Of a stretch of DNA of 64,000 nucleotides, positions 1-64,000 are shown in pieces. Made by a program: the position numbers and the translations under genes. The notes under the pieces were generated by a model. It saw only the letters and a program-made list of their open reading frames with translations. It was not told the origin of the DNA and did not search any database. The stretch is from Streptomyces sp. BK208. GTDB taxonomy: Bacteria > Actinomycetota > Actinomycetes > Streptomycetales > Streptomycetaceae. The DNA is taken from positions 1 to 64,000 of the forward strand of contig NZ_SOAV01000016.1 in assembly GCF_004364245.1 (NCBI RefSeq), read 5' to 3'. Numbering within the stretch: the stretch's first letter is position 1; every line of letters starts with the position of its first letter.

Positions 1-162
1 CAGCACACCGTCACCGACCAGACCCTCGTCGACCGCGTCCACCAACTCGGCATGGACATCAACGTCTGGACCGTCGACGAACCCGGCGCCATCCGTACCA
101 TGACCGCCCTCGGCGTCGACGGCATCATCACCGACTACCCCCAAACCCTCACCCAGCGGTGA
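1..162 (+). CDS. Glycerophosphodiester phosphodiesterase, C-terminal fragment
   Basis: Frame 1 is open from the window edge to TGA at 160-162 and encodes the last 53 residues of a protein. The segments DINVWTVDEPGAIRTM and GVDGIITDYP match the C-terminal strand-helix-strand of the GDPD TIM barrel (the 'VNVWTVD...GVDGIITDxP' signature). The family hydrolyses glycerophosphodiesters to an alcohol and glycerol-3-phosphate. The catalytic N-terminal part lies outside the window, so activity and any signal peptide cannot be judged. Confidence 0.8.
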   Translation, partial: QHTVTDQTLVDRVHQLGMDINVWTVDEPGAIRTMTALGVDGIITDYPQTLTQR

Positions 163-305
163 CGGGGAACGGACGAACCGGCGCCTGCGCACGCCGCACG
201 ATCGGGCGTTGACGGTCGGTACGGCGCAGGGTCGTGCCGCTCCGGGGTACCCGGTGGTACCAGTGACCCGGAAAAGCGACAGCGACCCAGGAGAGCGGCA
301 CCACG

Positions 306-650
306 ATGTATGACCAGACGCGCGCACAGCAGCCCCCGGACCAGGACCAGCGCCGCATCGAGCGCCGTACCGCGGCAGAGGAGTCTCTTCTGCCGTCGGC
401 GGACCGGGACGCCGTCATGGACCGCCTGCGCAAGGCCCTCAACACCTTCGCCGACGCTCCGCACGACGCTCTGGAGGAGGCCGAGGGCGCCTTCGACGAC
501 GCCGCGGGCCACCTGGCGAAGGCCCTGGCGGAACGGCGCCGGGCCCTGCACGAGAGCTGGCAGGACCAGGACCCCGAGACGCACGCCGAGGAACTCCGGC
601 TCGCGCTGCGGCAGTACCGGGAGATCACGCAACGGCTGATGCGCACCTGA
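306..650 (+). CDS. Conserved hypothetical protein, helical, 114 aa
   Basis: I do not recognise a named family. The protein is short, hydrophilic and rich in Glu, Arg, Ala and Asp, and is predicted to be almost entirely helical (for instance EEAEGAFDDAAGHLAKALAE and EELRLALRQYREITQRLMR). There is no signal peptide or membrane segment, so a small cytoplasmic helical-bundle or coiled-coil protein is likely. A purine-rich AGGAG lies about 12 nt before the ATG. It is monocistronic between the GDPD gene and the phosphatase gene. No function can be assigned from sequence alone. Confidence 0.6.
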   Translation: MYDQTRAQQPPDQDQRRIERRTAAEESLLPSADRDAVMDRLRKALNTFADAPHDALEEAEGAFDDAAGHLAKALAERRRALHESWQDQDPETHAEELRLALRQYREITQRLMRT

Positions 651-834
651 CCGGCGTGTCCAGGGGCCGGGTCGGGTGCGGGACGGCCCGCTGGGCCGGG
701 TCCGGCAGACGTGGCGCTCGCCCCGCATCCTCGCGTGCCGTGACGGCCGTACGGGCGTAGTGTCCAGGTATGGGTGATGTTCGGTGTGGCCGGCGTCGGG
801 CAGCCCTGTCGGCGCCGAAGCGGGCGGACGGCTG

Positions 835-2994
835 ATGGACTCCGCGCTGGCCGCGGTGGTGCGGGCGAGCGGTGCGTACGGAGGACTCCTGTACGTACTG
901 CCACCCGGCGATGACGCGGTGTGGCAGGTCCTGGTCACGGGGGTCCCGCAGGAGATGGCCGCTCCGTGGCGGCGGGTGGGGCTCCGGGACCCGATGCCCG
1001 TCGCGGACGCGGTCCGTGAACGCCGTCTGACGTGGGCCGGCGGCCGGGAGGAGATGGCGCGCGAGTATCCACGGGTGGCGCTCGTCCTGCCGTACGACTT
1101 CGGCCTGGCGGCCGCGCCGCTCGTCTCGGGCACCGCGGTCCGGGGCGGTCTGGTGCTGATGTGGCCGGGGAATCATCCGGCGCGGCTGAGCGACGCCGAG
1201 GAGGACGTCATCCGGGCCGGCTGCCGGCGGCTCGGTGACTGTCTGCAGCGCGCCCTGGACCGCGGCGACCCGCTGCTGCCCCCCGACCGTCCAAGGACGC
1301 TGCCGCCGCCGGCCCCGCGCGCGCCCTCGCGGACGGAGGCGGCCGGGCTTTCGGCCTTCGTGGACCGTCTGCCCGGCGGCTCCTGTGCGCTGGACCTGGA
1401 CGGGCACCTCACCTTCGTCACCCCCGGGGCGGCCGAGCTGCTCGGTGTCGACCGGGCTGTGCTGATGGGCGCGCTGCCGTGGGAGGCGCTGCCCTGGATG
1501 GATGTACCGCATGTCGAGGACCGCTACCGGGCCGCGCTGGTCAGCCGCAGACCGCAGGCGTTCACGGTGCTGCGCCCGCCCGCGACGTGGCTGACCTTCG
1601 AGCTGTACCCGGACGCCACGGGGCTGAGCGTACGCATCACCCCCGGCAGTCCGGACGGGGAGGCGCCGCCCTCCCGGGCCGTACAGTCGTCGGGGCCCAG
1701 CCGCGCCACCGTGCTCTACCACCTGATGCACCTGGCCTCCACCCTGACCGAGGCGGTCGGCGTGCAGGACGTGGTGGAGCAGACCGCCGACCAGCTCATG
1801 CCGGCCCTGGGGGCCCAGGGCATGGTGGTGATGGTGGCGGAGGACGGGCGCCTCAAGATCGTCGGGCAGCGCGGTTACCGCACCACCCTCCTGCAGCCCT
1901 TCGACCGGGCCCCCCTGAGCTCGGCCGACCCCGGCGCCGACGTCATGGCCACCGGCGTCCCCGGCTTCTGGTCGACGTTCGACGAACTCCACGAGGCCTA
2001 TCCCGCCGTGGCGCACGAGGACGGGATGGCCGCGTGGGCCGTGCTGCCGCTGATCGCCTCCGGCCGGCCCATCGGCTCGCTCCTGCTCGCCTACCGGCGG
2101 CCCCACGTCTTCCCGCCCGCCGAGCGGGCCGCCCTCACCTCGCTGGCCGGCCTGGTCGGGCAGGCCCTGGACCGCGCCCGGCTGTACGACGCCAAGCACG
2201 ACCTGGCGCACCGTCTGCAGTCCGCCCTGCTCCCCCACACCCTGCCCCACCTCTCCGGCCTCGGCGTGGCCGCCCGCTATCTGCCGGCGGCCCGCGGCCT
2301 GGGCATCGGCGGCGACTTCTACGACGTCATCCGCCTCGACGAGCACACGGCGGCGGTCACCATCGGCGACGTGCAGGGCCACAACGTGGACGCCGCGGCC
2401 CTCATGGGGCAGGTCCGCACCGCCGTGCACGCCCACGCCACCGTGGGCGCGCCCCCCGGTGACGTGCTGACCCGCACCAACCGCCTGCTCACCGACCTGG
2501 ACCCCGGTCTGTTCACGAGCTGCGCCTACGTCCACCTCGACCTCGCCACGCACCACGCGTGCGTGGCACTCGCCGGCCACCCCCCTCCCCTGCTGCGTCA
2601 CGCCGACGGGCGCGTCGAACCCCTGCGCGTGCCCCCCGGCCTGCTGCTGGGCATCGAGCCGGACACCGTGTACCCCGCGCTGGAGTTCCCCTTGCCGCCC
2701 GGCAGTGTGCTCGCCCTCTACACCGACGGGCTCGTCGAGGCGCCCGGAGTCGACCTCGACGACGCGATCGCGGCTCTGGCCGGACTGCTGGAAACCGGTG
2801 ATCCCGGCGATCTCGACGCCATGGCCGACACCCTCATCCGGCACGCGCCCACCCCGGGCGACGACATCGCCCTGGTCCTCGTCAGTCCCCGCGCGTCGGC
2901 GGGGCACTCCGGGGCCGGGCCGATCGTTTTCCCGGGCAAGAAGGACGAACGCCGGTCGAAGCGGACCGGCAGCGGAGGAGAAGACCCTTCATGA
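835..2994 (+). CDS. PP2C-type SpoIIE phosphatase with GAF and PAS-like sensor domains
   Basis: A large signalling phosphatase of about 719 aa. From the ATG at 835 it shows an N-terminal GAF-like region (about 1-150), a PAS-like domain (about 180-280, GGSCALDLDGHLTFVTPGAA), a second GAF domain (about 310-450) and a C-terminal PP2C/SpoIIE catalytic domain (about 465-695). The catalytic domain carries the metal-binding signatures GIGGDFYDV, IGDVQGHN and PGDDIALVLV. Such proteins dephosphorylate anti-anti-sigma factors in partner-switching stress pathways; the partner is not in the window. An in-frame GTG at 784 is an alternative start. The stop overlaps the next ATG (ATGA), implying translational coupling with the CBS-BON gene. 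Confidence 0.85.
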   Translation: MDSALAAVVRASGAYGGLLYVLPPGDDAVWQVLVTGVPQEMAAPWRRVGLRDPMPVADAVRERRLTWAGGREEMAREYPRVALVLPYDFGLAAAPLVSGTAVRGGLVLMWPGNHPARLSDAEEDVIRAGCRRLGDCLQRALDRGDPLLPPDRPRTLPPPAPRAPSRTEAAGLSAFVDRLPGGSCALDLDGHLTFVTPGAAELLGVDRAVLMGALPWEALPWMDVPHVEDRYRAALVSRRPQAFTVLRPPATWLTFELYPDATGLSVRITPGSPDGEAPPSRAVQSSGPSRATVLYHLMHLASTLTEAVGVQDVVEQTADQLMPALGAQGMVVMVAEDGRLKIVGQRGYRTTLLQPFDRAPLSSADPGADVMATGVPGFWSTFDELHEAYPAVAHEDGMAAWAVLPLIASGRPIGSLLLAYRRPHVFPPAERAALTSLAGLVGQALDRARLYDAKHDLAHRLQSALLPHTLPHLSGLGVAARYLPAARGLGIGGDFYDVIRLDEHTAAVTIGDVQGHNVDAAALMGQVRTAVHAHATVGAPPGDVLTRTNRLLTDLDPGLFTSCAYVHLDLATHHACVALAGHPPPLLRHADGRVEPLRVPPGLLLGIEPDTVYPALEFPLPPGSVLALYTDGLVEAPGVDLDDAIAALAGLLETGDPGDLDAMADTLIRHAPTPGDDIALVLVSPRASAGHSGAGPIVFPGKKDERRSKRTGSGGEDPS

Positions 2995-3662
2995 GACACC
3001 AGAGGGTGCGCGATCTGATGAGCGGCGCCGTGGTCCGCGTACAGCGGGGCACACCGTTCAAGGAGATCGCCCACCTGCTGCTGGAGTACGACATCACGGC
3101 TGTGCCGGTCGTCGACGCGGACAACCGCCCCGTGGGGGTGGTGTCGGAGGCCGACCTGTTGCAGAAGATGTGGGGGCAGGAGCCCGACGGTTCCCCGGAG
3201 CACGCGGAGTGGTCCCGGGTCTCGGCCGGCAAGGCGGACGCCACGGACGCGGCCGGGCTCATGACCTCGCCGGCGCGGTGCGCCCGGGAGGACTGGAGCG
3301 TCGTGGACGCCGCCCGGGTGATGGCGCGGCACCGCATCAAGCGGCTGCTGGTCGTCGACGGGGACGGACGGCTCGCCGGGGTCGTCAGCCGCAGCGACCT
3401 GCTGCGGGTCTTCCTGCGCACGGACCGCGCGATCCGTACCGAGATCATCGAGGAGGCCCTGGTCAAGGCGCTCGGCCTGGCTCCCTCGTCGGTGCAGGTG
3501 GACGTGGCGCACGGCCATGTGGTGCTCAGCGGCCGGCTTCCGGATCATGTGTCCGCCCCGCTCCTCGAGGAGCACTGCCGGAGTGTGGACGGCGTCGTCG
3601 CCGTGGAGTTCCGGCCGGCCGGCGAGGCTGGCGCCGAGGGCCCGGCGGCCGTCGGCTCCTGA
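2991..3662 (+). CDS. CBS domain protein with C-terminal BON domain
   Basis: 223 aa with three domains. CBS1 is about 7-60 (VRDLMSGAVVRVQRGTPFKE), CBS2 about 84-140 (MTSPARCAREDWSVVDAARV) and a BON domain about 150-212. CBS pairs bind adenosyl ligands and act as energy-status modules; BON domains contact membranes or partner proteins. This architecture is common in actinobacteria next to stress-signalling genes. The start overlaps the stop of the SpoIIE-type phosphatase by 4 nt, so the pair is probably an operon and may act in one signalling route. A strong hairpin terminator follows at 3702-3747. Confidence 0.9.
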   Translation: MRHQRVRDLMSGAVVRVQRGTPFKEIAHLLLEYDITAVPVVDADNRPVGVVSEADLLQKMWGQEPDGSPEHAEWSRVSAGKADATDAAGLMTSPARCAREDWSVVDAARVMARHRIKRLLVVDGDGRLAGVVSRSDLLRVFLRTDRAIRTEIIEEALVKALGLAPSSVQVDVAHGHVVLSGRLPDHVSAPLLEEHCRSVDGVVAVEFRPAGEAGAEGPAAVGS

Positions 3663-3701
3663 CCCGTGGCCACCCGCCCCCGGCCCCGCCGCCGGACGGC
3701 G

Positions 3702-3747
3702 TCCGCCCGTGTCCGCTTCCCCTGGGAGGGACGCGGACACGGGCGGA
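3702..3747. terminator. Bidirectional hairpin terminator
   Basis: A perfect 15-bp inverted repeat (3702-3716 with 3733-3747) around a 16-nt loop lies between the convergent CBS-BON and MMPL genes. Its position fits a shared terminator, though no clear T tract follows on either side, as is usual in Streptomyces. Confidence 0.7.
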
Positions 3748-3904
3748 GTGCGGGGCCGGGGCTGGTCGGACTCCGGTCGGGTCCTTCACCTCGGCGGCCC
3801 CGGCCGACGGTGCGGGAGCCGGGGCCGCCGCGGGCGCCGGGCCGCCCTCGCTGAGACCGAACCGTCCGTGGAACCGTCGCAGGACGGACGGTGCGCGGTG
3901 GGTG

Positions 3905-6169
3905 TCAGACTCCGGCCGTCTCCGGCTCCCGGCGGGGCTCCGGGGGCGTGGCGGTGTCGCCGAGTTCCCGGTGCAGCTTCTCGCCCTCGACGTCGACGTT
4001 CGGCAGGAGGCGGTCCAGCCACCTGGGCAGCCACCAGGCCTTGGTGCCGAGCAGGGCGAGCACCGCGGGCACGATGGCCATGCGGACCACGAAGGCGTCG
4101 AAGAGGACGGCGATCGCGAGGCCGAAGCCCATCATCTTGATCATGGCGTCGTTCTCCAGGATGAAGCCGGAGAAGACGCTGATCATGATGATCGCGGCGG
4201 CCGCGACGACCCGGCCGCCGTGGGTGAATCCCGTGGTGACGGAGTCGGCGGCGGACTCGCCGTGCACGTAGGCCTCCCGCATGCGGGTGACGAGGAAGAC
4301 CTCGTAGTCCATGGCCAGGCCGAAGACCACGCCGATCATGAAGATGGGCATCATCGACATGATCGGGCCCGGCTGGTCCACCCCGAACACGTCCGCGAGC
4401 CAGCCCCACTGGAAGACCGCGACCACCGCGCCGAGCGCCGCGGCCACCGACAGCAGGAAGCCGAGGGCCGCCTTCAGCGGGACGAGGACGGAGCGGAAGA
4501 CCAGCATCAGGAGCAGGAAGGCGAGCCCGACGACCAGGGCCAGGTAGGGGACGAGCGCGTCGTCCAGGGTCTGCGAGAAGTCGATCGTCATCGCGGTCGC
4601 ACCGGTGACCAGCATGGTCGCGCCCGTGTCCGTCCTGATGTCGCCGGACAGCGAACGGATGTCGTGCACCAGCGACTCGGTGGCCGTGTCGCTCGGGCCG
4701 GTCTTCGGCACCACGGTGAGGACGGCGGTGTCGCCCTCCTCGTTGAAGTCGGCCGGGGTGACGGCCGCCGCCTCGCCCAGTGCGGTGATCTTCTTGCCGA
4801 CGGTGTCGGCGGCGGCCTCGGGGTCGTCCGCGCCGCGCGCGTCGACGGTGACCATCAGCGGGCCGTTGAATCCGGCCCCGAAGGACTCGGACAGCATGTC
4901 GTAGGCCTTGCGCTGGGTGGTGTCCGGGGCCGAGCTGCCCTCGTCGGGCATACCCAGTTCCATGCCGGCGGCCGGCACCGCGATCACCCCGAGGCCGAGG
5001 ACCGCGGTGAGCAGGACGGTGACCGGGCGGCGCAGGACGAAGCGGGCCCAGCGGGTGCCGAGCCGCGGCCTGGCGGAGGCTGCCCGCGCCCGGGCGGGGG
5101 CCTTCCGGTCCCGGCGGCTGAGCGCCTTCCTGCCGGCGAAACCGAGCAGCGCCGGGGTGAGGGTGAGGGCGATCAGCACGGCGATACCGACCGTGCCCGC
5201 CGCGGCCAGACCCATCTTGGTGAGGATCGGGATGTTGACGATCGCGAGCCCGGCCAGGGCCACCACGACGGTCAGCCCGGCGAAGACGACCGCGGAGCCC
5301 GCGGTGCCGACCGCGCGCCCGGCCGCTTCCTCCGGGGCGCGGCCCTCGGCTATCTCGGCCCGGTAGCGCGAGACGATGAACAGGGCGTAGTCGATGGCTA
5401 CCGCGAGGCCGATCATCATGGCGAGCGTGGAGGTCGTGGCGGACAGCTCCAGCGTGCTGCCGAGGGCCCCGATGGCGGAGATGCCGATGCCGACGCCGAT
5501 GATCGCCGAGAGCAGCGGCATGCCGGCCGCGACCAGTGAGCCGAAGGTCAGCAGGAGCACGACCGCGGCGACTCCGATGCCGATCAGCTCGGCGGTGCCG
5601 CCCATCTCCTGCTCGGCCACGACCGCGTCGCCGCCGGTCTCGACGGTGTAACCGCCTTCACGCGCGTGGTCGGTGGCGGCGGTGAGCGAGTCGCGTGCCT
5701 CGTCGGTCAGTTCCATCGCGTTGACCTTGTAGGTCACGGAGACGTACGCGGTGGTGCCGTCCTTGCTGACGGCGTTCCCCTCGAACGGGTTGGCCACCGA
5801 GGCGACCTGCGGGCCTGCCTTCAGGTCGGCGACCAGGTCCTCGACCTGGTCCTTGCCGGCCGGGTCGGAGATCTTGCCACCCTCGGGCGCGCGGATCACG
5901 ACCCGGGCGGTGGCACCCTCGGCGCTGGCGGCCGGGAACTGCTCGTCGAGCAGGTCGAAGGCCTTCTGGGACTCGGTGCCTGGCATGGAGAAGGAGTCTT
6001 CGGGCGGGGCGGGCGCGGCGGACGACGCGACGCCGGCGCCCACGAGTATGGCCACCCAGAGCAGGGCGACCAGGCCGCGGCGCCGGAACGCCCTCCGGCC
6101 GAGTCGATAGAGAAACGTAGCCACCTTGGACCAATCCGTCGGGTTGCGGGCAGGACGAAGACCCGGCAC
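3905..6169 (-). CDS. MMPL/RND family transporter
   Basis: A 754-aa polytopic membrane protein with two MMPL repeats, each a periplasmic-type loop plus about six transmembrane helices. The signature GLAVAIDYALFIVSRYRAE is in the first repeat and the matching GLAMDYEVFLVTRMREA in the second. These proteins export lipids, siderophores or hydrophobic drugs using the proton gradient; the substrate cannot be read from sequence. The first transmembrane segment begins about residue 30. An in-frame GTG at 6124 (VATFLYRLGRRAFRRRG) fits family N-termini better than the longest start at 6169, and neither has a convincing ribosome-binding site. The gene is monocistronic with the terminator at 3702-3747. 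Confidence 0.9.
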   Translation of the reverse strand: MPGLRPARNPTDWSKVATFLYRLGRRAFRRRGLVALLWVAILVGAGVASSAAPAPPEDSFSMPGTESQKAFDLLDEQFPAASAEGATARVVIRAPEGGKISDPAGKDQVEDLVADLKAGPQVASVANPFEGNAVSKDGTTAYVSVTYKVNAMELTDEARDSLTAATDHAREGGYTVETGGDAVVAEQEMGGTAELIGIGVAAVVLLLTFGSLVAAGMPLLSAIIGVGIGISAIGALGSTLELSATTSTLAMMIGLAVAIDYALFIVSRYRAEIAEGRAPEEAAGRAVGTAGSAVVFAGLTVVVALAGLAIVNIPILTKMGLAAAGTVGIAVLIALTLTPALLGFAGRKALSRRDRKAPARARAASARPRLGTRWARFVLRRPVTVLLTAVLGLGVIAVPAAGMELGMPDEGSSAPDTTQRKAYDMLSESFGAGFNGPLMVTVDARGADDPEAAADTVGKKITALGEAAAVTPADFNEEGDTAVLTVVPKTGPSDTATESLVHDIRSLSGDIRTDTGATMLVTGATAMTIDFSQTLDDALVPYLALVVGLAFLLLMLVFRSVLVPLKAALGFLLSVAAALGAVVAVFQWGWLADVFGVDQPGPIMSMMPIFMIGVVFGLAMDYEVFLVTRMREAYVHGESAADSVTTGFTHGGRVVAAAAIIMISVFSGFILENDAMIKMMGFGLAIAVLFDAFVVRMAIVPAVLALLGTKAWWLPRWLDRLLPNVDVEGEKLHRELGDTATPPEPRREPETAGV

Positions 6170-6463
6170 ATGGGGGGAAGGCGGAGGCGCTGACCGGGGT
6201 ACGCATCCATGCTCGCCCGGGGTTCTCGGCGTTTGATCCGACCCTGGGTCTGGACCGGCGTACTGCGTCGGGTGTAGTGGGGTCTCGGGCCCCTCTCCTC
6301 CTGGCGTAGCTCCCGAAGATGGATGTACGCCGCATTTCGTTGCCGCGGGCAGCGGTCAGCGGGACGCGGGGGTGGCTGACCTCCTCTTCGGGGCCGGCCA
6401 CCGCATCGGTGCCACGGGAAGCAGGCGGTACTGGGCCCGGCGCCCGGCCCGGCCGCCCCGTAC

Positions 6464-7564
6464 TCAGGACGGCGCCGCCGCGACCCGGACCCGGGCGCCC
6501 TCGCCGTCGGAGAGGAAGGACGCCAGGGCCGCCCCCTCCTCCGTGACCTCGGCGCGCTCCGCCCGGGTGAGCCGGCGCAGCGGGGTCACGGTCACCGTGC
6601 CGTCCGCCACCGCCCAGGTCGCGGCGACCCGGCCGTCGACGAGGACGAGGCGGGCGCCGGTGACCGACAGTCCGCGGTGCGCGTCGTCGATGAGGCGGCC
6701 GCGGCCCTGGTAGCCGAGGACCGCGTTGTCGAACGCCGGCAGGAACCGCGCCGGCGCGCGGGTGCCGGGGTCGGGGCGGGGTGCGTCGGGCAGGTCCAGC
6801 AGTTCCCGGCCGCGCTCGTCGCGGAAGGAGACCAGTTCCCCGCGCACCGCCGCGACGGCGGCGGGCAGCCCCGCCAGACCGCACCAGGCGCGCAGGTCCG
6901 CCGAGGCGGCCGGCCCGAACGCGGCGAGGTAGCGCCGCACCAGCGCCGCGCCGACCGGATCGGTGCCCGGCGGGGCCGGCGGGTCGACCTCGCGGCCCAG
7001 CCAGGCGGCGGCCGGGGCGTTGCGCACCCCGGCCCGGGTGCGCCACAGACCGCGCGGCGGCAGTTGCACCATGGGGATCAGCGCGGCGACCAGCATCTCT
7101 CCCAGGGCCCGCGGTGCCGCGTCCGGCCAGCGCCCGGCGACCGCCCGGGCCAGCTCGCCCATCGAGCGGGGTTCGCCGTCGGCCAGGACCGCCCGGCCGG
7201 CCGCGGCGAGTTCGTCGAGGTCCACCCCTGCCAGCTCGCGGCGGTAGGTGCCGAGGACGCGTCCGCGCAGCATGGTGTCGTGGCGCGAACGCCAGGCCAG
7301 CATGTCGTCGGCGGTGACCAGGTGGACGGTGCGGCGCATCAGGTGGGTGCGCACCACCCGCCGGCCGGTCAGCAGGTCCGAGAGCGCTCCCGGCGCGAAG
7401 TCGCGCAGCCGCGACCACAGGCCGACGAACGGTTCCTGCGGCTCCTGCGCCTGCAGGCCGCCGAGGTGTGCCACGGCCTCCAGGACCGGGTGGTCGGCGC
7501 GGGCGAGCAGCAGCTGCCGGGCGAGTGCCGCCCGGTTCAGCGACCGCGCGTCGAGCACGCTCAC
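6464..7564 (-). CDS. Winged-helix (HTH_42) protein, AlkZ/YcaQ-like DNA glycosylase family
   Basis: 366 aa from the GTG at 7564. The N-terminal half has the HTH_42 pattern with the motif GGLQAQEPQEPFVGLWSRL (about residues 29-47), followed by RRTVHLV. In established AlkZ enzymes a Gln-x-Gln pair in this position helps unhook interstrand crosslinks; here the pair reads QAQ. Other family members protect antibiotic producers from their own DNA-alkylating products, but no such cluster is visible here. The GTG overlaps the stop of the upstream VOC remnant (GTGA), which decides the start and implies translational coupling. Activity is an inference. Confidence 0.8.
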   Translation of the reverse strand: MSVLDARSLNRAALARQLLLARADHPVLEAVAHLGGLQAQEPQEPFVGLWSRLRDFAPGALSDLLTGRRVVRTHLMRRTVHLVTADDMLAWRSRHDTMLRGRVLGTYRRELAGVDLDELAAAGRAVLADGEPRSMGELARAVAGRWPDAAPRALGEMLVAALIPMVQLPPRGLWRTRAGVRNAPAAAWLGREVDPPAPPGTDPVGAALVRRYLAAFGPAASADLRAWCGLAGLPAAVAAVRGELVSFRDERGRELLDLPDAPRPDPGTRAPARFLPAFDNAVLGYQGRGRLIDDAHRGLSVTGARLVLVDGRVAATWAVADGTVTVTPLRRLTRAERAEVTEEGAALASFLSDGEGARVRVAAAPS

Positions 7565-7713
7565 GCGGAGTACCCGCTCACGATGTCGAGGGCCGAGGTG
7601 ACGCCGAAGCGGTCCCGCGGCATGCCGAAGAGGGGCGCCCACCGGGCGGAGAAGCTGACGGCCTCAGGGGCGTCACCACGGAAGTTCAGGCGGGTCACGG
7701 CTTTGCCGGGCAC
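7561..7713 (-). pseudogene. VOC/PhnB-like protein with internal deletion (50-aa remnant)
   Basis: A GTG start at 7713 with a strong AAGGAG six nucleotides upstream opens a 50-codon frame. Its N-terminus (VTRLNFRGDAPEAVSF) looks like the first strand and helix of PhnB-type VOC proteins. The following WAPLFGMPRDRFGVT plus LDIVSGYSA looks like the last strand of the same family. About 90 central residues are missing, so the product cannot form the metal site. The stop overlaps the start of the winged-helix gene, so the remnant may survive as a leader that drives translation of that gene. Family assignment is by eye. Confidence 0.6.
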
Positions 7714-7828
7714 GACGGGCTCCTTGCCTCGAGGAAGCTGCGGGAAGCGAGGGGGCGGTCCGCGGGAGCGGGCCGTCCGAGGGGCCGGCCGGCCCCGCTG
7801 CGCCCACTCTGCTCCCGATCGAGGTCAG

Positions 7829-7905
7829 GTTCTGGCCGCCATGGACGCGAGTCCCGGGGTTTCCGACGGGTCCATGGCGGTCGGGTTCTGGCCTCCATGG
7901 GCGCG
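7829..7905. repeat. Imperfect direct repeat with internal perfect inverted repeat
   Basis: GGTTCTGGCC-CCATGG-CGCG occurs twice (7829-7849 and 7884-7905), differing at two positions (GCC/TCC, GAC/GGC). Between them the 11-bp CCGCCATGGAC at 7836-7846 is repeated inverted as GTCCATGGCGG at 7870-7880, giving a hairpin with a 23-nt loop. It lies in the gene-poor 7714-8154 stretch. No transposase or integrase is nearby, and the role is unknown. Confidence 0.5.
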
Positions 7906-8015
7906 GGCAAGGAGGCGTGCGCGGGGCCGGCGAGCCGCTGCGGCGGGACCGCCGCCGGGCTCGCCGCCCGGACGTCGGGCCCGAGGTCGGGGCCCGGAGC
8001 CGCGTTCGAGGAAGG

Positions 8016-8092
8016 GGGGCGGGGCGACCGGATTCGAACCGACGTCCTCCGAGATGGCACGGCGCACTACCTCTGTGCTACGACCCCGCCCC
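8016..8092 (-). tRNA. Degenerate tRNA-like sequence (probable pseudo-tRNA)
   Basis: Read on the minus strand this has a closing stem GGGGCGGGG/CCCCGCCCC, a canonical TA before a perfect D-stem GCAC/GTGC with loop AGAGGTA, and a textbook T-loop GGTTCGAATCC. The anticodon arm is irregular (bulged G, 8-nt loop), the variable loop is almost absent and a base is bulged near the base of the acceptor stem. No anticodon can be assigned safely. It could be a decayed tRNA gene, a tRNA fragment left by an integrative element, or a non-canonical tRNA. Confidence 0.4.
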
Positions 8093-8113
8093 TTGCCGGT
8101 GATCATAAACGAA

Positions 8114-8149
8114 GCCGGCCCGGACGCCCAGCAGTTGTCCGGGCCCGGC
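8114..8149 (-). terminator. Terminator of the MFS gene
   Basis: GCCGGCCCGGAC at 8114-8125 pairs with GTCCGGGCCCGGC at 8137-8149 (12 bp, one bulged base, 11-nt loop). It starts five bases after the MFS stop on the minus strand and is followed there by TTCGTTTATGAT, a T-rich tail unusual in this GC-rich DNA. It looks intrinsic. Confidence 0.65.
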
Positions 8150-8154
8150 CGGTG

Positions 8155-9399
8155 TCACACCCGCTGGGACAGGTCCACGCTCGCGGGCTCGGTGGCCATC
8201 GCGCCCGCCACGACGCGCGACCGGCTGTGCAACCGCAGCGAGGCGGCGACGAAGGCGATCGCGACCAGGGTCATCGCGGCGCCCGCCCAGGCGGTGGCGG
8301 CGTACCCGAAGTCCGCGTCGATCACGGTGCCGCCGAGCCAGGGGCCGCCGGTGTTGCCCAGGTTGAACGCGGCGGTCGTCGTCGCACCGGCGAGGGTGGG
8401 CGCGGCGCCGGCGACGTTGAACATGCGGGCGTTGAGCGCGGGCGCCGTGTAGAACGCGGAGACGCCGAGGAGCAGCGACAGGACGATGACGGCGGCCGGG
8501 CTGGAGGCGAACAGCGCGAGGGCGGCCAGCAGGACCGTCGAGGCGGTGATGCCGGAGAGCAGGACGCCGAACAGGTGCGCGTCGGCGACCCGGCCGCCGA
8601 TCGTCGTGCCGATCAGCGCGCCGACGCCGAACAGCGCGAGGACGGTCGGGACCCAGCCGTCCGCCAGTCCGGCCACGTCGGTGAGCAGCGGCGCGAGATA
8701 GGAGAAGGCGCAGAACACTCCCCCGGCGGCGAGCGCGGTCACGACGATGGACAGCCAGACCTGACGGTCCCGGTAGATGGCCAGCTCGCCCCGCAGCCGG
8801 GGCCGCCGCTCGGGCAGCGGGATGCGGGGGATCAGGGTCACCACGCCGACGAGCGCGACGGCGGACGCGCCGCCCACGGCCCAGAACGCGGACCGCCAGC
8901 CCAGGTGTTCGCCGAGGAACGCGCCCGCGGGGACGCCCAGCACGTTGGCGATGGACAGTCCGCCGATCATCACGGCCATCGCGCGGGCCCGGGCGGTCAC
9001 CGGCACCATGGCGATGGCCACGGCCGCGCCCACGGCCCAGAAGCCGGCGCAGGCGAGCGCGCTGACGACCCGGGAGACGAACAGCACCTCGTAGCTCGTC
9101 GCGAGTGCGCCCGCGACCTGGCCGAGACCGAACACCGTGATCAGCGCGACCAGGGTGGTCTTGCGCGGCAGGCGCAGGGTCGCGACGGCGAGCAGCGGCG
9201 CACCGACCACCATGCCGATCGCGAAGGCCGATATCAGCAGCCCGGCTCGCGGGATCGACACGTCCATGTCGTCGGCGATGGGCGGCAGCAGCCCGGAGAG
9301 CATGAACTCGCTGGTGCCGAGCGCGAAGACGGACAGGCCGAGGATGTAGACGGCCAGCGGCATGCGGCCGGCCGTGGACCGTGGGGAAGAGTCGGGCAT
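8155..9399 (-). CDS. MFS exporter, Cmx/CmrA-like
   Basis: About 414 aa with 12 predicted transmembrane helices. The opening LAVYILGLSVFALGTSEFML and GLLISAFAIGMVVGAPLLA (motif D1 region) are typical of the DHA1 drug-efflux subfamily that includes chloramphenicol exporters Cmx/CmrA and AraJ-like sugar exporters. The start is uncertain: the ATG at 9399 (MPDSSPRS) or at 9432. The gene is divergent from the acetyltransferase-TetR pair and shares a short intergenic region with palindromic GTACG sites. The TetR regulator may therefore control both directions. Substrate unknown; an antibiotic or a sugar-like metabolite is possible. Confidence 0.85.
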   Translation of the reverse strand: MPDSSPRSTAGRMPLAVYILGLSVFALGTSEFMLSGLLPPIADDMDVSIPRAGLLISAFAIGMVVGAPLLAVATLRLPRKTTLVALITVFGLGQVAGALATSYEVLFVSRVVSALACAGFWAVGAAVAIAMVPVTARARAMAVMIGGLSIANVLGVPAGAFLGEHLGWRSAFWAVGGASAVALVGVVTLIPRIPLPERRPRLRGELAIYRDRQVWLSIVVTALAAGGVFCAFSYLAPLLTDVAGLADGWVPTVLALFGVGALIGTTIGGRVADAHLFGVLLSGITASTVLLAALALFASSPAAVIVLSLLLGVSAFYTAPALNARMFNVAGAAPTLAGATTTAAFNLGNTGGPWLGGTVIDADFGYAATAWAGAAMTLVAIAFVAASLRLHSRSRVVAGAMATEPASVDLSQRV

Positions 9400-9502
9400 G
9401 ACAGGTGTCAACGGAGCCCCGCTTCCGGCCATTCCCGCGGCCCGCCCCGTCTCACGATGCGGCTACCGTGCCGACCGCTCCAACCGCGCGACGGACACGA
9501 GT

Positions 9503-9536
9503 GTACGTTCGTACGCTCGGCAGGGTACGATCGCAC
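9503..9536. promoter_or_regulatory. Palindromic operator pair and leaderless promoter for the acetyltransferase gene
   Basis: GTACGTTCGTAC (9503-9514, perfect 5-bp arms) is followed by the related GTACGATCGCAC (9525-9536). The second contains TACGAT (9526-9531), a -10-like hexamer exactly 7 nt before the ATG at 9539, so transcription probably starts at the A of the ATG. No Shine-Dalgarno sequence is present. The first palindrome sits at -35. A TetR gene two positions downstream is the obvious candidate to bind here. Confidence 0.5.
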
Positions 9537-9538
9537 GC

Positions 9539-10120
9539 ATGCCGACGGACCACTTCGCGGGCGATTCCCGCACGAACCTCGAACGCATGCTGGCGGGCGA
9601 CCTCTACGTCGCCGACGACCCGGAGATCGCCCGCAGGCAGCAGCAGGCCGTGCGGCTGGCCGCCCGCTACCAGACGGCGTACGCGGAGGACGCGGAGACC
9701 GCACGACCGCTCCTGGACGAGCTGCTCGGCTCCCTGGGTGCCGAGGCGCACGTACGGCCGCCGCTGTACGTCGACTACGGCAGCAACATCACCGTCGGGG
9801 CGCGCACCTTCGTCAACTACAACCTGACGGCGCTGGACGTCGCGGCGATCACGATCGGCGAGGACTGCCAGATCGGGCCGAACGTCCAGTTGCTCACCCC
9901 CACGCACCCCCTGGAGCCCGGGCCCCGCCGGGACAAGCTGGAGGCGGCCCGCCCCATCGTCATCGGCGACAACGTCTGGCTCGGCGGGGGTGCGATCGTC
10001 CTGCCGGGCGTGACCATCGGGGACAACGCGGTGATCGGTGCCGGTGCGGTCGTCACGAAGGACGTGCCCGCGAACGTCGTGGCCGTCGGCAACCCCGCCC
10101 GGCCGGTGCGGAATCTGTGA
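9539..10120 (+). CDS. Sugar O-acetyltransferase (maltose/galactoside type)
   Basis: 193 aa, the usual length of LacA/Maa-type enzymes. An N-terminal helical cap (RTNLERMLAGDLYVADDPEI) is followed by left-handed beta-helix hexapeptide repeats (ITVGARTFVNYN, VWLGGGAIVLPGVTIGDNAV, VIGAGAVVTKDVP). The catalytic His is in LLTPTHPLEP. The enzyme moves an acetyl group from acetyl-CoA to a sugar hydroxyl, usually as detoxification of non-metabolised sugars. There is no ribosome-binding site; the ATG is probably the mRNA 5' end. It precedes the TetR gene by 10 nt and is divergent from the MFS exporter, suggesting a modify-and-export unit. Confidence 0.9.
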   Translation: MPTDHFAGDSRTNLERMLAGDLYVADDPEIARRQQQAVRLAARYQTAYAEDAETARPLLDELLGSLGAEAHVRPPLYVDYGSNITVGARTFVNYNLTALDVAAITIGEDCQIGPNVQLLTPTHPLEPGPRRDKLEAARPIVIGDNVWLGGGAIVLPGVTIGDNAVIGAGAVVTKDVPANVVAVGNPARPVRNL

Positions 10121-10130
10121 GCCTGCTCCC

Positions 10131-10712
10131 ATGGCGACCGGACACACGGATCCGCAGCGGCGGGAGCGCATCCTCGCGGCCACCCTCGACCTGATCGCCG
10201 AGGAGGGCATCGCACGCGTCTCCCACCGCAGGATCGCACAGCGCGCGGGGGTGCCGCTCGGCTCGATGACGTACCACTTCAGCGGCATGGAGCAGGTGCT
10301 GCGGGAGGCATTCGGCCGCTTCACCGACCACATCGTCGCGGTCTTCGACGCGCACCTCGGCGCCGCCGCCGACCGCGACCAGGCCCGGGAGGCGGTGGCC
10401 GACCTCGTGCACGAGCTGTCCGAGGACAGCCAGCGCGACCTGGTGCTGACCCAGGAGCTGTACACGCTCGCCGCGCGGCAGCCCGCCTACCGGGAGCTGA
10501 CCCACGAGTGGATGCGCCGCAGCCGCGTCCACCTGGAGAAGCACTTCGACCCGGACACGGCCCGCCAGCTCGACGCCCTCATCGAGGGTCTGACCCTGCA
10601 CCGCGCCCTGGCCCGTGAGCCGCACGGCCGTGCGCTCACCGCGGAGGCCGTCGCCCGGGTCACCCGCGCGGAGCGGGGCGCCCCCGAGGAGCGCGGGATC
10701 CGAACCCCCTAG
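10131..10712 (+). CDS. TetR/AcrR family transcriptional regulator
   Basis: 193 aa. The N-terminal HTH is clear (RERILAATLDLIAEEGIARV, then RRIAQRAGVPLGSMTYHFSG, residues about 10-55), and the remainder is an all-helical ligand-binding domain. It follows the acetyltransferase gene by 10 nt on the same strand, so it is probably co-transcribed and self-controlled through the GTACG palindromes at 9503-9536, together with the divergent MFS gene. The ligand is unknown. A perfect hairpin terminator starts two nucleotides after the stop. Confidence 0.9.
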   Translation: MATGHTDPQRRERILAATLDLIAEEGIARVSHRRIAQRAGVPLGSMTYHFSGMEQVLREAFGRFTDHIVAVFDAHLGAAADRDQAREAVADLVHELSEDSQRDLVLTQELYTLAARQPAYRELTHEWMRRSRVHLEKHFDPDTARQLDALIEGLTLHRALAREPHGRALTAEAVARVTRAERGAPEERGIRTP

Positions 10713-10714
10713 CT

Positions 10715-10753
10715 GCCCGTGCGGCACAGGCCTGACCCCTGTGCCGCACGGGC
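10715..10753. terminator. Bidirectional hairpin terminator
   Basis: A perfect 16-bp inverted repeat (10715-10730 with 10738-10753) with a 7-nt loop sits exactly between the convergent TetR and YeeE/YedE genes and ends both transcripts. Confidence 0.85.
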
Positions 10754-10761
10754 GTCCCCCG

Positions 10762-12060
10762 TCAGCAGACGCCGTCGCCCGGCTTGGGGTTGCCCAGGCC
10801 GAACAGCGGCCGCAGTTTGAGGCCCACCCAGGTGCCGGCCAGCGCGAACACACCCCACAGCCAGCCGCTGAGGCTGCCGGAGGCGATGCCCGCCAGGTAG
10901 GCGCCGATGTTGCAGCCTCCGGCCAGTCGGGCGCCGACGCCCATCAGGACGCCGCCGAGCACCGCCGCCAGCGCGGTGCGCCAGGGGATGCCCCGGTGCA
11001 GCGCCCAGGTGCCGCCGAGGGAGGCGGCGACGGCGGCGCCGATCATGATGCCGATGTCGGTGAGGCTGGTCTTGTCGGCGAGGACGGAGCCGGACAGCAT
11101 CTCGGCGTTGCCGGGGCGCTGCCACCAGGACCAGGTCTCCGGATGACCGCCGAGCGCGCCCACCAGCTCCGAGCCCCACAGGCTGAAGGCGCTGGTGACG
11201 CCCCAGGCGCCGCCGGAGACCAGGAGTACGCCCGCGCCGAGCACGGCCAGTGCCAGGGCGCCCGCGGCCAGGGGCCAGGAACCGCGAACGGCCCGGACCG
11301 CCGCCCGGCGCGCCGAGGGGACGGTCCCGAGCGGGGGCGGGTTGCGGCGGGCCTGAACACGCCGGCTGACCAGTACCACCAGGAGCAGCGCGGCGACGGT
11401 GACGCCCCAGGAGCCGAACCAGCCGATGTGGTCGGACAGCACGACGGGCTCCCAGGCCGGGAGGTCCTTCCACAGGTCGAACTGCCAGGCGGCCAGCGTG
11501 GCGCCGGCGACGAAGCCGCCCAGCGTCAGCACGATCGACGTCTGTCCCGAGCCGACGGCGAAGAGGGTGCCGGAGGCGCAGGCGCCGCCGAGCTGCATGC
11601 CGACGGCGAAGAGCGCCGACCCGGCGAACAGGCCGACGCCGATCGGTCCGGCGGACGGCGCGGGCTGCGAGCCGAACAACCCGGTCTCGGTGCCGATGAC
11701 CAGTGCGAACAGGGTGGCGGTGGTGCCGAGGAGCAGAGCGTGTGCCCGCAGCCCCGTTCCGTTGCCGACGGCGACCAGCTGCCGCCAGGCGGAGGTGAAG
11801 CCGAAGCGGGAGTGGAAGAGGGCGACGCCCAGGCCGAGGCCGAGCAGGAGCAGCACGCCGGGCTTGGCGCCGTGCGCGGACCACACGTACGCGGTGAGGG
11901 CGGCGGCGAGCAGCCCGGACACGACGAGCGGGGTGCGCCGCACGGGGGGCAGGGGCGGCGCCTTCGGACGTGCCGAGGAGGTCGGCGAGGGAGCGAACAG
12001 CGGGGCGGGCGCGCGCGGCGGCGCGGCCGGGGACGACCCGGCGGGGGGTGCGGTGGTCAC
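10762..12060 (-). CDS. YeeE/YedE family sulfur (thiosulfate-type) transporter
   Basis: 432 aa with a proline-rich cytoplasmic N-terminus (about 1-42) and then about ten transmembrane segments in two YeeE/YedE repeats. The Cys-containing motifs GGACASGTLFAVG and GGCNIGAYLAGI correspond to the conserved pore cysteines that relay thiosulfate in characterised members such as TsuA. No TusA-like or rhodanese partner is adjacent, so the exact sulfur species is not known. The GTG start at 12060 is fixed by GGAG eight nucleotides upstream. A Cys-containing mini-ORF 82 nt upstream suggests control by cysteine supply. Confidence 0.9.
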   Translation of the reverse strand: MTTAPPAGSSPAAPPRAPAPLFAPSPTSSARPKAPPLPPVRRTPLVVSGLLAAALTAYVWSAHGAKPGVLLLLGLGLGVALFHSRFGFTSAWRQLVAVGNGTGLRAHALLLGTTATLFALVIGTETGLFGSQPAPSAGPIGVGLFAGSALFAVGMQLGGACASGTLFAVGSGQTSIVLTLGGFVAGATLAAWQFDLWKDLPAWEPVVLSDHIGWFGSWGVTVAALLLVVLVSRRVQARRNPPPLGTVPSARRAAVRAVRGSWPLAAGALALAVLGAGVLLVSGGAWGVTSAFSLWGSELVGALGGHPETWSWWQRPGNAEMLSGSVLADKTSLTDIGIMIGAAVAASLGGTWALHRGIPWRTALAAVLGGVLMGVGARLAGGCNIGAYLAGIASGSLSGWLWGVFALAGTWVGLKLRPLFGLGNPKPGDGVC

Positions 12061-12142
12061 GGAAGAATCTCCGGGGTGGTGTGCACGGGGACGGCGGGCG
12101 CTGGCGGGGCTGGCGGCGCGGGGAGCGCGTCAGGCCCGGGGC

Positions 12143-12226
12143 TCAGTGGCGACAGAGGCCGTCGTCGACGCACCACGCCGAGTTCGCGAAGAGCGCGAGG
12201 CACAGCAGCGGAGCCGATGCATACAT
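12143..12226 (-). CDS. Leaderless 27-aa Cys-containing leader ORF
   Basis: ATG at 12226 opens a 27-codon frame starting MYASAPLLC and ending WCVDDGLCRH with three Cys codons (TGC, TGC, TGT), 82 nt before the sulfur transporter. TATATT (12239-12234) lies exactly 7 nt before the ATG and there is no Shine-Dalgarno sequence, so the transcript is probably leaderless. A second overlapping frame from the ATG at 12222 reads MHRLRCCASRS with adjacent Cys codons. Leaderless Cys-rich mini-ORFs act as cysteine-responsive attenuators in mycobacteria, and the same role is inferred here. Not seen as a stable protein family. Confidence 0.5.
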   Translation of the reverse strand: MYASAPLLCLALFANSAWCVDDGLCRH

Positions 12227-12233
12227 GCGTGCG

Positions 12234-12239
12234 AATATA
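12234..12239 (-). promoter_or_regulatory. -10 element of the sulfur-transporter leader
   Basis: TATATT on the minus strand (5 of 6 to TATAAT) with 7 nt (CGCACGC) to the ATG at 12226. The -35 region (TGGCAT-like, about 18 nt upstream) is weak. The layout matches leaderless promoters. Confidence 0.5.
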
Positions 12240-12323
12240 CGGAGTGATGCGCTCCGGATGCCATCCCGTCTCGCCATGCGGATGGCGCAGGGCCCGGAGC
12301 CTCTTCCACCAGCGCACGGACGA

Positions 12324-12350
12324 GGCCCCGGGCGCAGCCGCCGCGGGGCC
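12324..12350. terminator. Hairpin downstream of htpG
   Basis: GGCCCCG (12324-12330) pairs with CGGGGCC (12344-12350) about 27 nt beyond the htpG stop on the minus strand. The stem is short and there is no T tract. Position is the main support. Confidence 0.45.
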
Positions 12351-12376
12351 CCGTGCCGTGACCGGGCCGTATCCGC

Positions 12377-14281
12377 CTACAGGGTGCGCTCCAGGCGGTC
12401 CGCCATCAGCTGCACGAACCGGGCGGGCTCCTTCGGCCGGCCTCCCTCGGCGAGCACCGCGAGGGCGTGCAGCAGTTCGGCGGTCTCGGTGAGCTCGGCG
12501 CGGTCCCGCTGGTCGGTCCAGGCCCGGTTCAGGGTCTTCACCAGCTGGTGCTCGGGGTTGAGTTCGAGGATCCGCTTGGCGCTGGGCACCTCCTGGCCCA
12601 TCGCGCGGTACATGTTCTCCAGGGCGGGCGTCAGCTCACCCGCGTCGGAGACGACACAGGCCGGCGAGACGGTGAGGCGGGAGGAGAGGCGGACCTCCTT
12701 GACGTCCTCGCCCAGGTGCTCGGTCATCCAGCCGAGCAGCCCGGCGTACTCCTCGCCCTGCTTCTCCTTCTCGGCGTCGCTCTTGTCGTCCTCGGTGCCG
12801 GCGAGGTCGATCTCGCCCTTGGCCACCGAGCGCAGCGTCCTGCCCTCGTACTCCCCCACCGCGTCGACCCAGACCTCGTCGACGGCGTCGGTGAGCAGGA
12901 GGACCTCGACGCCCTTGGCCCGGAACGCCTCCATGTGCGGGGAGTTCTCGATGGCCTGCCGGGACTCGCCCGTCATGTAGTAGATGTCGTTCTGCCCCTC
13001 CTTCATGCGCTCCACGTAGTCCTTGAGCGCGGTGGGCTCCTCGGCGTCGTGCGTGGAGGCGAACGAGCAGGCGGCCAGGAGGGCGTCCCGGTTCTCGGAG
13101 TCGGTCACCAGGCCTTCCTTGAGCACCGCGCCGAACTCGCGCCAGAACGTGGCGTAGCGCTCCGGCGCCGAAGTCCTGAGGTCCTTGACCGTCGAGAGGA
13201 CCTTCTTGGTCAGGCGGCGCTGGATCATGCGGATGTGGCGGTCCTGCTGGAGGATCTCGCGCGAGACGTTGAGGGAGAGATCCTGCGCGTCGACGACGCC
13301 CTTGACGAAGCGGAGGTAGGGCGGCAGCAGTTCCTCGCAGTCGTCCATGATGAAGACGCGCTTCACGTAGAGCTGGACGCCGCGCTGGTAGCCCTGGGTG
13401 AACAGGTCGTGCGGGGCGTGCGAGGGCACGAAGAGCAGGGCCTGGTACTCGAAGGTGCCCTCCGCCTGGAGGCGGATCGTCTCCAGCGGGTCGCGCCAGT
13501 CGTGGGCGATGTGCTTGTACAGCTCGTGGTACTCGTCGTCGGACACCTCGTCGCGCGGGCGGGCCCACAGGGCCTTCATCGAGTTGAGCGTCTCGGCCTC
13601 GCGGGCCTCGGCGGTGTCGTCCCCGCCCGGCGCCGGCAGCAGGCGGACCGGCCAGGTGATGAAGTCCGAGTACCGCTTGACGATCTCCTTGATCTTCCAC
13701 TCGGAGGTGTAGTCGTGGAGCTGGTTCTCGGAGTCGGCCGGCTTGAGGTGCAGGGTGACCGCGGTGCCCTGCGGAGCCTCCGGGATCCGCTCCAGGGTGT
13801 AGGTGCCCTCGCCGCGCGAGGTCCAGCGGGTGCCCTCGGTCTCACCGGCGTGCCGGGTGACCAGGGTGACCTCGTCCGCGACCATGAAGCCCGAGTAGAA
13901 CCCGACGCCGAACTGGCCGATGAGTCCGTCGGCCCCTGCCGCGTCCTTGGTCTCGCGCAGCTCTTCGAGGAACTTGGCGGTGCCCGAGTTGGCGATCGTG
14001 CCGATCAGCCGGGTGACCTCGTCGTACGACATGCCGATGCCGTTGTCCCGCACGGTCAGCGTGCGGGCCTCCTTGTCGGCCTCCAACTCGATGTGCAGAT
14101 CGCTCACGTCGGCGCCGGGCACGTCGTCGCGCAGGGCGGCGAGGCGCAGCTTGTCCAGCGCGTCGGAGGCGTTGGAGACGAGCTCGCGCAGGAAGACATC
14201 CTTGTTCGAGTAGACGGAGTGAATCATCAGCTGGAGCAGCTGACGTGCCTCTACCTGGAACTCAAACGTTTCGGTCGACAT
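12377..14281 (-). CDS. htpG: Molecular chaperone HtpG (Hsp90)
   Basis: 634 aa from the ATG at 14281 ([19 protein letters not shown]), the normal length of bacterial Hsp90. The N-terminal GHKL ATPase domain shows [22 protein letters not shown] and [13 protein letters not shown]. The middle domain includes [20 protein letters not shown] and [19 protein letters not shown]. The dimerisation domain ends LADRLERTL. It is an ATP-driven cytosolic chaperone that remodels client proteins with DnaK. The in-frame codon 18 nt further upstream is less likely as a start. The gene is monocistronic; no HspR or CIRCE-type operator is evident upstream. Confidence 0.97.
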
Positions 14282-14425
14282 GGCTGGTGAGTACCTCACA
14301 GGTCCGTCGTACGGCTGGCGGGATTCACTTTAGAACAGCCCCCGCCCGCCCAGGGCGGCCGCCGGCCGGTCGTCCCGCGCGTCGACGGCCTCTTCCAGCC
14401 ACTCCGTCAGGCCGCGGGAAGTTCC

Positions 14426-14451
14426 GTCAACATCGTTGACTTCGAGTCAAC
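14426..14451. promoter_or_regulatory. Interlocked inverted repeats upstream of the SGNH hydrolase gene
   Basis: Three alternating half-sites GTCAAC-atc-GTTGACT-tcg-AGTCAAC (14426-14451) form two overlapping palindromes that share the central half-site. The centre also contains TTGACT, a possible -35. An AT-rich patch ATTACTTAAAAG follows at 14462-14473. This looks like an operator for a dimeric regulator binding twice; the regulator is unknown. Confidence 0.4.
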
Positions 14452-14524
14452 AGCCCTGCACATTACTTAAAAGTAGAACCGCCCGGTAACTCCAGCTGCC
14501 GCCCTCCTCGAGAAGAGAGAGCAC

Positions 14525-15400
14525 ATGCCGAAGCACGCCCTTCGCCGTGTCATGACCGCGACAGCCGCCGCCGTCGGCACGCTCGCCCTCGGTCTCACGG
14601 ACGCCACCGCCCATGCCACGCCCGCCGCGCTCGACTACGTGGCCCTGGGCGACAGTTACAGCGCCGGCTCGGGCGTCCTTCCCGTCGACCCCACCAACCT
14701 GCTCTGTCTGCGCTCGACGGCCAACTACCCCCACGTCGTCGCGGCCGCCACCGGCGCCCGCCTCAAGGACGTCACCTGCGGCGCCGCCCGGACCGCCGAC
14801 TTCACCGAGGCCCAGTACCCGGGCGTCGCCCCGCAGGTGGACGCGCTCGACGCCGGCACCGACCTGGTCACGCTCACCATCGGCGGCAACGACAACGGCA
14901 CGTTCATCAACGCCATCACGGCCTGCGGTTCGGCCGGTGTCCTCAGCGGAGGGAAGGGCAGTCCCTGCAAGGACCGGCACGGCACGTCCTTCGACGACGA
15001 GATCGAGAACAACACCTATCCCGCCCTCAAGGCCGCGCTGCTCGACGTCCGCGCCAAGGCCCCGAACGCCCGCGTGGCGGCCCTCGGCTACCCGTGGATC
15101 ACTCCGGCCGCCGCCGATCCGTCCTGCTTCGTGAAGCTGCCCCTCGCCTCCGGTGACGTCCCCTACCTGCGGGCCATCCAGGCACACCTCAACGACGCGG
15201 TCCGGCGCGCCGCCGAGGAGACCGGCACCACCTACGTGGACTTCTCCCAGGTGTCCGAGGGACACGACGCCTGCGAGGCTCCGGGTACCCGCTGGATCGA
15301 ACCGCTCCTGTTCGGCCGCAGCCTCGTTCCCGTGCACCCCAACGCCCTCGGCGAGCGGCGCATGGCCGAACACACGATGGACGTCCTCGGCCTGAGCTGA
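14525..15400 (+). CDS. Secreted SGNH/GDSL-type lipase-esterase
   Basis: 291 aa with a signal peptide (residues 1 to about 32, cleavage near AHATPA). SGNH block I is GDSYSAGSG with the nucleophile Ser, the oxyanion Gly lies near TCGAARTADF, block III Asn is in IGGNDNG, and the catalytic His is in VHPNALG. Six cysteines are spaced as in the disulfide-bonded Streptomyces lipases/esterases of this group. It is predicted to be an extracellular esterase or lipase. GAGAGAG about eight nucleotides before the ATG serves as ribosome-binding site. Upstream palindromes at 14426-14451 suggest specific regulation. Confidence 0.9.
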   Translation: MPKHALRRVMTATAAAVGTLALGLTDATAHATPAALDYVALGDSYSAGSGVLPVDPTNLLCLRSTANYPHVVAAATGARLKDVTCGAARTADFTEAQYPGVAPQVDALDAGTDLVTLTIGGNDNGTFINAITACGSAGVLSGGKGSPCKDRHGTSFDDEIENNTYPALKAALLDVRAKAPNARVAALGYPWITPAAADPSCFVKLPLASGDVPYLRAIQAHLNDAVRRAAEETGTTYVDFSQVSEGHDACEAPGTRWIEPLLFGRSLVPVHPNALGERRMAEHTMDVLGLS

Positions 15401-15430
15401 CCCCGCACTCCCCCGCCGTACCCTTCTCCC

Positions 15431-16387
15431 GTGCCGTCCTCCCGCCTGCGCCGCGTCGCCGTCCTCGTGCTCGAAGGCGCGAAACCCCTCGACGTCGGCA
15501 TCCCGGCGCAGGTGTTCACGACACGCGCGAGCATGCCGTACGAGGTGCGGGTGTGCGGCGCCGCACCCGGCCTGGTGACCGGCGGGGACGGCCTGTCGTA
15601 CCACGTCGCCCACGGCCTGGAGGCCCTGGCCTGGGCCGACGTGGTCTTCCTCCCCGGTTACCGGTCCCCCGACGTCGACGATCCGCCACCCGCGGTCATC
15701 GACGCGCTCACGGCGGCCCACGACCGGGGCGCCCGGCTCGCCGCCATCTCCACCGGGGCGTTCGCGCTCGCCGCCACGGGTCTGCTCGACGGCAGACGGG
15801 CCACCACGCACTGGCACTACACGCGGGCACTCGCGGCCAAGCACCCGCACGTACGGGTGGACGAGAACGTGCTGTTCGTCGACGAGGGCAGCGTCCTGAC
15901 GTCCGCGGGCGCCGCCTCCGGCATCGACCTGTGCCTGCACATCCTGCGCGGTGATCTCGGGGTGGCCGCGTCGAACCACGCGGCCCGCCGCCTGGTGGCG
16001 GCCCCCTACCGCAGCGGCGGTCAGGCCCAGTACGTGCCGCGCAGCGTGCCCGAGCCGCTGGGCGAGCGCTTCGCCGCCACCCGTGAGTGGGCTCTGCGCA
16101 GGCTCGATGAGCCGCTCACCCTCCAGGCCCTGGCCCGGCACGCCGCGGTGTCGGCACGTACCCTCTCGCGGCGCTTCGTCGAGGACACCGGCTACACCCC
16201 GATGCAGTGGATCATGCGTGCCCGTATCGACATGGCCCGTGAGCTGCTCGAACGCTCCGAGCGCGGCGTCGAGCAGATCGCCGCCGACGTGGGCCTCGGC
16301 ACCGGCGCGAACCTGCGGCTGCACTTCCAGCGCATCCTCGGCACCACCCCCAGCGACTACCGCCGCACCTTCGCCCGGGGCGAGTGA
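15431..16387 (+). CDS. GlxA-family transcriptional regulator (DJ-1/PfpI plus AraC HTH)
   Basis: 318 aa from a GTG start. Residues about 5-180 form a DJ-1/PfpI-like amidase fold (VLVLEGAKPLDVGIPAQVF, then AAISTGAFALAATGLLDG). The usual catalytic Cys of the elbow is replaced by Thr (ISTGAF), so it is probably a ligand-binding rather than enzymatic domain. Residues about 220-315 contain two AraC-type HTHs (LARHAAVSARTLSRRFVEDTG and IAADVGLGTGANLRLHFQRI). It probably regulates a neighbouring or distant metabolic gene; no operator was identified. It follows the lipase gene by 30 nt on the same strand. Confidence 0.9.
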   Translation: MPSSRLRRVAVLVLEGAKPLDVGIPAQVFTTRASMPYEVRVCGAAPGLVTGGDGLSYHVAHGLEALAWADVVFLPGYRSPDVDDPPPAVIDALTAAHDRGARLAAISTGAFALAATGLLDGRRATTHWHYTRALAAKHPHVRVDENVLFVDEGSVLTSAGAASGIDLCLHILRGDLGVAASNHAARRLVAAPYRSGGQAQYVPRSVPEPLGERFAATREWALRRLDEPLTLQALARHAAVSARTLSRRFVEDTGYTPMQWIMRARIDMARELLERSERGVEQIAADVGLGTGANLRLHFQRILGTTPSDYRRTFARGE

Positions 16388-16514
16388 CCGCGCGCGCCTG
16401 TCTGCCTGGCGTGATCCTTGCGAACCGTGGCACCCACGCCGCTGCCGCCCGCGTCCGGTGCGCGGGAGTGTGGGTGGTGAAGGACCTGGTGGAGAACGAA
16501 GGGACACACCACTC

Positions 16515-17513
16515 ATGACTCGCATCGGCATCAACGGTTTCGGCCGCATCGGGCGCAACGTGCTGCGTGCGCTGCTGGAGCGCGACACGAAGCTCGAGGT
16601 CGTCGCCGTCAACGACCTCACGGAGCCCGCCACCCTGGCCCGCCTGCTCGCCTTCGACTCGACGGCGGGCCGGCTCGGCCGCCCGGTGACCGTCGACGGC
16701 GACACGCTGGTCGTCGACGGCCACCGCATCAAGGTGCTCGCCGAGCGCGAGCCGGCCCGGCTGCCCTGGGCCGAGCTGGGCGTCGACCTCGTGCTGGAGT
16801 CGACCGGCCGCTTCACCTCCGCCGACGCCGCCCGCGCCCACCTCACCGCGGGCGCCCGCAAGGTCCTGGTCAGCGCCCCGTCCAGCGGCGCCGACGTGAC
16901 GCTCGCGTACGGCGTGAACACGGACGCCTACGACCCGGCGGCGCACACGATCGTCTCCAACGCGTCCTGCACCACCAACGCCCTCGCGCCGCTCGCCGCG
17001 GTCCTCGACGAGCTGGCCGGCATCGAGCACGGCTTCATGACGACGGTGCACGCCTACACGCAGGAGCAGAACCTCCAGGACGGGCCGCACCGCGACGCGC
17101 GCCGCGCCCGCGCCGCCGGGGTGAACATCGTGCCGACCACGACGGGCGCCGCCAAGGCGATCGGCCTGGTGCTGCCGGGCCTAGACGGCAAGCTGTCGGG
17201 CGACTCGATCCGCGTGCCGGTCCCGGTGGGCTCGATCGTCGAGCTGAACACCACGGTCGCCCGCGACGTGACGCGCGAGGACGTCCTGGCCGCCTACCGT
17301 GCCGCCGCCGAAGGACCGCTCGCCGGGGTGCTGGAGTACTCGGAGGACCCGCTGGTCTCCTCCGACATCACGGGCAACCCGGCCTCCTCGATCTTCGACT
17401 CGGCGCTGACCCGCGTGGACGGCCGGCACGTCAAGGTGGTGGCCTGGTACGACAACGAGTGGGGTTTCTCGAACCGCGTGATCGACACCCTCGGGCTGCT
17501 CGCCACACGCTGA
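16515..17513 (+). CDS. gap: Glyceraldehyde-3-phosphate dehydrogenase, type I
   Basis: 332 aa beginning [20 protein letters not shown] (NAD-binding GxGxxG). The catalytic block [13 protein letters not shown] carries Cys and the partner His is in [10 protein letters not shown]. The C-terminal [12 protein letters not shown] is canonical. It oxidises glyceraldehyde-3-phosphate to 1,3-bisphosphoglycerate in the cytosol. This is probably a second GAPDH, since Streptomyces usually carries the glycolytic copy in the chromosome core beside pgk and tpiA, which are absent here. Its regulation and physiological direction are unknown. Confidence 0.95.
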
Positions 17514-17562
17514 ACGGGCAGCCGGTTCGGCATCACCGGGGGTCACAGGTCACAATGGTGCG

Positions 17563-18060
17563 ATGAGCAATTCCAAGGTTTACTTCGACATCGACATCGA
17601 CGGCCAGGATGCGGGCCGCATCGTCTTCGAGCTGTTCGAGGACGTCACCCCCAAGACCGCCAAGAACTTCATCGAGCTGGCCACCGGCGAGCACGGCTTC
17701 GGCTACGCGGGTTCCCCGTTCCACCGCGTGATCCCGCAGTTCATGCTCCAGGGCGGTGACTTCACCGCGGGCAACGGCACCGGCGGCAAGAGCATCTACG
17801 GCGAGAAGTTCGCGGACGAGAACTTCCAGCTGAAGCACGGCGAGCCGTACCTGCTCTCCATGGCGAACGCGGGTCCGAACACCAACGGCTCGCAGTTCTT
17901 CATCACCACGGTCCCCACGCCCTGGCTGGACGGCAAGCACGTCGTCTTCGGCAAGGTCGTCGAGGGCACGGACGTGGTCGACAAGATCGAGGGCTACGGC
18001 TCCTCTCCGGCGGGCAAGACCTCCAAGAAGATCTCGGTGCGCGCGTCCGGCAAGCTGTAG
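17563..18060 (+). CDS. Peptidyl-prolyl cis-trans isomerase, cyclophilin type
   Basis: 165 aa, a single cyclophilin domain without signal peptide. The active-site segments [16 protein letters not shown] (Arg and Phe of the catalytic site), [16 protein letters not shown] and [12 protein letters not shown] are all intact. It speeds proline isomerisation during protein folding in the cytosol. It lies 49 nt after gap on the same strand and ends at a strong terminator, so the two may be partly co-transcribed. Confidence 0.95.
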
Positions 18061-18090
18061 GGCCTGATCGGCCCTTCCGGGGCCGAACCG

Positions 18091-18127
18091 ACGGGGGCCC
18101 GGCGCACACGGTGCGCCGGGCCCCCGT
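18091..18127 (+). terminator. Terminator of the cyclophilin gene
   Basis: A perfect 17-bp inverted repeat (18091-18107 with 18111-18127) around the 3-nt loop ACG lies 30 nt after the cyclophilin stop and before the next gene on the same strand. Confidence 0.85.
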
Positions 18128-18210
18128 TCGCGTCCCGTCTGGTGGGGTCCGCGCAGTGGTGCGACGCTGGGGTGGAGGAGCGTCCGAGGAAGGCAACCCC
18201 GGGAGGACCG

Positions 18211-19689
18211 ATGGGACGGGACGTCCCGGCGCTGGTCTTCACCCGCGAGGACCGCCGCCGGTACCGGATCAAGATGCAGGAGTGTCTCGACGCCTTCGCG
18301 CAGATGCTGCGCGAGTCACGGTTCGAGACCGAGCGGCCCCAGGTCGGCCTGGAGATCGAGCTGAACCTGGTCGACGACCGGGGCGAGCCGGCGATGCGCA
18401 ACAGCGACGCGCTCGAAGCGATCGCGGACCCCGCCTGGTCCACCGAGCTGGGCCGGTTCAACCTGGAGATCAACATCCCGCCCCGGCAGCTGACGGCGGG
18501 CGGTCCGGACGCCTGGGAGACCGAGATCCGCGCCGCCCTGAACCACGCCGAGGACCGGGCCTCCTCGGTAGGCGCCCATCTGATCATGGTCGGCACCCTG
18601 CCCACGCTGCGCCAGTCCGACGTGGGCGAGGCGGCCCTGTCGGAGAACCCGCGCTACCGGCTGCTCAACGACCAGGTGTTCGCGGCCCGGGGCGAGGACC
18701 TGCACATCGAGGTGGACGGCGTCGACCGCCTGCGGACCTACGCGGACACCATCACGCCGGAAGCGGCCTGCACCAGCACGCAGTTCCACCTCCAGGTCGC
18801 CCCGGAGGACTTCCCCGCCTACTGGAACGCCGCCCAGGCCATCGCCGGAGTCCAGGTCGCCCTCGCGGCCAACTCGCCCTTCCTGCTCGGCAAGGAGCTG
18901 TGGCACGAGAGCCGCATCCCGCTGTTCGAGCAGGCCACCGACACCCGGCCGCAGGAGATCAAGGCGCAGGGTGTCAGGCCCCGGGTGTGGTTCGGGGAGC
19001 GCTGGATCAACAGCGTCTTCGACCTGTTCGAGGAGAACCTCCGCTACTTCCCGGCGCTGCTGCCCCTGTGCGACGACCAGGATCCCGCGGAGACCCTCGA
19101 CCGCGGCGACATCCCCGAACTGGGCGAGCTCACCCTCCACAACGGCACCATCTACCGCTGGAACCGGCCCGTCTACGCCGTGGCCCACGACAAGCCGCAC
19201 GTCCGGGTGGAGAACCGGGTCCTGCCCGCGGGCCCGACGGTCGCCGACACGCTCGCCAACGGCGCCTTCTACTACGGGCTCACCCGGGCCCTGGTGGAGG
19301 AGGAGCGGCCGGTGTGGTCGCGGATGTCGTTCTCGGTCGCCGAGGACAATCTGCACACCGCCGCCCGGCACGGCATCGAGGCGCACCTCTACTGGCCCGG
19401 AGCGGGCGAGGTGACCGTCCCCGAGCTGGTCCTGCGCCGGCTGCTGCCGCTGGCGCACCGTGGTCTGGAGCTGTCGGGCATGGACTCCGCCTGGCGGGAG
19501 CCGCTGCTCGGCATCATCGAGCAGCGCTGCGTCACCGGGCGCAACGGGGCGGTCTGGCAGAAGGAGATGTTCCACCACCTCGACGCCACCGCCCGGCCCG
19601 GCCGCCACGAGGCACTGCGCCGGATGACCCGGCAGTACATGGACTACATGCATCTCAACGCCCCGGTGCACACCTGGCCGGTCGACTGA
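18211..19689 (+). CDS. Glutamate-cysteine ligase family (GCS2) protein
   Basis: 492 aa. The GCS2/carboxylate-amine ligase fold is indicated by PQVGLEIELNLVDD, ELGRFNLEINIPPR (metal-binding Glu residues), CTSTQFHLQV and HVRVENRVLPAGP. The family makes gamma-glutamyl amides at ATP cost (for example gamma-glutamylcysteine by EgtA, or YbdK-like activity). The start at 18211 is set by GGGAGG four nucleotides upstream, discarding a 23-residue upstream extension. It is followed after 30 nt by a class II glutamine amidotransferase. This recalls the egtA/egtC pair of ergothioneine synthesis, but egtB, egtD and egtE are absent. The true acceptor amine is unknown. Confidence 0.85.
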   Translation: MGRDVPALVFTREDRRRYRIKMQECLDAFAQMLRESRFETERPQVGLEIELNLVDDRGEPAMRNSDALEAIADPAWSTELGRFNLEINIPPRQLTAGGPDAWETEIRAALNHAEDRASSVGAHLIMVGTLPTLRQSDVGEAALSENPRYRLLNDQVFAARGEDLHIEVDGVDRLRTYADTITPEAACTSTQFHLQVAPEDFPAYWNAAQAIAGVQVALAANSPFLLGKELWHESRIPLFEQATDTRPQEIKAQGVRPRVWFGERWINSVFDLFEENLRYFPALLPLCDDQDPAETLDRGDIPELGELTLHNGTIYRWNRPVYAVAHDKPHVRVENRVLPAGPTVADTLANGAFYYGLTRALVEEERPVWSRMSFSVAEDNLHTAARHGIEAHLYWPGAGEVTVPELVLRRLLPLAHRGLELSGMDSAWREPLLGIIEQRCVTGRNGAVWQKEMFHHLDATARPGRHEALRRMTRQYMDYMHLNAPVHTWPVD

Positions 19690-19719
19690 CGTTCCGGGAA
19701 TCAGGGAGGCGACGGAGCG

Positions 19720-20553
19720 ATGTGCCGATGGCTCGCCTACTCGGGGACGCCCGTCCTCCTGGAGACCCTGCTCTACCAGCCGGAGCACTCCCTCATCGAC
19801 CAGAGCCTGCACGCCCGCATGGGAGTGGAGACGACGAACGGGGACGGGTTCGGCGTCGGCTGGTTCGGGCCGGAGATGACGACGCCCGCGATCGTCCGGG
19901 AGATCGGTCCGGCCTGGAGCAACCGCAACCTGCGGGAGATCGCGAGCCACGTTCGCTCCCCCCTGTTCTTCGCGCACATCCGCGCCTCGACGGGCAGCGC
20001 GGTGCAGCAGACCAACTGCCATCCGTTCCGCCACGGCCGCTGGATGTGGATGCACAACGGCGCGATCGCCGACTTCCACCGGCTGCGCCGGGACCTCGCC
20101 CTGGCCGTCGATCCGCAGCTCTACCTCGACATCGAAGGGTCGACGGACTCCGAGATGATGTTCTACCTGGCGCTCACCCTCGGCCTGGAGGAGGACCCGC
20201 CCGCCGCCGTGGCCCGGATGGCGGGCCTGGTGGAGGAGATCGGGCACGAGCACGGCGTGGAGTTCCCGCTGCAGATGACGGTCGCGGTGACCGACGGCCG
20301 GCGCCTGTGGGCCTTCCGCTACTCCAGCCAGGGCCGGTCGCGGTCGCTCTACTACAGCAGCCGGGTGGAGAGTCTGCGCGCACTGCACCCCGGGCTGCCC
20401 TTCCTCAAGGAGGCGTCCGACAACAGCCGGCTGATCGTGTCGGAGCCCCTGGGCGACCTGCCCGGCGTGTGGAACAAGGTGCCCGAGAGCAGCTACGGGG
20501 TCGTCCAGCCGGAGGGCGACGACCTGCGGCCCTTCGTCCCCCGCCACCCGTGA
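19720..20553 (+). CDS. Class II glutamine amidotransferase, EgtC-like
   Basis: 277 aa. It begins MCRWLAYSG, so removal of Met would expose the Ntn nucleophile Cys2. Further Ntn-amidotransferase motifs are NGDGFGVGWFG, FFAHIRASTG and MWMHNGAIADF. EgtC-type members hydrolyse a gamma-glutamyl amide rather than transfer ammonia. Lying directly after the GCS2 ligase gene with GGGAGGCGACGG before the ATG, it probably removes or processes the glutamyl group that enzyme installs. It has no signal peptide. It does not resemble a purF/asnB-type fusion because there is no synthetase domain. Confidence 0.85.
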   Translation: MCRWLAYSGTPVLLETLLYQPEHSLIDQSLHARMGVETTNGDGFGVGWFGPEMTTPAIVREIGPAWSNRNLREIASHVRSPLFFAHIRASTGSAVQQTNCHPFRHGRWMWMHNGAIADFHRLRRDLALAVDPQLYLDIEGSTDSEMMFYLALTLGLEEDPPAAVARMAGLVEEIGHEHGVEFPLQMTVAVTDGRRLWAFRYSSQGRSRSLYYSSRVESLRALHPGLPFLKEASDNSRLIVSEPLGDLPGVWNKVPESSYGVVQPEGDDLRPFVPRHP

Positions 20554-20558
20554 CCCCG

Positions 20559-20587
20559 TTGACACGGACGGGAGAAGATCACACAAT
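20559..20587 (+). promoter_or_regulatory. Near-consensus promoter of the tauD leader
   Basis: TTGACA (20559-20564), a 17-nt spacer and CACAAT (20582-20587). Seven nucleotides separate the -10 from the ATG at 20595, so the transcript probably begins at the ATG and is leaderless. This is one of the clearest sigma-70-type promoters in the window. Confidence 0.65.
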
Positions 20588-20594
20588 CGTTGGC

Positions 20595-20675
20595 ATGACC
20601 ACATACCGGTTCGGCACCATCGCGGAGTGTCCCCGCGTGCCCGAGCGCACCGGATGTGAGCGTTCCGGCCTCTGA
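20595..20675 (+). CDS. Leaderless 26-aa leader ORF upstream of the TauD gene
   Basis: A 26-codon frame, MTTYRFGTIAEC at the start and GCERSGL at the end, with two Cys codons (both TGT). There is no Shine-Dalgarno sequence, and a strong promoter places the +1 at the A of the ATG. It ends 185 nt before the TauD/TfdA dioxygenase gene, a gene class used to obtain sulfur from sulfonates. It may be a sensor of translation supply for the downstream gene. A second mini-ORF with the same layout precedes the sulfur transporter at 12143-12226. Confidence 0.45.
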   Translation: MTTYRFGTIAECPRVPERTGCERSGL

Positions 20676-20860
20676 CGGCCGCCTTCGCACCGACCGTCCG
20701 GCGCCTGCCGCGCCGTGGCCCGTCGGCTTCTTCTCCGGCCCACGTCCCGGAGCACCCGTAGCAGTTCTTCCAGCACCTCTTTCCTCGGCCCCCGGGCGGT
20801 GACGATCCGCGCCGCCCCGGCCGGATCCCACGCGTACCGCCGTTCAAGGGGAGGACTCCC

Positions 20861-21799
20861 ATGACCGTTACCGCCGCCGGCCCGACCACCGTCCTGCGCG
20901 AAGCACGCGTTCCGGACGGCGGACTCCACGAGGGCCCGCGCGTCCTGCGCCGCCTGCCGGAGGGGTGGGAGGACCGGCCCTACACCCGCTTCGAGGTCGT
21001 CCCGCAGGCGCGCACGATCGGTGCCGAGGTGCGCGGTGTCGACCTCGCCCGTCCGCTGTCGCCCGCGCTGCGCGAGGAGTTGAACCGCGCGCTGCTGGAG
21101 TGGAAGGTGCTGTTCTTCCGCGGTGCGCACCTCACCTCCGACCAGCAGCGGCAGTTCGCCGGTCACTGGGGCGCGCTGGAGACCAACCCGCTGCTCGCCG
21201 CCGGTTCCCGCGACGACGTCGTCCGGTTCGACAAGGGCGCCGGGGCCGCGCCGACGTACGAGAACGTCTGGCACACCGACGTGACCTTCCGCGAGCGGCC
21301 CGCGCTCGGCGCGGTGCTCCAGCTGCGCGAGGTGCCGCCGTTCGGCGGGGACACGATGTGGGCGGACATGGCGGCGGCGTACGACAACCTGCCGCGGGAG
21401 GTGAAGGAGCGCGTCGACGGGGCCCGCGCGGTCCACGACTTCATCCCGGGTTTCGCGCGTTTCTACGGTCCCGACCGGCTGCTTCCGTACCAGGACCTGT
21501 TCCCGCCGGTGGAACACCCCGTGGTGCGCACGCACCCGGAGACCGGGCGGCGCATGCTGTTCGTCAACACGTCCTTCACCACGCACGTCACCGGCATGGA
21601 CCGGGACGAGAGCGACCGGCTGCTGCGGTTTCTGTTCCAGCAGGCGCACGTGCCCGAGTACCAGGTGCGCTGGCGCTGGCAGCCGGGGGACGTCGCCTTC
21701 TGGGACAACCGGGCCACGCAGCACTACGCGGTGGGCGACTACGGGACCGGGCGGCGGGTCGCCGAGCGGGTCGCCATCGAGGGGGACCGCCCGTTCTGA
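20861..21799 (+). CDS. TauD/TfdA family Fe(II)/2-oxoglutarate dioxygenase
   Basis: 312 aa. The HxD...H facial triad is visible as NVWHTDVTF and, near the C-terminus, DNRATQHYAVGDY, with the 2-oxoglutarate-binding Arg in GRRVAERVAI. FFRGAHLTSDQQRQFAGHWG is a typical N-terminal TauD block. Such enzymes hydroxylate taurine or related sulfonates, releasing sulfite, although some act on other acids. AAGGGGAGGACTCCC before the ATG is a strong ribosome-binding site. No sulfonate ABC transporter is adjacent. It is convergent with the GH2 gene and shares its terminator. Confidence 0.88.
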   Translation: MTVTAAGPTTVLREARVPDGGLHEGPRVLRRLPEGWEDRPYTRFEVVPQARTIGAEVRGVDLARPLSPALREELNRALLEWKVLFFRGAHLTSDQQRQFAGHWGALETNPLLAAGSRDDVVRFDKGAGAAPTYENVWHTDVTFRERPALGAVLQLREVPPFGGDTMWADMAAAYDNLPREVKERVDGARAVHDFIPGFARFYGPDRLLPYQDLFPPVEHPVVRTHPETGRRMLFVNTSFTTHVTGMDRDESDRLLRFLFQQAHVPEYQVRWRWQPGDVAFWDNRATQHYAVGDYGTGRRVAERVAIEGDRPF

Positions 21800-21808
21800 C
21801 GCCGGACA

Positions 21809-21848
21809 CCCGGGGGCCGCGGGCGCAGAGACGCCCGCGGCCCCCGGG
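21809..21848. terminator. Bidirectional hairpin terminator
   Basis: A perfect 17-bp inverted repeat (21809-21825 with 21832-21848) and 6-nt loop lie between the convergent tauD-like and GH2 genes. Confidence 0.85.
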
Positions 21849-21852
21849 CCGG

Positions 21853-23673
21853 TCAGTCCTCGGGCTGCTCGATGGCCGCGGGGCGCAGCTGGGCGGCGCG
21901 GACGCGGGCCACGTCGAGCTTCTCGCCGCGGTCGAAGCGGTAGATGCCGTTCTGCTCCTGGAAGACGTCGGTCAGCTGGGTGTAGCAGTAGCCGAACATG
22001 TTCCGGTCCTCCAGCAGTACTTCGGTGAGGCCGCTGAAGCGCTCGTGGAACTCGTCCTCGTCCCGGACGCGTTCCCCGTAGCCCCAGGAGACGGTGCGGT
22101 CCTCGCCCGACTGGGCGGCGGCCGCCTCGGGGTCCCACCAGATGCCGCCGAACTCGCTGACGAAGTACGGCTGGCCCCGGTAGGGCACTGAGTAGGGGGT
22201 GCCGTTCTCGTGGGTGTTGACGAAGGGCGCGTCCTTGGCGAGGCCGGACATCAACTGCCGGAAGGCGGCGGGGTCCTGCTCGTAGTGGTGGGAGTCGTAG
22301 ACGTCGGTCTCGGCGACCCGGTGGGCGTAGCCGGAGGCGTCGACGACCGGGCGGGTGGTGTCCATGGCCTTGGTGGCCAGGAACATCGCGCGGGTGACGT
22401 CGTCGAGCCGGGTGAGGCGGTCGTGCAGCTTCTGGTAGGTCTCGTTGAGCGGGCACCAGCCGATGATCGAGGGGTGCGAGTAGTCGCGTTCGAGTGCCTC
22501 CAGCCACTGTGCGACGTAGGAGGCGTCGGGCCTCTGGTTGTCGCCCGAGGAGCCGCCGGTCTCGCAGCCCCAGTCGCCGAACTCGCCCCAGACCAGGTAG
22601 CCGAGGCGGTCGGCGTGGTGCAGGAAGCGCTCCTCGAAGACCTTCTGGTGCAGCCGGGCCCCGTTGAAGCCGGCCGCCATGGCCAGCTCGATGTCCCTGA
22701 CCAGGGCCTCGTCGCTCGGGGCGGTCATCAGGCCGTCCGGGTACCAGCCCTGGTCGAGGACGAGGCGCTGGAAGACGGGGCGGCCGTTGAGCAGGACGGC
22801 CTTGCCCCGCAGTCCCACGGCGCGCAGCCCGGCGTAGCTCTCCGCGGCGTCGACGACCCGCCCGGCGGCGTCGAGGAGTTCGATGCGCAGGTCGTACAGG
22901 TGGGGATCGTCCGGTCCCCACTCGCGCCGCCGGTCGTCCGGCACCGGCAGGTGCAGGCGCGGGGCGAGGTCCAGGTCGGCGCGCGCCTCGGCGCGGCTCA
23001 CCTCGCCCTCGGCGTCGCCGAGCACGGCGCGTACCCGGAACCCCGGGCGGTTGCCGGACAGGGGCAGTTCGAGGTGGAAGGCGGAGCCGGCCAGGTCGGG
23101 GGTGATACGGGGGCGGCGCAGATGCGTCTCGGGGACGGGCTCCAGCCAGACGGTCTGCCAGATGCCGGTCACCCGGGTGTAGTTGCAGTCGTGGTTGGCG
23201 TACTCGACGGCCTGCTTGCCGCGCGCCTGCGGGCCGGACTTGGGGTCGCGGGCCCGCACGGTGATCACGACCTCCTCCCCCGCCCCGGCGATGTCGCCGA
23301 GGTCCGCGGTGAAGGGGGTGAATCCACCGCGGTGCCGGGCCACCTCCCTGCCGTCGGCCCACACGGTGGTGTCGTGGTCGACGGCGCCGAAGTGCAGCAG
23401 TACCCGGCGGCCGGCCCAGGCGGCCGGGAGGGTGACGGCCCGCCGGTACCAGACGGCCTCCAGGAAGTCGGTGTCGCCGATGCCGGACAGCTCGGACTCG
23501 GGCGGGAAGGGGACGAGGATCTCCTCCCGCAGCTCGCGGTCGAGCAGCCCGCGTTCGAGGCCGCTGTCCCCCCGGTCGGTCTCGAACTGCCAGGCGCCGT
23601 TCAGGTTGAGCCAGTCGCGGCGCACGAACTGCGGTCGCGGGTACTCCGGGCGCGGTACGGAGTGAGTGGGCAC
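21853..23673 (-). CDS. Glycoside hydrolase family 2 (beta-galactosidase/beta-glucuronidase type)
   Basis: 606 aa with the GH2 order: sugar-binding jelly roll (about 1-180), immunoglobulin-like domain (about 185-290) and TIM barrel (about 295-606). The acid/base Glu411 is in GWCPLNETYQ and the nucleophile Glu507 in YFVSEFGGIWW. There is no signal peptide, so it acts on imported sugars. It is the last gene of an ABC transporter operon, 82 nt after the second permease, with GGAG five nucleotides before the GTG start. The linkage (beta-galactoside, glucuronide or mannoside) cannot be chosen from motifs alone. Confidence 0.9.
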   Translation of the reverse strand: MPTHSVPRPEYPRPQFVRRDWLNLNGAWQFETDRGDSGLERGLLDRELREEILVPFPPESELSGIGDTDFLEAVWYRRAVTLPAAWAGRRVLLHFGAVDHDTTVWADGREVARHRGGFTPFTADLGDIAGAGEEVVITVRARDPKSGPQARGKQAVEYANHDCNYTRVTGIWQTVWLEPVPETHLRRPRITPDLAGSAFHLELPLSGNRPGFRVRAVLGDAEGEVSRAEARADLDLAPRLHLPVPDDRRREWGPDDPHLYDLRIELLDAAGRVVDAAESYAGLRAVGLRGKAVLLNGRPVFQRLVLDQGWYPDGLMTAPSDEALVRDIELAMAAGFNGARLHQKVFEERFLHHADRLGYLVWGEFGDWGCETGGSSGDNQRPDASYVAQWLEALERDYSHPSIIGWCPLNETYQKLHDRLTRLDDVTRAMFLATKAMDTTRPVVDASGYAHRVAETDVYDSHHYEQDPAAFRQLMSGLAKDAPFVNTHENGTPYSVPYRGQPYFVSEFGGIWWDPEAAAAQSGEDRTVSWGYGERVRDEDEFHERFSGLTEVLLEDRNMFGYCYTQLTDVFQEQNGIYRFDRGEKLDVARVRAAQLRPAAIEQPED

Positions 23674-23755
23674 ACATGCTCCAGTCGTTCGGTGGGCCGG
23701 GCGCGCGGGCGCCGGGCCCGTGGGTACAGCTCTGCGGGCGTTGTGGTTCGGGGGT

Positions 23756-24655
23756 TCAGGAGCCGCCGAGGCCGGTGGTGGCGACGGAGTCGACGATGCG
23801 GCGCTGGAAGAGGAGGAAGACCGCGATCAGCGGCAGCGCGGCCAGCAGGGCGGAGGCCATGGACTGCGCGTACTGGATGCCGTAGGCGTCCTTCACGGTG
23901 GCCAGGCCCACCGGGAGGGTCATCAGGTCGGGGTCGTTGGTGACGATGAAGGGCCACATGAAGTTGTTCCAGGCGCCGATGAAGACGAAGATCGCCACCG
24001 CGGCCACGATGGGGCGTGAGAGCGGCAGGACGACCGACCGGAAGACCCGGAACTCGGAGGCGCCGTCGATGCGGGCCGCCTCCTCCAGCTCCTTGGGGAT
24101 GCCGTCGAAGAACCGCTTGAGGATGTACACCATCATCGGCGCGACGACCTGCGGCAGGATCACGGCCGCGTAGGTGTCGACCAGGTGGAACAGGGTCATC
24201 TGGTCGAACAGCGGCACGACGAGCAGTTGCGGCGGGACCATGATGGCGGCCACGGTGACGCCGAGGAGCATCCGGCGGCCGCGGAAGGTGCCGCGCGAGA
24301 AGCCGTACGCGGCGAGGGTGGAGACCGCGACGGTGATCAGGGTGACCAGGGCGGAGATCAGGAAGCTGTTGAAGGCCCAGACGGTGACGTTGCCGCGTTC
24401 CAGTATCTGCTGGTAGGCGTCCAGGGTGAAGGCGCCCTTGAACGGGGACAGCCCGGTGGTGTTGACGTCCTCCTCGCTCTGCACGGAGGTGATGACCGCC
24501 CACACGAACGGCAGCAGCCAGACGACGGCGAGGACGGCCAGCGCGGTCGTGGCCAGCACGCGGGGCAGCCGTCCGTGGCCCAGGAGCAGGGGCGAACCGG
24601 CCGCCTCGCGGGGTGGACGCCGCCGGGGGCGGAGGGTGGTGGCGGTTGCTGACAC
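23756..24655 (-). CDS. Carbohydrate ABC transporter permease (MalG-like)
   Basis: 299 aa, six predicted transmembrane segments, with the cytoplasmic EAA loop ELEEAARIDGASEFRVFRSV that docks with the ATPase. The GTG start at 24655 lies two nucleotides after the stop of the other permease, so translation is coupled. It works with the permease at 24658-25608 and the binding protein at 25621-26994. No ATPase gene is present; in Streptomyces such importers commonly share the MsiK ATPase, which is the likely partner. Confidence 0.95.
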   Translation of the reverse strand: MSATATTLRPRRRPPREAAGSPLLLGHGRLPRVLATTALAVLAVVWLLPFVWAVITSVQSEEDVNTTGLSPFKGAFTLDAYQQILERGNVTVWAFNSFLISALVTLITVAVSTLAAYGFSRGTFRGRRMLLGVTVAAIMVPPQLLVVPLFDQMTLFHLVDTYAAVILPQVVAPMMVYILKRFFDGIPKELEEAARIDGASEFRVFRSVVLPLSRPIVAAVAIFVFIGAWNNFMWPFIVTNDPDLMTLPVGLATVKDAYGIQYAQSMASALLAALPLIAVFLLFQRRIVDSVATTGLGGS

Positions 24656-24657
24656 GG

Positions 24658-25608
24658 TCAGACCTCCCGGCGGAAGAGGCGGAGCTGCACGAGCGAGACG
24701 ACGACGATCAGGGCGAAGAAGAGGTACGAGACGGCGGAGGCGTAGCCGAGGCGGTAACCGGTGAAGCCGACGTCGTAGACGTACTCGAGGACGGGCCGGG
24801 TGGAGCCGTTCGGGCCGCCCTTGGTGAGGATGTAGATCTGGTCGAAGACCTTGAGGGAGGCGAGGACCTGGAGCATGGCCACCAGACCCGTGGTCCTGCG
24901 CAGTTGGGGCAGGGTGATGGACCGCAGGCGGCGCCAGGCGCCGGCCCCGTCGAGTGCCGCCGCCTCGTCGAAGGTCGCCGGCAGGGACTGGAGCGCGGCG
25001 AGGTAGAGCAGGAAGTTGAAGCCGACCGTCCACCAGACGGTGAGGGCGGCGACGGACCACATGGCGACGGACTCGTCGGACAGCCATCCGACCGGTTCCA
25101 TGCCGAGGGTGTCCAGGAGCTGGTTGGCCATGCCCAGCTCCGGCTGGTAGAGCCAGGTCCAGATCAAGGTGACGACGGTCACGGGAAGCAGGTAGGGGGC
25201 GAAGAAGGACAGGCGCCACACCCACTGTCCGGCGAGTCCGCTGTGCACCAGCAGGGCCATCGCGAGCGCGACCAGGACCAGCGGGACGCTGGAGACGACG
25301 GTGAAGAAGACGGTGTTGCCGAGGCTGCTCCACACGTCGGGGTCGCCGAAGGCCTCGGTGTAGTTGTCGAAGCCGACGAAGTCCGTGTCGCGCAGGGCGA
25401 GCGAGCTGTCGGTGAAGCTCATCCAGAGCCCCTGGACGATCGGCCACACCATGAAGAGGCCGAACACGAGCAGGAACGGCAGGACGAACACGAGCCCGTT
25501 GCCGGAGCGCAGGCGGGCGAGGGCGGTGCGGCGGCCGGCCGGGGGGACTGCGGGCGAGCCGGTCCGTTCCTCGGCGCCGAGGGGTGCGGTGGTGGTCACG
25601 TCGGTCAC
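24658..25608 (-). CDS. Carbohydrate ABC transporter permease (MalF-like)
   Basis: 316 aa, six transmembrane segments with the EAA loop ATFDEAAALDGAGAWRRLRS. The N-terminal 35 residues are polar and the first helix begins near LVFVLPFLLVFGLF. It begins 12 nt after the binding-protein gene and ends two nucleotides before the second permease, forming a tight operon. It is the membrane half-channel of a sugar importer feeding the GH2 enzyme. Confidence 0.95.
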   Translation of the reverse strand: MTDVTTTAPLGAEERTGSPAVPPAGRRTALARLRSGNGLVFVLPFLLVFGLFMVWPIVQGLWMSFTDSSLALRDTDFVGFDNYTEAFGDPDVWSSLGNTVFFTVVSSVPLVLVALAMALLVHSGLAGQWVWRLSFFAPYLLPVTVVTLIWTWLYQPELGMANQLLDTLGMEPVGWLSDESVAMWSVAALTVWWTVGFNFLLYLAALQSLPATFDEAAALDGAGAWRRLRSITLPQLRRTTGLVAMLQVLASLKVFDQIYILTKGGPNGSTRPVLEYVYDVGFTGYRLGYASAVSYLFFALIVVVSLVQLRLFRREV

Positions 25609-25620
25609 TCCTTTCGCTGG

Positions 25621-26994
25621 TCAGGCCACCGGGTTGGGCTGCCGCAGCAGCGTGTCCGCCTCGCGGACCATCTGCCGCACCGCCTTCTCGGGGGTGGTGT
25701 TGCCGAGCAGCGCCGACTGGAGCGGCTGGCACATGCGGTTCTGGAAGTTCGAACCGGCTCCGGCGAACCAGTTGGGCGGGTCGAGCACCGCCACCTTCGC
25801 GGCGTCCGCGTAGGAGGACTGAGGGTCGAGCGCCGCGTACTCCGGCTCGGCGAGGACGGGCTGGTACGCGGGGATGTGTCCGGCGCTCGCCCAGGTGAGG
25901 CTCTGCTTGAGGATCTGCGCGACGTACCGGTGGGCCTCGCGGCGCCGGGCCGGGTCGGGGTCGTCCTGGTGCGGGAGGACGAAGCTGTGGCTGTCGGTGT
26001 AGACGGCCGGCTTGTCGAAGACCTGCGGGAACGGCGCGGCGCCCAGGTCGACGCCGGACTTCTTCAGCGTCGGCAGTTCCCACTCGCCGAGCATCGCCAT
26101 GCCGCCGCGGCCGTTGGTGAAGGCGGCGATCGCGCCGTTGTAGTCCAGGTTGTTCGGGTTGGTCCTCCCGTCGAAGAGCTGCGTCATGAGGGTCACGACC
26201 CGTACGGCGGCGTCGACGTCGATCTTCGGGGGGCCGCCGTCCGGCAGGTCGAAGGCGGCGCCGGTCTGGGCGTAGAGACCGGCGAACAGGCGCCAGTTCT
26301 GCGCCGTGTCGGTGACGTGGCCGAACAGGATGCCCGCCTCCCCCGTCGCCTCGGCGAGAGCCCTGCCCGCCTCCAGCAGCGCCTCGGGCGATCCCATCGG
26401 GGCCAGTTCGCCCGAGGGGTCGAGCAGTCCGGCCTTCTCCGCGGCCTTCTTGTCGTAGAACACGATGAAGGGGTGGACGTCCAGCGGGATCGCGTAGACG
26501 GTGCCCTCGTGCTGGGTGCGCGACCAGACGGCGGGGGTGAAGTCCCTGCACGTGACGCCGAACTCGGCCAGCAGGTCCAGGTCGAAGGCGTCCACCAGGC
26601 CGCCGGGCGCGTAGCCCGCCAGCCGGGACAGGTGCATGGCGGCCACGTCGGAGGCCCGGCCGCCGGCCGCGGACATGGCGAGCTTGGTGTAGTACGAGGG
26701 TCCCCAGTCGAGGATCGTCCGGTCGACGTCGAAACCCTTGGCTCCCCCGGCCCCCTTCGACACGGCCTCGATCATGTCGTCCATGAGCATGCCGTCGCCG
26801 CCCTGGAACAGGTCCCAGACGCTCAGCGAGGACGCCCCCGACGCCGAGGCGGGTGAGGCGCAGCCGGACAGCGGGCCCGCGGCGAGCAGGGCTCCCGCGC
26901 CGGCCACGGCGTGGCGCAGCAACCGGCGGCGACTGGGGCGGCGGACCGGATCGGTCACGGCCGGCACCCCCTGGGCAGGCAGACGGGAACTCAT
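25621..26994 (-). CDS. Sugar ABC transporter substrate-binding lipoprotein
   Basis: 457 aa. The N-terminus combines a twin-arginine-like RRPSRRRLLRHAVAG stretch with a lipobox LSGC (Cys about residue 45), so it is probably a Tat-exported lipoprotein anchored to the outer face of the membrane. The rest is a solute-binding protein family 1 fold (SLSVWDLFQGGDG, AFTNGRGGMAMLGEWELP). AAAGG lies six nucleotides before the ATG. First gene of the operon and divergent from the LacI regulator; the palindrome at 27036-27062 lies in between. Ligand unknown, presumably an oligosaccharide cleaved by the GH2 enzyme. Confidence 0.95.
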   Translation of the reverse strand: MSSRLPAQGVPAVTDPVRRPSRRRLLRHAVAGAGALLAAGPLSGCASPASASGASSLSVWDLFQGGDGMLMDDMIEAVSKGAGGAKGFDVDRTILDWGPSYYTKLAMSAAGGRASDVAAMHLSRLAGYAPGGLVDAFDLDLLAEFGVTCRDFTPAVWSRTQHEGTVYAIPLDVHPFIVFYDKKAAEKAGLLDPSGELAPMGSPEALLEAGRALAEATGEAGILFGHVTDTAQNWRLFAGLYAQTGAAFDLPDGGPPKIDVDAAVRVVTLMTQLFDGRTNPNNLDYNGAIAAFTNGRGGMAMLGEWELPTLKKSGVDLGAAPFPQVFDKPAVYTDSHSFVLPHQDDPDPARRREAHRYVAQILKQSLTWASAGHIPAYQPVLAEPEYAALDPQSSYADAAKVAVLDPPNWFAGAGSNFQNRMCQPLQSALLGNTTPEKAVRQMVREADTLLRQPNPVA

Positions 26995-27035
26995 CGCGGA
27001 CCTTTCGACGGCCGGAGCTCATGCGGTGGCTAGTT

Positions 27036-27062
27036 TTTACATCGATGTACATTGGCTGTAAA
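27036..27062. promoter_or_regulatory. LacI-type operator between SBP and LacI genes
   Basis: A perfect 12-bp palindrome TACATCGATGTA with the CG centre typical of LacI-family operators (27038-27049) is nested in a wider TTTACA...TGTAAA pair (27036-27041 and 27057-27062). It sits 42 bp upstream of the binding-protein start and about 87 bp before the LacI gene. Confidence 0.65.
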
Positions 27063-27148
27063 GAGCTGAGGGGAAGGAGACCTGCACCGAGACCCTCCCC
27101 GCACCGGGACATAGACTCGGGCGGCGCGGAAGAGGCAGGGAGGTCTCG

Positions 27149-28192
27149 GTGGCACGGCCCAGGATCAAGGACGTCGCACGTCATGCGGGCGTTTCGGAGA
27201 AGACGGTCTCCAATGTCATCAACGACTACGCCCACGTCTCCGACCGGACCCGGCGGGTGGTGCGCGAGGCCATCGAACACCTCGGCTACCGCGTCAACCT
27301 GGCCGGCCGTCACCTGCGCAAGGGCCGTACCGGCATCATCGCGCTCGTCGTCCCGGAACTGGACATACCGTACTTCGCGGAGTTGGCCCGGCATGTGATC
27401 CGGGAGGCCGAGGAGAGGTCCCTGACGGTCCTGATCCACCAGTCCGGGGCGGACCGCGACCACGAGCTGGCGGCGCTGGCCGGGTTCGGGTCCACCTTCG
27501 TGGACGGCATCATCCTCAGTCCGCTCGCCCTGACCGCCGACGACCTGCGGGACCGCACGGGGTTCCCGCCCACGGTGCTGCTCGGCGAGCTGCTGGAGGA
27601 GGGCGCCGATCATGTGGCCATCGACAACGAGCGTGCCGCCCGCGAGGCCACCCGGCATCTGATCGGCCTCGGACGCCGCAGCATCCTGGCCGTCGGCGGG
27701 CTCGACGACTCGGGGCTGGGGACGGCGCAGGCCCGCACCCGGGGCTATCGGGCCGCCCTGGCGGAGGCGGGCATCGCCTACGATCCTGCCATGCTGCTGC
27801 CGGTCGGCTCCTTCCGGATGCCGGACGGTGCGCGGGCCGTGTCACGTGCACTGCGGGAGGGCCCGCGGCCCGACGCGCTGCTCTGCCTCAACGACCAGCT
27901 GGCGCTGGGGGCGTTGCGGGCCTTGCACGAGCACGGCGTCTCGGTGCCCGAGGACGTCGCGGTCATCGGCTTCGACGACGTGGAGGGCGGACGGTTCAGC
28001 GTCCCGACGCTGAGCACGGTGGCTCCCGACAAGGCGGCTGTGGCCAAGGTCGCGGTAGAGCTGCTCCAGCACCGCATCGAGGAGGCGGCGGCACCGGACG
28101 GCGCCGGGTCACGGGCCCAGGCGCCCCAGGACCTCGTCGTGGACCACCGGCTCGTCCTGCGGGAGAGCACGGAGAGGCGCGCGCGGGGCTGA
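27149..28192 (+). CDS. LacI family transcriptional regulator
   Basis: 347 aa from a GTG start with AGGGAGG upstream. The HTH is ARPRIKDVARHAGVSEKTVS followed by the hinge helix region (HLGYRVNLAGRHLRKGRT), and residues about 60-340 form the periplasmic-binding-protein-like effector domain (AVIGFDDVEGGRFSVPTLST). It is divergent from the ABC-GH2 operon, with a CG-centred palindrome between them. It most likely represses that operon and itself until the imported sugar is present. Confidence 0.93.
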   Translation: MARPRIKDVARHAGVSEKTVSNVINDYAHVSDRTRRVVREAIEHLGYRVNLAGRHLRKGRTGIIALVVPELDIPYFAELARHVIREAEERSLTVLIHQSGADRDHELAALAGFGSTFVDGIILSPLALTADDLRDRTGFPPTVLLGELLEEGADHVAIDNERAAREATRHLIGLGRRSILAVGGLDDSGLGTAQARTRGYRAALAEAGIAYDPAMLLPVGSFRMPDGARAVSRALREGPRPDALLCLNDQLALGALRALHEHGVSVPEDVAVIGFDDVEGGRFSVPTLSTVAPDKAAVAKVAVELLQHRIEEAAAPDGAGSRAQAPQDLVVDHRLVLRESTERRARG

Positions 28193-28309
28193 CGAGCCGC
28201 CGGCCGGCCGGAGAGCGACACACGGGGCCCGGCGCACGGCATCTCCACATCGTCTCAATGGCAGGTGGCCGCAGCGGACACCACCCTCAGAGCTGTCGGT
28301 CGACCCCAA

Positions 28310-28325
28310 AAATGGTATTCCATTT
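28310..28325. promoter_or_regulatory. Candidate GntR/FadR-type operator upstream of the NCS1 gene
   Basis: AAATGGTATTCCATTT has perfect 6-bp arms around TATT and resembles TGGTATNCCA-type sites of FadR-subfamily GntR regulators. It lies 112 bp upstream of the NCS1 start and just upstream of a possible TTGACG (28338-28343) / TACGTT promoter. The core GGTATTC recurs at 30806-30812 before the GntR gene. Confidence 0.4.
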
Positions 28326-28436
28326 GCCGTAGACCCCTTGACGGTGCGGTTTGGCGAAAACTACGTTCAGTTCACCGGAAAGCCGCTTCCGCTTTGTGAA
28401 AGCCTCCAACCCCGCACCTGATCCCAGGAGTCCCGT

Positions 28437-29924
28437 ATGACTGCCCTGGAAGACCGCCGCTCGTCCGCGGAGACCAGCGACACGGCCACCAGCTCCGGCC
28501 TCTACACGTACGACCTCGCCCCGACGAAGCGGGAAGGGCGCCGCTGGGGCGCCTACAACGTCTTCACGCTCTGGGCCAACGACGTGCACAGCCTGGGCAA
28601 TTACGCCTTCGCCATCGGGCTGTTCGCCCTCGGACTGAACGTGTGGGGCATCCTCGCGGCCTTCGCGCTCGCCTCGGTCCTGCTCTTCCTCCTGCTCACG
28701 CTGTCCGGATTCATGGGCCACAAGACGGGCGTTCCGTTCCCCGTCATGAGCCGCATCGCGTTCGGCATCAGGGGGGCGAAGATTCCGGCCGCCGTACGCG
28801 GCGCCGTGGCCATCGCCTGGTTTGGTATCCAGACCTATCTGGCGTCCGCCGTGCTGAGTGCCCTCCTGGTGGCCATGTTCCCCTCCCTGGCCTCCCTGGA
28901 CACCGACTCCCTGCTCGGCCAGTCGACGCTCGGCTGGATCACCTTCCTGGCGCTGTGGGCCCTCCAGGTGCTCATCGTCAGCTACGGGATGCAGATGATC
29001 CGCCGGTACATGGCCTTCGCCGCGCCCACCACGCTGCTGACGATGTGCGCGCTCGCGGTGTGGATGTTCGTGCGGGCCGACGGCTCGGTCTCCGTGTCCG
29101 TCGGCGATCCCCTCACCGGCGGCGCCATGTGGCTCCAGGTGCTCCAGGCCGCCGCCCTGTGGGTGGTGATCTACGGGACGTTCGTCCTCAACTTCTGCGA
29201 CTTCACCCGGTCCGCGCGCAGCCGCGGCTCGATCGTCCGCGGCAACGTGATCGGCATCCCGGTGAACATGCTCTTCTTCGCCGTCATCGTGGCGGTCCTC
29301 AGCGGAGCCCAGTTCACCCTCGACGGGCACGTGATCACCAGCCCGACGGACATCGTCAGGACCATCCCCAACATGTTCCTGCTGGCCGTCGCCTCGCTGT
29401 GCCTGATCGCCCTCACGGTGGCGGTGAACCTGCTGGCCAACTTCGTCGCGCCGATCTACGCCCTGGTCAACCTGTTCCCGCACCGGCTCGACTTCCGCCG
29501 CGCGGGTCTGGTGAGCGCGGCCCTGGGCCTGGTGATCACGCCCTGGAACCTCTACAACAGCCCGGTCGTCGTGAACTACTTCCTCGGCGGGCTCGGCGCG
29601 CTGCTCGGTCCCCTCTTCGGTGTGATCATGGCGGACTACTGGCTGCTGCGGAAGGCCCGCGTGAACGTGCCGGCCCTCTACACCGAGGACGCGGGCGCCG
29701 AGTACCACTACCGCCGCGGCTACAACCCGCGGGCCGTCGCCGCCTTCGTCCCGAGCGCCGCGATCGCCGTCGTCGTCGCCCTGGTCCCCTTCTTCCACGC
29801 GGCGGCCGGCTTCTCCTGGTTCGTCGGCGCGATCCTCGCCGCAGCGCTGTACGCGGTCGTCGCCGACCGTGCGACGCCGATCCGCGACGTGGACGGCGAG
29901 GCCATCGCCGTCGCTGCGGAATAG
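28437..29924 (+). CDS. NCS1 family nucleobase/hydantoin:cation symporter
   Basis: 495 aa, 12 transmembrane helices. Family signatures include the N-terminal LYTYDLAPTKREGRRWGAYN, WANDVHSLGNYAFAIGL, and GHKTGVPFPVMSRIAFGIRGA. NCS1 carriers import cytosine, allantoin, uracil or hydantoins with Na+ or H+. The following racemase of the hydantoin/Asp-Glu group and a GntR regulator point to hydantoin or allantoin-like substrates. AGGAG six nucleotides before the ATG is clear. Confidence 0.93.
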   Translation: MTALEDRRSSAETSDTATSSGLYTYDLAPTKREGRRWGAYNVFTLWANDVHSLGNYAFAIGLFALGLNVWGILAAFALASVLLFLLLTLSGFMGHKTGVPFPVMSRIAFGIRGAKIPAAVRGAVAIAWFGIQTYLASAVLSALLVAMFPSLASLDTDSLLGQSTLGWITFLALWALQVLIVSYGMQMIRRYMAFAAPTTLLTMCALAVWMFVRADGSVSVSVGDPLTGGAMWLQVLQAAALWVVIYGTFVLNFCDFTRSARSRGSIVRGNVIGIPVNMLFFAVIVAVLSGAQFTLDGHVITSPTDIVRTIPNMFLLAVASLCLIALTVAVNLLANFVAPIYALVNLFPHRLDFRRAGLVSAALGLVITPWNLYNSPVVVNYFLGGLGALLGPLFGVIMADYWLLRKARVNVPALYTEDAGAEYHYRRGYNPRAVAAFVPSAAIAVVVALVPFFHAAAGFSWFVGAILAAALYAVVADRATPIRDVDGEAIAVAAE

Positions 29925-30035
29925 TCCCGCGCCCGCTCGTCCCCGGGCCGTCGCTTGCGCACCGCTCCGTCCCGCACCGCCCTGTCCCCGCCCGTCGCGG
30001 GGGCACCCGTCCGAACAGAAGGCCCAGGCCCACCC

Positions 30036-30761
30036 ATGCGTATCCTCGTGGTCAACGTCAACACCACGCAGTCCATCACCGACGCGATCGGCAAGCAGGC
30101 GGCGGGCGCGGCCTCGCCCGGCACCGAGATCGTGCCGCTGACACCGGCGTTCGGCGCGGAGTCCGTCGAGGGCAACTACGAGAGTTACCTCGCCGCCGTC
30201 GCCGTGATGGAGGCGGTGCGCGCCCACCCGGAGCCGTTCGACGCGGTGATCCAGGCCGGCTACGGCGAACACGGGCGGGAGGGGCTGCAGGAGTTGCTCG
30301 ACGTGCCCGTCGTCGACATCACCGAGGCCGCGGCGAGCACCGCGCAGTACCTGGGCCGCCGCTACTCCGTCGTCACCACCCTCGACCGTACGGTCCCGCT
30401 CATCGAGGAGCGGCTGGAGGTGGCCGGACTGAGCGCCAGGTGCGCGTCCGTCCGGGCCAGCGGCCTCGCCGTACTGGAACTGGAGCAGGACGAACAGGCC
30501 GCCGTGGACGCCATCACGGAGCAGGCCGCCCGCGCGGTCGAGGACGACCGGGCCGAGGTGATCTGCCTGGGCTGCGGAGGCATGGCCGGTCTCGCCGAAC
30601 GCGTGGTGGAGCGGACCGGTGTCCCCGTGGTCGACGGCGTCTCGGCCGCCGTGACGGTGGCCGAGTCCCTGGTCCGGCTGGGTCTGTCCACGTCCAAGGT
30701 GCGCACCTACGCGCGCCCGCGCCCCAAGCGCATCGTCAACTGGCCGCCGCAGGCTGGCTGA
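30036..30761 (+). CDS. Aspartate/glutamate or hydantoin racemase family protein
   Basis: 241 aa. It begins MRILVVNVNTTQSITDAIG (family N-terminal strand and Asn loop). The second catalytic Cys is in EVICLGCGGMAGLAE. The first position, where racemases have a Cys, reads VIQAGYGEHG, so only one of the two usual cysteines is obvious. This could mean altered chemistry, as in related maleate isomerase or decarboxylase members. It is 111 nt after the NCS1 gene and probably co-transcribed, which supports a hydantoin or allantoin-derived substrate. Confidence 0.85.
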   Translation: MRILVVNVNTTQSITDAIGKQAAGAASPGTEIVPLTPAFGAESVEGNYESYLAAVAVMEAVRAHPEPFDAVIQAGYGEHGREGLQELLDVPVVDITEAAASTAQYLGRRYSVVTTLDRTVPLIEERLEVAGLSARCASVRASGLAVLELEQDEQAAVDAITEQAARAVEDDRAEVICLGCGGMAGLAERVVERTGVPVVDGVSAAVTVAESLVRLGLSTSKVRTYARPRPKRIVNWPPQAG

Positions 30762-30887
30762 CCCGCCCCCGCCGCCGTCCCGCCCGGACCGTCCCCGGAC
30801 GCCGGGGTATTCTGACGGGCCGCCCGACCGCCGCCCCGCACGGCGCGGTCGGCGGGCCGGGAACGGGAAGACAGACGAAGGACTGCG

Positions 30888-31538
30888 ATGGCTGCGTCAG
30901 AGGGCTTCACGCCCGAGTCCGAGCGGGTCACGCGGCGGTTGCGCGACGAGATCATCGACGGTGTGCGTGCCCCCGGCAGCCGCCTGGTCGAACGGGACCT
31001 GGCCGAGTCCCTCGGGGTGAGCCGGCTCCCCGTGCGCGAGGCCCTCAAGGCCCTGGTGTCGGAAGGACTGGTGACCCCGCGGCCACGGAGCTGGGCGGTG
31101 GTGCGGGAGTTCACCACGAGCGACATCGCCGACCTGGACGAGGTCCGCTCGGGTCTGGAGACCCTGGGCTTCCGGCTCGCCGCCCAACGGCACACGCGGG
31201 AGGGGCTGGAGCGGCTGCGCGCCACGGTGGACGCCGAACTCGACGCGGCCCGCGCCGACGACGCGGTACGGGCCCGCCGGGCGGCCGCCGACTTCCACGA
31301 GACCGTCGTCTCCCTGGCCGCCAACGAGCTGCTGAACGAGCTGGAGCGGGTCCTGCGCAGCCGGCTGCGCTGGCTCCTGGGCCAGCACGACGACCTGATG
31401 GCCGTCGCCCTGGAACACGACGCCCTGTACCGGGCCATCGCGGCCCGCGACGTGGACCGCGTCCAGGAGCTGGTCCTGCACCACCTGTCGACCAGCCGCA
31501 GCGCGGCCCTGGGCCACCTGGCGCAGGAGGGGCGATAG
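30888..31538 (+). CDS. GntR family transcriptional regulator (FadR/FCD type)
   Basis: 216 aa. The winged HTH is RVTRRLRDEIIDGVRAPGSR with RDLAESLGVSRLPVREALKAL (residues about 10-65). The C-terminal FCD domain (about 80-205) shows the metal/ligand-binding residues in DEVRSGLET, AADFHETVV and EHDALYRAI. It is the third gene of the NCS1-racemase group and probably controls it. Candidate binding sites are at 28310-28325 and near 30806. Confidence 0.92.
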   Translation: MAASEGFTPESERVTRRLRDEIIDGVRAPGSRLVERDLAESLGVSRLPVREALKALVSEGLVTPRPRSWAVVREFTTSDIADLDEVRSGLETLGFRLAAQRHTREGLERLRATVDAELDAARADDAVRARRAAADFHETVVSLAANELLNELERVLRSRLRWLLGQHDDLMAVALEHDALYRAIAARDVDRVQELVLHHLSTSRSAALGHLAQEGR

Positions 31539-31584
31539 GGGGGCCGTTCGGATCAGGCCGGCTCCGGGCGACGGTGCCTCGTCG

Positions 31585-31604
31585 CCTGCCGCGGCCGCGG
31601 CAGG
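31585..31604. repeat. Perfect 20-bp GC palindrome in the 31539-31781 gap
   Basis: CCTGCCGCGG followed directly by its reverse complement, 46 nt after the GntR gene. It could act as that gene's terminator, although it has no loop. The rest of this 243-nt gap shows nothing I can name except the GGGAG ribosome-binding site of the next gene. Confidence 0.4.
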
Positions 31605-31781
31605 ATGCGAGCGACACCCCCTGGACCCGGAGCCGCGCCTTCCGGGTGGCCGCGCGGCGCTGCTCCCGGGCGGTCGCGAGAGATTTTCCGCCGGACGTGA
31701 CGGGAAAGCGACGTAGGTCGGCGAACCCGGGGCATACGGAGGACCCGAGGCCCTCTCCCCGCCGACCCACGGGAGTTCCCT

Positions 31782-32219
31782 GTGACGCCGAGCCTGCGCA
31801 CCGCCCGTGCGTGCCGTGCCGCCGCCGTGCTCCTTCTGGCCGCCGCCGTGTACGCGGGCGCACACCACCCGTGGCTGGCCCTGCCCGGCCTGTACGCCGC
31901 CGCCGTGTTCGCCTGGTGCGCCGCCCGTGAGAGCGCCATCCACCGGCGGCGGGTGGTCCTGGCGCGGCGGGCCGAGCTGCTGGCCCGCCCGCTCCTGCGG
32001 GAGCCGCTCGGGGCCGCTCCCGGGCCGTGCTGCGCGTTCTGGCGGTGCTCCTACGGCGCCGACCACGGCCCGGAGTGCACCCGTTCCCCCGGCCGTCTCC
32101 CCCTCCACGACGACTGCTGCGAGCGGTGGTGGACCTCTCTGGGCGCACGGCACGACGCGGACTGCCGTCGTCGCGCCGGCGCCCCGGACCGGGGCCGCGC
32201 CCACCCGGCCTCGCAGTAG
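31782..32219 (+). CDS. Small membrane protein with Cys-rich C-terminal half
   Basis: 145 aa from GTG with GGGAG six nucleotides upstream. Residues about 11-47 are hydrophobic and give one long or two short transmembrane helices. The soluble half has paired and spaced cysteines (PCCAFWRCSYG, PECTRS, DDCCERWW, HDADC), which could bind zinc or another metal or form disulfides. No known family recognised. It stands alone between the GntR regulator and the convergent RICIN gene. Confidence 0.6.
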   Translation: MTPSLRTARACRAAAVLLLAAAVYAGAHHPWLALPGLYAAAVFAWCAARESAIHRRRVVLARRAELLARPLLREPLGAAPGPCCAFWRCSYGADHGPECTRSPGRLPLHDDCCERWWTSLGARHDADCRRRAGAPDRGRAHPASQ

Positions 32220-32299
32220 GGGCGTGGGCGGGCGCGGACCCGGTCGGCCCGACCGGTGGCCGGGTCCCTTGCTCGGCAGCCGGATCCGGCCCGGTCGCG

Positions 32300-34132
32300 T
32301 CAGTCCGCCGTCCCGGTCGGGGTGAGGGTCAGGGTCTGCTCGTCGGGGCCGCGTGAACCGCCGACCCGGTTGCCGGTGGTGTCGGTCCAGGAGCGGGTCG
32401 GTGTGGTCTCGACGCGCCGGCGGGGGTCGGCGGAGATGCCGATCACCAGGCCGCTGTAGCGGTTGACCAGGCGGTACGTGCCGGTGGCGGTGCCGTCGGC
32501 GGACGCACCCGGGATGACGAACCACTGCTGCCCGACGGAGGGGCCGTCGCTGCCGGACGCGGTGACGGTGGGCCGGGTGCCCCAGGCCCGGCCGGCCGTG
32601 GCCGAGGAGTCGACGCCGAGCAGCCGGCCGGTCGCGGCGTTGGCGATGCGGTAGGAGCCGTCGCCGTTCCCGGTGAAGACCCAGTCGGACGGTGCCGCGC
32701 CGTTCGGCCTGCGTACCGAGGTGGTGGCGGAACCGTGGCGCGAGGCCTGGGCGAGCGACCGGCCGTCGGCTCCGGTGATGCGGTAGGTCCTGTCCTCGTC
32801 GACCGGAGCGGCGGGCTCGGTCGTGTCGATCGTGAGGTCGACGTACTCGCTCGAAGCGCCCCCCGAGCACCCGAAGGAGCAGTAGGAGCGGAACCGCTTC
32901 CCGACGATGCCCGAGCCGGTCTTGTTGACGCCGTCCAGGAACCACCGGTACCAGGAGGCGTTGGTGTGCTCGCCCGTGTCGCCGATCGGGAACCACTTCT
33001 GGGTGGCGAGGTCGTCGGTGGCGTAGAAGCGCTGCGGGGCGTCGCCGCTCTGGTCGACCGCCTGGGGCTCGCCCACGTACAGCCCGAGGTGGGCGTTGTA
33101 CGTGATGTCCATGACGAACAGGGGCGAGGTGGCGGGCATCTCCCCGGCGGCGACCTGTTCGCTCACCGTGCCGGGGGTGGCCGGGTCGTACTCGTCCTGC
33201 ACGGGGGTGTAGCCGGTGCCGCCGGACGGACCGACCGGCACGATGTTGCTCTCGCGTCCGCCGGCACCGGGCTCGGACCAGGCTCCGTCGTACCACTTCT
33301 GCCAGGAGCCGGGGGCCATCTTCGCGGACATCGGGGAGCGGGCCACGTGGGCGTGGAACGCCTTCCAGCTGCCGCCCTTCTCCACGATCCGCGAGCCGTA
33401 GTAGACGTAGAAGTAGCCGGAGGCGGTGTCCACGAACAGGCGCGGGTCGCCGTCGCCGTAGTGGAAGGTCTGCTCGGGGAACGTCCCGGTGTCACCGCGT
33501 TCGGTGCTGTACGGCGACGTGATGACGTGGTCCCTGATCGTCCAGGTGCGGCCCCGGTCGTGCGAGACCGCGTAGTCGATCCCGTCGAAGTGCAGGCCGT
33601 CGCCGAAGGGTTGCGGGGTGAACTCGTTGTGCACCAGGCCGTACCAGTCTCCGGTGTCGGGGTCGACCCACACACCGGCCAGGTCGCAGTAGTTCTTCTG
33701 CGCGTAGCCCGACCCGGCGGGCGGGAAGGTGGACTCCTTGCCGGTCGGACTGCTGTTGCAGCGCCACGTGGTGTCGTCGTTGCGGTCCCTGGGCTCGTCC
33801 GGGTCGGCGGCGTCACTGACGGCGGACCGTTCGGCGGTGTCGAAGTCGGTGCCGGAGTAGAAGCTCCAGGCGCGGCTGTCGTCGGCGCCGTACAGCGCGT
33901 GGGCCTGCTGGTAGTAGAAGGTGCCGTCCTTGTCGATGTACGGGGCGGCCGGCGTGTCGTCCGGGCGGCTCCAGGGCCCCTTCGCGCCGACGGTGACGGT
34001 GTAGGCGGCGCCGGGTTCGGGGTCCGACGCCGACGCGGGCGGCGCGCCGAGGGACCCGCCGCCCGCGAGGGCGAGTGCCGTGGCGACGGCCACGAGGGCG
34101 AGTCTGCTTGCGGGAGCGGTCAACCGTGGCAC
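32300..34132 (-). CDS. Secreted protein with RICIN-type lectin domain and unassigned beta-rich N-terminal domain
   Basis: 610 aa. Signal peptide at residues 1-36 (cleavage near SASASDP). Residues about 40-445 are rich in aromatic and Asp/Gly strand-turn patterns (YIDKDGTFYYQQAHAL, DGDPRLFVDTASGYFYVYYG) like a five-bladed beta-propeller of GH43-type enzymes, but I cannot assign the family. Residues about 455-605 form a ricin-type beta-trefoil (YRITGADGRSLAQAS, YRIANAATGRLLGVDSSA, YRLVNRYSGLVIGISADP) for sugar binding. GAGGAG precedes the GTG start. It lies 62 nt after the GH35 gene, so it probably attacks the polysaccharide that feeds that enzyme. Confidence 0.8.
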   Translation of the reverse strand: MPRLTAPASRLALVAVATALALAGGGSLGAPPASASDPEPGAAYTVTVGAKGPWSRPDDTPAAPYIDKDGTFYYQQAHALYGADDSRAWSFYSGTDFDTAERSAVSDAADPDEPRDRNDDTTWRCNSSPTGKESTFPPAGSGYAQKNYCDLAGVWVDPDTGDWYGLVHNEFTPQPFGDGLHFDGIDYAVSHDRGRTWTIRDHVITSPYSTERGDTGTFPEQTFHYGDGDPRLFVDTASGYFYVYYGSRIVEKGGSWKAFHAHVARSPMSAKMAPGSWQKWYDGAWSEPGAGGRESNIVPVGPSGGTGYTPVQDEYDPATPGTVSEQVAAGEMPATSPLFVMDITYNAHLGLYVGEPQAVDQSGDAPQRFYATDDLATQKWFPIGDTGEHTNASWYRWFLDGVNKTGSGIVGKRFRSYCSFGCSGGASSEYVDLTIDTTEPAAPVDEDRTYRITGADGRSLAQASRHGSATTSVRRPNGAAPSDWVFTGNGDGSYRIANAATGRLLGVDSSATAGRAWGTRPTVTASGSDGPSVGQQWFVIPGASADGTATGTYRLVNRYSGLVIGISADPRRRVETTPTRSWTDTTGNRVGGSRGPDEQTLTLTPTGTAD

Positions 34133-34194
34133 AGGTACTCCTCAACTCGTGCTGCTGCCAGTGGGGTGGTACGCGGTGGGGCCGTGCGGACCGG

Positions 34195-36024
34195 TCAGTC
34201 GAAGGTCTCGACGTACTCCTCGGTGGGGCCGAGGTCCGGCCGGTCCACGAGTGCGAGGTGCTCGCCGAACCGTTCGAGCTCCAGGACGGTGAGCGTGTTG
34301 GGGCCGGGGCGCAGGAAGGGGCCGGGCAGGTACAGGGTGGTCTGGGGGCCCACCTCCCAGTAGCGCCCGAGCAGGGCGTCGTTGACCCAGACGAAGCCCT
34401 TGGCGAAGCCCGGCAGGGCGAGGAAGGTGTCGGCGGGTCCGGTGAGGTCCAGGGACGCGGTGGCGAAGCCGGCGGTGCCGCCCGCGGGGGTGGCCGAGAC
34501 GGCGCGGGCGAGGTCGCGGGGCGACCACTCGTCCAGCGGGAGCCGGTGCATGGTCCAGCCGTGCACGAGCCGCCGCTCCACCCGCACCCCGCCGAGGATG
34601 CCCTTGCCCTGGCCCAGCAGCGGCCCGTAGTTGATCCTCCCCTGGTTCTCCACCAGCAGTTCCAGCCTGGTCCGCGTCCCCTTCCCGGTCAGGGAGAACG
34701 AGGAGGTCTCGCGGTCCAGCACGGCGACGGGCAGCCCGTCGGCGAACACCTGGGCCCGGTCGTGCAGGCCGGTCACGGTCACCTCGTGCTCGCCGCGGGG
34801 CAGCAGCGGCCGGGCCGTGTAGAGCACCAGGCCGGCCGACTGGCCGAGTTCCTCGAAGCTGAGCTGCGCGGGGGCGTGCACCGGCTCGGCCGTGGCGCGC
34901 AGCGCCGGTACGAGTTCCCCCCGCCGTGTCACCGGCAGGGTCCGGGGCGGCAGCAGGGGCGGATCGGCGGGCAGCGGCCGTCGTGGCGCGCTCCCGTCCC
35001 CGACCGCGGCGAACGTCTCCCGCAGCGCGTGGAACTTCGGGGTGAGCGCGCCGTGTTCGGCCACCGGGGCGTCGGAGTCGTAGCTGGTGACGGTCGGCAG
35101 GTAGCTGCCGCCCTCGTGGTTGGCCCCGGCCCACAGGCCGAAGTTGGTGCCGCCGTGCGCCATGTAGAGGCTGACCGAACCACCCGTGTCGAGAATGCCG
35201 CCCACGTCCCGGGCGGCGCTGCCGGACGACCGGACGTGGTGCTTCTCGCCCCAGTGGTCGAACCAGCCGTTCCAGAACTCCGCGCAGAGGAAGGGCTCCT
35301 CGGGCCGGCGCGAGCGCAGCAGCGCCGCGGCCTCGTCGGGCCGGGAGCCGAGGGTCGCGGTCGCCAGCTCGCCGGGCAGGGTGCCGCCGTCCTGCATCAG
35401 CGGGGTGGGTCCGTCCGCGGTGTAGAGGAGTTCGGTGACACCACGGTCCACCAAGGCGTCCCGTACCCAGCGCACATAGGCGCGGTCGTCGCCGTAACTG
35501 CCGTACTCGTTCTCGATCTGCACGGCCACCACCGGGCCGCCGTGCACGGCCTGGAGGGCCGCGATCCGCGGGACGAGCACGTCGAACCAGCGGCCGACCG
35601 CGTCCAGGTACGGCCGGTGGCTGGTGCGCGGCCGCATGCCGGGGACGCCGGTGAGCCAGGCCGGCAGTCCGCCGTTGTCCCACTCGGCGCAGATGTAGGG
35701 TCCGGGCCGCAGCATGAGGTCGAGGCCGGTGCGCTGGGCCAGCCCGGCGAAGCGCGCGAGGTCGCGCCAGCCGTCGAAACGGGCCTCACCGGGGCGCCGC
35801 TCGTGGAAGTTCCACGGGACGTAGGTGTCCACGGTGTTGAGCCCGAGAGCCGCCACCCGTTCGAGGCGGTCGGCCCACTGGTCGGGGTGGACGCGGAAGT
35901 AGTGCAGCGAGCCGGACAGGACGCGGTGCGCACGTCCGGCCCGCAGCAGCGTCCCACCGGAGTACGTCAGGGTGGCCGCGGCACGTACGGCGCCGGTCGC
36001 GGACGGGATGCTGGGGAGGGTCAC
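34195..36024 (-). CDS. Beta-galactosidase, glycoside hydrolase family 35
   Basis: 609 aa. The TIM barrel (about 25-340) contains GSLHYFRVHPDQWADRLERV, the acid/base Glu173 in QIENEYGSYG and the nucleophile Glu249 in CAEFWNGWFDHWG. C-terminal jelly-roll domains run to residue 609. There is no signal peptide, so it cleaves terminal beta-galactosides in the cytosol. GGAG six nucleotides before the GTG at 36024 fixes the start. It is divergent from a LacI regulator; TGTTATCGAT sites lie 40 and 95 bp upstream. Confidence 0.93.
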   Translation of the reverse strand: MTLPSIPSATGAVRAAATLTYSGGTLLRAGRAHRVLSGSLHYFRVHPDQWADRLERVAALGLNTVDTYVPWNFHERRPGEARFDGWRDLARFAGLAQRTGLDLMLRPGPYICAEWDNGGLPAWLTGVPGMRPRTSHRPYLDAVGRWFDVLVPRIAALQAVHGGPVVAVQIENEYGSYGDDRAYVRWVRDALVDRGVTELLYTADGPTPLMQDGGTLPGELATATLGSRPDEAAALLRSRRPEEPFLCAEFWNGWFDHWGEKHHVRSSGSAARDVGGILDTGGSVSLYMAHGGTNFGLWAGANHEGGSYLPTVTSYDSDAPVAEHGALTPKFHALRETFAAVGDGSAPRRPLPADPPLLPPRTLPVTRRGELVPALRATAEPVHAPAQLSFEELGQSAGLVLYTARPLLPRGEHEVTVTGLHDRAQVFADGLPVAVLDRETSSFSLTGKGTRTRLELLVENQGRINYGPLLGQGKGILGGVRVERRLVHGWTMHRLPLDEWSPRDLARAVSATPAGGTAGFATASLDLTGPADTFLALPGFAKGFVWVNDALLGRYWEVGPQTTLYLPGPFLRPGPNTLTVLELERFGEHLALVDRPDLGPTEEYVETFD

Positions 36025-36063
36025 TGGGGACTCCGGTGCTCGTGCCCGTACCGGGCGCCCGCT

Positions 36064-36203
36064 TGTTATCGATCTCTCGGCGGAGTCCGGTGCTGCCGGG
36101 GTCGACTATGGCAGACGATGTTATCGATGCCAACAGCTTGGCACGGAGAAGCCCGCACGGCCTCGGCGTCACGGGCGATCGCCGATGTCAGCGATATCAT
36201 CGC
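36064..36203. promoter_or_regulatory. Repeated LacI-type half-sites between GH35 and LacI genes
   Basis: TGTTATCGAT occurs at 36064-36073 and again at 36119-36128, 55 bp apart (about five helical turns), each centred on the palindrome ATCGAT. A third element GCGAT-ATC-ATCGC lies at 36191-36203, 26 bp before the LacI start. Spacing and symmetry suit cooperative or looping repression of both divergent genes. Confidence 0.6.
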
Positions 36204-36228
36204 GGGGAGGTCGTCGAGGAAGGCGCGT

Positions 36229-37272
36229 ATGGCGAAGCAGGGCGGCGGGCAACGCCCGCCGGGGATGACGGACGTGGCCCGGGCCGCCGGGGTGTCCGCG
36301 CAGACGGTGTCGCGGGTGCTCTCCGGGCATCCGAACGTGCGGGAGGAGACCCGGGCCGAGGTGCTGGCCGCGGTGGCCCGGCTCGGCTACCGGCGCAACA
36401 ACGCGGCGCGCATGCTGTCCTCCGGGCGCAGTCGCACCATCGGCGTGGTGACGCTGCGGACCACCTTCTACTCCCGTGCCGCCCTGATGTCGGGCATCGA
36501 AGGCGCCGCGCAGAGCGTCGGGTACGCGGTGAGCACCGCCACCACCTCCTCGCTCGACACCTTCGCCATCGAGTCCGCCCTGTCCCGGCTCACCGACCAG
36601 GGGGTCGAGGGGATCATCCTGTCGGTGCCGCTGATCAACGGCAGCACCGGGCTGGAGGAACTCACCCGTGCCACGCCGACCCTCACCATCGACGGCTCCC
36701 GCACCGACGCCACCGAGGTCGTGGCGGTGGACCAGTCGCTGACGGCCACGTTGGCCACCCGGCACCTGCTGGACCTGGGGCACGAGACCGTCTGGCACCT
36801 GGCGGGCCCGGCCGAGTGGCTGGAGGCCGCCAGCAGGCGCGACGGCTGGCGTACGACGCTGGAGGCGGCGGGACGGACGGTGCCGCCGCCCCTGGAGGGC
36901 GACTGGTCGCCCGCGTCCGGCTACCGTGCCGGACTCGTCCTGGGCCGGATCCCGGACGTGACCGCGGTGTTCGTGGCGAGCGACGAGATGGCCTTCGGCG
37001 TGGTGCGGGCGCTGCGGGAACTGGGGCGGCGGGTGCCCGAGGACGTCTCCGTGGTCGGTGTCGACGACATCGAACTGGCCGAGTACTGCGCTCCGCCGCT
37101 GACCACGGTCGCCCAGCCGTTCGCGCAGATGGGCGAACTCGCCGTGTCCCACCTGCTGCGCTACATCGCGGCCCCGGAGACGGTGCCGGAGCCGGCGTCG
37201 GTGGAGCCCCGCCTCGTCGTCCGCGCGAGCACCGCCGCCGCGGCGGCGGGCCCGCGGGCGGTCAGGGACTGA
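36229..37272 (+). CDS. LacI family transcriptional regulator
   Basis: 347 aa from the ATG at 36229 preceded by GAGGAAGG. HTH: GMTDVARAAGVSAQTVSRVL; hinge: RLGYRRNNAARMLSSGRSRT; effector domain residues about 65-340 (VVGVDDIELAEYCAPPLTTV). It is divergent from the GH35-RICIN genes and is their likely repressor through the TGTTATCGAT sites. It overlaps the 3' end of the convergent glycosidase gene by 11 bp. Confidence 0.93.
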   Translation: MAKQGGGQRPPGMTDVARAAGVSAQTVSRVLSGHPNVREETRAEVLAAVARLGYRRNNAARMLSSGRSRTIGVVTLRTTFYSRAALMSGIEGAAQSVGYAVSTATTSSLDTFAIESALSRLTDQGVEGIILSVPLINGSTGLEELTRATPTLTIDGSRTDATEVVAVDQSLTATLATRHLLDLGHETVWHLAGPAEWLEAASRRDGWRTTLEAAGRTVPPPLEGDWSPASGYRAGLVLGRIPDVTAVFVASDEMAFGVVRALRELGRRVPEDVSVVGVDDIELAEYCAPPLTTVAQPFAQMGELAVSHLLRYIAAPETVPEPASVEPRLVVRASTAAAAAGPRAVRD

Positions 37273-39223
37273 GCGGCCGGGGGCCCAGAGCGGTCCGCAG
37301 GGCCAGCGGGGTGGCGGCGGCCCAGGCCTGCGGCGAACAGGAGTGGGGATAGGGCACCGGGGCGGCGGTGGCCGAGCGGTCGTAGCCGGCGAGGACCTCG
37401 GGAAGCCGGTGGCCGTGGTGGGCCGCCGCCGCGACGAGTCCCTCGGCGACGGCGCGCACCTCTCGGGTGAGGCCGTACCTGGCCAGGCCCAGGACGATGA
37501 CCGCGTTGTCGTGCGGCCAGGCGCTGCCCCGGTGGTACGACAGCGGGTGGTAGGGCCGCTGGCCCGCGGCGAGGGTCCGGATCGCCCAGCCGGAGAAGAA
37601 GTCCGGCTCCAGCAGACGCCGGCCCACCCGGCGGGCGCGCTCGTCGTCCAGGATGCCCGACCACAGCAGGTGCCCGGCGTCCGACGCGAGCGCGTCCGCC
37701 TGGCGGCCGGCGCCGTCCAGCGCGAGGGCGGGGAAGTCCGCCCGCGGCATCCAGAAGTCGGCCGCGAAGCGGTCCCGCAGCCGGGCGGCGCTCTCGCGCA
37801 GCCGTCGCGCGTACCCCGCGTCCCGCCAGACGCCGTCGGCGAGTTCGGCCGTGCGCAGGAGAGCGTCGTAGGCGTAGCCCTGCGCCTCGCAGACCGCGAC
37901 CGGCCCCTCGGCCTGGGTTCCGTCGCGGAAGCAGACGGCGCCCGCGGAGTCCTTCCAGTTCTGGTTGACCAGCCCGCCCGGGTCGGGCTCGTAGACGAGG
38001 TAACCGTGCTCGTCCAGGCCGCCGTCGGTGAACATCCAGTCGACGGCGCGACGGGCGTGCCGCTCAAGCCGTTCGGCGACGGACCGGTCGCCGGTGGCCT
38101 CGTGGTGGGCGTGCAGCAGGACGAGGAAGAGCGGCGTGGCGTCGACGGCACCGTAGTAGCGGCCGTAGGGGACCTGCCGGAAGTGGGCGAGTTCGCCGTG
38201 CCGGGTCTCGTGCACGATGCGTCCCGGCTGCTCGCCGCTGAAGGGGTCGTGGCGCCGGCCCTGGGTCGCGGCGAGCGCGCTGAGCACGGCGGCCGCCGTC
38301 GCGGGCCGGTAGGGCAGCAGGAAGAAGGAGGTCAGCAGGGAGTCGCGGCCGAACAGGGTGAGGAACCACGGGATGCCGGCGGCCGGGACCCGTACGTCCT
38401 CACCGTCGACGCCGGGCACCGGGACGGTCAGCAGGTCGATGTCGGCGAGCCCGCGTTCGCAGGTGCGGGTCAGGTCGTCCGTCGCGGCCCCGGCCCGTGG
38501 CGCAGCCCCTGCGGCGGTGCGGCCGGCCCACGCGGCGGAGGGCACGGTGCAGGACGCGGCGCCGGGCCCGGGCCGGCCGTGCGGGTGGGCCCGGACGGTC
38601 AGGTGCAGGTCGGCGCGGCCGTGCGCGTCGAGCGGGAGGTGCCAGGTCAACGTCCGCGCGGTGGCACCGGGTTCCCCCGGTACGGGCGCCGAACTGTCCG
38701 GGGCCGGGCGGCAGACGATCTCCGTCCGGGCGTGCCAGTCGGCCCGCCGGTAGTCGAGGACCAGCCCGTCGGCGGTCTCCTGGGCCGTGTACCGCGCGCC
38801 GGGCTTGGCGTAGTGGCGGTCGTCGGCGCGCAGTTCGAAGAGGTCGGCGAAGTCGGCGTCGACGGTGAGGTCGAGCCGGGCGGTCACGGCGTCCGGGCGG
38901 TTGCTGACCACGCCGAGGTGCTCGGTGAGGGTGCCCGCGGCGACGCTCTGGCGGCGGAAGACGGTGTAGGCGGGCGGCTGGTCGCGGGTGCCCTCGGGGG
39001 TGAGCACACAGGCGGCCGTGTCGTCGTTCTCCTGGGTGGCGGGCATCAGCGCGGTGGGGGCGGTGCCGTCGACGGTCAGCCGCCAGCGGCTGAGGTGCCG
39101 GGCGTCCTGACGGAACAGCCCGTCGGGCGCCGAGCCGCGGACGCCGCTGATCCCGCCGTCGGCGGCGAGCCGGACGAAGGTGGCGTCGCGCACCAGTTGG
39201 ACGCGGGAATCGGCCGCGGTCAT
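37262..39223 (-). CDS. Glycogen-debranching-like glycosidase (amylo-alpha-1,6-glucosidase family)
   Basis: 653 aa. The N-terminal domain (about 1-230) is the glycogen-debranching N-terminal fold (FRQDARHLSRWRLTVDG), and the C-terminal (alpha/alpha)6 barrel carries AGIPWFLTLFGRDSLLTS and QNWKDSAGAVCFRDG, where acidic residues should be catalytic. No signal peptide. Its ATG overlaps the stop of the preceding glycosidase gene (ATGA), the last of a four-gene leftward operon with isomerase and dehydrogenase. The family contains enzymes on varied alpha-glycosides; the substrate here is unknown. Confidence 0.88.
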   Translation of the reverse strand: MTAADSRVQLVRDATFVRLAADGGISGVRGSAPDGLFRQDARHLSRWRLTVDGTAPTALMPATQENDDTAACVLTPEGTRDQPPAYTVFRRQSVAAGTLTEHLGVVSNRPDAVTARLDLTVDADFADLFELRADDRHYAKPGARYTAQETADGLVLDYRRADWHARTEIVCRPAPDSSAPVPGEPGATARTLTWHLPLDAHGRADLHLTVRAHPHGRPGPGAASCTVPSAAWAGRTAAGAAPRAGAATDDLTRTCERGLADIDLLTVPVPGVDGEDVRVPAAGIPWFLTLFGRDSLLTSFFLLPYRPATAAAVLSALAATQGRRHDPFSGEQPGRIVHETRHGELAHFRQVPYGRYYGAVDATPLFLVLLHAHHEATGDRSVAERLERHARRAVDWMFTDGGLDEHGYLVYEPDPGGLVNQNWKDSAGAVCFRDGTQAEGPVAVCEAQGYAYDALLRTAELADGVWRDAGYARRLRESAARLRDRFAADFWMPRADFPALALDGAGRQADALASDAGHLLWSGILDDERARRVGRRLLEPDFFSGWAIRTLAAGQRPYHPLSYHRGSAWPHDNAVIVLGLARYGLTREVRAVAEGLVAAAAHHGHRLPEVLAGYDRSATAAPVPYPHSCSPQAWAAATPLALRTALGPRPLSP

Positions 39224-40794
39224 GGCAGGGGCTCCGTCGTGTCGTGGTCCGTGGGTCGTCGGCCGGCCGGGGCGCGGTCCGTACGATCGCGGTCCGCGCG
39301 GTCGCGGTCCGCGCGGTCGCGGTCCGCGCGGTCGCGGTCCGCCCGGTGGTGGCCGCTCGGGTCGTGCGCCGACCGGTCGTCGCCGGTCGGATCGTCGCCG
39401 GCCGGGTCGTGTGCCGCCCCGTCGTCGCCGGCCAGGTCGTGGTCGTCGGGGTCGGCGGTCAGCAGGTCGAGCGCCAGGGCGGCGGTCCAGGAGAAGTGCC
39501 GGGTGCCGCAGGCCGCACCGGTGGAGGGGTCGACGTACTCGGCGAAGCCGGAGCGTCCGGCCTCGGCGAGGAGGCCGCTGCGCAGCCGCGCGGCGTCCGG
39601 CCCGAGGCCGTGGGTGCGCAGTCCCCGCTCGATCAGCCAGGCGGTGTTGAACCAGGCGGGCCCGCGCCAGTACCGGGTGGGGTGGAAGGCGTGGCCGGTC
39701 AGGTCGTAGCTCGGGACCAGCGCCGTGGCGGGGGCGCTGAAGCGCGGGCCGGTGAGTGTGGCGTGCAGGCGCCGGACGACGTCCCGCGGCAGGCCGGGGA
39801 CGACGAGCGGGATCAGCCCGCTGACGCTCCCTTCCTCGACCAGGGTGCCGGCGTGCAGGTCGCGCACGCGGAACAGGCCGGCCTCCGGGGCCCACAGCCG
39901 GCGCACCAGCGCCCGGGTCAGACCGGCGGCCCGCTCCGTGTGCCGGCGCGCGGGCAGGCCCAGTTCGCGGGACATGGCCGCGAGGGCCAGTTCGCTCACG
40001 ATCAGCAGCGCGTTGAAGGCGGGGTCCTCCACGGCGAAGCGGTGCCGCACGAGACGGTCGTCGTATCCGGCGTCCCGGTACTCGGTGGCCAGCCGCACGT
40101 AGCGGCCGTAGTCGAGGTCGGTGGGCCGGTCGGCGGGGTGACCGTGGTCGAGGTCGGCGCGCCGGAAGGTGCCGGACGGGCTGGGTTCGACCCGCCGCAG
40201 GGCCCGGTCCCAGCCGGGACTGTTGTCCATGCCGGGTTCCCACGGGTGGACGACGGCCGCGAGGCCCCCGCCGCCGAGGTCGCGGCGGTCGAGCAGGTAG
40301 TCGTGCCAGGCGGCGAGCCTCGGCCGGACGCGGGCGAGGAAGCCGCGGCGCCGTGACTCGGCCGGGTCGGCCAGGTGGACGAGCCAGGCGGCCAGGGCGT
40401 GCACGGGCGGCTGGACGATGCCGGAGGTCTCGGTGGACGGGGGTGCGCCGGCGTCCCGGCCCGCCGAGGAGGACTGCCAGAAGTCGGGGCTCGGGAAGTA
40501 GGCGCCGTGCGGCAGGTCGGGGTTGAAGACGATGTGGGGCACGCGCCCGTCGGCCCACTGCGCGGCCAGCAGCGACTCCAGTTCCCGCTGGGCGCGGCGC
40601 ACCGAGAGGTGGCGCAGTCCGATGGCGACGAAGGCGGAGTCCCAGCTCCACTGGTGCGGGTAGAGGGTGCGCGAAGGGACGGTGGAGGCGCCGGTCCAGT
40701 TGTCGAGCAGGACCCGCGCCGCACCGCGCCGCAGGGTCAGGTCCGCGGGCGCGGTGGGCGCGGGCCGGTCCAGGAGGTCCAGGGGGGTGCTCAC
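39220..40794 (-). CDS. MGH1/trehalase-like (alpha/alpha)6 glycosidase with low-complexity tail
   Basis: 524 aa. The barrel (about 1-445) contains YPHQWSWDSAFVAIGLRHL, HPWEPGMDNSPGWD (catalytic acid region) and RYWRGPAWFNTAWLIERGL, matching MGH1-type glycoside hydrolases related to glucosylglycerate hydrolase and GH63. Residues 446-524 are an Asp/Arg/His-rich tail with repeated DRADR units encoded by 15-bp DNA repeats, not part of the fold. The GTG overlaps the stop of the isomerase gene (GTGA). Catalysis on a small alpha-glycoside is inferred. Confidence 0.87.
   Translation of the reverse strand: MSTPLDLLDRPAPTAPADLTLRRGAARVLLDNWTGASTVPSRTLYPHQWSWDSAFVAIGLRHLSVRRAQRELESLLAAQWADGRVPHIVFNPDLPHGAYFPSPDFWQSSSAGRDAGAPPSTETSGIVQPPVHALAAWLVHLADPAESRRRGFLARVRPRLAAWHDYLLDRRDLGGGGLAAVVHPWEPGMDNSPGWDRALRRVEPSPSGTFRRADLDHGHPADRPTDLDYGRYVRLATEYRDAGYDDRLVRHRFAVEDPAFNALLIVSELALAAMSRELGLPARRHTERAAGLTRALVRRLWAPEAGLFRVRDLHAGTLVEEGSVSGLIPLVVPGLPRDVVRRLHATLTGPRFSAPATALVPSYDLTGHAFHPTRYWRGPAWFNTAWLIERGLRTHGLGPDAARLRSGLLAEAGRSGFAEYVDPSTGAACGTRHFSWTAALALDLLTADPDDHDLAGDDGAAHDPAGDDPTGDDRSAHDPSGHHRADRDRADRDRADRDRADRDRTDRAPAGRRPTDHDTTEPLP
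39288..39343. repeat. 15-bp tandem repeat within the glycosidase gene
   Basis: About 3.7 copies of a 15-bp unit (CGCGGTCCGCGCGGT in + orientation) encode successive Arg/Asp/Ala pentapeptides in the tail of the MGH1-type glycosidase. Degenerate GTCGTCGCCGG units continue to about 39430. Such repeats can change copy number by slippage. Confidence 0.75.
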
Positions 40795-41591
40795 GCGCCC
40801 GACCTCTTGAGGAAGGCGGGTACGGAACGCACGGCCTGGACGGGGTCGCCGGTCAGCCGGCATTCGAGGGCGAGGTGGCCGTCGTAGCCGACGGTGTGCA
40901 GGGCGCCGAGCCAGGCCGGCCAGTCGAGGTGTCCGGCGCCCGGCTGGAAGCGGTTGGAGTCGGAGACCTGGGCGTGGCCGATGACGTCGGCGTGGGCGAC
41001 GATCGCGGCCGCCGGGTCGGTCTCCTCGATGTTCATGTGGTAGCTGTCGATGCCGATGCGCACGGAGTCCAGGCCGACGGCGCGGATCAGGTCGGCGGCC
41101 TGGTCGAGGCGGTTGACCATGTGGTCCTCGTAGCGGTTGAGCGGCTCGAGGAAGAGCGTGACGCCCTCGCTGCGGGCGTGCTCGCCGAGTTCGGTGAGTC
41201 CGGCGAGGAGCACCTCGCGGTCCTCCTCCTCGGTGCGCGGCGGCTCGAAGGGCGGCAGACGGCGGGAGAACATGCCGTACGAGGCGGGGGTCTGGGCGCC
41301 CACGCCGCCGATCTCGGCGATGACGGTGAGCTGGGACTTCATCTGGGCGACGGCGTCGCGGCGCAGGTCCTCGTCGAAGGCGCCGAGGAAGTGCAGCATG
41401 TCGACGCAGACGGTCGGCATGACCACACCGTCCCGGCGGGCCTGCCGCAGTTCCTCGCGGCGGGAGGCGAAGTGGAAGTCGCCCTTGCCGCGCAGTTCGA
41501 CGGCGTCGTAGCCGGCCTGGAGGGCGAAGTCCCACTTGGCCTGCAGGGTGTCTCCCGGCAGCAGTTGTTCCTGGACAGCGGTCTTGAGCAT
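40791..41591 (-). CDS. Sugar phosphate isomerase/epimerase family TIM barrel
   Basis: 266 aa, an AP-endonuclease-2-like xylose isomerase fold. Metal ligands are visible in TLFLEPLNRYEDH, IGIDSYHMNIEE (Asp/His), GHAQVSDSNRFQPGAGHLDW and LALECRLTGD (final Glu). Such proteins isomerise or dehydrate keto-sugars or act on 3-keto-glycosides. It ends in a GTGA overlap with the MGH1 glycosidase gene and begins 23 nt after the dehydrogenase gene. Together with that dehydrogenase it suggests an oxidise-then-isomerise step in glycoside breakdown. Confidence 0.88.
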   Translation of the reverse strand: MLKTAVQEQLLPGDTLQAKWDFALQAGYDAVELRGKGDFHFASRREELRQARRDGVVMPTVCVDMLHFLGAFDEDLRRDAVAQMKSQLTVIAEIGGVGAQTPASYGMFSRRLPPFEPPRTEEEDREVLLAGLTELGEHARSEGVTLFLEPLNRYEDHMVNRLDQAADLIRAVGLDSVRIGIDSYHMNIEETDPAAAIVAHADVIGHAQVSDSNRFQPGAGHLDWPAWLGALHTVGYDGHLALECRLTGDPVQAVRSVPAFLKRSGA

Positions 41592-41614
41592 GGGGTGCCT
41601 CGGCCTTTCGGGGC

Positions 41615-42706
41615 TCAGAATTCCAGGACGACCTGCAGCGCCTCGGCGGGCCGCTCGTCCAGCAGTACGTAGGCGTCGGCCGCGTCGGCGACGGGGACGA
41701 CGTGGCTCACCAGGGAGTCGACGTCCACCTGGCCCTCGGCGACCAGGCGCAGGAAGGTCCGCTGGAGGCGTTCGACGCTCCAGCGGTTGGACAGCTGGGG
41801 CGGGACGCCGCCGATCTGGGAGCAGATCAGCTGGACCCGGTTGTGGTGGAACTCGTCGCCGAGGCGCAGACCGATGCCGTCGCCCTGGTAGAAGCCGGAG
41901 GCCACCACCCGGCCGCCGGCCGCGACCGAGCGCAGCGCCTCGTGCAGGGCCGGGTAGGCGCCGCTGATCTCGATGGCGAGATCGGCGCCGAGGCCGCCGG
42001 TGGCCTCGCGGACGCGTTCGGCGACGGCGTCGGTACGGGCGTTGAGGGTGTGCCGGGCACCGTAGCGCTTCGCGGTCTCCAGGCGGCCGTCGAGGGCGTC
42101 CACGGCGGTGACGCGAGCGCCGCTGAGCCGGGCGAGGCGGGTGGTGAGCAGGCCGATGACGCCCTGCCCGAACACGGCGACGTCCTCCCCGAGGTGGATG
42201 TCGCCGGCCAGGACGGCGTTGTACGCGATGGCCCCGACCCGGGCGAACGCTCCGGCGAGCGGTTCGAGGCCGGCCGGCAGGGTGTGGCCGATCATGCGCT
42301 CCGCGGGGACGATGCCCTCGCTGCGGTGGCCCCAGATGCCCCACACCAGGTCGCCGGGGACCGGCAGGCCCGGGGTGCCGGTCAGTTCCGGGGAGACCTC
42401 GACGACCTCGCCGACCTCGGAGTAGCCCCAGCCGGCCACCGGGTACTCGATGCCGGGCGCCCCGTCGCGGAACAGGCGCGCTTCGGGGTCCCAGGTCCGG
42501 GTCAGGTAGGGGTTGGTGCCGCGGTAGGCGGTCAGCTCGGTGCCGGCGGAGATGCCCGAGTAGCGGGTGCGCACCCGCAGATGACCGGGCGGCAGTTCGG
42601 TCCTGCTGTGCTCGGCGACCTCCACCTGGCGAGGACCGGTGAACTGGACGACGCGCTCCACGGACGACACGGAGGGAGCGGGCGGCACGGGCGGCACGGA
42701 TGACAC
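41615..42706 (-). CDS. Zinc-type medium-chain dehydrogenase (GISAGTE subgroup)
   Basis: 363 aa MDR fold. The GroES-like domain begins VVQFTGPRQVEVAEH; the Rossmann domain shows VAVFGQGVIGLLTTRLA and VTAVDALDGRLETAKR. The usual zinc Cys of GxCGTD is replaced by YSGISAGTELTAYRG, as in a distinct MDR subgroup, so catalytic zinc may be absent or held differently. GGAG five nucleotides before the GTG start at 42706. First gene of the leftward operon, divergent from the ABC importer. It may oxidise a sugar hydroxyl; substrate unknown. Confidence 0.87.
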   Translation of the reverse strand: MSSVPPVPPAPSVSSVERVVQFTGPRQVEVAEHSRTELPPGHLRVRTRYSGISAGTELTAYRGTNPYLTRTWDPEARLFRDGAPGIEYPVAGWGYSEVGEVVEVSPELTGTPGLPVPGDLVWGIWGHRSEGIVPAERMIGHTLPAGLEPLAGAFARVGAIAYNAVLAGDIHLGEDVAVFGQGVIGLLTTRLARLSGARVTAVDALDGRLETAKRYGARHTLNARTDAVAERVREATGGLGADLAIEISGAYPALHEALRSVAAGGRVVASGFYQGDGIGLRLGDEFHHNRVQLICSQIGGVPPQLSNRWSVERLQRTFLRLVAEGQVDVDSLVSHVVPVADAADAYVLLDERPAEALQVVLEF

Positions 42707-42733
42707 GGGGGCTCCGGAAGGGTTGCTGATGCG

Positions 42734-42762
42734 GTTGCGTCGACAATATCCGCAACTTAAGT
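42734..42762. promoter_or_regulatory. Candidate operator between the divergent glycoside operons
   Basis: GTTGCG (42734-42739) is repeated inverted as CGCAAC (42751-42756) across an AT-rich 11-nt centre (TCGACAATATC), overlapping the palindrome ACTTAAGT (42755-42762). A possible promoter TTGTCA (42764-42769) / TGTGAT (42787-42792, 17-nt spacer) for the rightward operon follows. The ROK regulator of that operon is the likely binder. Confidence 0.45.
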
Positions 42763-42830
42763 CTTGTCAACACGCAAAAGTGATGCTGTGATGCGTGACG
42801 AGCAGACGTAAGCCGGAACGAGGACACTCA

Positions 42831-44234
42831 ATGCGCATCAGGACCCTGCGGTCGAGGACGACCGCGGTCGGCGTCACGGCAGCCTTGGGAATCGGGTTGC
42901 TCTCGGGCTGCGCGAGCAGCACGGGCCCCGGCACACCCGACCGCGAGATCACGGTCTGGTCGCAGGAGAACCTGCCCGACCGCACCGCCGCGACCCAGAA
43001 GGTCATCGACGGGTTCGAGAAGAAGAGCGGCGTCAAGGTGAAGCTCGTCGGGGTCGACGAGAGCCAGATGCCGCAGCTCATCATGTCGGCGGCCGCGTCG
43101 GGCACCCTGCCGGACGTCATCGGGGCAGCCCCCATGGGCCAGGTCTGGCAGATGTACACCAACGGCCTGCTGAACACCGACATCCCGAAGCAGATCGTCG
43201 ACGGTCTGGGGCGCGACACCTTCAACGCCAACGCGCTGGAGCTGACGTCCGACGGCGGCACCAGCCTCGGAGTGCCCTCCGACGCCTGGCTCCAGCTGCT
43301 GGTCTACCGCAAGGACCAGTTCGGGCAGAAGGGCCTGCCCGCCCCCGACACGTACGCGAAGGCGCTGGCCGCGGCCGAGGCGCTCACCACCAAGGGGCAC
43401 GACGGCGTCTCGGCGGCGACCGACCCCAGCGACGTCTTCACCTCCCAGAGCTTCGAGAGCCTCGCCCTGGCCAACGACTGCCAACTGGTCGACGCCCGGC
43501 ACGAGGTCGCCCTCCGGTCACCGCGGTGCGAGACCGCCTTCCGCACCTACGACCGGCTGGCCCGCACCTACGGCGCTCCCGGCACCCAGACCGTGGACTC
43601 CACCCGCGCGACCTACTTCGCGGGCCGCTCCTCCATGGTCATCTGGTCCTCCTTCCTGCTCGACGAGCTCGCCGGACTGCGCGGGGACGCCCTGCCCAGC
43701 TGCCCGCAGTGCGCGAAGGACCCGCGGTACCTGTCGGACAACAGCGGCATCGTCACCGCCATGAAGGGCCCCGACGCCGAGGAGGCGGCCCAGTTCGGCG
43801 AGATCACGTCCTGGGTGACCACCAAGACCGCCGAGACGGCGGCGTCCCGCGAGTTCATCGAGTACATGATGGGCACGGGCTACGAGTCCTGGTTCGGCAT
43901 GGCCCCCGAGGGCAAGATCCCGGTCCGCAAGGGCACGGCCGCCGACCCCGGGCGCTATCTGGACGCCTGGCGGCACAGCGACATCGGCGTCGACACCCGC
44001 AAGCCCCTGGACGAGGTCTTCCCCAAGACCCTGCTCGACCAGCTCGCCGACGGCGTCAGCAACATGCGCCGCTGGGGCATCACCCAGGGCGAGGGAGCCC
44101 TCGTCGGCGCCACCAACGGCGAACTGCCCGTACCGAAGGCCATCGGCGCCATGACCAGCGGCCAGAGTTCGCCGTCCGAGGCGGCGCGCGACGCCGACGA
44201 CGAGGTCGCCGCCCTGAAGAAGTCCCTGCAGTAG
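42831..44234 (+). CDS. Sugar ABC transporter substrate-binding lipoprotein
   Basis: 467 aa. N-terminal RIRTLRSRTTAVGVTAALGI leads to the lipobox LLSGC (Cys about residue 27). The mature part shows the family-1 binding-protein fold (EITVWSQENLPDRTAATQKV, VIDGFEKKSGVKVKLVGVDE). CGAGGA lies nine nucleotides before the ATG at 42831, preferred over one 36 nt upstream. First gene of the rightward operon with two permeases, a ROK regulator and an oxidoreductase. It delivers the unknown glycoside. Confidence 0.95.
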   Translation: MRIRTLRSRTTAVGVTAALGIGLLSGCASSTGPGTPDREITVWSQENLPDRTAATQKVIDGFEKKSGVKVKLVGVDESQMPQLIMSAAASGTLPDVIGAAPMGQVWQMYTNGLLNTDIPKQIVDGLGRDTFNANALELTSDGGTSLGVPSDAWLQLLVYRKDQFGQKGLPAPDTYAKALAAAEALTTKGHDGVSAATDPSDVFTSQSFESLALANDCQLVDARHEVALRSPRCETAFRTYDRLARTYGAPGTQTVDSTRATYFAGRSSMVIWSSFLLDELAGLRGDALPSCPQCAKDPRYLSDNSGIVTAMKGPDAEEAAQFGEITSWVTTKTAETAASREFIEYMMGTGYESWFGMAPEGKIPVRKGTAADPGRYLDAWRHSDIGVDTRKPLDEVFPKTLLDQLADGVSNMRRWGITQGEGALVGATNGELPVPKAIGAMTSGQSSPSEAARDADDEVAALKKSLQ

Positions 44235-44267
44235 CCGCCCGCCGTCTGCACGTCACGAAGGTCTCTC

Positions 44268-45299
44268 ATGCCCACAGCCCCCGCCGGCGCGCCGCAGCGC
44301 CGGGACACCAGCCACCGGTCGGCGGATCCGTCCACGGACCGGTCCGCCTCCCCGGGCCGCCGCCCGCTGACCGCGAGCCGGCGCGCCAACCGCGCGGGCC
44401 TCGCGTTCGTCTCCCCCACCTTCCTCGTGGTCCTCGTCGTGGTGGTGCTGCCCATCGCCTGGACCGTGCTGCTGGCCTTCCAGAGGGCCAGGCTCGTCGA
44501 CATCCAGGGCATGGGCCTGTTCGGCAACTGGTCCCTGGACAACTTCTCGCAGGTGTTCGACTCGGCCGGCTTCTGGTCCAGCCTCGGCACCACCCTGCTG
44601 TACACGGCGGGCGCCACGTTCGGCTCCGTCCTGCTCGGCCTGGTCGCCGCGCTCGCCCTGCGCAAGCCGTTCCGGGGGCGCGGGCTGCTGCGCGCGGCGA
44701 TGCTGCTGCCGTACGTCGCGCCGGTCGTGGCCGTGGCCTTCGTGTGGGAGGTCGCGCTCAGCCCGCAGTACGGCGTCGTCAACGACTGGGGCCGGCGGCT
44801 GTTCGGCTGGGACGACCCGATCGCCTTCCTGTCCACCCGGGAGTACGAGGTCGATCTGCTGGGGATGCACTTCGACGTCCCGCTGGCGCTGCTGACCGTC
44901 ATCGTCTTCGAGTGCTGGCGCTACTTCCCCTTCGCCTTCCTCTTCATTTTGGCCCGGCTGCAGGCGGTGCCCGACACCCTGGAGGAGGCCGCGCTGGTCG
45001 ACGGCGCCACGCCCACCCAGCGGTTCCGGCACGTCCTGCTGCCGCAGCTGATGCCGGTGATCGCGCTGCTGTGCGTGCTGCGCTTCATCATGACGTTCAA
45101 CAAGTTCGACGACGTCTACCTGCTCACCGGCGGCGGCGCCGGCACCGACGTGGCCGCCGTGCGCGTCTACGACTTCCTCACCGCCCGCTACGACGTGGGA
45201 GCGGCGGCCGCCCAGGCACTCGTCCTGGCCGTCTCGCTGATGATCCTGCTGGGCTTCTACTTCAAGTTCTTCGGCAACAAGGTCCAGGAGGAAGCGTGA
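44268..45299 (+). CDS. Carbohydrate ABC transporter permease (MalF-like)
   Basis: 343 aa with a long polar N-terminus (about 1-45) and six transmembrane helices; EAA loop TLEEAALVDGATPTQRFRHV. GAAGG six nucleotides before the ATG. It overlaps the next permease by 4 nt (GTGA). No ATPase gene is near, so the general sugar ATPase MsiK is the probable partner. Confidence 0.95.
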   Translation: MPTAPAGAPQRRDTSHRSADPSTDRSASPGRRPLTASRRANRAGLAFVSPTFLVVLVVVVLPIAWTVLLAFQRARLVDIQGMGLFGNWSLDNFSQVFDSAGFWSSLGTTLLYTAGATFGSVLLGLVAALALRKPFRGRGLLRAAMLLPYVAPVVAVAFVWEVALSPQYGVVNDWGRRLFGWDDPIAFLSTREYEVDLLGMHFDVPLALLTVIVFECWRYFPFAFLFILARLQAVPDTLEEAALVDGATPTQRFRHVLLPQLMPVIALLCVLRFIMTFNKFDDVYLLTGGGAGTDVAAVRVYDFLTARYDVGAAAAQALVLAVSLMILLGFYFKFFGNKVQEEA

Positions 45300-46180
45300 C
45301 CGGCAAGACGGCCCTGACCAGGGCACGGTTCGAGGAGAAATTCTTCGGCGTCGCACGCTGGTTCGTCATCGCGTTCCTCGCCGTGATCACCCTGCTGCCC
45401 TTCTACTACATGGTGCTGCTGTCGTTGAAGCCCGTCGACGCGCTCCTGCTCGACCCCGGCTCCCTGTGGGTGTCGGCCAAGGACTTCACCCTCTCCACCT
45501 ACCGGGACGTGCTGCGCTCCACCGACGACGGCGGCCAGGGCTTCCTGAGGTTTTTGCTCAACTCCGCGCTGGTCTCGCTCGGTACGGTGGTGCTGACCCT
45601 CGTGGCGGCCGTGCCGGGCGCCTACGCGGTGAGCCGGCTGAAGTTCTTCGGCCACCGCCAGGTCAGCGCCCTCTTCCTGGCGGTCTACCTGTTCCCGGCG
45701 ACGCTGCTGGCCGTCCCGCTCTTCGTGATCTTCGCGAAGCTCGGACTCTCCTCCAGCCTGGTCGGCCTCGCCGTCGTGTACGTCGCCCAGACCGTGCCCG
45801 TGTCGATCTACATGCTGAAGAACTACCTCGTCACCATCCCCGCCTCCATCGAGGAGGCGGCGGCACTCGACGGGTGCTCCCGGCTGCAGACCGTCCGCAA
45901 GGTGATCCTGCCGCTGGCCCTGCCCTCGCTGATGGCGACCGGCCTGTACGTCTTCATGATCGCCTGGAACGAGTTCCTCTTCGCGCTGCTGTTCCTGGCC
46001 GCCGACCCGGGCAGTTGGACCGTCTCCCTGGGCCTGGCCCAGCTGTCCAACGGCATCGAGGTGCCCAAGACCGTCCTCATGGCCGGTTCCGTGGTACTCA
46101 CGATCCCCGTGGTACTTCTGTTCTTCGCCGCCGAACGCCTGCTCACCGAGGGGCTGACCAGCGGCGCCGACAAGAGCTGA
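45296..46180 (+). CDS. Carbohydrate ABC transporter permease (MalG-like)
   Basis: 294 aa from GTG at 45296 with AGGAGG just upstream. Six transmembrane segments and the EAA loop SIEEAAALDGCSRLQTVRKV. Overlaps the preceding permease stop. Forms the second half of the importer channel for the substrate bound by the lipoprotein at 42831-44234. Confidence 0.95.
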   Translation: MTGKTALTRARFEEKFFGVARWFVIAFLAVITLLPFYYMVLLSLKPVDALLLDPGSLWVSAKDFTLSTYRDVLRSTDDGGQGFLRFLLNSALVSLGTVVLTLVAAVPGAYAVSRLKFFGHRQVSALFLAVYLFPATLLAVPLFVIFAKLGLSSSLVGLAVVYVAQTVPVSIYMLKNYLVTIPASIEEAAALDGCSRLQTVRKVILPLALPSLMATGLYVFMIAWNEFLFALLFLAADPGSWTVSLGLAQLSNGIEVPKTVLMAGSVVLTIPVVLLFFAAERLLTEGLTSGADKS

Positions 46181-46196
46181 GCTGCGGGGGAGCACC

Positions 46197-47402
46197 ATGA
46201 TGACGTCGAGTCAGGCCAGCGCGGGCGAGTTGCTGCACCTCATCCGCAGCGGCCGCGCCAACACCCGGGCCGACCTCCAGCAGGTGACCGGGCTCTCCCG
46301 GTCCACCGTCGGACAGCGCCTCGACCTGCTCAACCGCGCCGGGTGGCTGCGCGCCACCGCGGGCGCCTCCACCGGCGGCCGTCCCTCCCACCGGATCGTG
46401 TTCGACCCGGGCCACGCCTCGGTCATCGCCTTCGACCTGGAGACCCGGCACGCCCGCGCCGCCGTGCTCGACCTGGCCGGCACCGTCCTGGCCGAGCACA
46501 CCGGCCCGATGGACGTCGGCGAGGGTCCCGAGTCCGTCCTGGACCGGCTGGCCGGCTGGTTCCCCGGCCTGATCGCCGCGGCCGGTGTCCCGGCGTCCCA
46601 CGTGGCGGGCATCGGTCTGTCGGTGCCCGGCCCGGTCGACTGGGAGTCGGGACGGGTGATCGAACCACCCATCATGCCCGGCTGGGACCGCTACCCCATC
46701 CGGGAGCGGCTCCACGCGGCGTACGCGGCCCGTCTCGGCCTGGAGCCCGAGGCCGCCGAGGCCGTGCCGGTCCTCGTGGACAACGACGCCAACCTGATGG
46801 CGCTGGCCGAGCATCAGGCCAACCACCGCGACTGCGCCTCCTTCGTGCTGCTGAAGGTCTCCACCGGCATCGGCGCCGGGGTCGTCATCGGCGACCGGCT
46901 CTACCGCGGCATCGACGGCGGAGCGGGCGACATCGGGCACATCCGCCTGCACGACCGGTCCGACGCGCTGTGCATGTGCGGCTCCCACGGCTGCCTCGCG
47001 GCCGTCGCCAGTGGACGGGCGATCGCCAAGGAGCTGGCCGCCCTCGGTCTGGACACCGCGTCCGGGCAGGATGTCAGGCGGCTCCTCAACGAGGGCCACC
47101 CCGACGCGGTCCGGCTGGCCCGCGAGGCGGGGCGCCGGGTGGGCGAGGTCCTGGTGACCGTCGTGACCCTGCTCAATCCCGGAGTGCTCATGATCGCCGG
47201 GGAACTCTCCGGGGTTCCCTTCCTGACCGGGGTGCGGGAGCTGGTCTACCAGCGGGCGATGCCCCGCGCGACCGCCAACCTCCAGGTCGTCACCTCGCGA
47301 CTCGGCGACCACGCGGGCCTCGTCGGGGCCGCCGCCATGGTCGTCGAGCACCTCTACTCCCCCGCCGGCGCCGACGCCCGGCTGGAACGCCTCGCCTCCT
47401 GA
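46197..47402 (+). CDS. ROK family transcriptional regulator
   Basis: 401 aa. N-terminal winged HTH (LLHLIRSGRANTRADLQQVTGLSR, residues about 10-65) and a C-terminal ROK sugar-kinase-like domain (about 80-390). The zinc motif CMCGSHGCL is partly kept: typical CxCGxxGC(W)E reads MCMCGSHGCLAAV. LVDNDANLMALAEHQ and STGIGAGVVIGD mark the sugar site. GGGGGAG precedes the ATG. It follows the permease by 16 nt, so it is co-transcribed and probably represses both divergent operons until the sugar ligand is bound. Confidence 0.92.
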   Translation: MMTSSQASAGELLHLIRSGRANTRADLQQVTGLSRSTVGQRLDLLNRAGWLRATAGASTGGRPSHRIVFDPGHASVIAFDLETRHARAAVLDLAGTVLAEHTGPMDVGEGPESVLDRLAGWFPGLIAAAGVPASHVAGIGLSVPGPVDWESGRVIEPPIMPGWDRYPIRERLHAAYAARLGLEPEAAEAVPVLVDNDANLMALAEHQANHRDCASFVLLKVSTGIGAGVVIGDRLYRGIDGGAGDIGHIRLHDRSDALCMCGSHGCLAAVASGRAIAKELAALGLDTASGQDVRRLLNEGHPDAVRLAREAGRRVGEVLVTVVTLLNPGVLMIAGELSGVPFLTGVRELVYQRAMPRATANLQVVTSRLGDHAGLVGAAAMVVEHLYSPAGADARLERLAS

Positions 47403-47457
47403 CCGCCGCCCGTCGTCCCCGACGGTCCGCCGGCAGACCTTCCAAGACAGGAACACC

Positions 47458-48351
47458 GTGACCGCTGTCCCCGCCCCCTGGACCGACCGGCCCGTCGAGA
47501 TCGGGCTCGTGGGAGCCGGCCCCTGGGCCCGCGCCATGCACGCCCGGGTGCTCGCCGCCGGACCCGAGACCCGGCTCGCCGCCGTCTGGGCCCGCCGTAC
47601 CGAGGCCGCCCGCGAGACCGCCGCCCCCTACGCCGCCCATGTCGCCGGCTCCTTCGAGGAGTTGCTGGACCACTGCGAGGCCGTGGCGTTCGCCGTGCCG
47701 CCCGCCGTCCAGGCCGAGCTGGCGCCGGCGGCGGCGAAACGGGGCAAGGCCCTGCTGCTGGAGAAGCCGCTCGGCCCCGACCTGGCCGCGGCCCGCCGGG
47801 TGGCCGACGCGGTGGCCGAGTCCGGTGTGGTCTCCCAGCTCGTCCTGACCAAGCGCTACCACCCGGCCACCCGGGCCTTCCTCGAAGCGGCGCGCTCCTT
47901 CGAGGCGGTGGGAGCGCGCTCCTGCTACCTCCACGGCGCCTTCCTGGGCGGCGAGTTCGCCACCGGCTGGCGGCTCGAGCACGGCGCCCTGCTCGACCTC
48001 GGCCCCCATCTGCTCGACCTGCTGGACGCCGCCGTCGGCCCCGTCACCGACATCCGCGCCACCGGCGACCCACGTCGCTGGCTGGAACTGACCTGCGCGC
48101 ACGAGAACGGCGCGGTGAGCCAGGCCTCGCTGTCCGGCTCCGTGGCCGTCCCCCGCGCGCAGACCCGCGTCGAACTCTTCGGCGCGGCCGAGCCCCTGGT
48201 CTACGACACGGCCGGGCTCGACCACGAGGAGTGCTGGCCCGTACTGCGCCACGACTTCGCGACGGCCGTCCGCACCGGCACACCGACGCCGGTGGACGCC
48301 GGACGCGGCCTGTACCTGCAAAGCCTCCTCGACCGGGTCGTGTACGGCTGA
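47458..48351 (+). CDS. Gfo/Idh/MocA family oxidoreductase
   Basis: 297 aa from GTG. Rossmann N-terminus IGLVGAGPWARAMHARVLAA and the EKP motif LLLEKPLGPDLAAARR (catalytic Lys) are intact. The C-terminal substrate domain (about 125-297) includes LDLGPHLLDLLDAAVG. These enzymes oxidise sugar or inositol hydroxyls with NAD(P), often at C3. AGGA five nucleotides before the start. Last gene of the importer operon, so it probably oxidises the imported sugar, perhaps before the isomerase acts. Confidence 0.9.
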   Translation: MTAVPAPWTDRPVEIGLVGAGPWARAMHARVLAAGPETRLAAVWARRTEAARETAAPYAAHVAGSFEELLDHCEAVAFAVPPAVQAELAPAAAKRGKALLLEKPLGPDLAAARRVADAVAESGVVSQLVLTKRYHPATRAFLEAARSFEAVGARSCYLHGAFLGGEFATGWRLEHGALLDLGPHLLDLLDAAVGPVTDIRATGDPRRWLELTCAHENGAVSQASLSGSVAVPRAQTRVELFGAAEPLVYDTAGLDHEECWPVLRHDFATAVRTGTPTPVDAGRGLYLQSLLDRVVYG

Positions 48352-48547
48352 AGCCGGTCCACGACGGCGACGGCCCGGCCCCGGTCGGAGGCTCGGCACG
48401 CCCTCCCCACCAGACGCTTTGCCTCTTCTTTGCCCGTCGGGAACCCTGTGGTCCCCGGGCGCGTTCATCGTGGTGACCGCGGTGGTGCGCGGCCGAAGAC
48501 AGACCGAGTCAGACCGATACGCAGCGACAGAAGCCGAGGTGGCCCGA

Positions 48548-49123
48548 GTGGCGATGTGGGACAAGATCAAGGACCAGGCCAAGACCTTCCAGCAGTCCCA
48601 GGGCACGCGCGGAGCGAGCGGATCCGGTCAGGGAGCGCACGGCCCCGTGGGCGGTGGCAGGTCCGGTTCGTCGTCGGGCGGTTCCAAGGCCCAGCTGATC
48701 GGGATGTTCAAGTCCCAGCTCGCCTCCGCCAAGAACGAGCTGAAGAGCGGCGCCTACCGGGACGCCAGCATGGCCATGTGTGCGCTGGTCGCCGCCGCGG
48801 ACGGACGGGTGGAGCCCTCCGAGCGGCAGCGCGTGGAGGAGTTGATCGTCTCCAACGAGGTGCTGCAGAACTTCCCGGCGGACCAGCTCCGCCAGCGGTT
48901 CAACCAGCACGTGGACCGGCTCCTCGCCAACTTCGACCAGGGCAGGGCCGAGGCCCTCCAGGTGATCGCCAAGGCCGCCAAGAAGCCCGCGGAGGCCCGC
49001 GCGGTCGTGCAGACCGGCATGGTCGTCGCCGGTGCCGACGGCACCTTCGAGCCGTCCGAGCAGTACGCCGTTCGCGAGGCGTGCACCGCGCTCGGCGTCC
49101 CGCCCTCGGAGTTCGGCGTCTGA
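48548..49123 (+). CDS. TerB family tellurite-resistance-like protein
   Basis: 191 aa from GTG (GAGG eight nucleotides upstream). After MWDKIKDQAKTFQQSQ and a Gly/Ser-rich linker (about 20-42), residues about 55-185 form the TerB helical domain. It has two acidic, EF-hand-like loops, VAAADGRVEPSER and VAGADGTFEPSEQ, that would bind Ca2+ or another divalent ion. TerB proteins are linked to stress and tellurite resistance; other ter genes are absent here. Monocistronic. Confidence 0.9.
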   Translation: MAMWDKIKDQAKTFQQSQGTRGASGSGQGAHGPVGGGRSGSSSGGSKAQLIGMFKSQLASAKNELKSGAYRDASMAMCALVAAADGRVEPSERQRVEELIVSNEVLQNFPADQLRQRFNQHVDRLLANFDQGRAEALQVIAKAAKKPAEARAVVQTGMVVAGADGTFEPSEQYAVREACTALGVPPSEFGV

Positions 49124-49196
49124 GACCGGCCGTCGGGCGCCCGCCGGCCGGGTAAGCGTTTGACGGCCGGCCGTGCCGAACGGTCGGCTGGGCCCC

Positions 49197-50105
49197 ATGA
49201 GTTCAGGTCAGGCCCGCCGCGACACCCCCGACGTCGACGACCGCCTCGTACGGCGGCTCGTCGACGGGCAGTTCCCGCAGTGGTCGGGGCTGCCGGTCGA
49301 GCGCTTCCCCTCGGGCGGCACGGTCAACGCGATGTACCGGCTGGGCGAGACCATGGTCGTACGGCTGCCGCTGGTCCGGGGCGGGGTCGCGGACGTGACG
49401 ACGGAACGGGAGTGGCTGCCGCGGCTGGCACCCCTGCTGCCCACCGCCGTACCCGAGGTGCTCGGGGCCGGGGTGCCGGCCGAGGGCTACCCGTGGCCCT
49501 GGTCGGTCTACCGGTGGCTGCCCGGCGAGCTTCCCGAGGCCGGAGCCCTGACCGACCCGGAGTCGCTCGCGACGGATCTGGCCGCCTTCGTGGCGGCGAT
49601 GCGGAGCGTCGCCCTGCCGGACCCGCCGAAGGCGTACCGCGGCGGGCCGCTCGCCGCGCTCGACGAGTCGACCCGGGCCGCCCTCGCCGCCCTGCGTGAC
49701 CTGCCCGAGGAGGGCGTCGACTGCGACGCGCTGACCGAGGTGTGGCAGGACGCGCTGGGCGCCCCGGCGTGGGACGGGCAGGCCCGCTGGCTGCACGCGG
49801 ACCTGATGCCGGGCAACCTGCTGCTGAGCGGCGGCAGGCTGGCCGGGGTGATCGACTTCGGGTGCATGGGCGTGGGCGATCCGGCCTGCGACCTCTTCCC
49901 GGCGTGGAACCTGCTGCCGCCCGGCGCGAGGGAGATCTTCCGCGAGGCGCTCGGCGTGGACGGGGCGACCTGGCGGCGCGGCCGGGGCCGCACCCTCTCC
50001 CAGGCGCTGATCGCCCTGCCGTACTACCGGGAGACCAACCCCGCGATGGCCGGCAACGCCCGCCACGTGATCCGGGCGGTACTGGCCGAGGTGGAGGGCC
50101 GCTAG
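49197..50105 (+). CDS. Aminoglycoside phosphotransferase family protein
   Basis: 302 aa with the APH kinase-like fold. VRLPLVRGGVADV lies in the nucleotide-binding lobe, the catalytic loop is WLHADLMPGNLLLSGG (HxDxxxxN) and the metal-binding loop is GVIDFGCMGVGDPACDL. It may phosphorylate an antibiotic or a metabolite; many APH members act on homoserine, thiamine or unknown alcohols, so resistance should not be assumed. The stop lies inside a terminator hairpin shared with the convergent hydrolase gene. Confidence 0.88.
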   Translation: MSSGQARRDTPDVDDRLVRRLVDGQFPQWSGLPVERFPSGGTVNAMYRLGETMVVRLPLVRGGVADVTTEREWLPRLAPLLPTAVPEVLGAGVPAEGYPWPWSVYRWLPGELPEAGALTDPESLATDLAAFVAAMRSVALPDPPKAYRGGPLAALDESTRAALAALRDLPEEGVDCDALTEVWQDALGAPAWDGQARWLHADLMPGNLLLSGGRLAGVIDFGCMGVGDPACDLFPAWNLLPPGAREIFREALGVDGATWRRGRGRTLSQALIALPYYRETNPAMAGNARHVIRAVLAEVEGR

Positions 50106-50120
50106 ACGACGGCCCTCCAC
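50091..50120. terminator. Bidirectional hairpin terminator overlapping a stop codon
   Basis: GTGGAGGGCC (50091-50100) and GGCCCTCCAC (50111-50120) form a perfect 10-bp stem with a 10-nt loop that contains the stop of the phosphotransferase gene. It also lies downstream of the convergent hydrolase gene. Confidence 0.75.
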
Positions 50121-50133
50121 CGAGCCCTGCCGC

Positions 50134-51612
50134 CTACGGCGCGATGCCCACGCCCTCGATCCTGCTCCAGGCCCGCTCCTGCGCGGCCGTCATGGCGGGC
50201 CAGGCGAGGCCGCCCGGCCGGGGCCGCACCCGCGAGGCGTACGGTCCGGGACGGAAGCCGGGGTCGTAGAAGCAGCCCGTACCGTACGTCGCGTCGAAGG
50301 CGGCGCACGAGGCGGCGATCGAACGCGGGCTCGGCCGGCGGCCGGTGCGCACCCAGGTGTCCAGCGCGGCGAGGGAGTTGGCGTACTCGGAGTCGCTCAG
50401 TGAGCTGTGCTCGTGCTCGGCCGTGAAGGTCTGGACGAGGTTCCCGTCCCGGCCGGCCCCCCGGAGCGTGGCGCGGTAGGCCGCCTCGTGCTCCACGAAC
50501 GCCGTCGGGTCGTCGATGGCGTGCAGGGTGAGCACGGGCAGGGAGACCTTGCCGGTGAGATCGCTGTCCCAGGACAGGTCACGGCGTGCGGAGGGGTCGG
50601 CCGAGAAGCGTTCGACGCCCGCGTTGAGCGCCTCGTCGTCGTGCGAGCCCGTGTAGCGCACCCCCCGGTTGCTCCACGGGTTCCGCCCGCCGAGCCGGTC
50701 GGTCACGATGTCCCGGAAGGTGAAGGTGGCAAAGCGCAGGTGTGACTCCAGAGTGCGCTCGGGGATGCCCGTGACGGCGAGGATGTCGTCGAGGTTGCGC
50801 TGCTGCGGCCGGGTCCGGTCGGCCGGGGCGGAGGCGTAGCCCGTGCATTCCTGCAGCCGGGCGCGCAGGCCCGCGGTCGTCATGGTGGAGCCGGGGCGCA
50901 GTCCCTGCCACAGCGGGTACTGCGGCTCGGTCGGACGCGGGTGGTTGTGGCAGTAGTACTGGTAGACGACGCGCAGGTCCACGCGGTAGTCGTAGCCTCG
51001 CGAACCGCCGCCGAGCACCCCGTTCGTCAGCAGCACCCCGTCGTAGGCGCCCGCGCGCCGGCCGTAGGTCTCGGCGGCCTTGGCGGCCACGTTCCCGCCC
51101 CAGGACTGGCCGTGCAGGTAGGTGTGTTCCGGCCGGCCGAACCGGTCGGTGAACAGGCGGCGTACGTTCTCGGTGTCCGCGGCCGCCATACGCGCCCCGT
51201 AGCCGCCGCGCCGGTAGGAGGAGGCGGCCCAGGCGTACCCCTGGTCGACCATCACCGCCCAGCGCTCCAGGTCCTCGGTGCTGCGCGCCGGGTCGGAGGC
51301 GTCGCCCAGGTCGGGGCCGCCGTGGGCGTGCACGACGAGGGAACCGTTCCACCGGTGGGGCACGGCCATCGTGTAGTGGGCCCCGTTGGTGTCCTGGCCC
51401 GTGTAGCAGGTGGCCTTCTCGGCGAGGGCGGACGGGCAGGCGGCGGGCACCGGGCGGCCCGGCCCGGGCTGTCCGGCGGCCCGCGCCGGGGCGGCGGAGA
51501 CGCTGGCGAGGGTGACGAGCAGGACGCTGGCGAGCGCGGCGGCCACCACCGCCGGGCGGCCCCTGCGGCGGGTGGGCCGGGGGTCGCGCGCGGGAGCGTG
51601 GGGTGCGGTCAA
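50134..51612 (-). CDS. Secreted alpha/beta-hydrolase
   Basis: 492 aa if translation starts at the TTG at 51612, which has CAGGAG seven nucleotides upstream; the longest frame would add 68 unlikely residues. The signal peptide has an Arg-rich n-region (RPTRRRGRP), a hydrophobic core and cleavage near ARAAGQ. The nucleophile elbow is LHGQSWGGN, the acid is in LHAIDDPTAF and the His in TAEHEHSS. Four or more cysteines suggest disulfides. Probably an extracellular esterase or peptidase-like hydrolase; substrate unknown. Confidence 0.8.
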   Translation of the reverse strand: MTAPHAPARDPRPTRRRGRPAVVAAALASVLLVTLASVSAAPARAAGQPGPGRPVPAACPSALAEKATCYTGQDTNGAHYTMAVPHRWNGSLVVHAHGGPDLGDASDPARSTEDLERWAVMVDQGYAWAASSYRRGGYGARMAAADTENVRRLFTDRFGRPEHTYLHGQSWGGNVAAKAAETYGRRAGAYDGVLLTNGVLGGGSRGYDYRVDLRVVYQYYCHNHPRPTEPQYPLWQGLRPGSTMTTAGLRARLQECTGYASAPADRTRPQQRNLDDILAVTGIPERTLESHLRFATFTFRDIVTDRLGGRNPWSNRGVRYTGSHDDEALNAGVERFSADPSARRDLSWDSDLTGKVSLPVLTLHAIDDPTAFVEHEAAYRATLRGAGRDGNLVQTFTAEHEHSSLSDSEYANSLAALDTWVRTGRRPSPRSIAASCAAFDATYGTGCFYDPGFRPGPYASRVRPRPGGLAWPAMTAAQERAWSRIEGVGIAP

Positions 51613-51784
51613 GGTGGGGCTCCTGTCCTTGGTGCTGGTGCTGCGGCCGGCGCGAAGTCGCGCTGCGAGCCGGGATGTTAGGAAGCCCGCGGGGCCGGAG
51701 CCACCCCTTCGGCCGTTGCGTTCATAGTGTTCGCCCGCGCCGCGGTCCGCCGGGCGGAGGACCGCCCGGTACGTGCGCGACCTC

Positions 51785-51813
51785 TTGACGCCCCATTGGT
51801 CTCTACCTATCGT
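51785..51813 (+). promoter_or_regulatory. Promoter with DasR-like element for the alginate-lyase-family gene
   Basis: TTGACG (51785-51790), 17-nt spacer, TATCGT (51808-51813). The spacer holds ATTGGTCTCTACCTAT (51795-51810), which matches the Streptomyces dre consensus ACTGGTCTAGACCACT at 12 of 16 positions, counting the first-half T/C variation. A GntR/HutC-type repressor bound here would block the polymerase. Confidence 0.4.
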
Positions 51814-51879
51814 CACCGCCCAGTCGAACGTTCAGAAAGACACCCAGCGTTCACATAGACGAACGGATGGACCCCCCAC

Positions 51880-53094
51880 ATGTCCTCTGCTCCCGCACGC
51901 CGTCGCCGCCCCCGCGCCGTTCTCCTCGCCACCCTCACCGCCGCGCTCGTCGGCACCCTGCTGGCCGGGCCCGGTGCGGTCGCTCCTCGCGCGCAGGCCG
52001 CGCCGGCCGCCTTCACGCACCCCGGAGTCACCGTCTCCCGGGGCCAGCTCGACTTCGTCCGGGCCAAGGTCCAGGCCGGGGCCCAGCCCTGGAAGGGCGC
52101 CTTCGACCAGATGACGGCCAGCAGGTACGCCGACCTCGGCCGCGTGCCGAAGCCCCGCGCGGTGGTCGAGTGCGGCTCGTACTCCAACCCGAACTACGGC
52201 TGCACCGACGAGCGCGAGGACGCGATCGCGGCCTACACCAACGCGCTGGCCTGGTACGTCACCCGCGACGAGCGCTACGCCCGCAAGTCCATCGAGCTGA
52301 TGGACGCCTGGTCCGCCGTGCTCCGGGACCACACCAACAGCAACGCCCCGCTGCAGACCGGGTGGGCCGGCTCCTCCTGGCCCAAGGCCGCGGAGATCAT
52401 CAAGTACACCTACGGGGGCACCTGGACGAACTCCGGCCGCTTCGCCGCGATGCTCCGCGACGTCTACCTGCCCGAGATCATCAACGGCTCCAACTCCAAC
52501 GGCAACTGGGAGCTGACGATGACGGAGGCCGCCGTCGGCATCTCCGTCTTCCTGGAGGACAGGGCCTCCTACGACAAGGCCATGGCCAGGTTCCGCACCC
52601 GCACGGCCGCGTACGTGTACCTGGAGTCCGACGGGGACCTGCCGAAGACCGTGCCGAGCCAGCACCTCGACACCCGGGACAAGATCGTCAAGTACTGGCA
52701 GGGCCAGTCCACCTTCGTCACCGGCCTCACCCAGGAGACCTGCCGGGACTTCACCCACACCGGGTACGGCATCTCGTCGATCTCGCACGTCGCCGAGACC
52801 AGCCGGATCCAGGGGCAGGACCTGTACGGCACCGACGTCGGCGAGCGGCTGCGGCACGCGCTGGGCTTCCAGGCGAAGTACCAGCAGGGGGCGGGCGTGC
52901 CGAGCTGGCTGTGCGGGGGCACGCTCCACCTCGGCCTGGGCCCGGTCACCGAGGTCGGCTACAACGCCCTGCACAACCGCCTCGGTTTCGCCATGGACAA
53001 CACCGAGGCGCTCACCGAGCGCACCCGCCCCTCCGGCACGGACAACCTCTTCGTCGCCTGGGAGACCCTCACCCACGGCGACAATCCCGCCTGA
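51880..53094 (+). CDS. Secreted alginate lyase family protein
   Basis: 404 aa. Signal peptide at 1-40 (RRRRPRAVLL start, AQAAPAAF cleavage). The mature (alpha/alpha) toroid shows AYTNALAWYVTRDERYARKS, NSNAPLQTGWAGSSWPKAAE, SNGNWELTMTEAAVGISVF and DFTHTGYGISSISHVAETSR, typical of the alginate-lyase-like PL families. His and Tyr in the last motif are the likely catalytic pair. Substrate may be alginate, glucuronan or another uronan. A possible DasR-type site overlaps its promoter. It is divergent from the secreted hydrolase gene. Confidence 0.85.
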   Translation: MSSAPARRRRPRAVLLATLTAALVGTLLAGPGAVAPRAQAAPAAFTHPGVTVSRGQLDFVRAKVQAGAQPWKGAFDQMTASRYADLGRVPKPRAVVECGSYSNPNYGCTDEREDAIAAYTNALAWYVTRDERYARKSIELMDAWSAVLRDHTNSNAPLQTGWAGSSWPKAAEIIKYTYGGTWTNSGRFAAMLRDVYLPEIINGSNSNGNWELTMTEAAVGISVFLEDRASYDKAMARFRTRTAAYVYLESDGDLPKTVPSQHLDTRDKIVKYWQGQSTFVTGLTQETCRDFTHTGYGISSISHVAETSRIQGQDLYGTDVGERLRHALGFQAKYQQGAGVPSWLCGGTLHLGLGPVTEVGYNALHNRLGFAMDNTEALTERTRPSGTDNLFVAWETLTHGDNPA

Positions 53095-53115
53095 GCGGGG
53101 CGGGGTGACCTCCCG

Positions 53116-54222
53116 TCAGCTGTCGTAGTCCACGGTCAGCCTGTCGGAGACCGGGTACGACTGGCACGTCAGGACGTAACCCGCGTCGACCTCGGCCGCT
53201 TCGAGCGCGTAGTTGCGGCGCATGTCGACGCTGCCGTCGGTGACCAAGGCCCTGCAGGTTCCGCAGACCCCGCCCTTGCAGGCGAAGGGCAGGTCGGGGC
53301 GGGTCTGCTGGGCCCCGTCGAGGACCGACCGCTCCCGGGGGACCGGCGCGGTCGTCGAGCGGCCGTCCAGGACGACGGTGACCTCGCTGACGGGTCCCCG
53401 CGGGCCGCTCTCCTCGTGGCGCACCTCCCGCACGGGTTCGTCGTCGGCGTAGAACAGCTCCCGGTGCACGCGCTCCGCCGGGACGCCGAGGCCGGCCAGG
53501 ACCTGCTGGGCGTCGGCGACCATCCCCTGCGGGCCGCACAGCCACCAGTGGTCGGCGGCCGGCACGTCCACCAGGGAGCCGACCAGCGCCGAGAGCCTTT
53601 CGGCGTCCAGGCGGCCGGAGAGCACCTCGGCCTCCCGGGGCTCGCGCGAGAGCACGTGGGCCAGGTGGAACCGGGTCGGATGGAGGTCCTTCAGGTCGGC
53701 CAGCTGATCGGCGAACATCACCGTGTCGGTGCGGCGGTTGCCGTAGAAGAGGGTGACGCGGGAACGGTCGTCGGCGGCGAGCACCGACTCCGCGATGGAC
53801 ACCATCGGGGTGATGCCCGACCCGGCGGCGATCAGGACGTGGTGGCCGGGGACGGTCAGGTCGGGGGTGAACAGGCCGGTGGGCGCCATCACCTCCACGG
53901 TGTCGCCCGGCCGCACCTCGCCGACCAGCCACGCCGAGAAGAGCCCGCCGGGCACCACCCGGACCCCGATGCGCGGTACCGTGCCGGCCGGTGCGCAGAT
54001 GGAGTACGAGCGGCGCTCGTCGCGGCCGTCCACCTCGCGCCGCAGGGTGAGCGACTGACCGGGCGCGAAGGCGAACTCCTCGGCCAGCTCGTCCGGGATC
54101 TCGAAGCTCACGGCCGCGGCGTCCGCGCACAGCCGCTCGACGGCGGCGACGCGCAGGGTGTGGAAGGCGGGCCGGCGCCGGGTGCGCGCCGGGGCCACCG
54201 GGACGGGGGCGGTCGGGGCCAT
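53116..54222 (-). CDS. paaE: 1,2-phenylacetyl-CoA epoxidase subunit PaaE
   Basis: 368 aa reductase of the PaaABCE monooxygenase. FAD domain: RRSYSICAPAG (RxYS); NAD domain: VLIAAGSGITPMVS; C-terminal plant-type 2Fe-2S domain with FACKGGVCGTCRALV and a fourth Cys in VLTCQSYP. It passes electrons from NADPH to the diiron subunit PaaA. Its ATG overlaps the last base of the paaD stop (TGATG), the end of the paaABCDE operon. Confidence 0.95.
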   Translation of the reverse strand: MAPTAPVPVAPARTRRRPAFHTLRVAAVERLCADAAAVSFEIPDELAEEFAFAPGQSLTLRREVDGRDERRSYSICAPAGTVPRIGVRVVPGGLFSAWLVGEVRPGDTVEVMAPTGLFTPDLTVPGHHVLIAAGSGITPMVSIAESVLAADDRSRVTLFYGNRRTDTVMFADQLADLKDLHPTRFHLAHVLSREPREAEVLSGRLDAERLSALVGSLVDVPAADHWWLCGPQGMVADAQQVLAGLGVPAERVHRELFYADDEPVREVRHEESGPRGPVSEVTVVLDGRSTTAPVPRERSVLDGAQQTRPDLPFACKGGVCGTCRALVTDGSVDMRRNYALEAAEVDAGYVLTCQSYPVSDRLTVDYDS

Positions 54223-54737
54223 CAGATCTCCTTGACGTACTCGAACGGCTCGCGGCAGACCCGGCAGCGCCACAGCGCCTTGCAGGACGTGGCGGCGAAG
54301 CGGGAGGTCTCCTCGGTGTCCGCCGCACCGCAGCGGGGGCAGGGCACCGCGGGCCGGGTGGGCGACAGCACCAGGGAGACCGGGCCGCGGGGCGCGGCGC
54401 CGGGCGGGGCGATGCCGTGCTCGGCGAGCTTGCGGCGGCCCGCCTCGGTGATCCAGTCGCTGGTCCAGGGCGGGTCCAGGACGGTGCGGATCTCGACGCG
54501 CGGGTACCCCGCCTCGCGCAGCCGCGCGGCGACGTCCGCCCGCATCTCGGCCATGGCCGGACAGCCCGAGTAGGTGGGGGTCAGGCTCGCGACCACGGTC
54601 CCGTCCCCGCCGACCTCGACGCCGCGCAGGACGCCGAGGTCGGCGAGGGTCAGCATGGGCAGCTCGGGGTCGGGCACCTGCTCGGCGACGCGCCGGGCCC
54701 GGTGGGCGTCCAGGAGTGCGGGGCCGCCGGTCACCAT
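54222..54737 (-). CDS. paaD: Phenylacetate pathway protein PaaD (MIP18/SufT-like)
   Basis: 171 aa. The DUF59 part (about 10-100) shows PDPELPMLTLADLGVLRGV and TPTYSGCPAMAEM. A C-terminal zinc ribbon follows (CPRCGAAD ... CKALWRCRVC). PaaD helps mature the iron centres of the epoxidase rather than catalysing it. Start is the ATG at 54737 or the GTG at 54734; the GTG would give the common 4-nt GTGA overlap with paaC. Confidence 0.93.
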   Translation of the reverse strand: MVTGGPALLDAHRARRVAEQVPDPELPMLTLADLGVLRGVEVGGDGTVVASLTPTYSGCPAMAEMRADVAARLREAGYPRVEIRTVLDPPWTSDWITEAGRRKLAEHGIAPPGAAPRGPVSLVLSPTRPAVPCPRCGAADTEETSRFAATSCKALWRCRVCREPFEYVKEI

Positions 54738-55558
54738 GTCGCCTCCGGGTGGGCGCGGGCGACGCTCTGCAACTCGGCCAGCAGCGGCGCCAGGTGGCCG
54801 GTGTGCTCACCGGCGCGTCCCGAGCCGGGCAGCGGGCGGTACACCGGCAGGGTCAGTCCGGCCGCCTCCGTGACCTGGCGCAGGTCGTCGGCGACCTCGT
54901 CCCGCACGTCGTACGCGGTGTGCAGTTCGCCGAGGTAGGGGGCGACCTCGTCCAGCGCGGCGCGCATCCGGCGGTGCGACTCCGGCGTGCCGTCGCCCAG
55001 CCGCACGCACCACTCGGCGGCGTACTGGCGGTGGTACGTCAGCTCCTTGACGCCCTTGGCGGCGACCGCGGCGAGCACCGGGTCCGGGTGGGCCTCCAGC
55101 CGCCGGAAGTGGGCCAGACGCCAGCTGGAAAGGACCAGCAGCCGCACGACGGCGAACGCGAAGTCACCGCACGGCAGCTCGGCCAGGCGGACGTTGCGGA
55201 AGTCACCGGCGTCGCGGAAGTAGGCGTAGGAGTCCTCGCCGCGGCCGGTGCCGTCGGCCTGGCCCGCGCGGGAGTACAGCAGGCGGGCCTGGCCGAGGAG
55301 GTCGAGGCCGATGTTGGCCAGCGCCACCTCCTCCTCCAGCTCCGGCGCCCGGGTCACCCACTCGGCCAGCCGCTGGGCGCTCACCAGGGCGTCGTCGGCG
55401 AGCGCGACGCACTGCGCGGCCAGCGCACCGGCGTCGACACCCTCGGGCACGGTGGTGTCGACGCCGTGCAGCGGGTCCTCGAAGCCGGTGCCGTAGGCCC
55501 AGCGGGTGTCGTCCTCGTGTCCCTCGGCCAGGGTGAGGTAGACGTGGTCGTCACTCAT
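54731..55558 (-). CDS. paaC: 1,2-phenylacetyl-CoA epoxidase subunit PaaC
   Basis: 275 aa ferritin-like structural partner of PaaA. LAEWVTRAPELEEEVALANI, LDLLGQARLLYSRAG and KGVKELTYHRQYAAEWCVRL are family hallmarks. It forms the PaaAC core that epoxidises phenylacetyl-CoA. It overlaps paaD by a few nucleotides and begins 9 nt after paaB. Confidence 0.95.
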   Translation of the reverse strand: MSDDHVYLTLAEGHEDDTRWAYGTGFEDPLHGVDTTVPEGVDAGALAAQCVALADDALVSAQRLAEWVTRAPELEEEVALANIGLDLLGQARLLYSRAGQADGTGRGEDSYAYFRDAGDFRNVRLAELPCGDFAFAVVRLLVLSSWRLAHFRRLEAHPDPVLAAVAAKGVKELTYHRQYAAEWCVRLGDGTPESHRRMRAALDEVAPYLGELHTAYDVRDEVADDLRQVTEAAGLTLPVYRPLPGSGRAGEHTGHLAPLLAELQSVARAHPEATW

Positions 55559-55567
55559 GCCCTGCTC

Positions 55568-55870
55568 CTAGATGTGGAGGACGTCGTCGGGGATGTCGTA
55601 GAAGGTCGGGTGGCGGTAGACCTTGTCGGCGCTGGGCGCGAAGAAGGGGTCCTTCTCGTCGCGGGTGGAGGCGGCGATGTGCTCGGAGCGCACCACCCAG
55701 ATGCTCACGCCCTCGTTGCGCCGGGTGTAGAGGTCGCGGGCGTGGGTGAGGGCCATGGCGTCGTCGGCGGCGTGCAGCGAGCCGACGTGGACGTGGTTGA
55801 GGCCGCGCTTGCCGCGCACGAACACCTCGTACAGCGGCCAGCCCCGCCGGCCGGACTGCTCGGGGGTCAT
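55568..55870 (-). CDS. paaB: 1,2-phenylacetyl-CoA epoxidase subunit PaaB
   Basis: 100 aa, the usual size. [20 protein letters not shown] at the N-terminus and [15 protein letters not shown] at the C-terminus are characteristic. PaaB bridges the PaaAC subcomplexes. ATGA overlap with paaA. Confidence 0.95.
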
Positions 55871-56850
55871 GCCGCCGCTCCCTTCCGCGCGCGGGCGGCC
55901 TGCTTGGCGGCGTGGGCGGAGGCCGCCTCGCGCACCCAGGCGCCCTCCTCGTGTGCGGTCCGCCGCCGCCGCGTCCGCTGCTCGTTGCACGGGCCGTCGC
56001 CCTTGATGACCCGCATCAGCTCGTCCCAGTCGGGGGTGCCGAAGTCGTGGTGGCCCGTCTCCTCGTTCCAGCGCAGCTCCGGGTCGGGCAGGATGACGCC
56101 GAGCTTCTCGGCCTGCGGGACGGTCATGTCGACGAAGCGACGGCGCAGTTCGTCGTTGCTGTGCCGCTTGATCTTCCAGGCCATGGAGCGCGCCGAGTTG
56201 GGCGACGCGTCGTCGGGCGGGCCGAACATCATCAGGGACGGCCACCACCAGCGGTTCACCGCGTCCTGGACCATCTCGCGCTGGGCTTCGGTGCCGCGCA
56301 TCATCGTCATCAGCAGCTCGTACCCCTGCCGCTGGTGGAAGGACTCCTCCTTGCAGATGCGCACCATCGCGCGCGCGTAGGGCCCGTAGGAGCTGCGGCA
56401 CAGCGGCACCTGGTTGCAGATCGCGGCGCCGTCCACGAACCAGCCGATCACGCCGACGTCGGCGAAGCTGAGGGTCGGGTAGTTGAAGATCGACGAGTAC
56501 TTCTGACGTCCCTCGATCAGCCGCTCCGTGAGGTCGTCACGGTCCGCGCCGAGCGTCTCGGCCGCCGAGTACAGGTACAGCCCGTGCCCGGCCTCGTCCT
56601 GGACCTTGGCGAACAGGATCGCCTTGCGCCGCAGCGACGGGGCCCGGGTGATCCACTCACCCTCGGGCTGCATGCCGATGATCTCCGAGTGCGCGTGCTG
56701 CGCGATCTGCCGGATCAGCGTCTTGCGGTAGCCGTCGGGCATCCAGTCCCGCGGCTCGACCCGCTGGTCGCGCGCGATCGTCGCGTCGAAGTGCGCCTGG
56801 AGCCCGTCCGGCGCCTCCGGGGGCGGGGCCTCGGCGTGTGTCGTGGTCAT
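55867..56850 (-). CDS. paaA: 1,2-phenylacetyl-CoA epoxidase subunit PaaA
   Basis: 327 aa catalytic diiron subunit. The two metal-binding Glu-x-x-His pairs are present ([11 protein letters not shown] and [14 protein letters not shown]), with [15 protein letters not shown] supplying another ligand. It epoxidises the aromatic ring of phenylacetyl-CoA made by PaaK. First gene of paaABCDE, divergent from paaI-paaK, with TetR-type palindromes between them. A C-terminal basic tail (about 290-327) is Ala/Arg-rich. Confidence 0.96.
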
Positions 56851-56865
56851 CGTCACCAGCTTCCC

Positions 56866-56884
56866 AACCGACCATTCGTTCGGT
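56866..56884. promoter_or_regulatory. Candidate PaaR-type operator, paaA side
   Basis: AACCGACCATTCGTTCGGT contains ACCGA/TCGGT arms and the core CGACCATTCG. It lies 16 bp upstream of the paaA ATG, where a TetR-family PaaR repressor would block the operon. No PaaR gene lies in the window. Confidence 0.55.
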
Positions 56885-56941
56885 ACCAGTGTGACCGGTT
56901 TCCGCGCGCCGGGCAAGAGCCGGGAACCGCCGGTCACACTC

Positions 56942-57003
56942 TTGACAGCGCCGCGGCACGGCTGGATAACGTGGCCCCGCCGCGAGCTAACCGAATGGTC
57001 GGT
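56942..57003 (+). promoter_or_regulatory. paaI promoter with second PaaR-type operator
   Basis: TTGACA (56942-56947), 17-nt spacer, GATAAC (56965-56970). The palindrome ACCGA-ATGG-TCGGT (56990-57003) is centred about 20 nt after the likely start point and shares the CCGACCATTCGG core (other strand) with the site at 56866. Confidence 0.6.
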
Positions 57004-57014
57004 CGGGAGACAGG

Positions 57015-57560
57015 GTGGTGGGCAGGTTGACACAGGCCACTGGGCGGACCCCCACGGAGGTGATGTTCGCCGCGGACCGGGCCTCCCGAGGGCTGGGCAT
57101 CGAGCTGGTCGAGCACGGCGAGGGGACGGCCGTGCTCCGCATGACCGTGACCCCGGCGATGGTGAACGGACATGGGATCGCCCACGGCGGCTTCCTGTTC
57201 CTGCTGGCCGACACCGCCTTCGCCTGCGCCTGCAACAGCCACGGTCCGGTGACCGTCGCGTCCGGCGCCGACATCGTCTTCGTCGCCCCCGCGCACGAGG
57301 GCGACGTGCTCGTCGCCCGCGCCGAGGAGCGCTCCCGCTACGGACGCAGCGGGATCTACGACGTGAGCGTGCGGCGCGGCGAGGAACTGATCGCGGAGTT
57401 CCGCGGCCGCAGCCGCAGCGTGCGGGCCGGCGGCGGCGGTCGCGGCCCCGCCGAGGCCGGCGAGGGCGGCCCCGGCGCACCGGCGGACGGGCCGGGCCGC
57501 GGCGCGCGGGAAGACACGGCGCGCGAGACGCCGGGCACGACGACGAAGGAGTCGCGATGA
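57015..57560 (+). CDS. paaI: Hotdog-fold thioesterase PaaI
   Basis: 181 aa from GTG. Hotdog domain residues about 15-135: [20 protein letters not shown] with the catalytic Asp helix, then [19 protein letters not shown]. It hydrolyses stalled ring-hydroxylated phenylacetyl-CoA intermediates to free CoA. A Gly/Ala/Arg-rich tail of about 45 residues is longer than in E. coli PaaI and probably disordered. Its stop overlaps the paaK ATG. Confidence 0.92.
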
Positions 57561-58906
57561 GCAGCAGCGAGCCGACGAGCGGGGCGGCCCCGGCACCCCG
57601 GCGGGGCGCGCCCCTCCCCCATGACCTCCGGGACGAGGCCGAGCGCCTGACCCGTGAGCAGCTCCGGGAGCTCCAGCTCGACCGCCTGCGCGCGACCCTG
57701 CGGCACGCCTACGACAACGTGGAGCTGTACCGCGAGAAGTTCGACGCCGCCGGAGTCACGCCCGAGGACTGCCGCAGCCTCGCGGACCTGTCCAGGTTCC
57801 CCTTCACCACCAAGGCGGACCTGCGGGACACCTATCCCTTCGGGATGTTCGCCGTGCCGATGTCCGACGTGCGGCGCGTGCACGCCTCCAGCGGCACCAC
57901 CGGCCGCGCCACCGTCGTCGGATACACGGACGACGACCTGTCCATGTGGGCGGACGTCATAGCCCGTTCGATCCGCGCCGCCGGCGGCCGCCCCGGCCAC
58001 AAGGTGCACATCTCCTACGGCTACGGCCTGTTCACCGGCGGACTCGGCGCGCACTACGGCGCCGAGCGCGCCGGGTGCACGGTGATCCCGGCCTCCGGCG
58101 GCATGACCGCACGCCAGGTGCAGATCATCCAGGACTTCCGGCCCGAGATCATCATGGTGACCCCCTCCTACATGCTCACCCTGCTCGACGAGTTCGAGCG
58201 GCAGGGCGTCGATCCGCGCGGCACCTCCCTGGAGGTCGGCGTCTTCGGAGCCGAGCCGTGGACCGAGGAGATGCGGCGCGAGATCGAGGAGCGCATGGAC
58301 ATCCACGCCGTCGACATCTACGGCCTGTCCGAGGTGATCGGCCCCGGTGTGGCCCAGGAGTGCGTCGAGACCAAGGACGGGCTGCACATCTGGGAGGACC
58401 ACTTCTACCCCGAGGTGGTGGACCCGCTCACGGACGCCGTGCTGCCCGAGGGAGAGGAGGGGGAGGTCGTCTTCACCTCGCTCACCAAGGAGGCGCTCCC
58501 GGTCATCCGTTACCGCACGCGCGACCTGACCCGGCTGCTGCCCGGCACCGCGCGTCCCGCTTTCCGCCGGATGCAGAAGGTCACCGGCCGCTGCGACGAC
58601 ATGATCATCCTGCGCGGGGTGAACGTCTTCCCCACCCAGGTCGAGGAGATCGTGCTGCGGACTCCCGGCGTCGCCCCGCACTTCCAGATCCGGCTCACCG
58701 AACGCGGCCGCATGGACCACATGACCGTACGCGTCGAGGCCCGCCCCGATGCCGGTCCCGAGCAGCGCGCGGCCGCCGCGAGGGCGATCGGACAGGGCGT
58801 CAAGGACGGTGTGGGCGTCAGCGTGGAGGTGGAGGTCGTCGAGCCGGAGACGCTGGAGCGCTCGCTCGGCAAGATCCGCCGGGTGTGGGACCAGCGGGGC
58901 GCGTGA
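57557..58906 (+). CDS. paaK: Phenylacetate-CoA ligase
   Basis: 449 aa adenylate-forming enzyme. The P-loop-like [33 protein letters not shown], the hinge Asp/Arg region [13 protein letters not shown] and the final catalytic Lys in RSLGKIRRV are all present. It activates phenylacetate to its CoA ester with ATP, the entry step to the PaaABCE epoxidase. It is coupled to paaI by ATGA. Confidence 0.96.
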
Positions 58907-58981
58907 AACGTGATCACCGACACCCCGCTCCCCGGGTCGTACCGGTGTGCGCGCAGTTGCGGATGGGCAGGAAGTGCGTGA

Positions 58982-60316
<1,335 letters not shown>

Positions 60317-60372
60317 CCGTCCCGCCGGGCGCCGCCGCGTCGTCCGCGAGGGCGCCCGGTCACGTCCGCGCC

Positions 60373-60405
60373 CAGGGCTCCCGGTGGATCGCACCGGGGG
60401 CCCTG
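60373..60405. terminator. Bidirectional terminator between monooxygenase and prenyltransferase
   Basis: CAGGGCTCCCGGTG (60373-60386) pairs with CACCGGGGGCCCTG (60392-60405), 14 bp with one mismatch and a 5-nt loop. A second stem, CCGGGCGCC (60325-60333) with GGCGCCCGG (60351-60359), lies just before it. Confidence 0.7.
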
Positions 60406-60424
60406 TCGCGTGCGGGCGGTCGGT

Positions 60425-61579
60425 TCAGGACACCGCGAGCGGCTGACGGGCCGTCCGTGCGGCCGGCGGACGGACCGCGTACGCCTCCGAGGAGAGGTAC
60501 GCCGTCACCCGCGGCGGCTGGTCGCGCTGGTGGGCCAGGGCCAGGTAGGCGATCAGGCCCGCTCCGTCCTCGGGCCGCCGTTCGGTGAGGGCGGCCACGG
60601 CGCGGTCGAGCACGGAGGCGTCCATGCCGTGGTGGCGGAGCACCCACGACGCCCGTGTCAGCGCCTCCCCGTCGTGCCGGACGTAGTCCCTGACCGGGAT
60701 GTGCAAGGTGAATCCGCTCGGCCGCGCGGCACCGGGTTCGGTGAAGGAGTGGCAGGACAGGCCGGGGCGCCCGTCGAGCCCCGCCGCGTCGGGACCCGGG
60801 CCCGCGGCGGTGCGGAAGAACCCCTCGACCGCCGCGGGACCGGGGCCCGGGTCCATGCGGGGCAGCCGCCCGGCCTGTCCGGCCGTGAGGTGGTCGTGGC
60901 GGACGTAGACCTTCGCCCGGGGCTCCGCCCAGTCACCGAGGTCCAGGGCGAGGAACGGGTAGCCGCGGCCCGCGGGCAGGCTGTCGAAGGCCCGGCCGTG
61001 ACCGAGCCGGTGCAGGGCCTCGCGCACCGTCGTGGCGGAACGTTCCTCCCCGCCCGCCGCCGGGTTGAGGTAGACCTTGACCTTGGGAACGCCGCCGGGC
61101 CTGAGTTCCAGGGCGCACCACAGGGCGAAGGGCCCCTGCGGGGCGGCCGGCAGGAACAGGTCCGTGAGCTCGTCGAGGACGTCGGTGCCGAAGTTCCAGC
61201 GCCGCGCCATCGCCCGGATCGTCTCCAGTCCGACCCGGCCGCTGTGAGCCAGGCTGTCTGCGCCGCAGCCCGGTTCCACGAGCACCCGCATCGAGGGTGC
61301 CGCGTCCGGCCGGAAGGAGAGGGAGAACTCCACGGGGGTGTGGTCGTCGGACAGGAAGGTCCGGGTGGGCGGCGGCAGGCTCAGCGGCCGCTCGGCCACC
61401 GGACCCAGGGAGTCGGTCAGGACCTGTGCGTAGGTCTCGGCGTCGGCCCGGGACAGGCCGGCGACCGCGCCGAGTCTTCGCAGCTGACCGCTGGTCAGGG
61501 AGCCGAGCGTCGGCGTGCGCCGCGGGGCCGCGCCCGTCGGGGTGCGCCGCGGCCCCCGGCCCGTCGGTGCGGCGGTCAC
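60425..61579 (-). CDS. Tryptophan dimethylallyltransferase family (ABBA-fold) indole prenyltransferase
   Basis: 384 aa from the GTG at 61579. Features of DMATS-type ABBA prenyltransferases include FSLSFRPDAAPSMRVLVEP, FALWCALELRPGGVPKVKVY, RAKVYVRHDHLTAGQ and FTLHIPVRDYVRHDGEALTR (diphosphate-binding Lys/Arg/Tyr on alternating strands). It would prenylate tryptophan with dimethylallyl diphosphate. The nearest match I recall is SCO7467, a 5-position enzyme. The start is set by a GTGA overlap with a 35-codon upstream ORF that has the good ribosome-binding site. The first 25 residues are Pro/Arg/Thr-rich. Confidence 0.88.
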   Translation of the reverse strand: MTAAPTGRGPRRTPTGAAPRRTPTLGSLTSGQLRRLGAVAGLSRADAETYAQVLTDSLGPVAERPLSLPPPTRTFLSDDHTPVEFSLSFRPDAAPSMRVLVEPGCGADSLAHSGRVGLETIRAMARRWNFGTDVLDELTDLFLPAAPQGPFALWCALELRPGGVPKVKVYLNPAAGGEERSATTVREALHRLGHGRAFDSLPAGRGYPFLALDLGDWAEPRAKVYVRHDHLTAGQAGRLPRMDPGPGPAAVEGFFRTAAGPGPDAAGLDGRPGLSCHSFTEPGAARPSGFTLHIPVRDYVRHDGEALTRASWVLRHHGMDASVLDRAVAALTERRPEDGAGLIAYLALAHQRDQPPRVTAYLSSEAYAVRPPAARTARQPLAVS

Positions 61580-61683
61580 CGGCCCGCCCCCGGTCGGAGC
61601 CGCACAAAGCGATACCCGCCTCGGGGGGCGGGTATCGGGGGTTTCGGCGCCGGGAAAGCGGCGTTCGTGGATATGTCGTCCAC
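61576..61683 (-). CDS. 35-aa upstream ORF translationally coupled to the prenyltransferase
   Basis: GTG at 61683, four nucleotides after a full AAAGGAGG Shine-Dalgarno sequence, opens a 35-codon frame starting MDDISTNAAFPAPKPP and ending FVRLRPGAGR. Its TGA overlaps the GTG of the prenyltransferase. The prenyltransferase GTG itself lacks a good ribosome-binding site, so it probably relies on ribosomes ending here. A 10-bp hairpin lies inside the frame at 61611-61636. The peptide is Pro/Arg-rich with no Trp or Cys, and I do not recognise it. Confidence 0.6.
   Translation of the reverse strand: MDDISTNAAFPAPKPPIPAPRGGYRFVRLRPGAGR
61611..61636 (-). promoter_or_regulatory. Attenuator-like hairpin inside the prenyltransferase leader ORF
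   Basis: GATACCCGCC (61611-61620) and GGCGGGTATC (61627-61636) form a perfect 10-bp stem with a 6-nt loop, followed on the minus strand by GCTTTG. Ribosomes translating the leader ORF would disrupt it; without translation it could stop transcription. Confidence 0.5.
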
Positions 61684-61700
61684 GACACCTCCTTTGACTC

Positions 61701-61729
61701 GTGAGCAACGTGAGTACCGCGTTGCTCAC
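61701..61729. promoter_or_regulatory. Perfect 10-bp inverted repeat upstream of the prenyltransferase leader
   Basis: GTGAGCAACG (61701-61710) and CGTTGCTCAC (61720-61729) with a 9-nt spacer, just upstream of the Shine-Dalgarno sequence of the leader ORF and 58 nt after the P450 stop. On the minus strand a TAGTGA hexamer overlaps one arm. It may be an operator, a 5' UTR hairpin or the conservon terminator. Confidence 0.45.
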
Positions 61730-61786
61730 TACCCGTGCCGTTCGGTCATCATGCGAAAGGGGCGGGTTGGGCAGGTGTTGCGCAGA

Positions 61787-63136
61787 TCACCGTGTGAGCC
61801 AGTTGAGGAACTGGCTCCACATGCCCTTGTGTTCGGCGGGACGCGCCGCGGTCTGCGCCTTCTCCCGTTCGGCCGCCGCGGATGGCTGCCCCGGCTCGGC
61901 GCGCCGTGCGGTGCGCACCGGGGTGAAACGGGCCGGGAGCGTGGCCAGCGCCCGGTTGAAGGGGCCCGGACGCCACGTCAGGCTGTCCTCGGGCACGGCC
62001 AGTTCGACGTCGGGCAGCTCGTTGAGCAGGTGCTCGACGGCCGTGACGGTGATGTGCCGGGCCGGTTCCTTCGACGGGCAGGCATGCGGGCCCGCACTCC
62101 ACGCGAGGTGCGCGCGGTTGCTCCCGGCCTGGCGGGACGCCTTCAGCGCCGGACCGGTGTTGGCGGCGGCGAAGCTCACCAGGACCAGGTCGCCCGCCTG
62201 GAGCTGCTGTCCGGCCAGTTCGGTGTCGGAGGCCGGGTAGTGCGGGGCGTAGTTGGCCATGGGCGGGTTCTCCCACAGCGTGTCGTCGAGGGCCTCGTCG
62301 ATCAGGCCGCCCTCGCGGGCGTACCGCTCATGGGTGAGGAGCCGGTGCAGGGTGTTGCCCAGGAGGTTGCGCAGGGGCTCGGCTCCCGCGCCCAGGAGCA
62401 GGGCGAGTTGGTGGACCATCTCCTCGTCGTCCAGCCCCGCCTCGTGCCGCATCAGCCAGGAGGTGACGTCGTCGCCGGGCTTGCGCCGCTTGAGGGCGAC
62501 GAGTTCCCCCACCGCTTCGAACAGCACCGCGGTGGCCTTCTCGGCGTTGACGCCGTCGAACATGCCGGAGATGCCGAACAGCACCCGGTCGCCGATGTCG
62601 GCGGGGCAGCCGAAGAGTTCGTTGAACACGAACAGCGGCAGCTGCTTGGCGTAGTCCCCGAGCAGGTCGGCCGAACCGCGGGCGCCGAACTGGGAGATGA
62701 GGTAGCCGGAGATCTGCTCGGTGCTGCGGCTCAGCCGCCGGGCGTCGACCCGCGCCATGCTGTCGGTGACCGCCTGGCGCAGCCTGAGGTGGTCGGCGCC
62801 GTCGGCGAACATGCAGTTGGGCCGGTAGGCCAGCAGCGGCGCGACCGGGCTGTCCGGGCTCACCTTGCCCTCGTTGAAGGCCCGCCAGCGGCGTGCGTCC
62901 TTGCGGAAGGTCCCCGAGTTCTGCAGCAGTTGGAGCGCAGCGGCGTAGTCCGTGACCAGCGTCGCCTCCACCCCCGGGGCCAGTTCGACGGGGGCCGCGG
63001 CCCCGTAGTGACGCAGGTACTCGTAGTAAGCCTGCGGGTCGGCGGCGAACTCGGGCCCGTGCAGCGGCACCCGGGCGCCGGAGCCGTGGGCCGGGCAGCC
63101 GGGCGGCGGCACCGGGGCGGTGTCGGGGGCGTTCAT
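61787..63136 (-). CDS. Conservon-associated cytochrome P450, CYP157-like
   Basis: 449 aa. The haem-thiolate region reads WSAGPHACPSKEPARH with Cys353. Two normally conserved features are missing. The K-helix ExxR is replaced by DTLW (residues 285-288), and the I-helix AGxET is replaced by GAGAEPL, without the Thr. Loss of ExxR is a published property of the CYP157 family of Streptomyces, whose members occur in conservons. The ATG overlaps the stop of the GTPase-like gene (ATGA). Redox partners and substrate are unknown; a signalling rather than biosynthetic role is possible. Confidence 0.9.
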   Translation of the reverse strand: MNAPDTAPVPPPGCPAHGSGARVPLHGPEFAADPQAYYEYLRHYGAAAPVELAPGVEATLVTDYAAALQLLQNSGTFRKDARRWRAFNEGKVSPDSPVAPLLAYRPNCMFADGADHLRLRQAVTDSMARVDARRLSRSTEQISGYLISQFGARGSADLLGDYAKQLPLFVFNELFGCPADIGDRVLFGISGMFDGVNAEKATAVLFEAVGELVALKRRKPGDDVTSWLMRHEAGLDDEEMVHQLALLLGAGAEPLRNLLGNTLHRLLTHERYAREGGLIDEALDDTLWENPPMANYAPHYPASDTELAGQQLQAGDLVLVSFAAANTGPALKASRQAGSNRAHLAWSAGPHACPSKEPARHITVTAVEHLLNELPDVELAVPEDSLTWRPGPFNRALATLPARFTPVRTARRAEPGQPSAAAEREKAQTAARPAEHKGMWSQFLNWLTR

Positions 63137-63741
63137 GTCTCCAGCTCCTGGCGGGTGCGGTCCAGCAAGTAGCGGACGAGGGTGGTCAGTGCGGCGGCCG
63201 AGGACTTCTCGTCGCGGGCGTCGCAGGTGACGACCGGGGTGTCGTCGAGCAGGTCGAGCGCCTCGCGCAGCGCCCGCTCGTCGCGCAGTGGTGTGCCGTC
63301 GAAGTGGTTGACGGCGATGGCGTATTCGAGCCCGTAGTGCTCGATGAGGTCGATCACCGGGAAGGAGTCCGCCAGCCGCTCCGGGTCGACCAGCACCAGG
63401 GCGCCCAGCGCGCCGCGGGCCATGTCCTCCCACATCTGCACGAAGCGCTGCTGGCCGGGGGTGCCGAAGAGGTAGAGCACGACGCGGTCGCTGATGGTCA
63501 GGCGTCCGAAGTCCATGGCGACCGTGGTGGTGGTCTTGCCCCGGACCCCCTTGAGGTCGTCGACCGACTCGGCGGCCTGCGTCATCGTCTCCTCGGTGGT
63601 CAGCGGCTCGATCTCGGAGATCGAGCCGATGAGGGTGGTCTTGCCCACCGCGAAGTGGCCGACGACGAGGATCTTGACCGCCGTCTGGGTCGCTCCCTCG
63701 CGTACGTAGTGCCGCTCACCCAAACTTGGCGCGGAGCCCAT
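63133..63741 (-). CDS. Conservon ATP/GTP-binding protein (CvnD-like)
   Basis: 202 aa small-GTPase-like fold. Walker A VVGHFAVGKTTLIGS, switch Thr in GKTTTTVAMDFG, G3 LFGTPGQQRF (DxxG replaced by GTPG), and AVNHFD at the NKxD position. It is the MglA/Ras-related partner of the conservon sensor kinase and roadblock protein, thought to work as a membrane-linked signalling complex. Overlaps the DUF742 gene upstream by 26 nt and the P450 gene downstream by 4 nt. Confidence 0.93.
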   Translation of the reverse strand: MGSAPSLGERHYVREGATQTAVKILVVGHFAVGKTTLIGSISEIEPLTTEETMTQAAESVDDLKGVRGKTTTTVAMDFGRLTISDRVVLYLFGTPGQQRFVQMWEDMARGALGALVLVDPERLADSFPVIDLIEHYGLEYAIAVNHFDGTPLRDERALREALDLLDDTPVVTCDARDEKSSAAALTTLVRYLLDRTRQELET

Positions 63742-64000
63742 TGAGCACCTCCTCCAGGATCTCTCGGTCCGCGAGGCGGGCCCGGGCCACCGGCGGACGG
63801 GTCATGAGGTGCCCGCCCTCCATGAGGGAGGCCAGCAGGATCCGTACGACGCCCAGCGGGAAGTGGGTGTGACCGGCGATCTCGGCGACCGAGAGGTAGC
63901 CGGCGGAACAGAGGTCGAGCAGGCTCCGCTCCTCGGGGGACAGCCGGGCCGGGCGCTGCGGCTGCCCGGCGGCCGCGGTGACCAGGGTGATCAGGGAGAG
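63716..64000 (-). CDS. DUF742 conservon protein (CvnC-like), C-terminal fragment
   Basis: Open to the window edge; 94 visible residues ending GLRAKFG. The segments LCSAGYLSVAEIAGHTHFPL and GVVRILLASLMEGGHLM are the DUF742 winged-helix-like core. In conservons it lies between the roadblock protein gene (cvnB) and the GTPase-like gene (cvnD). The remaining upstream genes (cvnA kinase, cvnB) must lie beyond 64000. Confidence 0.92.
   Translation of the reverse strand, partial: LSLITLVTAAAGQPQRPARLSPEERSLLDLCSAGYLSVAEIAGHTHFPLGVVRILLASLMEGGHLMTRPPVARARLADREILEEVLNGLRAKFG

Follow-up and report, generated by a model that had tools for sequence, protein, structure and literature searches.

Leaderless short open reading frames (ORFs) rich in cysteine codons and positioned before sulfur or cysteine genes were reportedly described in mycobacteria by Canestrari et al. 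in 2020, who are said to have proposed that a stalled ribosome releases the ribosome-binding site (RBS) of the downstream gene. The catalogued profiles NF042933 and NF042936 (Ms5788A/Ms4527A Cys-rich leaders) presumably model these mycobacterial ORFs, judging from their names. Work on the mycobacterial polycysteine leaders is cited in PMC13236596 and PMC9094748. For Streptomyces, a study of S. lividans lists eight leaders in a table, covering Leu, Trp, Ala, Ile, Met and Thr, with no cysteine leader and none at yeeE, and derives TAnnnT as the -10 motif from RNA-seq (PMC8079986). The family NF042934, annotated as a cis_reg_atten feature and 'putative leader peptide', comprises short Cys-terminal Streptomyces leaders, some of which precede sulfur or cysteine genes. 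An earlier note on the DNA investigated here proposed a leaderless Cys-containing attenuator ahead of a sulfur transporter gene and knew of none at this Streptomyces locus; our literature search likewise found neither the peptide motif nor a cysteine leader there.

The locus lies in a stretch of 64,000 nucleotides from Streptomyces sp. BK208, referred to as the window, and its features are collected in Table 1. The leader ORF starts with ATG at 12226-12224, has 27 sense codons including three for cysteine (TGC9, TGC19 and TGT25) and closes with a TGA stop 82 nt ahead of the yeeE GTG, all as the earlier note had placed them. The yeeE product is a distant relative of the Spirochaeta thermophila thiosulfate transporter TsuA/YeeE (6leo, 8j4c); its gene follows htpG on the same strand after a gap of 316 nt and is itself followed by a convergent TetR-type gene. 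Elsewhere in the window, an MFS efflux gene (8155-9432, minus strand) scored above the cut-off of NF033135, the Cmx/CmrA chloramphenicol exporter family.

Table 1. Positions of the leader, yeeE and associated elements within the window.
Feature	Position	Strand	Remarks
yeeE/yedE, Sulf_transp family membrane transporter, 432 aa	10762..12060	(-)	PF04143, E 1.3e-54
yeeE ribosome-binding region GCCGTCCCCGTGCACACCACCCCGGAG, SD GGAG included	12069..12095	(-)	
GC-rich hairpin right after the leader stop, no U-tract	12107..12137	(-)	weak in the window
Leader ORF, MYASAPLLCLALFANSAWCVDDGLCRH followed by stop	12143..12226	(-)	homologues at the same place in relatives
Codons Leu24-Cys25-Arg26, CTC TGT CGC, holding the candidate sensing codon TGT (12152-12154)	12149..12157	(-)	
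Codons 16-23 of the leader, TCGGCGTGGTGCGTCGACGACGGC, with complementarity to the ribosome-binding region of yeeE	12158..12181	(-)	
-10 element TATATT, 7 nt before ATG	12234..12239	(-)	TAnnnT conserved; transcription predicted to begin at the A of ATG or right beside it
CCATCCGCATGGCGAGACGG with GAGAC element, upstream of the leader promoter at constant spacing	12266..12285	(-)	candidate regulator site

We consider it likely that the 27-codon ORF is a cysteine-sensing leader peptide that controls yeeE, given the conservation of the ORF, its leaderless promoter geometry, its adjacency to yeeE, the fixation of a UGU codon and, in one clade, complementarity to the yeeE RBS; we infer that cysteine is the signal and that stalling and RBS release are the steps between signal and importer. 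Because transcription would begin at the leader ATG, a ribosome would load onto the leader immediately. When charged Cys-tRNA is scarce, that ribosome would stall toward the 3' end of the ORF, on the rare UGU codon of Cys25 and, in most clades, on that of Cys19 as well. Within the clade of the window, the stalled ribosome would then disturb codons 16-23 and keep them from pairing with the ribosome-binding region of yeeE, so that the yeeE start is freed, the importer is translated and a sulfur source, probably thiosulfate, is taken up. With sufficient cysteine, the ribosome would run off and the pairing would shut the yeeE start. As judged from the sequence, the leader thus most likely lets the cell turn on the importer when cysteine is short, which would couple a sulfur importer of the YeeE/TsuA type to the supply of cysteine.

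The promoter geometry is found as the earlier note described it, the minus strand reading TATATT-CGCACGC-ATG with no Shine-Dalgarno (SD) sequence before the leader ATG. TAnnnT precedes the start codon in 69/69 aligned leaders, at 7 nt in 63 and at 6 nt in 6, and its spacing predicts that the leader start codon coincides with the transcription start. The motif stands 6-8 nt before only 73 of the 1,174 ATG/GTG codons in the leader upstream regions, and all 69 leaders are among these 73. Within the window, TAnnnT-N7-ATG occurs twice, against 1.02 occurrences expected from shuffles. The window holds 912 ORFs of 10-50 codons starting with ATG or GTG, of which 45 have at least three Cys codons and four have TAnnnT 6-7 nt upstream; the leader is the sole ORF to combine the two traits. 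Judged by composition only, it is therefore moderately unusual, which is suggestive but not proof, and since composition is insufficient, we accept the ORF as real because it is conserved, conservation in relatives being decisive. Two other readings of the same DNA fared differently. An overlapping CysCys frame pointed out in the earlier note is present (MHRLRCC...), but it requires TAT as codon 2, which is found in 6/57 distinct relatives; the frame is not conserved and is incidental. An upstream-extended in-frame ORF of 44 codons (MARR...) was rejected, as it starts before the conserved -10 element, is missing in several clades and overlaps the GAGAC element.

To follow the ORF through relatives, 80 orthologous yeeE loci were fetched, and those with enough upstream DNA (roughly 70) were read alongside the window. 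Nearly all of them carry a leader homologue before yeeE, and a check for close relatives that have lost the frame turned up none. A leader containing VDD could be aligned at the same place before yeeE in 69 loci, the window included. Four loci have no VDD: L047 carries an IDD variant, L076 is described below, and in L037 and L042 no leader was seen upstream of yeeE. The consensus, MSAPARLLCLALFANSAWCVDDGLCRR, corresponds to the type A leaders, while type B leaders read MFGPARxLALALFAATPWSVDDALCRR, with Cys9 and Cys19 missing, and the Actinomadura leader (L075) reads MIGFTTGLRMVLFTMALTCVDDALCRR. The leaderless geometry, the place before the sulfur transporter gene and the conserved Cys codon extend throughout Streptomycetaceae and into Actinomadura, with YeeE upstream regions beyond Streptomyces represented by a thin sample. 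Profile searches of 396 genomes from the phylum and 297 from the family located the leader almost only in Streptomycetaceae. Of 61 Streptomyces genomes, 12 have the leader and the identical 12 have yeeE, in one copy each and adjacent to one another.

The three cysteine codons are not equally retained. Cys25 is present in 55/57 distinct leaders, the other two having TGA at this position, whereas Cys9 and Cys19 have been lost in a whole clade. In the two exceptions (L020 and L029), the change from TGT to a stop gives ...CVDDGL* with CTCTG retained, which may be a sign of decay or of a variant whose sensing takes place at Cys19. The proposal of a leaderless Cys attenuator before a sulfur transporter gene is thus borne out in its geometry, its position and the conservation of Cys25, but a sensor built on three cysteines or a polycysteine tract is not; the candidate for the sensing role is instead the single terminal UGU codon. 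Codon 25 reads TGT in 54 of the 57 distinct leaders, TGC in one and TGA in two, and the preceding codon 24 is CTC in 54/57. The remaining leader cysteines are mostly UGC (Cys19: TGT 6, TGC 41; Cys9: TGT 13, TGC 29), and the yeeE genes themselves use TGT for 5 of their 152 Cys codons and TGC for 147. The excess of TGT at Cys25 over the yeeE Cys codons has a Fisher P of about 1e-42, uncorrected for shared ancestry.

The same pattern recurs in NF042934, where the motif Cys is TGT in 31/31 Streptomyces leaders and the remaining cysteines are TGC in 27 cases and TGT in 3; the 31 are those leaders among L129-L167 whose motif could be located, with a few loci of differing C-terminal spacing left uncounted. 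As the yeeE leaders and NF042934 both fix UGU at the terminal Cys and have no detectable similarity to each other, we tentatively suggest, at somewhat less than even confidence, that the sensing position in actinobacterial cysteine leaders has to be UGU, the rare wobble codon. If so, stalling would depend on slow wobble decoding or on the codon together with its nascent-chain context, and the codon would be a general signature for finding such leaders. The signature is a simple one, with 54/55 here and 31/31 among known leaders, and may account for which cysteine gets read.

The peptide body (L8, L10, L12, F13, A14, W18, V20-D21-D22) is conserved beyond what a pure codon counter would need, which brings in the possibility of an arrest peptide, in which the nascent chain (W18, V20-D21-D22, L24-C25) would arrest translation from within the ribosome tunnel upon a sulfur signal or Cys-tRNA shortage and the codon alone would be insufficient. 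V20, D21, D22 and L24 are invariant in the 57 distinct leaders (27-codon register), pN/pS is approximately 0.28 in close pairs, and the NF042934 leaders likewise retain a non-Cys core, HVDLxRxxSAxC. However, the fixation of TGT over its synonym indicates a constraint at the nucleotide or tRNA level for which a pure peptide sensor has no need, and codon choice is also constrained at L10, A11, A14 and S16. We regard the arrest peptide as possible but unlikely.

How a stalled ribosome would reach yeeE was approached through the pairing between the leader and the yeeE start. The predicted duplex between the leader segment and the yeeE RBS has an energy of -30.7 kcal/mol in the window (z -1.83 vs shuffles), and the mean z is -2.06 over 29 loci of the coelicolor/griseus clade, against 0.14, i.e. 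no excess, in other clades; these helix z values are somewhat optimistic because the scored codons (16-24) were chosen post hoc from an earlier scan, codons 14-22 giving a weaker z. Expected pairs between the leader segment and the start region averaged 8.5 compared to 4.6 in shuffled sequences (15.3 compared to 8.5 in the window), and were near zero in most type B loci. Synonymous recoding of the leader barely shifted the pairing energy (z -0.63), and inspection of the helix by eye revealed little compensatory covariation. In a scan of native against swapped duplexes, the SD gave the strongest cell (z -5.5); as other cells reached +5.5, presumably as a result of phylogeny, the scan is not taken as proof. 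With stalling simulated, the RBS became 4-7 kcal/mol cheaper to open in several relatives, which form part of the clade of the window, whereas the window itself showed no drop; with the usual footprint, a ribosome stalled at codon 25 would leave codons 16-18 free. Base pairing between CUCUG (codons 24-25) and the SD was rejected as a universal mechanism, being predicted in few genomes with a mean change of about 0.3 kcal/mol upon stall release. Because the stalling energetics are flat in the window and other clades are without a pairing excess, we confine RBS masking to a hypothesis at the level of the coelicolor/griseus clade and do not regard it as a demonstrated general mechanism.

Instead of RBS masking, the same sensing step would be compatible with cysteine-dependent transcription attenuation via a hairpin between leader and yeeE. 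Many relatives have such a hairpin after the leader stop, and over 69 loci it exceeds shuffled sequences in stability (mean z -1.07), with z dropping below -3 for several of the relatives. It is weak in the window (z -0.26), though, and lacks a U-tract, and a search for an intrinsic terminator-like site found none; an Rfam search also gave no match. On balance, attenuation of transcription is possible but unlikely as the route of control. The yeeE gene may also be under transcriptional control by other means, as upstream of the leader promoter GAGAY (GAGAC or GAGAT) stands at -46/-45 from the leader start in 57/69 loci, compared to 3.6% of background windows, and in 19 of those 57 it is preceded by GTCTC as an inverted repeat, making it a probable regulator site.

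It is improbable that the product of the ORF functions as a small protein in its own right, a hydrophobic YeeE partner of 27 aa that perhaps uses Cys25 for sulfur handling. Amino-acid conservation, a hydrophobic middle and the strict co-occurrence with yeeE would all suit such a partner, but it would not account for the fixation of TGT, for a clade that has lost Cys9 and Cys19, for the two species truncated before Cys25 or for the HVD-type leader of other sequence at the same site in Pseudonocardia. A chance, untranslated ORF produced by promoter or RNA conservation is highly improbable, since start, stop and reading frame are conserved across clades with the low pN/pS given above, even though Cys-containing short ORFs are plentiful in GC-rich DNA.

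Returning to the cysteine-sensing leader that we favor, the mycobacterial polycysteine ORFs are leaderless, as is predicted for the yeeE leader, resemble it in having Cys codons near the end and a sulfur or cysteine gene downstream, and differ in genus and target; the yeeE leader has no polycysteine tract and no sequence match to them. The S. lividans attenuators (trpL, leuL, ilvL and metL) share with it the genus, the TAnnnT -10 element and the leaderless start predicted for the yeeE leader (PMC8079986). Further parallels exist with NF042934, several members of which have TAnnnT near the start and which shares the terminal TGT Cys, a trait outside the NCBI definition; some of its leaders close with (A/G)LCRR*, L161 for example with ...GALCRR*, in the codons CTC TGT CGC CGC TGA that also finish many yeeE leaders, and some precede genes that we named by eye from their translations as sulfite reductase or CysO-CysM. 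In Pseudonocardia nigra (L076), a yeeE orthologue (71% identity) is preceded by a leaderless-like HVD-type peptide, VVLTRRLHVDHCTQRAAACRP, at -91 to -25 from yeeE, with a GTG start, TAACCT upstream and TGT as its last Cys codon; it matches NF042934 weakly, at 13.9 bits against the curated cut-off of 27 bits. The yeeE leader, in contrast, lacks the HVDLxRxxSAxC core and occurs once per genome, whereas NF042934 leaders number 3-13 in all 41 Streptomyces genomes searched. The NF042934, NF042933 and NF042936 profiles gave no match for the yeeE leader, and NF042934 did not match the window, type A, type B or Actinomadura leaders even at an E value of 10. We conclude from these comparisons that the yeeE leader probably represents a new leader family, outside the tested catalogued families by sequence and working like the leaderless cysteine attenuators, which would add a conserved and so far unlisted family to cysteine control in Streptomyces.

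Follow-up and report, generated by a model that had tools for sequence, protein, structure and literature searches.

Why does a prenyltransferase gene of Streptomyces sp. BK208 begin on the stop codon of a 35-codon open reading frame that contains a hairpin of its own, and what has kept the two together? An earlier note on this DNA proposed a translation-dependent switch for a specialised-metabolite gene and, as a further possibility, a small functional peptide. Here the locus is described in the window (the whole stretch of 64,000 nucleotides that was analysed) and compared with its relatives. The switch survives as the best reading of a conserved frame, overlap, Shine-Dalgarno sequence and hairpin, although its mechanism is one that we infer from sequence. 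The functional peptide does not survive.

The prenyltransferase locus and its coupled leader frame

The downstream gene (60425-61579, minus strand) encodes an SCO7467-type tryptophan dimethylallyltransferase, hereafter PT. Its product matches PF11991 (41.4 bits), the DMATS-type prenyltransferase of PDB 6zrz (645 bits) and PriB (470 bits), and had thus rightly been called a tryptophan prenyltransferase. A conservon-linked cytochrome P450-like gene (61787-63136, minus strand) lies 5' of PT, as it does in nearly all relatives, and a flavin monooxygenase (FMO) gene is convergent with PT. The order of conservon, P450-like gene and PT fits the Type B cluster layout described previously (PMC3617294).

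Some features of the surroundings are recorded here in their own right. The P450-like protein has no Pfam match at E <= 0.001 and retains a heme-loop-like GPHAC motif; it is perhaps a degenerate, non-canonical P450, yet one that is strongly conserved (pN/pS 0.25-0.29). A perfect inverted repeat, GAGCCAGTT-cctc-AACTGGCTC, codes for the C-terminal WSQFLNWL of this protein (about 61790-61825, minus strand); two of its Trp codons stand directly before the P450 stop, and the repeat is also found in several relatives. A separate conserved block, GGATGGGCAGTAAA...GCATGATCGGGGGAGG, is shared by close relatives on the plus strand 5' of the FMO gene (58880-59018). Further perfect inverted repeats, 12-17 bp long and with short loops, occur at window positions 10715, 18091, 21809, 50090 and 55429 and are candidate terminators or regulatory hairpins.

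The leader frame (uORF; 61576-61683, minus strand) has 35 codons, runs from a GTG at 61681-61683 to a TGA at 61576-61578, and encodes the peptide MDDISTNAAFPAPKPPIPAPRGGYRFVRLRPGAGR. Its Shine-Dalgarno (SD) sequence, AAAGGAGGT (61687-61695, minus strand), forms an anti-SD duplex of -15.1 kcal/mol, against -9.7 kcal/mol at the PT start, which bears out the earlier attribution of the strong SD to the short frame. The PT start codon, a GTG at 61577-61579, is overlapped by the leader TGA, so that the two genes share the GTGA at 61576-61579 (minus strand) that had already been pointed out. The difference in SD strength is a property of the family, with means of -12.9 kcal/mol for the leader and -8.5 kcal/mol for the PT start. 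The entire leader is more stably folded than its shuffles (z = -4.4).

Relatives were collected by a scan of named genomes, which gave 80 PT loci, and by a search of 296 Streptomyces genomes, 63 of which had a match, which gave a further PT set. These loci are related by descent, and the counts below are not counts of independent events. In 98 loci the leader frame opens behind an SD and ends in only two ways, by an NTGA overlap with PT (87 loci) or by in-frame fusion to it (11 loci). The leader takes 25 different lengths between 31 and 83 codons, all of which keep the frame; thus many length changes have been accepted, and only those that preserve it. On the PT tree the conservon-linked clade has the overlap as its ancestral state, and fusion arose from it in at least 2-3 changes. 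Frame, overlap, SD and hairpin are therefore kept far outside the window, as the check for conservation proposed in the earlier note had asked. In PT relatives beyond the conservon-linked clade (41-48% identity) the whole cassette is absent.

Two groups of loci depart from the common form. Three Kitasatospora loci (L064, L065 and L067) have the leader fused to PT, have lost the hairpin core, and show an extended distance of 66-67 nt from promoter box to leader start. The clade of L052, L056-L058 and L062 has a coupled leader of 77-79 codons in which the ATGA overlap and the promoter are retained, the hairpin core is altered and the T tail is gone.

The hairpin within the leader

The hairpin, H3 (61610-61637, minus strand), lies inside the leader frame, 25-100 nt before the PT start among the loci. 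In the window it is formed by CGATACCCGCC-CCCCGA-GGCGGGTATCG (-21.4 kcal/mol) and is followed by CTTTGTG; the perfect stem reported earlier is present, with 11 bp rather than 10. The reported GCTTT tail is also present (61602-61609, minus strand), but the T run is weak in the window clade and stronger in most relatives, where it reads TCTTCTTG or TTTTTG. Perfect repeats of this kind are rarely expected by chance, since at least one (at least 10 bp, loop 3-12) arose in this region in 4 of 2000 dinucleotide shuffles, and a single one of the 2000 had two or more.

H3 has the two marks of an intrinsic terminator: a GC-rich stem of the stability given above and a T-rich tract, with a mean of 3.9 T in the 8 nt 3' of the stem against 0.9 expected. 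A strict terminator scan gave no match for H3 of the window clade, in which the T run is weak. The core, GATACCCGCC-N6-GGCGGGTATC, is identical in 84 of 99 loci, in clusters of Type B as well as of Type A (no FMO). Because the search expression contained this core, the 84 agree in it by construction, and the informative figure is 84/99. The loop measures 6 nt in 82 of these 84 and has 45 different sequences. The second outer pair of the stem is A-T in 75 loci, G-T in 6 and G-C in 3, and is never unpaired. This constant pairing, wobble included, favours an RNA structure over a DNA site. One additional locus (L095) carries GATACCCGTC-N6-GACGGGCAT, in which a core pair is changed and compensated.

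The exact H3 sequence was found in 32 of the 296 Streptomyces genomes, in all 32 just upstream of a PT homologue, and once in the genome of the window itself. A generic Streptomyces terminator was rejected because H3 occurs only at PT loci in these genomes, and this restriction points to a dedicated terminator-like RNA element. By sequence comparison, H3 is conserved, beyond its pairing alone, to a greater degree than termination would need.

Hairpin and frame are closely interwoven. H3 is kept in 7 of the 11 fused loci and is found in both reading frames. L107 is the one overlap locus in which H3 stands in another frame, and its loop there has 5 nt rather than 6, whereby the frame to the overlap is restored. 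The coupled frame or the fusion is nonetheless kept in the 15 of 99 loci that do not have the exact core, and H3 is thus not essential to the coupling.

Promoter region and other pairings

The sequence GCATGA-N14-GGGTAG (61729-61754, minus strand) is a predicted promoter of the SigB type. In 97 of 98 loci the leader is preceded by GCATGA-N14-GGGTA(G/T), always at the 14-nt spacing and thus in the GNNT-N14-16-GGGTA form of such promoters; this box lies 48-56 nt 5' of the leader start in nearly all loci. The pattern GCATRA-N14-GGGTAG has a single match in the genome. It shares the GNNT...GGGTA form with the SigB-type promoters of S. coelicolor, among them SCO0566p (GCATAA-N14-GGGTAT; PMC8346170), a likeness seen here in the sequence, and a SigB-type sigma factor would be its probable reader. 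The predicted transcription start site is at about 61722, upstream of the leader, so that the transcript should contain the leader. The earlier note had made its proposal depend on the transcript not starting downstream of 61683, and the predicted promoter agrees with it. A promoter type common to PT and FMO was rejected, the GGGTA box being absent 5' of FMO in 51/52.

The perfect 10-bp inverted repeat noted earlier just upstream of the frame, here IR1 (GTGAGCAACG-N9-CGTTGCTCAC, 61701-61729), is present and takes in the last part of the -10 box together with the predicted start site. There are relatives in which its arms are changed and yet still paired. In all, 223 of 310 cells are paired against 202 +/- 4.7 in shuffles, none of 1000 of which was as high. 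IR1 may be an operator or the stem-loop of the mRNA 5' end.

Other pairings fared less well. In a candidate hairpin, H2 (61655-61694, minus strand), the SD and start codon would be paired with leader codons 5-10. H2 is stable in the fold of the window and 87.8% of its cells are paired, but as a hairpin that hides the SD it was rejected: its covariation is not above shuffles, the RNAalifold consensus failed, and over 30 divergent relatives there is no excess stability against energy shuffles. It is kept as a prediction only. Covariation was no better than shuffles for a pairing of the upstream CACGA with the region of the start codon. A pairing of the upstream GGGTA with an arm of H3 was rejected because GGGTA is retained where H3 is lost (L024 and L061), and this box is better explained as part of a promoter. 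Inspection of the mRNA by eye showed no conserved antiterminator partner for the 5' arm of H3. Among the models of Rfam 15, nothing reached the gathering score except one tRNA elsewhere, and the leader itself gave only a chance match (E = 0.88); a known riboswitch was accordingly rejected.

Leader translation and prenyltransferase expression

Taken together, these features suggest a translated, translationally coupled uORF with an intrinsic-terminator-like attenuator, such that PT expression would depend on translation of the uORF. To this reading, drawn from comparative sequence, we give somewhat better than even chances. Transcription from the SigB-type promoter directly upstream would give an mRNA whose 5' UTR is short. 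On it a ribosome would load at the strong SD, translate through the uORF, stop at its TGA and re-initiate at the overlapping PT start, so that the PT start would need the overlap and PT translation would be coupled to that of the uORF. When the leading ribosome is close behind RNA polymerase, H3 could not form and transcription would continue; when the uORF is untranslated or the ribosome lags, H3 would form and terminate transcription early. PT output would in this manner be gated twice by uORF translation, and the sequence of the peptide would be irrelevant.

The second of these gates may be a modest one in the window clade. In E. coli, translation has little effect (about 10%) on terminators that lie within 100 bp of the start of a coding region (PMC4824070). 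H3 of the window clade ends 73 nt past the leader start codon and has a weak T run, and relief of termination there could thus be slight or partial; in Type A clusters H3 begins later, often more than 110 nt after it. This weak effect on early terminators lends some weight to the main alternative, as do the common occurrence of NTGA overlaps and of bicistronic coupling and the 11 overlap loci in which H3 is lost and the uORF stays. This alternative holds that the uORF, as a natural bicistronic leader, secures translation of a GC-rich start, and that the hairpin is unregulated and terminates the upstream conservon-P450 operon or limits read-through. In every locus, however, the promoter box, SD and uORF start that belong to PT all precede H3, and the hairpin would therefore also stop PT transcripts. 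H3 is moreover kept within the coding frame of fused PT genes, and a plain terminator would not require nearly so much conservation of sequence. We regard this alternative as unlikely, though as one to be taken seriously.

In another proposal, a dedicated sequence-specific factor, an RNA-binding antiterminator or a ligand, would recognise H3 and gate polymerase through the uORF. We consider this doubtful. A little less probable still is that H3 is a sequence-specific binding site, either a DNA operator or the RNA target of a protein, while the uORF provides coupling only. The core identity in 84/99 loci, the 6-nt loop in 82 of 84 despite 45 loop sequences, and the restriction to PT loci would fit such a site, but the T-rich tail and the tolerated G-U pairs indicate an RNA terminator hairpin, the position of H3 relative to start and stop varies, and no linked regulator gene was identified. 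That H3 is a second SigB-type promoter with transcripts starting inside the leader is very improbable: one arm contains GGGTAT, a SigB-type -10 box, but no GNNT -35 box stands 12-16 nt away, the hexamer there being nGATAC or GATACC, and the paired left arm and T tail would be left unexplained.

A functional micropeptide in addition to a regulatory hairpin is scarcely credible either. Outside the hairpins, leader pN/pS is 0.89-2.0 in the two alignable sets, compared with 0.42-0.45 for PT (a control computed on the codon alignment) and 0.25-0.29 for the P450 in the same strains. A leader ratio near 1 against that of PT argues that what is kept is the open frame and its end, not the peptide. There is no third-position excess in the leader, in which position 3 varies no more than positions 1 and 2; thus the earlier expectation of a conserved frame with synonymous bias holds for the frame and fails for the bias. 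Between clades the middle of the peptide shows no relationship, and the fused lineages (11 loci) have the leader as the N-terminus of PT, so that no free peptide would be released. MDHISTNAAF near the start is well conserved in one large clade, but codons 2-10 have no synonymous differences in the window clade (pS = 0), which points to a constraint at the nucleotide level there; H2, put forward to account for it, failed the tests described above. The comparison shows conservation of the promoter box, the SD, the frame and its overlap, the hairpin and its T-rich tail, and no selection on the peptide.

The favoured reading, a coupled uORF with a built-in attenuator, has relatives among known systems. 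In pyrBI-type attenuation of E. coli, cited as such in PMC4824070, the leader ORF runs through the terminator, and the distance between ribosome and polymerase decides the outcome. The PT leader, with a conserved terminator-like hairpin and T tail inside its ORF, may work in a similar way; in contrast to pyrBI, there is no UTP-sensing U-rich pause tract before H3 (the leader of the window is C-rich there) and no pyrimidine gene, and the stop codon of the leader either overlaps the start of the structural gene or is missing.

The trpL, leuL and ilvL attenuators of Streptomyces (PMC8079986, PMC1262725) resemble the PT leader in having a short ORF and a terminator-like hairpin before an amino acid-linked gene. 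The PT leader differs in that it has no regulatory codon run and no conserved antiterminator was seen by eye, and in that the ORF continues through the hairpin, which lies inside it and not 3' of the leader stop as in a classical attenuator. Attenuation at Trp codons was rejected, as the window leader has no Trp, only 12 of 87 overlap leaders have any (0.3% of residues), and a run of Trp codons is thus missing.

Expression of PPE2 in M. tuberculosis requires a uORF with an AUGA overlap (PMC11260477). Like the PT leader, the uORF of uPPE2-ppe2 carries an SD, lies upstream and has a 4-nt NUGA overlap, a combination present in 87 of our 98 loci, the other 11 being fused. Downstream expression there proceeds by termination and reinitiation at the uORF, which is proposed here for PT by analogy. 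In uPPE2-ppe2 a B12 aptamer (riboswitch) controls the uORF, and a contribution of Rho to uORF dependence was considered. The PT leader has no known aptamer and instead has an intrinsic-terminator-like hairpin inside the uORF; neither sensing codons nor an aptamer nor a linked regulator gene was found for it. Each of the parts is of a known kind; what the literature searched does not describe is their combination, the restriction to this locus and the conservation of the hairpin sequence.

SCO7467/IptA-type clusters are widespread, and their product is negligible in native hosts; from the native cluster in S. lividans it was obtained only at a negligible level (PMC3617294). With a predicted stress-type promoter of its own, a coupled uORF that is obligatory and a putative terminator inside it, the conserved leader offers a testable reason for this and a possible handle for switching the pathway on. 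If H3 did serve a dedicated factor, it would represent a new class of attenuator in specialised metabolism, kept in Streptomyces, Kitasatospora and Actinacidiphila. The coupled leader would also give Streptomyces a clear case in which selection keeps the translation of a uORF, and not its peptide or its codons.
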